A stretch of DNA of 28,228 nt. It comes from a virus. The notes beneath the pieces were generated by a model. That model searched no databases. It had not been told where the DNA came from and saw nothing but the letters and a program-made list of their open reading frames with translations. Shown here piece after piece: positions 1 to 28,228 of the stretch (position 1 is its first letter; the number at the start of each line of letters is the position of its first letter). A program made the position numbers and the translations under genes. Location of the stretch: the IMG/VR virus record IMGVR_UViG_3300017917_004147, positions 1 through 28,228 of that record; one strand, given 5' to 3'.

Positions 1-105
1 TGCAGGCTTACAACCTTAAAAGACAATTTCGGGGTCCTTTTCTTAAAAAGGGGTGTAGGGGTTGTATGCTCTAAATCTGGAAATATCCCTAAAAAGAAAC
101 AATAG

Positions 106-119
106 TATAATATAATAAT
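106..119 (+). promoter_or_regulatory. leaderless-type promoter (-10 box) for the gene at 120
   Basis: TATAAT at 106-111 is followed by only 8 bases before the ATG at 120, so transcription should begin at or within a base or two of the start codon. There is no Shine-Dalgarno sequence. I see no convincing -35 box. A second overlapping TATAAT lies at 111-116. Confidence 0.6.
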
Positions 120-629
120 ATGAATAATTTAAAAGATTTAATTAAATCTGCCAAAGAACAAGATATTAATCATACTATATTTAAAAATGTAATAGACATA
201 AATTGTAATTGGGAAAATTTTTTAGATTATATGGCGGAAGTCAAAGATACAAATTTATATAGATCTGATGCTCCTGGTTTTTATATTTTAAATGATGTCA
301 CTAGAGAACTAATAGATGATTTTTTTAAAGCTAAAGAATTCAGAATGCAGGTTGCAGAAGCATACGGTATAGAAAGATACGGATTTTCTATTGTTATATT
401 TGATGAAGAAAAAGGCGAAGAAAGAACTGGTATAACTAAACATACAGACCATGGAGACACAATTCATATGCATTGTGTAGGAAAATCTGTCTGGACGGTA
501 TGGAATGAAGATGGAACAACTTTTGATTACCCTACTGAACCAGGAGACGTTGTTTTTGTCAAAGTCGGAGTAAATCACTCAGTAAAATCCTTATCATCTA
601 GAGCAGGGATAGTGTTTGTAGCATGTTAA
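120..629 (+). CDS. JmjC/cupin-like Fe(II)-dependent oxygenase
   Basis: A 169-residue protein whose C-terminal half has a cupin/JmjC-like metal site: His108-Thr-Asp110 followed by Gly121-Lys122 and then Pro-Gly-Asp-Val-Val-Phe with His153 in VNHSV. In JmjC and Cupin_4 proteins this HxD...H triad binds Fe(II), and the Lys just downstream often contacts 2-oxoglutarate. The N-terminal 90 residues are not recognisable. The protein is short for a JmjC enzyme, so it may be a minimal double-stranded beta-helix. The start is the ATG 8 bases after a TATAAT box, with no ribosome binding site. It overlaps the next gene by 7 bases, suggesting translational coupling. The target is unknown; a non-catalytic cupin is the alternative. 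Confidence 0.6.
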   Translation: MNNLKDLIKSAKEQDINHTIFKNVIDINCNWENFLDYMAEVKDTNLYRSDAPGFYILNDVTRELIDDFFKAKEFRMQVAEAYGIERYGFSIVIFDEEKGEERTGITKHTDHGDTIHMHCVGKSVWTVWNEDGTTFDYPTEPGDVVFVKVGVNHSVKSLSSRAGIVFVAC

Positions 630-1297
630 AAAAGGTGTATTTTATTGGTGATTGCCATATGTCCCGTATTCAAGAGCACTGGGATCCTAACAACTGTCCA
701 ATAGAATTAAAAATCTGGGGAAAAGCTGGAACTAAAGCATATGATATAGACTTAAGCTTTTTATATAATGAAAATGAATTTTCCTCTGGCACTGAAAGAA
801 GTAGTCGGTTTATACCAGATAAAAGAGATACAGTTGTAGATTTTCAAGAGATAAAAGATGACGGATTAATAATGCCTTGGATAGGCTATACAGATATAAG
901 ACAATTCCTTCCTAAATATAAAAATGCAGATACAGTTGCTAAACATTATGTTGATCAATTTGTTAGTTTTTATAAGAATTCTAAAATTAGATTTATAGAA
1001 CCGCTACCTCAATTTACCGAAATGTTATTAAAGTTTGAAGGAATTCACCCATCTTATACTTATGAGGAAAGACAACAGCAAAATAAGGAATTTATAGAAT
1101 CCTTAATTAAATACTCAGACATTTATGGACTAGAAAAACCAATAACTCAAGATGATATTTATAAAGCGGTGGGCGTAGAAAAATTTACAACAGATCTCAC
1201 ACCAGATGATATGCCTCACCCTTCAGATTCTTTAAGGCCTGATCTTATGAATAAAGTATATGATTTATTTATAGAGAAAGCTTTAGATACTATATAA
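623..1297 (+). CDS. SGNH/GDSL-like hydrolase with Cys in the nucleophile position
   Basis: A 224-residue protein with the ordered blocks of the SGNH esterase fold. Block I reads VYFIGDCHMSR (Gly9-Asp10-Cys11), block III reads Ile-Gly88-Tyr-Thr-Asp91, and block V is a DxxH motif, Asp196-Met-Pro-His199. The family normally has Ser in block I; here the residue is Cys, so the enzyme would be a Cys-nucleophile variant or inactive. SGNH enzymes remove or transfer acyl groups on glycans and lipids, and phages carry them in fibre and glycan-modification loci. No signal peptide is visible. Its start overlaps the JmjC-like gene by 7 bases. The assignment rests on motifs only. Confidence 0.55.
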   Translation: MLKKVYFIGDCHMSRIQEHWDPNNCPIELKIWGKAGTKAYDIDLSFLYNENEFSSGTERSSRFIPDKRDTVVDFQEIKDDGLIMPWIGYTDIRQFLPKYKNADTVAKHYVDQFVSFYKNSKIRFIEPLPQFTEMLLKFEGIHPSYTYEERQQQNKEFIESLIKYSDIYGLEKPITQDDIYKAVGVEKFTTDLTPDDMPHPSDSLRPDLMNKVYDLFIEKALDTI

Positions 1298-1300
1298 TAT

Positions 1301-1314
1301 TCTAGTCAACTAGA
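1301..1314. promoter_or_regulatory. inverted repeat between genes
   Basis: TCTAGT-CA-ACTAGA is a perfect 6-bp inverted repeat with a 2-base centre. It lies just after the SGNH-like gene and ends 7 bases before the -10 box of the small ORF at 1334, a position suited to an operator. The loop is too small for a good RNA hairpin and no T-run follows, so it is probably not a terminator. Confidence 0.35.
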
Positions 1315-1321
1315 AATATGA

Positions 1322-1333
1322 TACAATAAATAT
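1322..1333 (+). promoter_or_regulatory. leaderless-type promoter (-10 box) for the ORF at 1334
   Basis: TACAAT at 1322-1327 is followed by 6 bases and then ATG. The spacing matches that of the other leaderless starts in this window. No Shine-Dalgarno sequence is present. Confidence 0.45.
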
Positions 1334-1423
1334 ATGGATATAGATACATTTAAGAAGAAATTTGTAGCATCTTTATTAATTATGATTATAGCTTATTTGG
1401 CTATAGGCATAGCTTTATCCTAG
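1334..1423 (+). CDS. 29-residue single-span membrane peptide
   Basis: A 29-residue ORF: a short polar head (MDIDTF), then Lys7-Lys8-Lys9, then an unbroken hydrophobic stretch from about Val11 to Leu28 (VASLLIMIIAYLAIGIAL). The lysines just before the hydrophobic segment suggest a single membrane helix with the N-terminus inside. The start sits 6 bases after TACAAT, which supports it as a real leaderless gene. A short inverted repeat (GGCCT-TCTA-AGGCC, about 1437-1450) followed by TTTAT lies downstream and may be a weak terminator. The function is unknown; tiny membrane peptides in phages can be lysis accessories or superinfection-exclusion factors, but nothing here shows which. Confidence 0.45.
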   Translation: MDIDTFKKKFVASLLIMIIAYLAIGIALS

Positions 1424-1681
1424 AATATGCTTTATTGGCCTTCTAAGGCCTTTATGGCAAATGTTTAGGTATATGGGTATAGGTAAGTATGGGTTCTCTT
1501 CTACTTCCGCCGCACTATTTTTTTTGCAATTGTAGTTATTTTATTTATAAAAAATATTTTCTTAAAAAATAATTCTATTTTATACTGCATTTTAATTTCA
1601 TGACTTTCATTTTTATAATGATCAGTATGAAAATAGGGATTCATCATTTGTTTAGAAAACTCATGAGGGCTCATATGTATA
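1424..1681. other. intergenic region
   Basis: About 260 bases with no sizeable gene. It holds the weak GGCCT/AGGCC hairpin near 1437-1450, a very AT-rich stretch (about 1525-1590) and the -10 box and first two-thirds of a possible 23-codon ORF at 1627. It lies between the plus-strand small gene and the 3' end of the minus-strand virion gene. Confidence 0.6.
1614..1626 (+). promoter_or_regulatory. leaderless-type -10 box upstream of ORF 1627
   Basis: TATAAT at 1614-1619 is followed by 7 bases and an ATG. In this AT-rich sequence a chance match is possible. Confidence 0.3.
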
Positions 1682-1698
1682 TTATACTATGGAAGTGA
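1627..1698 (+). CDS. possible 23-residue leaderless peptide
   Basis: ORF starting MKIGIHHLFRKL and ending in MYIILWK. It is rich in His, Arg, Lys and hydrophobic residues, so it would be a cationic amphipathic peptide. Its start lies 7 bases after a perfect TATAAT. The last 17 bases overlap, antisense, the 3' end of the minus-strand virion gene at 1682-2317. It may be a chance ORF; only the promoter spacing favours it. Confidence 0.25.
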   Translation: MKIGIHHLFRKLMRAHMYIILWK

Positions 1699-2317
1699 TT
1701 ATGCCGTCTGTTACAGTCACAGTTTTAGTTCCAGCAGTAAAAGATCCAGAAGCACCTTTAAAATTAACCCAAGTAGTCCCGTTCCACTTCAACATATCTC
1801 CAGTAGATTTATTTGTTAAAACTATATTATGTATTTCTTCTACTTCAAAACCATTCTGAACTTTTACAAATATTTCACCATTGTTTTGTTGTTTACGAGT
1901 AACTATACCTATAAAAACTAAATGCGCTGGCGCTACAGGCTTATTAGTTAGGCCATAAATCAAATTACCATTAGTTCCAAGCCACACAGGATCACCAGCT
2001 TGGTCAGCAGCAGAGGTATCTAGTCCAGCAAGAAGACCTTCAGTAATAACGTATCCAATTCCATTTTTAGCAAGACTGGTTTCTAACAATCCCATTGTTT
2101 TAGAAGATGTCATTTCTATATTATTGCTTGCTCTATCTACAAGCATATTAGTTCCACTCAATCCAGTAGAGCCAGTTACATATACAGCCTGACCTTTATT
2201 TATTGTTCCATTATAATCACTCTTAACAAGATGCTTTACTGTAGAAACATAAGATGGCAAAACAATAGTAGATGGATCAAAAGGTGGAGTAGTAATTCTT
2301 ATTCTTGGCTGTGTCAT
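1682..2317 (-). CDS. phage virion protein (fibre or decoration type)
   Basis: A 211-residue protein with features recurrent in phage fibre and capsid-decoration proteins: a Gly-rich beta module around residues 35-60 (KGQAVYVTGSTG), a central stretch with LLAGLDTSAADQAGDPVWLG, then FIGIVTR and NGEIFVKVQNG. The C-terminus has GDMLKWNGTTWVNF, a motif common in phage tail fibres. No membrane segment or catalytic motif is visible. The start overlaps the stop of the upstream minus-strand gene by 4 bases (ATGA), so the two are co-translated. Its exact location on the virion cannot be read from sequence. Virion genes in this orientation are odd, because the main structural genes run on the plus strand. 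Confidence 0.6.
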   Translation of the reverse strand: MTQPRIRITTPPFDPSTIVLPSYVSTVKHLVKSDYNGTINKGQAVYVTGSTGLSGTNMLVDRASNNIEMTSSKTMGLLETSLAKNGIGYVITEGLLAGLDTSAADQAGDPVWLGTNGNLIYGLTNKPVAPAHLVFIGIVTRKQQNNGEIFVKVQNGFEVEEIHNIVLTNKSTGDMLKWNGTTWVNFKGASGSFTAGTKTVTVTDGIITSIV

Positions 2318-2583
2318 CCGATATCCAATTTAAATAATGATACAGAAACTCCTGCATCCCCTACAGCAAATATTTTATCACTTGGGGCTAGCTCAATAGT
2401 GAATGACTGTCCAGGATAGAGTTTATGACCATAATCTGAAGATGTTACATTTTCATTACCTAAGTAGGCGTAACCAGTCGTCATAATATTTTGAATTGAT
2501 AAAGCCATGGGCCTATCTAATACCCCACTTCTTGTTAAATCAATAGGGGTACTATTTAAAGCAACTATGGATTGACGTATCAT
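2314..2583 (-). CDS. small beta-rich virion-associated protein
   Basis: An 89-residue protein starting MIRQSIVALNSTPIDL and containing AYLGNENVTSSDYGHKLYPG followed by SFTIELAPSDKIFAV. This resembles small beta-sandwich proteins often found beside phage head-fibre or decoration genes. A longer reading from 2619 would start inside a terminator stem. The ATG at 2583 is preferred because TATAAT stands exactly 7 bases upstream on the minus strand with a TTGGGT -35 box 17 bases further back. It is the first gene of a two-gene operon and overlaps the next by 4 bases. It is probably structural; the precise role is unknown. Confidence 0.55.
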   Translation of the reverse strand: MIRQSIVALNSTPIDLTRSGVLDRPMALSIQNIMTTGYAYLGNENVTSSDYGHKLYPGQSFTIELAPSDKIFAVGDAGVSVSLFKLDIG

Positions 2584-2590
2584 GATTACT

Positions 2591-2619
2591 ATTATACCGC
2601 TAAACAATAGAAAACCCAA
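2591..2619 (-). promoter_or_regulatory. leaderless promoter of the minus-strand virion operon
   Basis: Read on the minus strand, TTGGGT (2619-2614), 17 bases, TATAAT (2596-2591), 7 bases, ATG (2583-2581). The -35 box lies inside the stem of the terminator of the preceding oxygenase gene, so terminator and promoter overlap. Confidence 0.65.
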
Positions 2620-2644
2620 TCAGAGGCGGATCCGATTGGGTTTT
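2611..2644 (-). terminator. rho-independent terminator, potentially bidirectional
   Basis: AAAACCCAATC (2611-2621) pairs with GATTGGGTTTT (2634-2644) around a 12-base loop. The stem is flanked by T-runs on both strands. It lies 60 bases after the stop of the minus-strand oxygenase and so should end that transcript. Confidence 0.75.
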
Positions 2645-2703
2645 GCTACTTATTGTAGCTACGTAAGGAGCTAGGCTCGACTTACTTTAATAGTTTATAA
2701 TTT

Positions 2704-3357
2704 TTAATTTTTAAAGTCAACTAATAAATTAAAGTATTTTTTTCTATACTCTGATCTCCATAAAAATAAAACTAAATTATATCTATTTCCTGTAATAACT
2801 TCATTTACAAAATGTGGGAAATTCATATCTCCTTTAAAAAAAATAAGAGTACCAGGCTTAGGTTTTAATTTTAATTTATGATCAGGAAACTCTATTTCTC
2901 CGCCACTATAAGAGTCGTTTAAATAAAAAATAGCAGAATAATCAGGCTCTAATCCAATCTGCTTAATAATATTCGGATCTGTACCATAAGAAAAATAAAA
3001 ACTACCATCTTTATCATAATTATCATAATGTTCTTCTAATTTAGACCCTGGAATCATTTTTCCATAAAAAATTGTTTTAAAATCTAATGTATCTTTATAA
3101 TGTTCTGACATAATATTTTTTATATTTATCAAAACATTAGTTATCATATCTACAGAGATATTTTTATTAGACTCTTCAGAATATTCATAAAATATACGTT
3201 CATTCCCAACCTGCCATGCATTTTCTAAAGAGTGCCCAGGACCAGCAAAAATTCCATTATTATTTGTATGATTAAATGAATCTTTAAAAGAGTCTATTAT
3301 GAAATCACAAGAGTCTTTTGATAATAAATTTTCTATTATTTTTACATTATTTTCCAC
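2704..3357 (-). CDS. prolyl-4-hydroxylase-type 2OG-Fe(II) oxygenase
   Basis: A 217-residue protein. The double-stranded beta-helix is in the C-terminal half: Fe(II) ligands His110-Tyr-Asp112 (LEEHYDNYD) and His182 (FPHFVNE), with Arg192 in GNRYNLV as the expected 2-oxoglutarate ligand. The family signature FYLNDSYSGGEIEFPDH and the PKPGTLIFFKG turn lie between them. These enzymes hydroxylate a substrate using O2 and 2-oxoglutarate; P4H-family members act on proline or other residues of proteins. The N-terminal 90 residues are a variable helical region. The start is GTG, 6 bases after the minus-strand TATACT box, with no ribosome binding site. It is transcribed alone and ends at the terminator at 2611-2644. 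Confidence 0.85.
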   Translation of the reverse strand: MENNVKIIENLLSKDSCDFIIDSFKDSFNHTNNNGIFAGPGHSLENAWQVGNERIFYEYSEESNKNISVDMITNVLINIKNIMSEHYKDTLDFKTIFYGKMIPGSKLEEHYDNYDKDGSFYFSYGTDPNIIKQIGLEPDYSAIFYLNDSYSGGEIEFPDHKLKLKPKPGTLIFFKGDMNFPHFVNEVITGNRYNLVLFLWRSEYRKKYFNLLVDFKN

Positions 3358-3360
3358 TTA

Positions 3361-3374
3361 TATAGTATACTATA
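3361..3374. promoter_or_regulatory. palindromic divergent promoter
   Basis: TATAGTATACTATA is a perfect 14-bp palindrome. It contains TATACT on both strands: minus 3369-3364, 6 bases before the GTG of the oxygenase, and plus 3366-3371, upstream of the cysteine-cluster gene. Polymerase bound in either direction would exclude the other, so the two units are probably mutually competitive. Confidence 0.6.
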
Positions 3375-3389
3375 TAAAAAGGAGATACT

Positions 3390-3833
3390 ATAAAAACCTG
3401 CGGATCTTGTACAAAATGTTGTGATGGAACACTTGCCAATGTAGTAAGAGGGCATACGATGTTCCCTGGAAAGCCATGTTTTTTTCTAGAAATAGGTGGA
3501 GTTTGTACCGATTATGAAAATAGACCAAAAAATCCATGTATAGATTATAAGTGCCTATGGTTACAGCAGCCAGATGTCCCAGATTTTATAAAACCAGAAA
3601 ATGCAAATGCAATTATAGATATTGCAACATTTAAAAATAGAAAGTATTTAAGATTAATTAAATCATATGAGGAGCATAGCCCAGACATACTTACGTATGC
3701 TATAGAATATGCAAGATTTAATAAGCTTCCATTAATATGGAATGATAGTTCAGGTAATTTTCACCATTTAGGTGACAATGTTTTTTGTTTAGAAGTTATA
3801 GAAAATATGAGTAAAAAAAATTATGTCTCATAG
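3390..3833 (+). CDS. YkgJ-like cysteine-cluster protein, apparent AUA start
   Basis: From the first in-frame ATG (3459) the protein has 124 residues, but the same frame is open upstream and encodes TCGSCTKCCDGTL, the hallmark N-terminal Cys cluster of YkgJ-like (putative zinc/iron-chelating) proteins. Further family features follow: GKPCFFLE, a Cys before the RP motif (CTDYENRP), NPCIDYKC and LW. The only plausible start that includes the cluster is ATA at 3390, placed 5 bases after AAGGAG (3379-3384); an in-frame TAA lies just before, and no ATG, GTG or TTG is available. The full protein would be 147 residues. It overlaps the next oxygenase gene by 11 bases. A metal-handling role is inferred. 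Confidence 0.7.
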   Translation: MKTCGSCTKCCDGTLANVVRGHTMFPGKPCFFLEIGGVCTDYENRPKNPCIDYKCLWLQQPDVPDFIKPENANAIIDIATFKNRKYLRLIKSYEEHSPDILTYAIEYARFNKLPLIWNDSSGNFHHLGDNVFCLEVIENMSKKNYVS

Positions 3834-4365
3834 AATAAAAATAATAAAAAATTTATTAGATAAAAATGAATGTCAATATTTAATATCATTAATTAAAAAT
3901 GGCAAAATTTCAGTTTTTAAAGATAGTAAAAGTGCAAGAATATTAGAAGAATCTGAAGAAGTTAACAGAATTCTTAAAAAATATTCAGATATATTAACCG
4001 AAGCTCATAGAAAAGAGTACGGATTCTACCCAGAATTATATACAACTCAAGCATATTTAACTGCATGGGTAGAAGGTGGATATGCAGGACCACATATAGA
4101 TAATCCTAGACATGGTGATGGATTCATACAATTCAGTAGCATTATATACTTAAATGAAAATTTTGAAGGTGGAGAAATTGAATTTCCAAATCAAAAATTT
4201 AAATATAAAGCAGAAGAAGGTTCTGCTGTTATTTTTCCAAGCGCAGGTACAGAATATATACATAAAGTTAATAAAGTAGAGTCTGGAATTAGGTATACTA
4301 TAGCAATGTGGCACTCTAGCAGAAAAGATAGAGCTAGTAAAAGTTTGTATCCAGAACTTTATTAA
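3823..4365 (+). CDS. prolyl-4-hydroxylase-type 2OG-Fe(II) oxygenase
   Basis: A 180-residue compact P4H-family enzyme. Fe(II) ligands are His91-Ile-Asp93 (GPHIDN) and His147 (IHKVN); Arg157 (GIRYTI) should bind 2-oxoglutarate. The signature IIYLNENFEGGEIEFPNQ lies between them. A short helical N-terminus precedes the core. The start overlaps the cysteine-cluster gene by 11 bases, so translation is coupled. The gene converges on the minus-strand operon and the two stop codons share the bases TTAA at 4362-4365, with no terminator between them. The substrate is unknown. Confidence 0.88.
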   Translation: MSHRIKIIKNLLDKNECQYLISLIKNGKISVFKDSKSARILEESEEVNRILKKYSDILTEAHRKEYGFYPELYTTQAYLTAWVEGGYAGPHIDNPRHGDGFIQFSSIIYLNENFEGGEIEFPNQKFKYKAEEGSAVIFPSAGTEYIHKVNKVESGIRYTIAMWHSSRKDRASKSLYPELY

Positions 4366-4556
4366 TTAATATTTTTTAATAGATCTTTAGAAGATAGAAC
4401 ATCTAAAATATCTGAACATACTTGTCTGTAATAAGGTTGCGATGCTAGAATTTGTTTTTCTAATTCTATAAGGCTAGCATTTGATTCAACTGCAACTCTT
4501 CTATTTCTTATATTTATTGATTCAACCATTAGTTCAATTACTGCAAATTTATCCAT
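4362..4556 (-). CDS. small protein of unknown function (lysis operon, 4th gene)
   Basis: A 64-residue protein starting MDKFAVIELMVESI. It is predominantly helical by composition, with charged and hydrophobic residues alternating and no membrane segment. I do not recognise a family. The ATG is preceded by AGGAG with a 7-base spacer and overlaps the upstream gene by 8 bases, which supports real translation. It is the last gene in the operon headed by the transglycosylase. Confidence 0.6.
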   Translation of the reverse strand: MDKFAVIELMVESINIRNRRVAVESNASLIELEKQILASQPYYRQVCSDILDVLSSKDLLKNIN

Positions 4557-4770
4557 TTTCTTGCTCCTTTTCAGATGTAAATGATGGGACTGGTCCTAGT
4601 AGATATCCCTGATCATGATATGCTATTAATTTAGAAACTTCATCCCCACCATCATTAGATGTATTTTTTGCTACAAGTGTAAGAATATCATATATTCTAT
4701 GTAGCATAATATATGTAACCATAGGGAGGTTGTCTTCTAAATTTTTTTGTTCTTTCATGTCGTCAGACAT
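4549..4770 (-). CDS. small acidic protein of unknown function
   Basis: A 73-residue protein starting MSDDMKEQKNLEDN. A helical segment (TYIMLHRIYDILTLVAK, about residues 19-35) is flanked by acidic, Asp/Asn/Gly-rich tails. No known domain is recognised. The helix is amphipathic rather than clearly transmembrane. It overlaps its neighbours by 8 bases on each side and has a GGTGG-type ribosome binding site. Co-expression with the transglycosylase makes a lysis-related role possible but unproven. Confidence 0.6.
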   Translation of the reverse strand: MSDDMKEQKNLEDNLPMVTYIMLHRIYDILTLVAKNTSNDGGDEVSKLIAYHDQGYLLGPVPSFTSEKEQENG

Positions 4771-4975
4771 TTTTATCCACCTTTTCTTTTATACTATTAT
4801 ACAATTTTTCTCCTATAAAGTTCTTATAGGAACAAGATAGACAGTATAAGTATATATTATCTTCTAAATCTAAATTACAAAGAAGAAGGCCTTGGTCCAT
4901 TGGGCATTCTAGCCTAGGTACAAGACCCTCTTCTGATAAAGCTATATATTTAGATACATATTGTATCTGTTTCAA
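4763..4975 (-). CDS. small zinc-ribbon-like protein
   Basis: A 70-residue protein with Cys-Pro-Met-Asp near residue 24 and Cys-Leu-Ser-Cys near residues 46-49, plus a further Cys between. The CPxD...CxxC pattern resembles a small zinc ribbon. The start is TTG, preceded by AAGGAG with a 6-base spacer; the ribosome binding site overlaps the stop codon of the upstream transglycosylase gene, so the two are coupled. Function is unknown. Confidence 0.6.
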   Translation of the reverse strand: MKQIQYVSKYIALSEEGLVPRLECPMDQGLLLCNLDLEDNIYLYCLSCSYKNFIGEKLYNSIKEKVDKNV

Positions 4976-4984
4976 TATCGCTCC

Positions 4985-5536
4985 TTAAGATGCAGGAAAC
5001 TCCGAAATAAGATTCCGTGCCTTTCCAATAGAATTGGGCCAAGAGGACCAATCCGTGCCGCCTTTACTCATATAGTACGTTATCTCTGCGTTTGTTACTG
5101 GATCAAATAATTCCTTATTTGAAACTAAATTGAATTTTTCTAATCTCTTTATGCCTAAATTACCAAGCATATTGATTTGGAAAATTCCGTAAGATTTATC
5201 TCCAGTTGATTTGTTGTCATTAAGAGCCATAGGTCTTCCATTTGACTCAATTCTGGCAACAGCCCAAGCTGTTTTTAAAGCAGTTCCTTCAAATCCTACA
5301 GCCCATAATAAATCTTTTAAATCTGTTGCCGTAAGCATTTCTGAACTACTATATTTATCGTTACTGAACTTGCTTATTATTTCTCTCTTTAGTTGTCTTT
5401 CAGTTTTTTCTACCTTTGCAGGTAGCGCTTGACTTTCAGTTGGCCCAGGTTGGACGGAAAATAGAAATAATGTTATCATTCCTATTGTCACCCAACTATG
5501 AACAACATCGCTCAAACGTTGTTTGATTCTCTCCAT
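4985..5536 (-). CDS. membrane-anchored lytic transglycosylase (lysozyme-like)
   Basis: About 183 residues. The N-terminus has a basic segment, then a hydrophobic span (WVTIGMITLFLFSV, about residues 15-28) that serves as signal anchor or signal peptide. A charged linker follows, and then a lysozyme-like SLT domain from about residue 70: the catalytic Glu in AVARIESNGRP, SYGIFQIN, and a C-terminal YYMSKGGTDWSSWP. It should cleave peptidoglycan glycan strands, either for host lysis or for genome entry. The ATG at 5536 is preferred over the one at 5542 because AAGGAGG is 8 bases from the former and only 2 from the latter. It heads a four-gene operon. Confidence 0.8.
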   Translation of the reverse strand: MERIKQRLSDVVHSWVTIGMITLFLFSVQPGPTESQALPAKVEKTERQLKREIISKFSNDKYSSSEMLTATDLKDLLWAVGFEGTALKTAWAVARIESNGRPMALNDNKSTGDKSYGIFQINMLGNLGIKRLEKFNLVSNKELFDPVTNAEITYYMSKGGTDWSSWPNSIGKARNLISEFPAS

Positions 5537-5569
5537 TGGCATTTCCTCCTTTAGAGATAACGAACTATA

Positions 5570-5599
5570 ATAATAACATTAAGGAAGTAAGCGTGTCAA
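5570..5599 (-). promoter_or_regulatory. sigma-70-type promoter of the lysis operon
   Basis: Read on the minus strand: TTGACA (5599-5594), 18 bases, TATTAT (5575-5570), then a leader of about 30 bases with AAGGAGG. On the plus strand a TATAAT at 5566-5571 overlaps it and may serve the glycosyltransferase gene. Confidence 0.6.
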
Positions 5600-5609
5600 C
5601 CCAGTTGAC
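5595..5609. promoter_or_regulatory. operator-like inverted repeat
   Basis: GTCAAC-CCA-GTTGAC is a perfect 6-bp inverted repeat. It covers the -35 box of the minus-strand lysis promoter and lies in the probable 5' leader of the plus-strand glycosyltransferase, so a protein bound here could control both directions. Confidence 0.45.
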
Positions 5610-5621
5610 CAGAAGGATTTA

Positions 5622-6611
5622 ATGAATATTTCGTTTTCAACTCCTATTATTAATTTAAAAAGCAATAATGGATACGGATATGCAGCTAAAAATATAGTTA
5701 AATCTTTAAATAATTTAGGACACTTTGTTCCATTTCAAGACCCAAAGTCTAAAGTACAAATAAATTTTTCTCAACCATCGCATTACAAATTACATAAAAA
5801 TCAATATCAGATTAGCTATACTCCCTGGGAATCAACAATAGTTCCTGAAGAGTGGAAATACTATATGGATGCTTGTAATGAAATATGGACAACATCAAAT
5901 TGGTGTGCAAATGTTTTTGAAGACAATGGATTTAAAGATGTAAAAGTTTATCCACATGGAATAGACCCTATGTGGTATCCCAATAGAAGAAATGATGACG
6001 GAATAATAAAATTTTTACATCTAGGGGAGCCAGCCCCAAGAAAAGCTGGACAAATGGTGGTAGATGCTTTTATAAATTTATTTGGAAATAAAGAAGGATA
6101 TTCTTTAACCATAAAAGCAGACCAGATGAATACAACTAGAGTATATAATAATTATATAGATAAAAATATAATTGGACTTCCGCATGTTTTGTATAATAAT
6201 ATTTATTTAATAACTGATGTTTTAAATGATGAAGAATTAGTTCAACTATATCAATCACATGATGTTTTAGTTTATCCAAGTTATGGAGAAGGTTTTGGTT
6301 TTATCCCACTTCAAGCCTTAGCAACTGGAATGCCAACAATATGTACTAGTGGCTGGGCACATTATGAAAATTATCTAGGACCATTAAAGTTAAAATCAGA
6401 ATTAATAGATTCACCATGGCCATTTCCACATGAAGGAAAAGTATTAGAGCCAAACTATCAACATCTACTTGAACTTATGAGAGATGTAGCAATAAATTTT
6501 AATGCATATTCTGGATATTATTTTGCTCAGTCAACTAAAATACATAAAGATTATAACTGGGACCAGTTGACTAATAATGCATTTAAAAATATTTTTGAAA
6601 AATTTCAATAA
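5622..6611 (+). CDS. glycosyltransferase, GT4-like (GT-B fold)
   Basis: A 329-residue protein. The N-terminal Rossmann-like half includes GYGYAAKNIVKSL; the C-terminal half includes KFLHLGEPAPRKAG and the nucleotide-sugar motif PSYGEGFGFIPLQALATGMP. In GT4 enzymes this is the EX7E motif; here Glu223 is present but the second position is Gln231. GT4 enzymes transfer sugars from nucleotide donors with retention of configuration. In phages they modify DNA, virion proteins or host glycans; the target here is not evident. The start has AGAAGGA 5 bases upstream. All Arg codons I checked are AGA, unlike the CGT-rich gene that follows. Confidence 0.8.
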   Translation: MNISFSTPIINLKSNNGYGYAAKNIVKSLNNLGHFVPFQDPKSKVQINFSQPSHYKLHKNQYQISYTPWESTIVPEEWKYYMDACNEIWTTSNWCANVFEDNGFKDVKVYPHGIDPMWYPNRRNDDGIIKFLHLGEPAPRKAGQMVVDAFINLFGNKEGYSLTIKADQMNTTRVYNNYIDKNIIGLPHVLYNNIYLITDVLNDEELVQLYQSHDVLVYPSYGEGFGFIPLQALATGMPTICTSGWAHYENYLGPLKLKSELIDSPWPFPHEGKVLEPNYQHLLELMRDVAINFNAYSGYYFAQSTKIHKDYNWDQLTNNAFKNIFEKFQ

Positions 6612-6692
6612 ACTCTTCCCTCTATAAATAACATTTGATACACTTAGATCTCACTTAAATTTTAAAACTGCATAGGCGGAGAAGAGGATTAT

Positions 6693-8627
6693 ATGTCATA
6701 TACTATTGAAAACCCTTACGAAAATTTTATTGCGCTGTCTCGATACGCAAGATGGATTCCAGAAGAGAATCGCCGAGAGACATGGGGTGAAACAGTAGAT
6801 AGATATTTCTTATTCATGCGTGATCATTTATTTAAAGAACATGGCTATGAACCAGAAGAAAAACTTGTTCAAGAATTAAAACAAGCTGTTCTTGACAGAA
6901 ACGTTATGCCGTCTATGCGATCAGTAATGACTGCAGGTGCAGCATTAGATCGTGATCATGTTGCTGGGTATAATTGTTCATTTGTACCAGTAGATTCTCC
7001 ACGTTCATTTGATGAAACAATGTATATCTTAATGTGTGGAACTGGTGTTGGATTCTCTGTTGAATACAAGTATGTTAATAAACTTCCTGCTGTGCCAGAG
7101 TCATTTGAAAAAACAAATACAATTATTTCTGTAGAAGATTCAAAACAAGGTTGGGCAAAAGCATATCGTGAACTATTAGCTTTATTGTGGTCTGGTCAAG
7201 TACCAGCAATTGATGTTTCTAAATTAAGACCAGCAGGTGCACGTCTTAAAACAATGGGAGGTCGTTCATCTGGACCTCAACCACTAATCAATCTTTTTGA
7301 TTTTACAATTGCTAAATTTAAAAATGCAGCAGGTCGTCAATTAAAACCAATTGAAGCACATGACCTTATGTGTAAAATTGGAGAAATTGTTGTAGTAGGT
7401 GGAGTTCGTCGTTCTGCAATGATTTCTCTTTCTAATATTAATGATATAGAAATGGCCGCCGCAAAATCAGGTAATTGGTGGGAAAATAATTCTCAACGTG
7501 CTCTATCTAATAATTCAGTTGCTTATTCTCGTAAACCAGAAATGGAACAGTTTATAACAGAATGGAAAAACTTATATGACTCAAAATCAGGAGAGCGTGG
7601 AATATATAACGTTGCAGCAGCTCAAAAGCAAGCGGCAAAATATGGACGCAGGGATCCTGAAATACATTATGGAACCAACCCTTGCTCAGAAATTATCTTA
7701 CGTCCTTATCAGTTTTGTAATCTTTCAGAAGTCGTATTACGTGAAAAAGATACAGTTGAAGATGTTGCAAATAAAGTACGTCTTGCAACAATTCTTGGAA
7801 CTTGGCAGTCAACGCTAACAGATTTTAAATATCTTCGTAAAATATGGAAAGACAATACAGAAGAAGAACGCCTATTAGGAGTATCTTTAACTGGACAATT
7901 TGGACATAAATTCTTTTCTGGAAAAGAAGATATTAATAAATTAGAAAAGGTATTAGTTGATCTTCGTGAGTCTGCACGAAAAGTTAATGCAGAAGAAGCT
8001 AAAAAAATTGGAATACAAGAATCGGCAGCAATTACATGCGTTAAGCCGTCAGGTACTGTATCTCAATTAGTAGGAGTATCTTCAGGAATGCATCCTTGGC
8101 ATTCAGATTATTATATTCGCACAGTTCGTGGAGATAAAAAAGATCCTCTTTCTACATTTTTAAAAGAGGTTGGTATTCCAGTAGAAGATGATTTTATGAA
8201 ACCAAATGATACATACGTATTTTCATTTCCAGTAAAAGCACCAGAAGGTGCAATTGTTAGAAATGATCTGACAGCAATTGATCATTTAAATACTTGGTTA
8301 GTATATCAACGTGCATGGTGTGAACACAAACCATCAATTACAGTATCTGTAAAAGAAGATGAGTGGATGGAAGTAGGAGCTTGGGTATATAAGCACTTTG
8401 ATGAAGTATCTGGCATTTCATTTCTTCCACATTCAGATCATTCATATAAACAGGCGCCATACCAAGAAGTAACAAAAGAAGAATACGAAGATCTTGTTTC
8501 TAAAATGCCTAAGTCTATTCGTTGGGAAGATTTATCATTTTATGAAACAGAAGATGGAACTAGTGGAACACAAACACTAGCTTGTACTTCAGATGGAAAT
8601 TGTGAACTTGTAGATATTTCTGCATAG
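6693..8627 (+). CDS. nrdJ: adenosylcobalamin-dependent ribonucleoside-triphosphate reductase (class II)
   Basis: A 644-residue monomeric-type class II ribonucleotide reductase, which makes deoxynucleotides using a B12-generated thiyl radical. Visible catalytic residues are Cys95 (GYNCSF), the radical Cys331 and Glu333 in GTNPCSEI, and Cys342 (QFCNLSEV). The 11-residue spacing 331-342 equals that of the Lactobacillus leichmannii enzyme (Cys408/Cys419). The C-terminal tail has the redox pair Cys631/Cys637 (ACTSDGNC). It is somewhat shorter than the roughly 740-residue prototype. No intein is present. The start has AGAGG about 6 bases upstream. Oxygen-independent dNTP supply suits a phage; coenzyme B12 must come from the host. 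CGT Arg codons are frequent, unlike in neighbouring genes. Confidence 0.92.
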   Translation: MSYTIENPYENFIALSRYARWIPEENRRETWGETVDRYFLFMRDHLFKEHGYEPEEKLVQELKQAVLDRNVMPSMRSVMTAGAALDRDHVAGYNCSFVPVDSPRSFDETMYILMCGTGVGFSVEYKYVNKLPAVPESFEKTNTIISVEDSKQGWAKAYRELLALLWSGQVPAIDVSKLRPAGARLKTMGGRSSGPQPLINLFDFTIAKFKNAAGRQLKPIEAHDLMCKIGEIVVVGGVRRSAMISLSNINDIEMAAAKSGNWWENNSQRALSNNSVAYSRKPEMEQFITEWKNLYDSKSGERGIYNVAAAQKQAAKYGRRDPEIHYGTNPCSEIILRPYQFCNLSEVVLREKDTVEDVANKVRLATILGTWQSTLTDFKYLRKIWKDNTEEERLLGVSLTGQFGHKFFSGKEDINKLEKVLVDLRESARKVNAEEAKKIGIQESAAITCVKPSGTVSQLVGVSSGMHPWHSDYYIRTVRGDKKDPLSTFLKEVGIPVEDDFMKPNDTYVFSFPVKAPEGAIVRNDLTAIDHLNTWLVYQRAWCEHKPSITVSVKEDEWMEVGAWVYKHFDEVSGISFLPHSDHSYKQAPYQEVTKEEYEDLVSKMPKSIRWEDLSFYETEDGTSGTQTLACTSDGNCELVDISA

Positions 8628-8643
8628 TGGTATTATATTAGTA

Positions 8644-8658
8644 TTGGGTAACCCCCAA
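8644..8658 (+). terminator. possible weak hairpin after the reductase gene
   Basis: TTGGG-TAACC-CCCAA forms a 5-bp stem followed by AATT. The T-run is poor, so it may only attenuate transcription into the holin gene. Confidence 0.25.
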
Positions 8659-8695
8659 AATTCCTGGGCACACGGCTCAGAAATAGGAGGATCTA

Positions 8696-8923
8696 ATGAA
8701 AAAAGATCTAAATAACGATGGAGTAGTAAGCATGACAGAACAAATCTTAGCAGCTCTTGGAACATATGCTCGTGCATTTCTTTCAGCAGCAATCGCTTTG
8801 TATATGACTGGAAATACAAATCCAAAGGACCTTTTAATGGGCGGAATTGCAGCAGTGGCGCCAGTTATTCTAAAGGCCCTATCACCAAGCAATCAAGAAT
8901 TTGGTTTTAAATCAGCCAAGTAA
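8696..8923 (+). CDS. holin-like membrane protein with N-terminal EF-hand loop
   Basis: A 75-residue protein with two hydrophobic segments, about residues 17-38 (ILAALGTYARAFLSAAIALYM) and 45-64 (DLLMGGIAAVAPVILKAL), separated by a short polar turn. This matches small phage holins, which form holes in the membrane at lysis. The N-terminus contains Asp4-x-Asn6-x-Asp8-Gly9-x-Val11-Ser12-x-x-Glu15, a complete canonical EF-hand/dockerin-type calcium-binding loop. AGGAGG lies 5 bases before the ATG. A strong terminator follows. The transglycosylase is about 3 kb away on the opposite strand rather than adjacent. Confidence 0.65.
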   Translation: MKKDLNNDGVVSMTEQILAALGTYARAFLSAAIALYMTGNTNPKDLLMGGIAAVAPVILKALSPSNQEFGFKSAK

Positions 8924-8946
8924 TTTAGTAAACTGTATTAAGAAAG

Positions 8947-8976
8947 CTCCTATGCTAAAATGAGCATAGGAGTTTT
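8947..8976 (+). terminator. rho-independent terminator after the holin
   Basis: CTCCTATGCT (8947-8956), a 6-base loop, AGCATAGGAG (8963-8972), then TTTT. The 10-bp stem is perfect. It separates the glycosyltransferase-reductase-holin block from the tail-fibre block. Confidence 0.9.
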
Positions 8977-8998
8977 CCTATTTTAGGAGATTTTGCAA

Positions 8999-9349
8999 AT
9001 GGCAGTACAAAAAAATTTTGAAGTAGATCAAAATGCTACTTTTACTTTTGAAGTTCAATATACTCAAGAGGATGAAGTGACGCCCATAAATCTTTCCAAC
9101 TCAACTGCAAAAATGCAGGTGCGTGATACAAAGGGTGGATCTAAATTAGCATTTACTTTAACTTCACCAACTGGTGGCATTACAATTAATGGCCCAACTG
9201 GAACACTAACAGTTAAAATGACACCTACTCAAACAAATAAATTGTTCTATCCAAAATCTTCTTATGACATTATGGTCGTCGATTCTAATGGGAATAAAAT
9301 AAAACTCCTTGAAGGGTTTTTAACACTCAGTAGATCGGTGACTATATGA
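8999..9349 (+). CDS. small tail/baseplate protein, BppU-like N-terminal type
   Basis: A 116-residue all-beta protein: MAVQKNFEVDQNATFTFEVQ, then NSTAKMQVRD, then a T-rich strand pair and YDIMVVDSNGNKIKLLEG. The pattern (an acidic strand, a KMQVRD-like strand and a terminal VDSNG...LLEG) resembles the N-terminal domain of phage baseplate upper proteins and similar fibre-attachment proteins. ATG at 8999 is chosen over an in-frame TTG at 8993 because AGGAGA is 8 bases from the ATG. It overlaps the next gene by 4 bases (ATGA) and opens the tail-fibre cluster, probably linking fibres to the baseplate. Confidence 0.55.
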   Translation: MAVQKNFEVDQNATFTFEVQYTQEDEVTPINLSNSTAKMQVRDTKGGSKLAFTLTSPTGGITINGPTGTLTVKMTPTQTNKLFYPKSSYDIMVVDSNGNKIKLLEGFLTLSRSVTI

Positions 9350-9798
9350 CAGAGAAAGTAATAGTAAAAGAAGAAAAAAGAAAAGTTATAGTTTCATCTC
9401 CTGGTCCACAAGGTCCAGCAGGTAGAACAATATTAAATGGAACAGGTGCTCCTTCTGGAAATTTAGGAGTAACTGGAGACTTTTATTACAACACAGTAAC
9501 TACAGATTTTTATGGACCTAAACTAACTGATTTAAGTTGGTCTGGTGCTACAGTTATTAAATTTATTCAAGAAGGATCTGACTATTCTTATAGTACTTCT
9601 TGGGAATTAGCGCAAGTATCTGGTCCAGTAAATGGAATCTATTCTGTTGTAATTAATCATAACTTAGACTTTTTCCCAAACGTAACAGTTAAATCTAGTT
9701 CTGGAGATATACTTGAAACTGGAATAGATTATAATAACACAAATCAAATAACACTGACTATGGCTCAACCATTTTCAGGGACAGCATACCTGTCATAA
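9346..9798 (+). CDS. tail-fibre protein with short collagen-like motif
   Basis: A 150-residue protein. After a charged N-terminus (residues 1-17) comes SSPGPQGPAG, a two-triplet collagen-like stretch, then GDFYYNTVTTDFYG (a fibre module also seen in later genes). The C-terminal 55 residues (VVINHNLDFFPNVTVKSSSG) form a beta domain resembling the C-terminus of the gene at 9813. Collagen-like Gly-x-y segments in phage fibres act as trimeric stalks. The Pro residues of such stretches are textbook P4H substrates, notable given the oxygenases downstream. It is coupled by ATGA overlap to the preceding gene. Confidence 0.6.
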   Translation: MTEKVIVKEEKRKVIVSSPGPQGPAGRTILNGTGAPSGNLGVTGDFYYNTVTTDFYGPKLTDLSWSGATVIKFIQEGSDYSYSTSWELAQVSGPVNGIYSVVINHNLDFFPNVTVKSSSGDILETGIDYNNTNQITLTMAQPFSGTAYLS

Positions 9799-9812
9799 AG
9801 GAGAAATAAAAA

Positions 9813-11438
9813 ATGGCAAGATTATTCGCTACTAGTATTAATCTCAATAAAAATGAGTTGCAAAATGCTAGAATTCAAAATCTGTCCTCTAACCCATCCT
9901 CACCAGTGGCAGGTCAGATTTACTTTAATAACGTAGACAATGAGTTACGTGTATATGATGGTTCACAATGGGTAGGTAGTGGATCTATTGAATATGGTAA
10001 TACAGCAAGTAGGCCAGCGCCTTCAAAAGCGGGTCTAGTATATGCCGATACAGAAACAGGAACGCTGTATTTAGATACAAGCTCAGCATGGGTACAGATA
10101 GGTGCAAATGCACAAGACATAACAGATGCAATAAACAATATCAATACAGATGATATTGAAGAAGGTGCATCAAATAAATATTTTACAGATGAACGAGCAC
10201 AAGATGCAGCAGGTTTAGCACTTGAGGCAGGAATTCAAACAGGGATCACAGTATCATATGATGATGCTAATAATGCCGTAGATTTTGTTGTAGCAGATCA
10301 ATTTTTAACACACACAACTACAGATCTTACAGAAGGCTCAAACCTATATTTTACAAATCAAAGAGCAATTGATGCAAATACAGGTCTATGGGATACAATT
10401 GGTTCTGCAGCAACAGCTCAAGCAAACGCAGAAGAGTATGCAGACGATGCAGTATCTACACATAATAATTTAACAACAGGTGTACATGGAGTAACTGGAA
10501 ATGTTGTAGGAACTTCTGATTCTCAAACACTTACAAATAAAGTATTAGGATCAACAACATCTCTAGGTGCTAATTTAGATGCTAATGATCAAAAAATTAT
10601 TGGTCTTGCAGACCCACAAGATCCACAAGATGCTGCAAATAAACGATATGTTGATAATGCAATATCTGGATTAGATTGGAAGCAAGCAGTAAATCTTCTT
10701 GTTGATTCAAATATATCTGATCTAACAAATATGGCTGGTACATATGATGGCCATGCTGTAACTACAAGTGATGTTGGATATAGATTCCTTCTTACAGGAC
10801 AATCCACAGCTTCAGAGAATGGTATTTATGTTGCCTCTTTAGTTTCTGGTAATTTATCACTTTCTAGAGCAGACGATGCTGATACTTATGAAGAATTAGT
10901 AGGTGCTGCAGTATTCGTAATGGAAGGAACTCAGTATGGTAATACATCTTGGGTACAATCTAATCATTACTTAACTGATTTTACAAATCAAGAATGGTCA
11001 CAATTCTCTGGTTCTGGCACGATGGTTGCTGGTTCTGGTATAGCAATTGACGGATTGGAAGTATCATTTAGTCCAACCTCAGACGGCGGATTAAATTCAA
11101 ATGGTTCTATTAAGTTAGCAACCGACAGCGGACTTTCAACAAGTTCTTCTGGATTGCAAGTAAATGTAGGTACAGGTCTTGAAGTAGATGGAGATACTGT
11201 TTATTTTGCTTCTGGATACGGAGTAAGAAAATATTCAGAAACAATTGGAGATAATTCAAATACTTCATTTAATATTACACACAACTTTAATACACAAGAT
11301 GTAGTTGTGTCAGTATATGTAGCTAGCAATAAAGCTGAAATAATAGCAGATGTTGTTCATACACATCATGATTATGTAACAGTTTCATTTGCTGTTGCAC
11401 CAACATTAAATGAATATAGAGTAGTAGTAATAGGATAA
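9813..11438 (+). CDS. large modular tail-fibre protein
   Basis: A 541-residue protein assembled from fibre modules. Near the N-terminus is PVAGQIYFNNVDNELRVYDG ending in SQWVG, followed by a related copy (GLVYADTETGTLYLD). Next are shaft repeats of the type TDDIEEGASNKYFTDERA and TTDLTEGSNLYFTNQRA. Then comes a domain starting NKRYVDNAISGLDWKQAV with RFLLTGQSTASENGIYV, common in phage fibres, and a C-terminal domain with ITHNFNTQDVVVSVYV. A clear AGGAG precedes the ATG. It should form a trimeric fibre; the C-terminal domain probably determines receptor contact. Confidence 0.75.
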   Translation: MARLFATSINLNKNELQNARIQNLSSNPSSPVAGQIYFNNVDNELRVYDGSQWVGSGSIEYGNTASRPAPSKAGLVYADTETGTLYLDTSSAWVQIGANAQDITDAINNINTDDIEEGASNKYFTDERAQDAAGLALEAGIQTGITVSYDDANNAVDFVVADQFLTHTTTDLTEGSNLYFTNQRAIDANTGLWDTIGSAATAQANAEEYADDAVSTHNNLTTGVHGVTGNVVGTSDSQTLTNKVLGSTTSLGANLDANDQKIIGLADPQDPQDAANKRYVDNAISGLDWKQAVNLLVDSNISDLTNMAGTYDGHAVTTSDVGYRFLLTGQSTASENGIYVASLVSGNLSLSRADDADTYEELVGAAVFVMEGTQYGNTSWVQSNHYLTDFTNQEWSQFSGSGTMVAGSGIAIDGLEVSFSPTSDGGLNSNGSIKLATDSGLSTSSSGLQVNVGTGLEVDGDTVYFASGYGVRKYSETIGDNSNTSFNITHNFNTQDVVVSVYVASNKAEIIADVVHTHHDYVTVSFAVAPTLNEYRVVVIG

Positions 11439-11442
11439 TATA

Positions 11443-11817
11443 ATGTCAAAGAAAATGAAGGTTCCACTAAACCTTCTAACATTGTCCACCGACCCAGTTT
11501 CTGGGTCGGCTGGAGATGTTTACTTTAACCTTATAACAAAAAACATTAAACTTTATAATGGACTAGATTGGATTGACATTACGCCAGCATCCTCAGATCC
11601 AACACCATTCTATATGCATACACATAGTTATGATGGAGATGTACATACTATTAACGTTGGTAATCAAATAACATTTAAAGAAATTAATACAAATAATATT
11701 ACCCAAGAAGAATTACCTGATATAATTGGATTTGACGGTGGATCACCGACAGATACATTAAGTGATGCCCAATCGTCAAATTTAAGTTTGATGGATGGTG
11801 GAACAGTTGGCAACTAA
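11443..11817 (+). CDS. small tail-fibre-associated protein
   Basis: A 124-residue protein whose N-terminus (SGSAGDVYFNLITKNIKLYNG followed by LDWIDI) is another copy of the YFN...YDGxxW module seen in the gene at 9813. The central part is His-rich (MHTHSYDGDVHTINVG) and might bind metal or simply be surface loops. The acidic Ser/Gly-rich C-terminus is disordered-looking. It starts 5 bases after the previous stop codon. Confidence 0.5.
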   Translation: MSKKMKVPLNLLTLSTDPVSGSAGDVYFNLITKNIKLYNGLDWIDITPASSDPTPFYMHTHSYDGDVHTINVGNQITFKEINTNNITQEELPDIIGFDGGSPTDTLSDAQSSNLSLMDGGTVGN

Positions 11818-12364
11818 TTTTCCAAACAGTTTAGACACCCTAACTAATCCAAATTCAACTGACTCTTTAAGTAATCCTTCTCACTCACAGCAACATAGAA
11901 ATGCTAATGATGCTATTGAAGCTTTACAAACAAAAGTTGGTATAGATGGATCAAATGATACAAATTCTATAGACTATAAAATATCAGACATACTAACTCA
12001 ATTAGCTGGATTAGATAACAGTACAGAATCTATTGCTACTCTTCTTGGTTTAGAAGGAAATAATGATATTTCAATAAGTGGAATTGAAAACAAAACCACT
12101 ATTGATAGTTTTGCAAAAACTTTATATAGAACAGTAAGATGGGTAATTCAGATTTCTAGAGGTTCAGAGTTTGTTTCTGAAGCTTTAGATTTAATACAAG
12201 ATGGAGTAGATTTCCATTTGCAAGAATACGAGATTTCTTCTAATACCGAAAATGTTTTAGCAACAGTTACTTTAGAAGAAAATTCAGGTATAATTAATTT
12301 ATGCGTGACTCCAACGAGCACAGCAGTTACTGCTAGGTTCTACAGAACGGCGCTTAAAGTATAA
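11807..12364 (+). CDS. tail-fibre protein with shared C-terminal domain
   Basis: TTG at 11807 is preferred over ATG at 11795 because it yields ATNFPNSLD, like the MATxN starts of the later fibre genes, and GGTGG lies about 5 bases before it. This gives about 185 residues. The N-terminus includes SHSQQHRNANDAIEALQTKV, a motif frequent in phage fibres, likely a coiled coil. The C-terminal 85 residues (WVIQISRGSEFVSEALDLI, EYEISS, CVTPTSTAV) are homologous in pattern to the C-terminus of the gene at 12387. The start overlaps the preceding gene by 11 bases. Confidence 0.6.
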   Translation: MATNFPNSLDTLTNPNSTDSLSNPSHSQQHRNANDAIEALQTKVGIDGSNDTNSIDYKISDILTQLAGLDNSTESIATLLGLEGNNDISISGIENKTTIDSFAKTLYRTVRWVIQISRGSEFVSEALDLIQDGVDFHLQEYEISSNTENVLATVTLEENSGIINLCVTPTSTAVTARFYRTALKV

Positions 12365-12386
12365 AAAAGCAGTATAAGGGGATAAA

Positions 12387-13682
12387 ATGGCAACAGTAAA
12401 TAAAAACTTTAGAATTAAAAATGGCCTTGTAGTAGAAGGATCAACTGCTACCGTAAATGGTCAAAACGTATTAACCGAAACAGGTGGAGATGCTTATATT
12501 CTCAACCTCGTTGGTGGAGCAACTCTTGTAAAATCTGTATCATCTGACTTTACAGTAACTGGAGGCGGAGAACTTCAAGTAAATAACTCTTCAGATCTTG
12601 CAAGAACTGGAGACATTACTTCTGCCCTTGCTGATTACACAACAACTGCAAACCTTGATACAACAATCGATGGTTACGGATATCTAAAGTCTGCAGACCT
12701 TAGCGGATATGCTACAGAGTCTTATGTAGATACAGCAATTGGAAATATTGATCTTACCTACACAACAGACGATGTAACAGAAGGTGCAAACCTTTACTTC
12801 ACAAATCAACGTGCATTAGATGCTACCGCATCAGCATACGACGCATCAGGTGCAGCATCATCCGCAGAAGCAGCAGCTAATACATATACAGATAATGCTA
12901 TTAATGCACTAGATACAGACGATATTGAAGAGGGCGTAAGTAATCAATATTTCACCAATACTCGTGCTCGTGGAGCAATTTCCGCAGGAACTGGAATCAG
13001 TTATGACAGCGCAACTGGCGTAGTATCTGTAGATAATACAATTGCAACTCAAACATATGTTGATAATGCAATTGATAATCTTGTAGACGGAGCTCCTGGA
13101 CTTCTAGATACTCTTAATGAGATTGCAGCAGCAATTAATGATGACGAAAACTATTTTACTACCGTATCAAATGCAATTGCAGCTAAACAAGATACATTAA
13201 CAGCAGGCGCAAATATTGATATTACTTCAAATACAATATCTGTAACAGGTTTAGATACAGATGATGTAGCAGAGGGTACAAATCTTTACTTTACAGATTC
13301 TCGTGCCCGTTCAGCAGTAGATGGAACTGATCGTTCATTTACATCTCTTGAAATCAATGAAGTTTCAAAGGAAGTTGCCGCAACTACAGGCAATATTGCT
13401 ACAGCAGCAGCAACAACTGCATATTCTTGGCTAAAGGCTGATTATCGCAGTGCTAAATTCTTGGTTAAAATTAAGAATGGATCACACACAGAGGTTTCTG
13501 AAGTTCTTGTAACTCTAGATACATCTGACAATGTTTACCTAACAGAATACGGAATGTCTTCAACAAGCGGAACATCTCTTGGAACAATTTCAGCAGATGT
13601 AAGCGGAAATGATGTACGAATCCGTGTAACACCAGCAAACAATAACTCTGAAGTTATGGTAGCTGGATCTCTTTTAATATAA
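12387..13682 (+). CDS. large tail-fibre protein with YFTxxRA shaft repeats
   Basis: A 431-residue protein starting MATVNKNFRIKNGLVVEG, a start shared with the two short proteins downstream. The shaft contains three copies of the TDDxxEGxNLYFTNxRA repeat (about residues 128-145, 175-195 and 288-308), interrupted by an Ala-rich helical part (AASSAEAAANTYTD). The region YVDNAIDNLVDGAPGLLDTL is a widespread phage fibre motif. The C-terminal domain (FLVKIKNGSHTEVSEVLVTL ... RVTPANNN) matches the one in the gene at 11807. A ribosome binding site AAGGGGA precedes the ATG. Confidence 0.75.
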   Translation: MATVNKNFRIKNGLVVEGSTATVNGQNVLTETGGDAYILNLVGGATLVKSVSSDFTVTGGGELQVNNSSDLARTGDITSALADYTTTANLDTTIDGYGYLKSADLSGYATESYVDTAIGNIDLTYTTDDVTEGANLYFTNQRALDATASAYDASGAASSAEAAANTYTDNAINALDTDDIEEGVSNQYFTNTRARGAISAGTGISYDSATGVVSVDNTIATQTYVDNAIDNLVDGAPGLLDTLNEIAAAINDDENYFTTVSNAIAAKQDTLTAGANIDITSNTISVTGLDTDDVAEGTNLYFTDSRARSAVDGTDRSFTSLEINEVSKEVAATTGNIATAAATTAYSWLKADYRSAKFLVKIKNGSHTEVSEVLVTLDTSDNVYLTEYGMSSTSGTSLGTISADVSGNDVRIRVTPANNNSEVMVAGSLLI

Positions 13683-13697
13683 TTAAATAATAGGCCA

Positions 13698-13718
13698 GGG
13701 GAGAGCCTGAATCTCCCC
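13698..13718 (+). other. RNA hairpin between fibre genes
   Basis: GGGGAGA (13698-13704), a 7-base loop, TCTCCCC (13712-13718). The stem is stable, but ACAAATAAAAT rather than a T-run follows, so it is not a typical terminator. It sits 29 bases upstream of a GTG start and might stabilise or process the mRNA. Confidence 0.5.
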
Positions 13719-13746
13719 ACAAATAAAATCGGGGGATAGGGAACTC

Positions 13747-13971
13747 GTGACTACAGATAACAAAGACTTTAATGTCCAAAATGGCATAGACGTAAATGGA
13801 CCAGCAACACTTGGATCCACTATGGTTATTAATAGCACCCCGATTTCAATAGACTCTCAAACAAATAGACTCAAGGTCAACGTTAATAACGAATGGCTTG
13901 AGTTAGCACTGCTTTCAGATGTCCCACAACAAGTGGTTAATAATATAGAGGTTCAATACGATGGCAACTAA
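13747..13971 (+). CDS. short fibre-like protein, paralogue of the next gene
   Basis: A 74-residue protein starting at GTG (TTDNKDFNVQNGIDVNGPAT) with AGGGA a few bases upstream. It contains TNRLKVNVNNEWLELALLSD, nearly identical to TNRLKVYVNNEWVQIALLSD in the next gene. The N-terminus resembles the start of the 12387 fibre. It is probably a short capping or adaptor module of a fibre. It overlaps the next gene by 11 bases. Confidence 0.6.
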   Translation: MTTDNKDFNVQNGIDVNGPATLGSTMVINSTPISIDSQTNRLKVNVNNEWLELALLSDVPQQVVNNIEVQYDGN

Positions 13972-14308
13972 TAATAGAAATTTTAAAGTTAAAAATGGAT
14001 TAAATGTAAATGGAACGGCTACATTTAATTCAGACTTTGTTTTAAATGGTACTCAATTAGCATTTGATTCAGAGACAAATAGATTAAAAGTTTATGTAAA
14101 TAACGAATGGGTTCAGATAGCACTATTATCTGATGCCGAAACATTATCTTTTGAGGATATAGCACTATCTATTGATTATGATGGTAATCCAACCTATATT
14201 GTTCAAGGAAATGGGGTTACTCCAGCTGGCACAAGTAAATTTGTTAATGGAGGAGACCCAACTAGCACTTCTTTTAGATATATATTTGATGGTGGCGTAA
14301 TAGCCTAA
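13961..14308 (+). CDS. short fibre-like protein, tandem paralogue
   Basis: A 115-residue protein starting MATNNRNFKVKNGLNVNG. Residues 1-60 are paralogous to the preceding gene; the extra C-terminal 50 residues (YIVQGNGVTPAGTSKFVNGG ... YIFDGGVIA) are Gly-rich and beta-like. It overlaps the previous gene by 11 bases and ends a cluster of five fibre genes that share N-terminal or C-terminal modules. Confidence 0.6.
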   Translation: MATNNRNFKVKNGLNVNGTATFNSDFVLNGTQLAFDSETNRLKVYVNNEWVQIALLSDAETLSFEDIALSIDYDGNPTYIVQGNGVTPAGTSKFVNGGDPTSTSFRYIFDGGVIA

Positions 14309-14328
14309 TCATTATAATATTTAAATGA

Positions 14329-14356
14329 TATAATTTAAGGGTAAAGGGGACAAAAT
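14329..14356 (+). promoter_or_regulatory. probable promoter and ribosome binding site of the large fibre gene
   Basis: TATAAT at 14329-14334, then AAAGGGG at 14343-14349 and the ATG at 14357. A second TATAAT lies at 14313-14318. The leader would be only about 16 bases but contains a ribosome binding site. No clear -35 box was found. Confidence 0.4.
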
Positions 14357-16606
14357 ATGTCAACAGTAAGAATTCAAATACGTAGAGGTACAGCAACCGA
14401 ATGGACAAATGCTGATACCGCTCTAAATTCGTCAGGTGGTCTAGTATTAGCCGCTGGTGAAATGGGTGTAGAAACAAATACACGTAAAATTAAAATAGGT
14501 GACGGATCTACTCGTTGGAGCTCCCTTCAATATATAGCATCAGATTCCCCAGCTATTAGCGAAATTGCACAAGATGCAATTGATCAAGCTCTTTCAATGG
14601 GCTCAGGGTTAACAAAATCTTATAATGATAATACAAATACAATTTCATTAGGAATCGACACAGATGTTGTTGCAACAAAAACATATGTTGATGATGAAAT
14701 AAATTCATTAAATAATACAGTAGCATCTGACTACGTATTAATTTCAGATGTTGGAAATGCAGGCGGTCCTGCAAAATTAGATGCAGATGGAAACTTATTA
14801 ATTCCAAAATCCAGCATTATACTAGAAGGATCTTCAGCAGATGAATATGAAACTACACTTACAGTAGTTAATCCAACTGCAGATAGAACAATTACTTTCC
14901 CGAATGCTACTGGTACAGTAGCAGTTCTTACAACAGACGGAGATTTGGTAGTACCTGGTAACCTAACAGTTTCTGGAGATACAACTACATTAAATGTGTC
15001 TGAAGTTCTTGTTGAAGATAACGAAATCGTATTAAATTCAAATGTTACAACAGGAAATCCAACACTAAGCGCAGCATTTTCAGTACGACGAGGATCTCAA
15101 GATCCAGCATTTATTCAATGGAATGAAACTAATGATAAATGGGTAGTAAACTATGGAACAGCTAATTCAAAAGAAATAGCAATACAAGATGACATAAGTA
15201 GCCTAGATACATCATTAAAAATTTATGCAGATAATGCTGTAGGCGAACATAATACTGAAACTGTTGGAATTCATGGAATTGCAGATACAGCAGATTTAGC
15301 TACACAATCATATGTAAATTCTGCAGTAAGCACACATGAATCTGATACTACTGGAGTTCATGGAATTGCAGATACAGCAGATCTAGCTACAAAGAATTAC
15401 GCAGATACAGCAGTTAGCACACACAGTTCTGACACAACAAGTATACATGGAATAGAAAATACAGCAGATTTAGCTACAAAAAGCTATGCGGATACAGCAG
15501 TTAGCACACATAATTCCGATACAACAAATGTTCATGGAATTGTAGATACAGCAGATCTGACTACATCAACAGCTCTTTCTTATGCAATATCACAAGAAGC
15601 AGCAACAACTGCATCTAATCTAGCTTCAGCAATATCAAATCATAATAATGCGACTACATCCGTTCATGGAATTGCAGATACATCAGCATTAGCACTTACA
15701 TCATATGTAGATACAGCAGATGAAGCATTGCAGGATGCAATAGATCTTAAAGCACCAATTGCTTCCCCAACATTTACTGGCACAGTATCTGGAATTACAG
15801 CAAGCATGGTTGGATTAGGAAATGTAGATAATACGGCTGATTTAGATAAGCCGATATCAACTGCAACACAAACAGCTCTTGATCTTAAGGCACCATTGGC
15901 TTCCCCAACATTTACAGGAACAGCAACAACAAATCACCTAATTGTAGACGGAGACTTTACAATTAATGGTACTAATTTTTCTGCTTCAGCAACATCTATT
16001 ACAATTGAAGATAATATGGTTCAACTTGCTCATGAAAATGCAGCAAATACAGTAGACCTTGGACTTGTCGTTGCTTACAATGACGGAGCAGCAAAACATG
16101 CTGGTATAGTAAGAGATGTTTCTGCAAATACATGGAAACTCTTTAAAGGTGTAACTTCAGAGCCTTCTACAACCGTAGACTTTACACAAGGGTCATTAGA
16201 TGATCTAGAAATAGCAAATCTTGTTGCTACAGATATAACAGTTTCTTCTGGAGTAACTTTTGCAGATGGAGAACAAACAAAACAGGGTGTTCCATCAATA
16301 ACTCCAATTATTCAAAAAACAGCAAGCTACACCTTGGCAGCGCTTTCTGAAAGAGATTCTATTATTGAAGTAGACTCAACAGACCCAGTAACAATAACAA
16401 TTCCAACAAATTCAGCTGTAGCTTTCCCAGTCGGAACTACTCTAGATATTCTTGGAATTAATACTGGATTAATTACAATAGCAGGAGACACTGGAGTTAC
16501 AGTAAATGCAACCCCAGGACTAAAATTACGTACACAATGGTCATCATGTACACTACTTAAGCGTGGAGAAAACTCTTGGGTAGCATACGGAGACTTGAAA
16601 GCATAA
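14357..16606 (+). CDS. long tail-fibre protein with HGIADTADLAT repeats
   Basis: The largest gene here, 749 residues. The N-terminal 70 residues (VRIQIRRGTATEWTNADTAL, GEMGVETNTRKIKIGDGSTR) are a phage tail-attachment module of the kind found in major tropism determinants. Residues about 295-454 hold five 29-residue repeats with the core VHGIADTADLAT. After that come ASPTFTGT and GLGNVDNTADLDKPIS, a classic tail-fibre motif, then DGDFTINGTNFSASATSITI and a C-terminal Gly/Thr-rich beta domain ending WVAYGDLKA. It should form the distal, receptor-binding fibre. AAAGGGG lies 7 bases before the ATG. Confidence 0.8.
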   Translation: MSTVRIQIRRGTATEWTNADTALNSSGGLVLAAGEMGVETNTRKIKIGDGSTRWSSLQYIASDSPAISEIAQDAIDQALSMGSGLTKSYNDNTNTISLGIDTDVVATKTYVDDEINSLNNTVASDYVLISDVGNAGGPAKLDADGNLLIPKSSIILEGSSADEYETTLTVVNPTADRTITFPNATGTVAVLTTDGDLVVPGNLTVSGDTTTLNVSEVLVEDNEIVLNSNVTTGNPTLSAAFSVRRGSQDPAFIQWNETNDKWVVNYGTANSKEIAIQDDISSLDTSLKIYADNAVGEHNTETVGIHGIADTADLATQSYVNSAVSTHESDTTGVHGIADTADLATKNYADTAVSTHSSDTTSIHGIENTADLATKSYADTAVSTHNSDTTNVHGIVDTADLTTSTALSYAISQEAATTASNLASAISNHNNATTSVHGIADTSALALTSYVDTADEALQDAIDLKAPIASPTFTGTVSGITASMVGLGNVDNTADLDKPISTATQTALDLKAPLASPTFTGTATTNHLIVDGDFTINGTNFSASATSITIEDNMVQLAHENAANTVDLGLVVAYNDGAAKHAGIVRDVSANTWKLFKGVTSEPSTTVDFTQGSLDDLEIANLVATDITVSSGVTFADGEQTKQGVPSITPIIQKTASYTLAALSERDSIIEVDSTDPVTITIPTNSAVAFPVGTTLDILGINTGLITIAGDTGVTVNATPGLKLRTQWSSCTLLKRGENSWVAYGDLKA
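15239..15718 (+). repeat. five 87-bp coding repeats in the fibre gene
   Basis: Four head-to-tail copies (15239-15586) and a fifth separated copy (15632-15718) encode 29-residue units with an HxxxTxxxHGIADTADLAT core. The fourth and fifth copies are the most diverged. The DNA is similar enough between copies for recombination to change copy number. Confidence 0.75.
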
Positions 16607-16617
16607 GGAGATAAAAA

Positions 16618-17925
16618 ATGAGTAAAAGATCTGGAAGAAAATCCCAGCAAGCAAATGATTTCTTGCAACCATATAAACCAATAATTGATTCAGTATCAGA
16701 TGTTGGTACAGGTAGAGCATATAACGACGGATCAGCATCAATTTCATTTAGTTTACCTGCAGGATCCCAGCCAGCAGATTCATTTACAGTAACCTCTAGT
16801 CCAACTGGATTAACAGTGACAGGTTCATCATCACCGTTAGTAATTACAGGATTAGCCTCTAATACGGAATATACATTTACAGTATATGCAACAAATTCTT
16901 ATGGTAATTCTGAAATATCTGATGCTTCTAGTAATGTATTAATTACTACTGTACCACAAGCTCCACTCTCTCCTTCAGTTTCTTCAACTATAGCAGATAA
17001 AGATGACGTCTCATGGACAGAGCCAGCAAGCGGTGGTAAAGCAATTACATCTTATACCGTAGTTTCTTCAGATGGTCCATCTTATCAAAATATTACAGGA
17101 TCATCCTATCAAGTTTCAGAAACAGGAGGAACTTCACAAAGTTATACTATTTATGCTATTAATGCTAATGGTACATCTTTAGGAGGAACTACAAGTCAAG
17201 TAACAACATTCTTCTCCCCACCATCATTCTTTGCTCCTCCAGGATTCTTCGGTCCACCACTATTCTTTGGCCCTCCAGGATTCTTCGGCCCACCACTATT
17301 CTTTGGCCCTCCAGGATTCTTCGGCCCACCACTATTCTTTGGCCCTCCAGGATTCTTTGGCCCTCCAGGATTCTTCGGCCCACCTAGATTCTTTGCTCCT
17401 CCAGGATTCTTCGGTCCTCCATACTTCAGTAAGTGTCTTCATGATGACACACCAGTAACAGTTGTTGGAGAAAATGATTCTATAGAATATAAACCAGCAA
17501 AAGATGTTCAAGAAGGAGATTGGATTTGGGCAGTAGAAATCCAAGAATTACCTTCAGATGAAGCAGCTTATTCATCACTATTCTGGACAAGTCCTACAGC
17601 GACATTTAATGGATTAGTAAAAACAGAAGTTATAAATAAGTATACTTCTTTAGCAGAAGAAACAATAATCATAAATAATGATCCTTCTTCTAGATTTACT
17701 AAAGAACATCCAATGTTTATTACTAGAAATGGTCAAAATAGTTTTATTTTAGCCGATTCTATTCAAGTTGGAGATATTTTATCAAAACATGATTCATCAG
17801 GAAATATCTATACAGAAGAAATTACTTCTATAGATGTAATAGTTGAAGAATGTACTGTTCATACCTTCAATGCCGAACCTTATGATTTAATTTATGCCAA
17901 TGGCATATTAACACATAATAAATAA
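16618..17925 (+). CDS. fibre protein: FN3 x2, FFxPP repeats, C-terminal Hint domain
   Basis: A 435-residue protein with four parts. Residues 1-30 are basic and then neutral. Residues 30-197 hold two fibronectin type III domains (ITGLASNTEYTFTVYATNSY; WTEPASGGKAITSYTVVSSD). Residues 198-269 are twelve hexads FF(G/A/S)PPx. Residues 273-435 are a Hint domain: Cys273-Leu-His-Asp-Asp-Thr-Pro at its first residue, then VQEGDWIWAV, the block-B motif FTKEHPMFITRNG, and a block F/G end, HTFNAEPYDLIYANGILTHN, with one Lys left after His433-Asn434. Hint domains cleave or ligate themselves through the first Cys and last Asn. As no Cys/Ser/Thr follows the Asn, splicing is unlikely and cleavage or nucleophile attachment is favoured. 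AAGGAG precedes the ATG. Confidence 0.85.
   Translation: MSKRSGRKSQQANDFLQPYKPIIDSVSDVGTGRAYNDGSASISFSLPAGSQPADSFTVTSSPTGLTVTGSSSPLVITGLASNTEYTFTVYATNSYGNSEISDASSNVLITTVPQAPLSPSVSSTIADKDDVSWTEPASGGKAITSYTVVSSDGPSYQNITGSSYQVSETGGTSQSYTIYAINANGTSLGGTTSQVTTFFSPPSFFAPPGFFGPPLFFGPPGFFGPPLFFGPPGFFGPPLFFGPPGFFGPPGFFGPPRFFAPPGFFGPPYFSKCLHDDTPVTVVGENDSIEYKPAKDVQEGDWIWAVEIQELPSDEAAYSSLFWTSPTATFNGLVKTEVINKYTSLAEETIIINNDPSSRFTKEHPMFITRNGQNSFILADSIQVGDILSKHDSSGNIYTEEITSIDVIVEECTVHTFNAEPYDLIYANGILTHNK
17209..17424 (+). repeat. tandem 18/36-bp repeats encoding FFGPP hexads
   Basis: Twelve 18-bp units encode FFxPPx hexads; alternate units (GFFGPP, LFFGPP) form a 36-bp higher-order repeat that is nearly identical in the centre. 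Open frames in the other reading frames here are by-products of the repeat. Confidence 0.9.
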
Positions 17926-17950
17926 CATAGACAAAAATAAAATATTTTGA

Positions 17951-17983
17951 TATACTAAGATTTACTAGTAGAAAGATATTTAT
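17951..17983 (+). promoter_or_regulatory. possible promoter of the oxygenase cluster
   Basis: TATACT at 17951-17956 (in TTTTGATATACT), followed by a leader with GAAAGA about 6 bases before the TTG start at 17984. No terminator was found after the Hint gene, so read-through is also possible. Confidence 0.4.
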
Positions 17984-18601
17984 TTGAAAAAGCAAGAAGT
18001 CGGTTATGGAATTTGGCTGTACGAAGACGTATTCCCAGACTCTTTAAATCTAATTAATAGATTAGAAAATACTATAGAGCAAAGTAATGGTATTTATTCT
18101 TGGAAAGAGGCTATGGTTGGCTGGAAGAAAAAAGTTCCAGAGTACAGAAATTGTTTAGATTTTAAAATTTCAAAATCAAATAATATTTCAGTAATAAAAA
18201 ATAAAAATAGTTTAGAAATTCAATCTATTTGGCAAGATTCTTATAATGCTCAAAAAGATTGTTTAGAAGATTATTGCAAAATGTATAATATTAAACTAGA
18301 TTATTGGGAAGCTTTTAATTTTGTTAAATATTTTGAAGGTCATCATTTTGAAGAACACTCAGACCATGGAGACGCATATGTTTGTACTGTATCTGGTGTT
18401 GGTTATTTAAATGATGATTATGAGGGTGGAGAACTATTTTTCCCTAAATTAAATATATATATAAAACCACAGGCAGGACAATTATATTTATTTCCTTCTA
18501 CCTTTATATATTCTCATAAATCTTTACCAATAAAAAACGGAATTAAATATTCAATAGTAACTATGTTTGACTATAACGATAAACATCATAAAGGAGTATA
18601 A
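17984..18601 (+). CDS. 2OG-Fe(II) oxygenase (P4H type), first of a tandem pair
   Basis: A 205-residue enzyme. Fe(II) ligands are His125-Ser-Asp127 (EEHSDHGD) and His178 (YSHKSLP); Lys188 (NGIKYSI) stands where Arg normally binds 2-oxoglutarate. The family signature GYLNDDYEGGELFFPK is present. The N-terminal 110 residues include WLYEDVFPDSLNLINRLE and YWEAFNFVKY. The start is TTG. It is paralogous to the next gene (same EAFNFVKY, HSDHG and GGELFF segments), consistent with tandem duplication. It is the first gene after the Hint-domain fibre protein. Its substrate is unknown; virion protein is the leading guess. Confidence 0.85.
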   Translation: MKKQEVGYGIWLYEDVFPDSLNLINRLENTIEQSNGIYSWKEAMVGWKKKVPEYRNCLDFKISKSNNISVIKNKNSLEIQSIWQDSYNAQKDCLEDYCKMYNIKLDYWEAFNFVKYFEGHHFEEHSDHGDAYVCTVSGVGYLNDDYEGGELFFPKLNIYIKPQAGQLYLFPSTFIYSHKSLPIKNGIKYSIVTMFDYNDKHHKGV

Positions 18602-19297
18602 ATGTTATCAAACGCTGAATACCTAGCCCCAGGAATAATGGTTTATAGAAACGTTTTCCCAGAATCTATGAATTTAATTAATCGTCTAGAATCAGAATTA
18701 TCAAAAGAAAATAATTCATATAAATGGAAAATAGCACAAACTGGTTATTCGTACACAGATAAAAGATATAGAGATTGTGCTGATTTTAAAATTAAAAGCA
18801 ATGATAATGGACATTTAATGCTAGGCGGAGAAATGGTAATGCCAGAAAACAAAACCGATACAGAAATAGCTTTAGAAAAAATATGGGAAGACTCCTATAA
18901 AGCTCAACTAGGCCCAGTAGAAGATTATAGAAAACTTTTCGGACTTGCCCCACTTAATTATTGGGAATCTTTTAATTTTGTTAAGTATGGAAAAGATCAG
19001 CATTTTCAAGTACATTCCGACCATGGATACTCCTACATATGCGTACTATCTTCAGTAGGATATATAAATGATGATTATGAAGGAGGAGAATTATTTTTTG
19101 ATAAAATTAATTTAAAGATTAAGCCAAAAGCTGGAGACTTATATCTTTTCCCGTCATCCTACATATATTCCCACGCAGCAATGCCAGTAACAAAAGGAGT
19201 CAAATATTCTATAGTAACAATGTTAGACTATTTAGAAGCTCCTCATACCCCAGACTATAGAAAAATTGAAAAAAGATATACAGAAAATTATTTATAA
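18602..19297 (+). CDS. 2OG-Fe(II) oxygenase (P4H type), second of a tandem pair
   Basis: A 231-residue paralogue of the preceding enzyme. Fe(II) ligands His138-Ser-Asp140 (QVHSDHGYS) and His191 (YSHAAMP), with Lys201 (GVKYSI) as the 2-oxoglutarate contact. Signature GYINDDYEGGELFFDK. It differs by an insertion near residues 70-90 and a C-terminal extension rich in basic and Tyr residues. The ATG follows the previous stop codon directly and GGAG lies 4 bases before it, so both are made together. Confidence 0.86.
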   Translation: MLSNAEYLAPGIMVYRNVFPESMNLINRLESELSKENNSYKWKIAQTGYSYTDKRYRDCADFKIKSNDNGHLMLGGEMVMPENKTDTEIALEKIWEDSYKAQLGPVEDYRKLFGLAPLNYWESFNFVKYGKDQHFQVHSDHGYSYICVLSSVGYINDDYEGGELFFDKINLKIKPKAGDLYLFPSSYIYSHAAMPVTKGVKYSIVTMLDYLEAPHTPDYRKIEKRYTENYL

Positions 19298-20001
19298 TGT
19301 ATAGAATAAAAGCATATACAAATGATAATTCTGCCAATATTTCTCAAATAAATATTAAAAGAGATTGGATGGATAACACTGTAGACGGTCATGCCTATAG
19401 ATGTTTCCCAGTTACTTTAGCAAATGGCTTAGGTTGGGGTCTCTCTTTTCCTAAAGATATTTCATTTATATGGGACGGGATATCAGATACTTCTGGACAT
19501 CATGTAAAAATATTAGAAGGAGAAGAGTATTGTTATACTGAAAGGGCTAACGCTACTATTAGTTTTAAAACAGGAATTATTTTTGAAACAGACCCTGATG
19601 TGAGTTTACTACAGATGCCAGTTCCAAATATGTTTATAGATGGAGCTCAAGCTTTTACAACAATAATGAGCACTTCATTTTTTAAAGGAGAATTTCCGTG
19701 TGCTTTAAGAATAAATAAACCATTTACAAAAATCACTATAAAAGCAAATCAACCATTTATATCTATTATTCCAATATCATTAACCAAATTACAAAATTCT
19801 TTTATTGAAATTGATGATCCTAAAAATATAAAACATAATGTAGTTTTGAATGGAGATGAGCATGTAGAAATAGTTAAAGAAAAAACAAATAATGGTCAGT
19901 GGACAAATTTTTATAGAGATGCTGTTAATTATAAAGGGCAAAAAATAGGAGAGCATGAAGTAAAAGCTATTAGGCTTCATGTAAATAATAAAAATGACTG
20001 A
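19297..20001 (+). CDS. DUF6065-like protein
   Basis: A 234-residue protein with the pattern RCFPVTLANGLGWGLSFP followed by WDG, and later KITIKANQPFISIIPI. This resembles the DUF6065 family, found in phages and bacteria near oxygenases and glycan genes; its function is not established. The fold appears all-beta, and no catalytic triad is obvious. TAATG overlaps the previous stop by one base. The next gene has the same overall order of motifs and may be a distant paralogue. Confidence 0.6.
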   Translation: MYRIKAYTNDNSANISQINIKRDWMDNTVDGHAYRCFPVTLANGLGWGLSFPKDISFIWDGISDTSGHHVKILEGEEYCYTERANATISFKTGIIFETDPDVSLLQMPVPNMFIDGAQAFTTIMSTSFFKGEFPCALRINKPFTKITIKANQPFISIIPISLTKLQNSFIEIDDPKNIKHNVVLNGDEHVEIVKEKTNNGQWTNFYRDAVNYKGQKIGEHEVKAIRLHVNNKND

Positions 20002-20710
20002 TATAATTTTTCATTCATCTAGAGAATATAATAATAAATCAAAAAATTATTTACCAATACCTGCAAAAAAACAACAACCAGACTGGTTTTCAAAATCAAG
20101 CAAATATTGGAAAAATGATAAAGGTGAAGATTTAATTAATAATTTTGGAAAAATTTTAGGATTCAAATCGTGCCCAGCACTATTAGATTCTTTTTCTTTA
20201 GGATATTTATTAACAACTCCTTGCGATTTAGCATTTTTTGAGTATAAAGACAATATTTATGTAGAAACAGAAGAGGGGTTTTCAGAATTTTGTGGAAGAA
20301 GAGATGATATGTATGGATTCCCTGTCCCACATGGATATAGAAAACAACATTTTCATTGGTGGCCAAATTGGTCTATTGAAACCCCACCAGGATATAGTTC
20401 AATCATTATGCATCCTTTAAATAGGTACGATTTACCTTTTTTAACAACTAATGGTATTATTGATAGCGATATGTATACTATTTCTGGGCTACTACCGTTT
20501 TTTTTAAAAAATGATTTTATTGGCCTACTCCCTAAAGGTACACCATATGCTCAAATAATTCCATTTAAAAGAGAAGAATATAGTATGAAAACCGTTATGC
20601 ATAGTCAAGATGAAATGTTTATAAAGCATACGGAAACTGCAAAAAATTTTAGAGTAAAAGATGGAGGCGTATACAAAAAAACAATTTGGTCTCCTAAAAA
20701 ATATGAATAG
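19994..20710 (+). CDS. DUF6065-related protein, remote paralogue of the preceding gene
   Basis: A 238-residue protein. Near residue 20 it has LPIPAKKQQPDWF, then KSCPALLDSFSLGYLLTTPC, HFHWWPNWSIETPPGYSS and GLLPKGTPYAQIIPFKREEY. The order (a G(W/Y)-LxxPxD strand, a central hydrophobic beta part, then a K-x-P/Q-IIPF strand) parallels the preceding gene. I recognise the type from phage genomes but not its function. Several His and Trp residues lie around residues 111-118. It overlaps the previous gene by 8 bases. Confidence 0.55.
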   Translation: MTDIIFHSSREYNNKSKNYLPIPAKKQQPDWFSKSSKYWKNDKGEDLINNFGKILGFKSCPALLDSFSLGYLLTTPCDLAFFEYKDNIYVETEEGFSEFCGRRDDMYGFPVPHGYRKQHFHWWPNWSIETPPGYSSIIMHPLNRYDLPFLTTNGIIDSDMYTISGLLPFFLKNDFIGLLPKGTPYAQIIPFKREEYSMKTVMHSQDEMFIKHTETAKNFRVKDGGVYKKTIWSPKKYE

Positions 20711-20721
20711 GATAAATATTT

Positions 20722-21444
20722 ATGGTATTTGAAAATGCTAACGAAAAAGATGTTATTTTAAATTATGATGCTTTAAAAGAGGGAAGGCACATAAGAAAAT
20801 CCAGACAGTCAATAACCCCATCTGGATATTTTGGATCATCCCCAGACATGATAAAAGAAATAGAAAATTTTTTAACTGAAGAAGAACAAACTACTTTATT
20901 AAATTTTGCTAAAAATAATAAAATATGGGATGTCACAGAATCTCATTATAATGAAAATGGAACTATTATTTATGACCATAGAGTTTGGGAAAATAGAGTA
21001 GCAACTTTAAATACGCTTATGAAAGCAGATGAAAGTATTGTTTTGATGTTGAGAAAAATTATAGATAGACTGAAGCCTATTATAGAAGAATTTTATAATG
21101 TAGAAGCAATATCTACAAATCCAGCAATTGTTAGGTGGCCAAAAGGAACTTATCAGTTCCCACATGCAGATAAAGAATTACACGAAGGACCAGATGCAGG
21201 AACAGAAAATGATTTTCCTTGGTATGATTTAGGAACTATTTTTTATCTTAATGATGACTATGAAGGCGGAGAATTACATTTTCCAAAACAACAGATATCT
21301 TTTAAACCCAAAGCTAGGGCAGCATATTTTTTCCCAGGAGATTTAAATTATATCCATGGAGTAAATATAGTTCAAGAAGGATGTAGGTATACTTCTCCTT
21401 GGTTCTGGACTATTAAACAATTAAAGGGATCAAAAAATGTTTGA
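20722..21444 (+). CDS. 2OG-Fe(II) oxygenase (P4H type)
   Basis: A 240-residue enzyme with a long N-terminal helical region. Fe(II) ligands are His148-Ala-Asp150 (FPHADKE) and His212 (YIHGVN); Arg222 (CRYTSPW) binds 2-oxoglutarate. Signature IFYLNDDYEGGELHFPK and FKPKARAAYFFPG. The insertion between the HxD motif and the signature (LHEGPDAGTENDF) is longer than in its neighbours and may shape the substrate cleft. AGGA lies about 8 bases before the ATG. It overlaps the next gene by 8 bases. Confidence 0.88.
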   Translation: MVFENANEKDVILNYDALKEGRHIRKSRQSITPSGYFGSSPDMIKEIENFLTEEEQTTLLNFAKNNKIWDVTESHYNENGTIIYDHRVWENRVATLNTLMKADESIVLMLRKIIDRLKPIIEEFYNVEAISTNPAIVRWPKGTYQFPHADKELHEGPDAGTENDFPWYDLGTIFYLNDDYEGGELHFPKQQISFKPKARAAYFFPGDLNYIHGVNIVQEGCRYTSPWFWTIKQLKGSKNV

Positions 21445-22150
21445 AATTACAAAGCATAAAGATGATGTTTTTACAATTAAAAATTTTATAACTAAGGATG
21501 AAGCTGATAGAATTATTGCTTACTTAGAAATGTCTGTTCAGATGGGATATATAAAATGGAACGAAATTTCATTTTATGAATCATATGCAATGGGATTTTG
21601 GGAATACGACAATAATTTAATTCCTTTTGGATTTGACCCAAAATATTTTCATTCTTTAAAAGAAAAAATTAAAAAAGCTTCCGAAGATTGTTTCGGAAAA
21701 GAGCTTTCAGAAATTAGTTATCATGCTCAAAAGTGGATTAAAGGAGCATTTGCAGACTTTCATTCAGATAATTCAGATAAAGAAGGAAATCCAACAGCGT
21801 TTCAAAGAAGTAAATATGCATCATTTTTATATTTAAATGATAATTTTGAAGGAGGATATTTAAATTTTGAACATTATCCTATAAATATTAAACCTGAAGT
21901 TGGCATGATTGCAATCTTTAGAGGCGGTCATGGAAATGAGCATGAAGTTACAACCGTAAGATCTGGTGAAAGATACACTATAGGATCATTTTGGGACGAT
22001 GCAGATGCAGTATATACAGATGAACAAAGAGCAGCCTGGGAAGCAGAGTTAAAAGTAACTCGTGCAGAACAAGATGTTATGTATAAAAAGTGGGCAGAAG
22101 ATAGAGCAGCAGGAATAGTTCCTCAATATAAAAGTAAATATGGATTATAA
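21437..22150 (+). CDS. 2OG-Fe(II) oxygenase (P4H type) with basic C-terminal tail
   Basis: A 237-residue enzyme. Fe(II) ligands His109-Ser-Asp111 (FHSDNSD) and His169 (GNEHEVT), with Arg179 (GERYTI) for 2-oxoglutarate. Signature FLYLNDNFEGGYLNFE; the usual acidic residue of GGEIEF is replaced by Tyr-Leu-Asn. A helical tail of about 50 residues (EQRAAWEAELKVTRAEQDVM, then YKSKYGL) extends beyond the core and may mediate partner binding. It is coupled by overlap to the previous gene. Confidence 0.87.
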   Translation: MFEITKHKDDVFTIKNFITKDEADRIIAYLEMSVQMGYIKWNEISFYESYAMGFWEYDNNLIPFGFDPKYFHSLKEKIKKASEDCFGKELSEISYHAQKWIKGAFADFHSDNSDKEGNPTAFQRSKYASFLYLNDNFEGGYLNFEHYPINIKPEVGMIAIFRGGHGNEHEVTTVRSGERYTIGSFWDDADAVYTDEQRAAWEAELKVTRAEQDVMYKKWAEDRAAGIVPQYKSKYGL

Positions 22151-22164
22151 TAGAAAGGTAAGCC

Positions 22165-22980
22165 ATGGAAGAGAAGTTAAACTATAAAACGTTATACCCT
22201 AAGATAGACGTATACCCAGACGCAATTCCAAATATACAAGAATTTATAGAAACAATTAAAGAATCTGAAAAAAATTCTAATGGAAGATATTATTTAAGAA
22301 AATGGGACCAATGGTCAATTTTTGGAACATATACTCAACAAAAACATGAAGCACATGAACCAAGAGAATATGGAGAAATGTATGATAGGGAGAAAAAACT
22401 ATCAGATACAGTTTATGAAGTATATAATAAAGCTTTAAAGGATTACATAGTAAGAAATCAAGTCACCCTACCAGAAGGTACACAATTAATGACATCATCT
22501 TTTTCTAAATATAAAAAAGATCTAGATGTTCTGGAAAATAATTTAGCAATGCAATATCATACCGATTTTAAAATTTTTGAAAAAGAACTCCCAGGACAAA
22601 AATTTTTTATGACCTGCACCATTTACTTAAATGATGATTATGAAGGTGGAGATATAGAATTTTTTATAGATAATCAATTTATTTCTCATAAGCCAAAAGC
22701 TGGAGATATTTTAATATTTCCTTCTACTCCTCCTTATTATCATGGAGTTAAGACTATCAAAAGTGGAGAAAAGTTTTTTATTAGAAATTTTTTAACATAT
22801 CCTTATGAAGGATCACAAAATTGGTTATTGGGACAAAAAATTTACGGTCCAAGAGAATGGTTGGCAATGGAAGAAGAAAGAATTGCTAAAGAAATGCCAT
22901 ATGCTATGCTCTATTTTGAAAATGGAAAACAAATTTCTTACGAAGAAAAAATTAAAAAAAGTGAAAATTACCAGTCTTGA
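22165..22980 (+). CDS. 2OG-Fe(II) oxygenase (P4H type), extended form
   Basis: The longest enzyme of the group, 271 residues. Fe(II) ligands His132-Thr-Asp134 (MQYHTDF) and His193 (YYHGVK); Lys203 (GEKFFI) takes the 2-oxoglutarate position. Signature IYLNDDYEGGDIEFFIDN and SHKPKAGDILIFPST. The C-terminal 60 residues (GSQNWLLGQKIYGPREWLAM, EERIAKEMP) lie outside the catalytic core. Upstream is AGAAAGG about 5 bases before the ATG. The 3' end overlaps the next gene by 20 bases. Confidence 0.87.
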   Translation: MEEKLNYKTLYPKIDVYPDAIPNIQEFIETIKESEKNSNGRYYLRKWDQWSIFGTYTQQKHEAHEPREYGEMYDREKKLSDTVYEVYNKALKDYIVRNQVTLPEGTQLMTSSFSKYKKDLDVLENNLAMQYHTDFKIFEKELPGQKFFMTCTIYLNDDYEGGDIEFFIDNQFISHKPKAGDILIFPSTPPYYHGVKTIKSGEKFFIRNFLTYPYEGSQNWLLGQKIYGPREWLAMEEERIAKEMPYAMLYFENGKQISYEEKIKKSENYQS

Positions 22981-23563
22981 AGATAAAATTATATATTACG
23001 AAAATCTAATTCCAGACGTAGATAATTTTATTAAGTTGTCAGAAAATGTAGAAGAACAATATTCTACATTTTTTTCTCCATGGAAAGATTGGTATTCAAG
23101 TAATACCAATTCTCTTTATGGAAAATTTAGAAGCGGATCATTCTCGGCTGCATTAAACTATTCTCATAATAAATCTAATACTTATCACATAGCTAAAACC
23201 ATTAAAGACTTAATGGATATATGCGTTAAAGACTATTGTAAAAAAACTAATAATAAATCTGGACACATGCCAGACTATTTTGCAATTAATAAATATAATA
23301 CTAATGCTTATATGGGACCTCATGTAGATACGGAAGATAGAACAAATAAACATAAGCCATCTATATCGATGGTTTTTTACTTAAATGATAATTATGAGGG
23401 TGGAGAAATTGAATTTCCAAATCAAAATATCAAATTAAAACCAAGCGCTGGAAGCTTAATAATATTCCCATCATATGAACCATACTTGCATGACCCAAAA
23501 CCAGTTTCTTCTGGATCAAAATACATGATTCCACTCTTTTGGTTTGAAGAAAAGTTTTGGTAA
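22961..23563 (+). CDS. 2OG-Fe(II) oxygenase (P4H type), GTG start
   Basis: A 200-residue enzyme. The frame is open from 22805, but the upstream 52 codons are a shadow of the preceding gene in another frame (Lys-rich, no homology). The GTG at 22961 gives a normal N-terminus like its relatives (ITSLEDKIIYYENLIPD). Fe(II) ligands His121-Val-Asp123 (GPHVDTED) and His177 (YLHDPK); Lys187 (GSKYMI) is the 2-oxoglutarate contact. Signature VFYLNDNYEGGEIEFPNQ closely matches the enzyme at 3823. No strong ribosome binding site; coupling to the overlapping upstream gene is likely. Confidence 0.85.
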   Translation: MKITSLEDKIIYYENLIPDVDNFIKLSENVEEQYSTFFSPWKDWYSSNTNSLYGKFRSGSFSAALNYSHNKSNTYHIAKTIKDLMDICVKDYCKKTNNKSGHMPDYFAINKYNTNAYMGPHVDTEDRTNKHKPSISMVFYLNDNYEGGEIEFPNQNIKLKPSAGSLIIFPSYEPYLHDPKPVSSGSKYMIPLFWFEEKFW

Positions 23564-23575
23564 ATAAATCTAAGG

Positions 23576-23587
23576 TATAATAGAATA
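23576..23587 (+). promoter_or_regulatory. leaderless-type promoter of the LamG-fold gene
   Basis: TATAAT at 23576-23581, 6 bases, then ATG at 23588. No ribosome binding site is present. This separates the oxygenase cluster from the next unit. Confidence 0.6.
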
Positions 23588-25372
23588 ATGTCTTATAAAA
23601 GCTTAATCCTTAAAGACTTGCCAATTGGTTACTGGCAGCTAGCAGAGTCTTCTGGTACATCTGTAATTGATTATTCTGGATGTGATAATAACGCCACCTC
23701 AGTTGGCGGAATAGAAACTGTGGATATTCCATTAGTAGCAGATGGATCTTTAATAGCTAGAGTAATTAATGATACCAAATATATAACCTTTAATTTATTA
23801 AATAGCTATTCTCAAGAATCACTGCCTATTCCTGGATTTGCAAACGCTTACTCTTCAGATAATGATTTCAGTTTAGAGTGTTGGATTTATTCAAATATTA
23901 CTTCGGCATCTGAAACTACAATCTTAGCAGACCAATCAAATAATATAGGATTATTTTGGGATAATGGTAATATTGTATTTAAACTAAATAATGAAAAAAT
24001 TGAATATACTTTATTAAATTTAAATAAATCATTACATTTAGTTGCTACATATTCTCTAGATAAAATGTCACTTTATGTAGACGGAGAACTTGTAGTATCT
24101 AAAACTTTAAATGGATTTGCATTTAGCAATACATCATTAGAAGTTCAATCAGGACCAACAGAAGATTCAGAAGATTCTTTTATTTTAGATAACGTAGCCA
24201 TTTATAGATATTCTTTAAATAGCGATCAAATTTATTCACACTATTCTTATGTAGGATACACAATACCGTATCAGATAGTTATTCCAGATAATGGAGAACT
24301 ATTTGAATTTGTAGATAATCAAATGAGTAAAACTTTTGAATACTCCTATCCAGCAAACAAGTCATGGGAAACATTTTTAAATGAAGATATAGTATTTAAT
24401 AGAACAGAAAACTATATAGAATTAGCTAAAACAGAAACAGCGGTATCAAAAGATGTTATTATTGAAGATATAATAACTATACCTGCGGCAATTCCTATGG
24501 ACTCTTCCAAAATAGAATGGCATGGAGATAACGGCATTACAGTAGAAACAAGTATTGATGGAATAAATTACTCAGGGTGTATTAATGGTGGGTATATCAC
24601 AGACTTCACCTCAGCAAATTTTAGTGATGCAAGAATTCTTTATATAAAAATAACAATGTCATCTTCTGACGCTTCAAAATATTCTCCAAAATTATATAAA
24701 CTATATATATCTTTTTATAATCAATTAATTATGTATTCAAGAAATGGAAATAGTTATTTATCTAGCATACCAGGTTATGATTTTACTTTAAGCGCAAGCA
24801 AGTACCCAATATATTCTAGAGTTAAAAATAATGGAATATTTGTTCCAGCCGACTCAGGATTCAGTATAAGTACTAATAGTTTAATAAAATCAATAGAATT
24901 TTTCTATACACCATATTATATTACGCCACCAGGAACTTCTATTACACTACCGACATCATTAATAAATGCAGAAGAATCTGGAGACGGAGACGCAGCAGAT
25001 TATTCATGGGATAATAACTTTTTAATATCAAAAACCAATATACAGTCAATATATATAAATGGACAAAATAAAACATCTGAAACCAATATGCAAAATATAT
25101 TTACCCCAGGATCTTTATATCATGTTGTAATATCTTTTACAAATGCTATAACTGGGCCATTAATATTTAATAGAGGTCAAGAATCAGGATCTCAGGGTGT
25201 ATATCAATACTTATCACTATATACAGATTCCTTAGATTTAAATAAAATAAATAATCACTATAGATTATATTTTGACAAATCCAGATATTCAGCAGAAAGT
25301 TCGACCACCATGCTGTCAGAAAATTCAGTAAACCTATATAATAATGACTGGCTTGTGATACAAAACTCCTAA
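23588..25372 (+). CDS. LamG/concanavalin-like fibre or minor tail protein
   Basis: A 594-residue protein. Residues 1-225 form a laminin-G-like jelly-roll: SLILKDLPIGYWQLAESSGT, NDFSLECWIYSN, KLNNEKIEY, LHLVATYSLDKMSLYVDGEL and DNVAIYRYSLNSDQIYSHY. The start (DLPIGYWQL) is typical of phage LamG fibre proteins. Residues 225-594 are further beta-rich, with KIEWHGDNGITVETSIDG and a second jelly-roll-like segment near the end (LYHVVISFTN, LSLYTDSLDLNKINNHYRLY). LamG domains usually bind carbohydrate, so this is a likely adsorption protein. The start is leaderless. The gene lies between the oxygenase cluster and the head genes. Confidence 0.7.
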   Translation: MSYKSLILKDLPIGYWQLAESSGTSVIDYSGCDNNATSVGGIETVDIPLVADGSLIARVINDTKYITFNLLNSYSQESLPIPGFANAYSSDNDFSLECWIYSNITSASETTILADQSNNIGLFWDNGNIVFKLNNEKIEYTLLNLNKSLHLVATYSLDKMSLYVDGELVVSKTLNGFAFSNTSLEVQSGPTEDSEDSFILDNVAIYRYSLNSDQIYSHYSYVGYTIPYQIVIPDNGELFEFVDNQMSKTFEYSYPANKSWETFLNEDIVFNRTENYIELAKTETAVSKDVIIEDIITIPAAIPMDSSKIEWHGDNGITVETSIDGINYSGCINGGYITDFTSANFSDARILYIKITMSSSDASKYSPKLYKLYISFYNQLIMYSRNGNSYLSSIPGYDFTLSASKYPIYSRVKNNGIFVPADSGFSISTNSLIKSIEFFYTPYYITPPGTSITLPTSLINAEESGDGDAADYSWDNNFLISKTNIQSIYINGQNKTSETNMQNIFTPGSLYHVVISFTNAITGPLIFNRGQESGSQGVYQYLSLYTDSLDLNKINNHYRLYFDKSRYSAESSTTMLSENSVNLYNNDWLVIQNS

Positions 25373-25420
25373 ATTTGTCATCCATCCAGACAAGATATGG
25401 ACTTTAATTTAAAATAATGG

Positions 25421-25435
25421 TAGAATAAATACCTA
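25421..25435 (+). promoter_or_regulatory. near-leaderless promoter of the head gene block
   Basis: TAGAAT at 25421-25426, then 9 bases to the ATG at 25436, so the leader would be 2 or 3 bases. No ribosome binding site is visible. The -10 match is imperfect. Confidence 0.4.
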
Positions 25436-25771
25436 ATGGATATTAAAAGAATGAATCAAGAGCTCATAGAAGAGACTACTTTAGGAATTTATGTTTGGGA
25501 AATGCCAGACGGACGATGGATTGGCGATGATGAAGGAAACTTCTTGTCTGTAACATCTAAAAAAGGCAACAAGTCTAGAATGGATGCACTTGCCAGAGAA
25601 GTTAGATCATATGGAATATATGAGGGTAAACCTAAGTTTTTATCTGGTCGTCGCAAAATAGATGATGAAGAGTTTGAGTATCAAAAGCAAAGATTAGACT
25701 GGGGCTTGACGCCAGATCCACTTGATATTGGAGTTTATAAAGATAATATGAAAAACGGAGGAAGACCATAA
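25436..25771 (+). CDS. small conserved phage protein upstream of the portal
   Basis: A 111-residue protein: LGIYVWEMPDGRWIGDDEGN, then KSRMDALAREVRSYGI with KPKFLSG, and an acidic/Arg C-terminus (EEFEYQKQRLDWGLTPDPLD). I recognise the type as a conserved phage protein located next to the portal gene but not its function. It ends in an A shared with the portal start (TAATG), so the two are translationally coupled. Its position suggests a head or packaging role. No terminase gene is visible on this side. Confidence 0.6.
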   Translation: MDIKRMNQELIEETTLGIYVWEMPDGRWIGDDEGNFLSVTSKKGNKSRMDALAREVRSYGIYEGKPKFLSGRRKIDDEEFEYQKQRLDWGLTPDPLDIGVYKDNMKNGGRP

Positions 25772-27357
25772 TGGAATTTATTGATGATGAGAATAATATA
25801 TCTCAAGAGATAAGTATATCTAACTCCGCAGACTGGTTTAAATTTAATAGCAAAGAAGTTACAATAGACAATGATCCATTTAATATTGATGAAGATGGAT
25901 TAAGAAAAGTTAATGGATTAAGTCCAACATTTAGACGAAAGATGTCTAGAGAGTTTTCAAAAAGATTTGTAGGAAAAGAAGGAACTGGAACTCAGCAGAA
26001 CCTACTGCAACAAGCGGTAACAGGATATGCTATGTTCGATTTAGTCCAGCCAGTATATAATCTAGAATACCTATCAAAAATTTATGAGATATCGCCATAT
26101 AACTATGCAGCAATTAATGCAAAGGTGGCAAACATTGTTGGCCTTGGATACACATTTGTTGAAACAAAAAAAGCAAATGATGCATTAGATTCAATTGAAG
26201 ATGAAAAGCAATTAGAACGTGCACGTCGTAAGCTAAATAAACTTCGTCAAGATTTAGATATATGGCTAGAAGATTGTAATGAAGAAGAAACATTTACAGA
26301 AACATTAATAAAAGCATACACAGATCTTGAAGCAACAGGAAATGCTTATATTGAAATAGGCAGAACAAGCTCTGGCAATATTGGTTATATTGGACATATT
26401 CCTGCAAAGACAATGCGTGTCCGTCGTTTGCGTGATGGATTTATTCAATTACTTTATGGTAAGGCAGTATATTTTAGAAATTTTGGAGATACAGAAACTC
26501 CAAATCCAATTGCAGGTGTAGAAGATAGACCAAATGAAATTATTCATTTAAAGAAATATACTCCAATGAATAATTACTACGGTATTCCAGATATTATTGC
26601 TGCACAAAATGCAATGGCAGGAAACGAATTTGCTGGTAAATATAATTTAGATTATTTCGAAAATAAGGCTGTCCCTAGATATATTATTACAGTAAAAGGT
26701 GCAAAGCTATCTCCTGAGTCTGAGCGTAAATTACTTGAGTTTTTCCAGGTAGGACTTAAGGGAAAGAATCACAGATCCTTATATGTCCCACTTCCAGCAG
26801 ATAGCGCAGATTCTAAAGTTGAATTTAAGATGGAACCAATTGAGGCTAATTCACAAGAGTCATCATTTAACGTATATCGAAAAGCAAATAGAGATGAAAT
26901 ATTATTGGCCCATAGAGTTCCAATTAATAAAATTGGAGTCCCAGAAGGAATTAGTTTAGCCTCTGCTCGTGACGCAGATAAAATGTTTAAAGAACAGGTT
27001 TGCCGACCAGCTCAAGATATTTTAGAGAAAAAATTAAATAGAATTATTGCAGAAAAAACAGATGCTGTAATTCTTAAATTTAATGAGCTCACCCTTACAG
27101 ACGAAGATACACAGTCTAAAATTGATGAAAGATATTTACGTATGCAGGTTATTACCCCTAATGAGGTTAGAATTCGTAAAGGCATGATTCCTATGGATGG
27201 TGGGGACGAGGTAGTTATTTTAAAACCTCAACAACAATCTGAAATTAGGGCTCAGGCTGGAAATTCTAGAAATAGAACCCAGGAGCGTTCTGCAAATTCC
27301 CCAGATATTTCAGGGGAGGGCAGAAATACAAAAGGTGAAGGTAGAGTCACCGCTTAA
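25771..27357 (+). CDS. phage portal protein, PBSX (XkdE-like) family
   Basis: A 528-residue portal. Characteristic stretches are YNLEYLSKIYEISPYNYAAI with a VANIVGLGYTFV follow-on, LIKAYTDLEATGNAYIEIGR, PAKTMRVRRLRDGFIQL, PNEIIHLKKYTPMNNYYGIP, NLDYFENKAVPRYIITVKG and LLAHRVPINKIGVPEG. The portal ring is the DNA gate at the capsid vertex and joins head to tail. A charged helix at about 125-180 probably belongs to the stem. The C-terminus is Gln/Arg/Gly-rich and looks disordered. GGAGG lies 6 bases before the ATG, within the preceding gene. A terminator follows at 27363. Confidence 0.88.
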   Translation: MEFIDDENNISQEISISNSADWFKFNSKEVTIDNDPFNIDEDGLRKVNGLSPTFRRKMSREFSKRFVGKEGTGTQQNLLQQAVTGYAMFDLVQPVYNLEYLSKIYEISPYNYAAINAKVANIVGLGYTFVETKKANDALDSIEDEKQLERARRKLNKLRQDLDIWLEDCNEEETFTETLIKAYTDLEATGNAYIEIGRTSSGNIGYIGHIPAKTMRVRRLRDGFIQLLYGKAVYFRNFGDTETPNPIAGVEDRPNEIIHLKKYTPMNNYYGIPDIIAAQNAMAGNEFAGKYNLDYFENKAVPRYIITVKGAKLSPESERKLLEFFQVGLKGKNHRSLYVPLPADSADSKVEFKMEPIEANSQESSFNVYRKANRDEILLAHRVPINKIGVPEGISLASARDADKMFKEQVCRPAQDILEKKLNRIIAEKTDAVILKFNELTLTDEDTQSKIDERYLRMQVITPNEVRIRKGMIPMDGGDEVVILKPQQQSEIRAQAGNSRNRTQERSANSPDISGEGRNTKGEGRVTA

Positions 27358-27362
27358 TTATT

Positions 27363-27386
27363 AGGCAACTAGTTATTTGCCTTTTT
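27363..27386 (+). terminator. rho-independent terminator after the portal gene
   Basis: AGGCAA (27363-27368), an 8-base loop, TTGCCT (27377-27382), then a T-run. The stem is short, so termination may be partial. Confidence 0.65.
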
Positions 27387-27405
27387 ATATATAGAAAGAT
27401 AAAAT
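27377..27405 (+). promoter_or_regulatory. leaderless promoter of the protease gene
   Basis: TTGCCT (27377-27382), 17 bases, TAAAAT (27400-27405), 7 bases, ATG at 27413. The -35 box coincides with the downstream arm of the terminator, as in the minus-strand virion operon at 2591-2619. Confidence 0.65.
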
Positions 27406-27412
27406 TAAGCAT

Positions 27413-28228
27413 ATGAATATTGAAAAATCGTATTGGTCCAGCAATGGCGAAAATATTAATTTATCAGTTCCATTCACAAAAGTCAACCGTGAAAAGAGAA
27501 CTGTTTCTGGATTTGCGACACTAGACAATCTAGATCAAACTGGAGATGTTGTAACAGCAGAAGCATCTTTAAAAGCATTTGAAAATTTCCGTGGAAACAT
27601 TCGTGAGATGCACGGACCAAATGCTGTAGGAAAGATGGTATCCTTTAGACCAGAAACATTCTATGATCCAAAAAGTGGAGAATTTTATCATGGAGTATAT
27701 GTAGATGCATATATTTCAAAAGGTGCACAGGATACATGGGAAAAAGTTCTTGACGGAACTCTATCAGGATTTTCAATTGGCGGAAAGATTGTAGAATCTG
27801 ACAATGAAGTTAATAAAGCAACAGGGCAAACAGTAAGATTTATTAAAGATTATGCACTAATGGAGTTGTCAGTCGTAGACTCTCCAGCAAATGAATTGTG
27901 CAATATCCTTTCAATTCAAAAAATGAATGGTGAATTGTTATTTAAAGGAATTGCAGCAGAAACAAAAGTAGAAAATATTTTTTATTGCGAAGAAAGCGAT
28001 TCTGTATTTATGTCAACAGAATCTACATTTGTATCCCCAGTAAGCGGCAAAAACGCAGAATTAATTGGTTGGGTAGAATCAAATGATGTTAACAAAGCTA
28101 AAGAAATAGAAAAGATTCTTGCTTCATTTAAGAAGACAAGATTAACGTTGCCTGAAACACAAACAATTGCAAAACAGGCAAACGAAGAAGGAGGTAATGA
28201 AGTGTCAGAAAACACAGAAACAGTAGCA
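27413..28228 (+). CDS. prohead protease, XkdF-like (partial at window end)
   Basis: 272 codons are open to the end of the window with no stop, so the gene is cut off. The N-terminal 170 residues fit XkdF-like/HK97-type serine prohead proteases: VSGFATLDNLDQTGDVV, the catalytic His67 in REMHGP, GVYVDAYISKGAQDTWEKVL, the catalytic Ser121 in SGFSIGG, and MELSVVDSPANE as the third motif. The enzyme cleaves scaffold and capsid proteins during head maturation. The pairing with a PBSX-type portal is usual. Near the window end a strong internal ribosome binding site precedes an in-frame GTG. Start: leaderless ATG 7 bases after TAAAAT. Confidence 0.85.
   Translation, partial: MNIEKSYWSSNGENINLSVPFTKVNREKRTVSGFATLDNLDQTGDVVTAEASLKAFENFRGNIREMHGPNAVGKMVSFRPETFYDPKSGEFYHGVYVDAYISKGAQDTWEKVLDGTLSGFSIGGKIVESDNEVNKATGQTVRFIKDYALMELSVVDSPANELCNILSIQKMNGELLFKGIAAETKVENIFYCEESDSVFMSTESTFVSPVSGKNAELIGWVESNDVNKAKEIEKILASFKKTRLTLPETQTIAKQANEEGGNEVSENTETVA
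28188..28204 (+). promoter_or_regulatory. internal ribosome binding site with in-frame GTG
   Basis: AAGGAGGT (28188-28195) followed, 7 bases after GGAGG, by GTG at 28202, in frame with the protease (codon 264). It could give a shorter product (VSENTETVA...), such as a scaffold protein nested in the protease gene. An out-of-frame ATG at 28197 leads to a stop after 9 codons. Confidence 0.45.

Follow-up and report, generated by a model that had tools for sequence, protein, structure and literature searches.

Candidate prolyl-hydroxylation cassette in phages: P4H-type oxygenases and DUF6065 linked to fibre-like proteins with aromatic-PP repeats

The P4H of Bacillus anthracis and the collagen P4H/P3H are 2OG-Fe(II) oxygenases with the active-site residues HxD...H...K/R. 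Among viruses, Mimivirus has a collagen hydroxylase/glycosyltransferase with which it modifies its own fibre-type proteins, and 2OG oxygenases of phrog_61 are common in marine phages. In phages, these frequent genes are mostly unexplained; those of cyanophages have been treated as repair-like genes (PMC2984593). The P4H encoded by chlorovirus PBCV-1 is active on Pro-containing peptides, and P4H is conserved in chloroviruses without an assigned role; no hydroxyproline was found in the proteins of their virions (PMC7019647). Viral use of P4H has been termed cryptic (PMC9301287). The freshwater phage literature that we examined made no mention of oxygenases. To our knowledge, chloroviruses possess no linked multi-P4H/DUF6065 cassette.

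The oxygenase block and its relation to known enzymes

The window, a whole IMG/VR record of 28,228 bases, contains eight PF13640 genes, all of which score above the curated cut-off and retain the iron- and 2OG-binding residues HxD...H...K/R; among homologues, these residues were retained in 613 of 634 sequences, the remainder being almost all gaps. Six of the eight genes follow a fibre-like gene (16618..17925) on the + strand, in the order P4H a (17984..18601, with a TTG start), P4H b (18602..19297), DUF6065 (19297..20001), a phrog_7084 protein gene (19994..20710), P4H c (20722..21444), P4H d (21437..22150), P4H e (22165..22980) and P4H f (22961..23563). P4Hs a to e were assigned by PF13640, active-site residues and a tree, and P4H f by PF13640, active-site residues and the length of its relatives. 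The longest ORF of f begins at 22805; since its relatives are about 200 aa long, the real start is probably the GTG at 22961. P4H b, located immediately 5' of DUF6065, is the 'core' P4H common to all lineages found, and P4H c has orthologues in a contractile-tailed lineage. An earlier note on this DNA had proposed six P4H-type oxygenases with intact HxD...H; all six were confirmed, each over the PF13640 cut-off and with the K/R also kept. The same note had described fibre and enzyme genes as one overlapping or abutting run, which holds for the remaining genes but not for the fibre gene, separated from the oxygenase block by 58 nt. Two extra PF13640 genes outside the module, one at 3823..4365 (+ strand; by the tree also outside the module's orthologue clades) and one at 2704..3357 (- strand), were absent from that note.

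In profile comparisons, the B. anthracis P4H (E 2e-9) is the solved structure nearest to the window enzymes, together with prolyl 3-hydroxylase 1, and the profiles match enzymes that hydroxylate prolyl or lysyl residues of proteins, not those that act on nucleic acids. The enzyme family and these structures point to proline hydroxylation as the probable chemistry. Unlike the B. anthracis and collagen enzymes, with which they share cofactors and active-site residues, the window enzymes occur as several paralogues in fixed slots, and they would act on FF[ASG]PPx or FFPP instead of the X-Pro-Gly of collagen. The Mimivirus enzyme differs in being lysyl, in using a collagen substrate and in being a single bifunctional enzyme, whereas the cyanophage oxygenases belong to the same PHROG as the window enzymes, phrog_61. 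Among isolated phages, 18602..19297 found weak matches, and nothing comparable was found for the DUF6065 protein (no match) or the fibre (one record, 33% identity over one third of its length). The chlorovirus case is, by analogy, a warning against assuming virion hydroxyproline here.

We read the block as a dedicated fibre prolyl-hydroxylation cassette, in which the P4Hs would hydroxylate prolines of the aromatic-PP repeats and DUF6065 would act as an accessory, and we put the probability of this reading at roughly 70%.

Fibre-like proteins, their repeats and C-terminal ends

The fibre-like protein (435 aa, + strand), delimited by ORF and domain search, consists of fn3 domain(s) (aa 35-105, E 7e-12), an aromatic-PP repeat and a C-terminal Hint domain. 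Between fn3 and Hint there are exactly 12 contiguous FFxPPx hexads with 24 Pro (aa 198-269; 17209..17424, + strand), recognized as a pattern in the translation, and these are the proposed substrate. The hexads, their prolines and the terminal Hint-like domain had all been noticed before, and each was found again in this ORF. Over the fibre homologues, the hexad consensus is FF[ASG]PPx, and, of the intact units, only about half have Gly after PP; these statistics are residue frequencies only, a codon analysis in unit register being confounded by mixed tetrads and hexads. In other phages, FFPP/YFPP repeats take the place of FFxPPx.

The carriers of the PP repeat vary from fn3 proteins to short non-fn3 and S74-ended ones. 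Short hexad proteins of 60-150 aa exist without fn3 or Hint; Pfam gave no PASTA-like domain for those of L115/L143, and it found PASTA only in L065 and L050. The PP repeat is the feature common to all carriers, and fn3 and Hint are dispensable. This bears on the alternative of a hydroxylation elsewhere in the fibre, at another residue or site such as an Asn, Lys or Asp of fn3 or Hint, with the repeats being purely structural. PF13640 does include non-prolyl hydroxylases, but the domains holding such sites can be dispensed with and, in a PP-free clade described below, fn3 and Hint-like parts are kept without the block; we consider this alternative quite improbable.

A collagen-type substrate was rejected: outside the hexads, G-X-Y runs are absent both in the window, where none of at least five was found, and in a 113-kb contig from a close relative (portal 94%), where they never exceeded three and no collagen-like repeat was found. 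The collagen-like Pfam score (13.6 bits) is below the cut-off of 27.2. In the 113-kb relative, the fibre is the protein richest in PP motifs (12); next comes an 809-aa protein with PPVEE repeats and no adjoining P4H. The earlier interpretation is supported in part: its central proposal, a Pro-rich fibre modified by the oxygenases, gains from the linkage and joint absence reported below and from the prolyl hydroxylases as nearest structures. Collagen substrates are not needed for it.

The Hint domain (aa 273-435; 17434..17922, + strand) was recognized by a sub-threshold Pfam match (Intein_splicing PF14890, 19.3 bits, under the curated 35.8) and by its motifs, 3 of 3 of which are present: the N-terminal Cys (Cys273), block-B TxxH (TKEH) and the C-terminal HN, followed by K. 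Self-cleavage is predicted. By pattern search, 8 of the 88 homologues with a long Hint-type tail keep Cys1, the block-B His and HN together, and in 15 of the 88 the Cys is absent. Other homologues end after the repeats in an S74 self-cleaving chaperone (L100), in Cys-rich tails or in almost nothing; 40 have short post-repeat tails, a few of these possibly longer in full but truncated where the contig stops. Hint as an essential partner was therefore rejected, since it is degenerate, replaced or missing in many homologues that keep hexads and enzymes, and the Hint release or cross-linking step of the earlier note is not a general part of the system. Among the best matches listed in the P4H-seeded set, no more than 12 aa separate the array from the C-terminus in 33 of 37 cases. 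From this position and the variable ends, we infer a C-terminal mature tail, with Hint and S74 serving as two release routes. In this phage, the Hint right after the repeats probably excises itself, which would leave the repeats C-terminal, as they natively are in many relatives.

Linkage across loci and phage lineages

Employing the fibre as a seed, we found the same gene order in 79 contigs, with fibre identities as low as 34-40%. When DNA was scanned for the pattern of three tandem FFxPPx units, a criterion blind to oxygenases, P4H/DUF6065 neighbours again turned up almost everywhere, short hexad proteins included. The P4H- and DUF6065-seeded samples are the best matches of their scans and hence non-random; the repeats played no part in the choice. 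Among the best matches listed for the core P4H, 40 distinct loci had 4 kb or more of upstream sequence; an aromatic-PP repeat frame lay within 6 kb in 39 of them, in the fortieth (L348) an fn3 protein with YFPP repeats lay 8 kb upstream, and DUF6065 was also present in 77 of 80 loci. Among those listed for DUF6065, one upstream frame held four or more aromatic-PP motifs in 34 of 37 distinct loci; in each of the other three, a single P4H accompanied a short fn3 protein that has PP/aromatic motifs. The refuting case named in the earlier note was looked for: among these best P4H- and DUF6065-seeded matches, the block was not seen without a PP-containing fibre-like protein.

With all seeds pooled, a P4H was found within 5 kb of 106 of 118 distinct repeat proteins, and the exceptions were mostly second repeat proteins of the same contig. 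The number of P4Hs correlated only moderately with that of PP motifs (Spearman 0.42, uncorrected for kinship). The hexads as a chance low-complexity match were rejected: bacterial loci L204-L214 have the same DNA pattern and no P4H nearby, so the pattern by itself does not bring in P4Hs. Comparison of these loci strongly supports the link between enzymes and repeats.

The PP-free clade (L057, L058, L063-L065, L067 and L083-L085) has fibre homologues that keep fn3 and Hint-like parts with FGFSPF repeats lacking PP. Within the available sequence, the P4H block and DUF6065 are absent from this clade, and its one P4H, beyond RNR, falls outside the module's clades. L061, the closest relative of the clade by RNR (82% identical) and p9394, has ten hexads, seven P4Hs and DUF6065; in the portal data, too, the clade has hexad-bearing phages as its neighbours (support 91, on a long branch). 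The joint absence of PP repeats and block is one event, loss or gain alike.

The trio of PP-repeat tail, core P4H and DUF6065 recurs in contigs with unrelated portals. The contigs of L117, L143, L296, L301 and L307 have a different portal, of the phrog_9232 type, and that of L117 has tail sheath and baseplate wedge genes, indicating a contractile-tailed phage. The portals of further contigs were compared (those of L311-L313, L316 and L317, and twelve from L334-L407): one is of the phrog_9232 type, four match the window portal at only 22-23%, and the others match neither portal. A 98-kb contractile-tailed contig has three P4Hs, every one of them beside the hexad gene and DUF6065. In a quick tree, with long branches outside the supported sets, the P4Hs just upstream of DUF6065 from all groups formed one set (29 rows, SH-aLRT 97), and P4H c of the first two groups together with that of L311 formed another (support 90). 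The P4H slots are orthologue clades spanning these lineages.

The window portal is 57-61% identical to those of Streptomyces phages of Stanwilliamsviridae, and both have the gene order GT-RNR-LamG-p9394-portal. In Muntaha and Blueeyedbeauty of that family, the region between RNR and LamG is missing, and with it the fibre, P4H and DUF6065 block, which in the window lies between tail fibre genes and LamG/portal genes. Joint inheritance of a host-recognition island could be the source of the linkage, and the oxygenases would then have host or other virion proteins (LamG, other tail proteins) as targets. The position of the block, its absence from the Streptomyces-phage relatives and the additional P4Hs elsewhere in the window and in the 113-kb relative agree with such an island, but the trio persists across fn3, short non-fn3 and S74-ended carriers and on unrelated phage backbones, and the contractile-tailed loci L292-L310, like L311-L317, showed no LamG homologue. 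We regard this explanation as unlikely. With somewhat more than even confidence, we favour a widespread, transferable cassette in several unrelated, uncultured phage lineages, in which 1 to about 12 slot-specific prolyl hydroxylases and a dUTPase-fold scaffold would pattern aromatic-PP fibre tails with hydroxyproline.

Thirteen P4Hs were called in the 113-kb relative, six in the module and about seven outside, and calls at the contig ends may be cut. Those outside the module suggest that the enzymes also serve other purposes in these phages.

DUF6065 proteins and the proposed function

The product of 19297..20001 (+ strand) scored 98.4 bits with DUF6065 (PF19541; cut-off 26.6). That of 19994..20710 (+ strand), assigned by PHROG to phrog_7084, had no match in the Pfam search and did not reach the PF19541 cut-off; its profile aligned with that of DUF6065 (hhalign 94%, E 9e-8), making it a distant relative. 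The two DUF6065-like genes of the earlier note are accordingly related by profile, but only the first passes as DUF6065. Confident AlphaFold2 models of the two proteins (pLDDT 88 and 83) predict a dUTPase-like beta-clip fold for DUF6065 and, more weakly, a dUTPase-like fold for the phrog_7084 protein. Foldseek searches of the PDB with the DUF6065 model gave top matches that were all dUTPases (E 2e-4; TM 0.66 by target, 0.36 by query), and dUTPases dominated the weaker matches of the phrog_7084 model, by themselves not significant. By eye, in the window sequences, none of the five dUTPase catalytic motifs was seen in DUF6065, and the phrog_7084 protein has GIIDxD and KGTPxxQIIP, resembling motifs 3 and 4 only. 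With most of the catalytic motifs absent, the modelled proteins are more likely to bind or to act as scaffolds than to hydrolyse dUTP.

The dUTPase-like models and the two motif-like stretches, together with a relative in halovirus HF2 that lies near RNR, are what a block modifying DNA or nucleotides, with TET/AlkB-like 2OG oxygenases and dUTPase-like proteins, might present. The enzyme profiles fit protein hydroxylases instead, DUF6065 lacks the motifs, and the linkage partner is the repeat protein, not DNA genes; we hold this reading to be very improbable.

For the fibre prolyl-hydroxylation cassette, we propose that the P4H-type 2OG/Fe(II) oxygenases hydroxylate prolines of C-terminal aromatic-PP repeats, FFxPPx here and FFPP/YFPP elsewhere, on a fibre putatively located in the virion. 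Each paralogue, in its own orthologous slot, would probably serve a separate sequence context or step. The DUF6065/phrog_7084 proteins would be accessory partners, perhaps trimeric scaffolds or chaperones presenting the tail. The tail, very hydrophobic and prone to aggregate, may gain stiffness and solubility from hydroxylation, or it may come to adhere to the host surface, and the tip would then be stiff and more polar or adhesive. If so, bacterial viruses would have a dedicated fibre-tip hydroxylation system by which phages hydroxylate their own fibre prolines, adsorption would need oxygen, iron and 2-oxoglutarate, and DUF6065, for which our literature search found no paper naming it, would gain its first functional context. 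The genome evidence allows a candidate substrate to be named, and short peptides, e.g. FFGPPGFFAPPG and FFPPYFPP, could serve to test it.

The gap between the fibre gene and the oxygenase operon holds a promoter-like element (TAGACA-17-TATACT with TG in front; 17928..17956, + strand; consensus match only), and a similar element is present in the close relatives L009, L010 and L017.

Additional Hint-ended and proline-rich proteins

Upstream, a second protein with a Hint-like C-terminus was found in L044 (802-2019), L065 (2019-2915), L050 (2418-5045) and L077 (1298-3955), all loci from the comparative searches. Some of these proteins bear PASTA domains as well as repeats of the FFxPPx or PPSGPP type, so a single phage may carry several tips of this kind. 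G012, the contig of L009, encodes an 809-aa PPVEE-repeat protein with a hydrophobic segment at its N-terminus (79893-82322), a possible further target of proline hydroxylation.

Relatives of module genes in other settings

Two PF13640 oxygenase genes of the window, at 2704-3357 (-) and 3823-4365 (+), lie outside the module and fall outside the orthologue clades of the module oxygenases. The phrog_7084 protein of the window has remote relatives in haloarchaeal tailed viruses and in cyanophages; the relatives in halovirus HF2 (L216, 6857-7741) and cyanophage Sf-CH8 (L215, 9001-9795) have no annotated 2OG oxygenase adjoining.

The short hexad gene and the fibre-P4H interval

In L117/L303, L306, L307 and L309, all of the contractile-tailed lineage, the reading frame of the short hexad gene seems to shift by +1 after ...AKPTIAA, which would split the protein. 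The position of the change is identical across several contigs, and L115-type homologues are unsplit; a programmed frameshift or an assembly error common to the contigs is possible.

In L061, a hexad-bearing relative, two unannotated genes occupy the interval between the fibre and the P4H block (4112-5369). A comparable gap of 1-2 kb separates the two in other contigs.

Follow-up and report, generated by a model that had tools for sequence, protein, structure and literature searches.

A C-terminal intein-like (Hint) domain followed by a single lysine in a lake-phage fibre protein

The fibre gene and its surroundings

The window, by which is meant the whole stretch of viral DNA that was analysed (28,228 nucleotides; IMG/VR record IMGVR_UViG_3300017917_004147), contains an ORF at 16618-17925 that matches a PHROG minor tail protein (phrog_6977, 5.7e-6). 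The following features were assigned to it.

16618..17925, plus strand: fibre-like structural protein of 435 aa (ORF), with fn3, then FF(G/A/S)PP repeats, then a C-terminal Hint domain
16720..16932, plus strand: fibronectin type III domain, aa 35-105 (Pfam PF00041, E 7e-12)
17208..17421, plus strand: array of the hexapeptide FF(G/A)PPx, 18-nt unit, about 11 copies (TRF)
17434..17922, plus strand: Hint domain, aa 273-434 (162 residues), plus terminal Lys435 (AF2 model, VIA-align)
17434..17436, plus strand: Cys1 (Cys273), predicted thioester nucleophile, invariant in alignment A1
17698..17709, plus strand: block B T-K-E-H (T361, H364), from T/S and H conservation among terminal Hints
17914..17919, plus strand: block G His433-Asn434, from sequence; common to all terminal-Lys Hints, most of which were collected with an HN-containing pattern
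17920..17925, plus strand: single-residue C-extein Lys435 and stop (TAA), the residue left free in the scan

The original prediction had started the domain at Cys273 (17434), with a TxxH block B and a His-Asn-Lys end, and the sequence bears out both the coordinates and the residues (T361-K-E-H364; His433-Asn434-Lys435-stop). Close relatives were found at 10 loci (85-91% identity), with an identical architecture throughout and with Cys1, TxxH and HNK-stop kept in all. The copy number of the 18-nt array differs among these relatives, and protein lengths are 435 (window), 438, 453 and 495 aa. An AF2 model of the full-length fibre, obtained with 4 sequences only, reached a pLDDT of 47.9 and is uninformative on the repeats. 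Elsewhere on this contig, at 6693-8627 and 25771-27357, are genes for an adenosylcobalamin-dependent (class II) ribonucleotide reductase and a portal protein.

Directly downstream of the Pro-rich Hint fibre, six PF13640 2OG-Fe(II) oxygenase genes and a DUF6065 gene occupy positions 17984-23563 of the window. The Hint fibre of the FFxPP and PTAP clades commonly has an Mtd_N-type fibre on one side and at least one 2OG-Fe(II) oxygenase gene on the other. Related oxygenases come after it in most members of these two clades, but not in the tandem-Hint clade. It is possible that these enzymes hydroxylate the Pro-rich fibre, or a lysine.

Fold and active site of the Hint domain

The match of the domain to Pfam PF14890 (Intein_splicing) is weak (3.6e-5, under the gathering score). 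An AF2 model of the Hint domain alone, based on a 39-sequence alignment, has a pLDDT of 93.6 and a pTM of 0.87, and it aligns over 129-136 residues with the Mtu RecA intein (Z 18.2), Tetrahymena thermophila BUBL1 BIL2 (Z 18.2), Hedgehog (Z 17.9) and the Clostridium thermocellum BIL (Z 17.3). On the basis of this model, the C-terminal end of this lake-phage fibre is a genuine intein-like domain of the Hint superfamily, and its fold is assigned with high confidence. A Hint domain at the C-terminus of a repeat-rich structural protein, akin to those of BIL and Hedgehog proteins, had been predicted before modelling, and these values confirm it.

Residues of this kind have known reactions, namely thioester formation by Cys1 and cyclisation by Asn. 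The window protein has the complete catalytic set. Among the terminal Hints (n = 41), Cys1 is present in 41, as are the penultimate His and Asn, although the His-Asn counts, and partly that of Cys1, reflect how the set was selected; block-B position B7 is Thr or Ser in 41 of 41, and B10 is His in 29 and Gln in 12. The change of block-B His to Gln (TxxQ, SLEQ) occurs in two FFxPP subfamilies, both of which keep Cys1 and HNK. The first comprises L034, L039, L047, L051, L062, L065, L074 and L076 and has Pro at -1 (GPP|CVEENT); the second comprises L024 and L075. A proline at -1 should slow thioester formation. A catalytically dead Hint domain, retained as a structural or binding fibre tip, might account for the 12 of 41 relatives that lack the block-B His and for the Pro at -1 in one subfamily. 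Yet Cys1, His-Asn and Lys persist among relatives down to 25-30% identity, and the window protein has its catalytic residues intact, so that a dead domain seems very improbable here.

The terminal lysine among related Hint domains

The residue after His-Asn was left free in a scan of IMG/VR for Gly-Ile-x-Val-His-Asn-X-TAA. The 58 stretches found include 41 Hint proteins, with X = Lys in every one; the other 17 are chance ORFs, short or unrelated, with Leu, Tyr, Gly and other residues at X. A parallel scan for HN followed directly by a stop gave 36 matches and no Hint protein. Among the matches listed for the unconstrained pattern YxANGIxVHN, there are at least 12 distinct one-residue tails, all of them Lys, while the listed Hints that continue for at least 14 residues carry Cys, Ser or Thr at +1, except for two with Val (L147, L182). 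When all ORFs of 275 loci were searched with a profile that omitted the last residue, 42 distinct one-residue tails were recovered (Lys in 42/42). For tails of at least 15 residues in the same profile scan, +1 is Cys in 90, Ser in 6, Thr in 3 and another residue in 20 (Arg 8, Ala 5, Phe 4, Ile 2, Leu 1), these 20 being mostly earlier Hints of tandem arrays. Later loci brought the distinct one-residue-tail Hints to 47, all Lys. Homology alone led to two more, the Bacteroidota proteins L314 and L316, which end HNK-stop and bring the count to 49 of 49. Many of these had been gathered by means of an HNK-containing pattern, so the fair tests are the X-free scan and the homology finds.

Chance was considered as a source of this pattern, but the background frequency of a C-terminal Lys (24.5% of 310 other ORFs in the same contigs) cannot give 49 of 49, even with 5-10 independent clusters. 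Frameshifting or readthrough past the stop was also rejected, as the H, N and K codons vary freely and the downstream sequence is unrelated, often with a new start or ribosome-binding site. The codons used within HNK are mixed (Lys AAA 23, AAG 23; His CAC 30, CAT 16; Asn AAC 25, AAT 21), and the even split for Lys indicates that selection acts on the protein and not on a DNA motif. The Lys-ended Hints are mutually related, forming 25 clusters at 70% identity, 10 at 50% and 5 at 40%, with at least two separate groups required by the tree, so that the 49 cases represent far fewer independent events. From these sequence comparisons, the rule that a one-residue tail is Lys is real, with a modest number of independent supports.

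The scaffolds that precede Lys-ended Hints are diverse, including fn3 with FFxPP, PPFFPPFF repeats, Pro/Thr-rich (PTAP) sequences, large multi-domain proteins and tandem Hint arrays. Tandem C-terminal arrays of 2-3 Hints were seen in L288 (a 391-aa ORF), L032, L044, L050, L069 and L081, with very short linkers (AP, RAAPC, RYIPPGGPC); after HN, the internal Hints of such arrays continue with Arg, Phe, Ala, Ile or Leu, and the final Hint ends HNK-stop. Six matches came from a scan covering 84,980 bacterial and archaeal genomes; two of them are Hint proteins, both ending HNK-stop and both from one Bacteroidales MAG. Homology searches found further Bacteroidota Hints near the C-terminus, with the tails K, K, KF, KSNQNK, KIGNN, RS and RNLN. 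In bacterial Hints that are followed by a long protein part, the +1 residue is Gly, Asn, Ala, Ser, Leu, Gln or Asp. Searches of the open-licence literature gave no mention of a conserved Lys after a Hint domain; the Lys-ended Hints of phage and bacterial surface proteins form a widespread set that is apparently undescribed.

Exceptions to a strictly terminal Lys are of several kinds. Lys stands at +1 without ending the protein in three Hints (L297 KF, L317 KIGNN, NCTB KVD), which indicates that position +1, and not the C-terminus as such, matters in those three. Two bacterial Hints close to the C-terminus (L318 RS, L320 RNLN), and many of the internal Hints in tandem arrays, carry Arg at +1. 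Other short tails begin with Val, Phe or Ala (L147/L198, L135, NCTB), and L274 has His-Asp-SASIE. A number of Bacteroidota Hints near the C-terminus (L308-L313, L315, L319) lack His-Asn (e.g. FVANGFIV-GQE-stop) and, judged by sequence, are possibly a B-type-like group.

Possible roles of the lysine

Lys435 had initially been treated as an inert leftover, a view that the invariance of Lys in single-residue-tail Hints contradicts; that invariance makes Lys435 itself the first candidate for an acceptor or catalytic helper. The lone terminal Lys is not incidental but a conserved feature of one-residue-tail Hints, which suggests that it takes part in the reaction. The reading preferred here, tentatively and at somewhat under an even call, is that of an autoprocessing Hint domain of A-type BIL character whose C-extein would be one functional Lys.

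We infer the following chemistry. The Hint domain would fold, a step well supported by the model, and Cys273 would then attack the Lys272-Cys273 peptide bond to form a thioester on the fibre, as expected from Cys1 and TxxH. The side-chain amine of Lys435, at the place of the intein Cys/Ser/Thr +1, might accept the fibre C-terminus as an isopeptide; alternatively, the acceptor might be the Lys435 alpha-amine, freed by Asn434 cyclisation. This third step draws on the invariance of Lys and on the isopeptide formation reported for BIL2. Finally, cyclisation of Asn434 would release the Hint domain, as suggested by the conserved His-Asn and by the lack of Hint proteins ending at Asn. The net outcome would be a repeat fibre freed of its Hint domain and Lys-capped or Lys-crosslinked at its end, probably after folding or assembly. 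Because a Lys joined through an ordinary peptide bond could simply be encoded, a one-residue C-extein that is always Lys would be kept for its chemistry. A freed single Lys would presumably diffuse away, unlike one whose side-chain amine had accepted the fibre directly.

In a stricter version, which is rather unlikely, the Lys epsilon-amine would replace Cys/Ser/Thr as the branch-point acceptor to give an irreversible isopeptide, and Asn cyclisation would free a virion fibre that is Lys-capped or, if the reaction is intermolecular, Lys-crosslinked. Such a mechanism, shared by phage fibre scaffolds and by surface proteins of bacteria, would constitute a new mechanistic class of Hint. Counted against any functional Lys are the Gln in place of block-B His in 12 of 41 relatives, the Pro at -1, the Arg at +1 and the other short tails.

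The strongest point in favour of charge alone is the Arg found at +1 in some relatives, as it implies that positive charge, and not an amine nucleophile, may be the selected feature. This Arg favours hydrolytic self-removal, in which the Hint domain would be a disposable folding or solubility cap, functionally comparable, perhaps, to the S74 intramolecular chaperone of tailspikes; the Cys1 thioester would be hydrolysed, Asn would cyclise, and Lys would be a leaving or electrostatic residue. A-type BILs are reported to yield mainly cleavage products (PMC4031507), and the hydrophobic FFxPP repeats plausibly need a solubiliser. Hydrolysis gives no chemical reason, however, for Lys without any Arg in 49 one-residue tails, although with so few independent lineages the absence of Arg could be due to chance. 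Hydrolytic removal, including the chaperone analogy, is a credible but unlikely alternative to a functional Lys.

A Hedgehog-like intermolecular transfer, from the fibre thioester to an outside nucleophile such as a lysine of a neighbouring fibre or of the capsid, a lipid or a glycan, was also weighed. The Hedgehog domain has the same fold, and BIL2 is described as conjugating a ubiquitin-like protein to other proteins (PMC8616854). On the other hand, no acceptor-recognition domain follows the Hint, and the conserved His-Asn and invariant terminal Lys would be left unexplained, which makes transfer to an outside acceptor quite improbable. A lipid or glycan acceptor, raised in the original prediction, finds nothing in its favour, with no sterol-recognition-type region after the Hint.

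To our knowledge, BIL-type Hint domains have no settled biological role so far. A large set of phage-fibre Hints with one invariant extra lysine offers a concrete, testable hypothesis on that role. If Lys is the acceptor, it would provide an ATP-free, single-domain route to isopeptide bonds or to the capping of protein ends. Such a route would be relevant to protein engineering as well as to phage assembly. The Lys-ended set also helps to explain structural proteins of uncultured phages that are now named merely by fn3 or 'Hint'.

Relation to known Hint systems

The nearest models in the public set of viral structures belong to uncultured Caudovirales proteins, which are named 'Fibronectin type III' or 'Hint domain containing'. 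One of the former, A0A6J5MFV5, matches in its Hint domain (TM 0.93, 34% identity) and is named by its other domain. Queries of isolate phages with Lys-ended Hints returned nothing but true inteins, phage NCTB and two records without annotation, one from an uncultured phage and one from a faecal phage. Among isolates, NCTB alone has a clear counterpart, at 28% identity, which bears the annotation 'tail protein, contains intein domain'; the NCTB tails after HN differ (AVMVAKK, KVD, APVDQKH), and the NCTB tail protein is followed by a second Hint ORF with the tail HN-KVD.

Class 1 inteins (Mtu RecA, Npu DnaB) share with the window Hint the fold (Z 17-18), Cys1 (Cys273), block-B TxxH (T361-x-x-H364), the penultimate His and the terminal Asn, but the window Hint has no C-extein to splice to and, as had been predicted, no Cys/Ser/Thr at +1, Lys435 being followed by the stop. 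A class 3 intein (Cys F:4, Trp B:12, Thr G:5, no Cys1) was rejected, as Cys1 is present, F:4 is Thr, B:11-12 is Pro-Met and the WCT triad is absent. Block-F Asp was likewise dropped as a means of telling inteins and terminal Hints apart, because most of the inteins here also have Asn at F:4. The Hedgehog autoprocessing domain (1at0) has the C-terminal position and the fold in common with the window protein, which differs in its C-terminal His-Asn followed by Lys and in ending one residue on, without a sterol-recognition region. PT-HINT polymorphic toxins carry a toxin domain downstream; no domain follows the window Hint, unlike bacterial Hints in which HN is followed by some 100-150 residues.

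Tetrahymena BUBL1 polyubiquitin BIL2 (6y75/6tmm) is the equal-best structural match and, according to its structure providers, splices through Lys isopeptides, K(epsilon-NH2)-C-terminus (PMC8616854). It differs in being flanked by ubiquitin-like domains, with its acceptor Lys in the next domain or in another protein, whereas the window Hint is preceded by fn3 and FFxPP and followed by Lys alone. The A-type BIL of C. thermocellum (2lwy) shares the Hint fold, a C-terminal His-Asn without nucleophilic Cys/Ser/Thr at +1 (here HNK-stop) and a variable, non-conserved host protein, which in this case is a repeat-rich fibre of variable length, with differing scaffolds among relatives. A-type BILs are described as mainly cleaving, with weak splicing when the amino group that has been freed attacks the thioester (PMC4031507), and the reviews consulted (PMC4031507, PMC7765530) name no fixed +1 residue. 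Described members sit between two protein parts, whereas here the C-part is one invariant Lys. From its sequence features, we read the Lys-ended Hint as a variant of the A-type BIL domain, called a variant and not a plain member because only one residue follows it.
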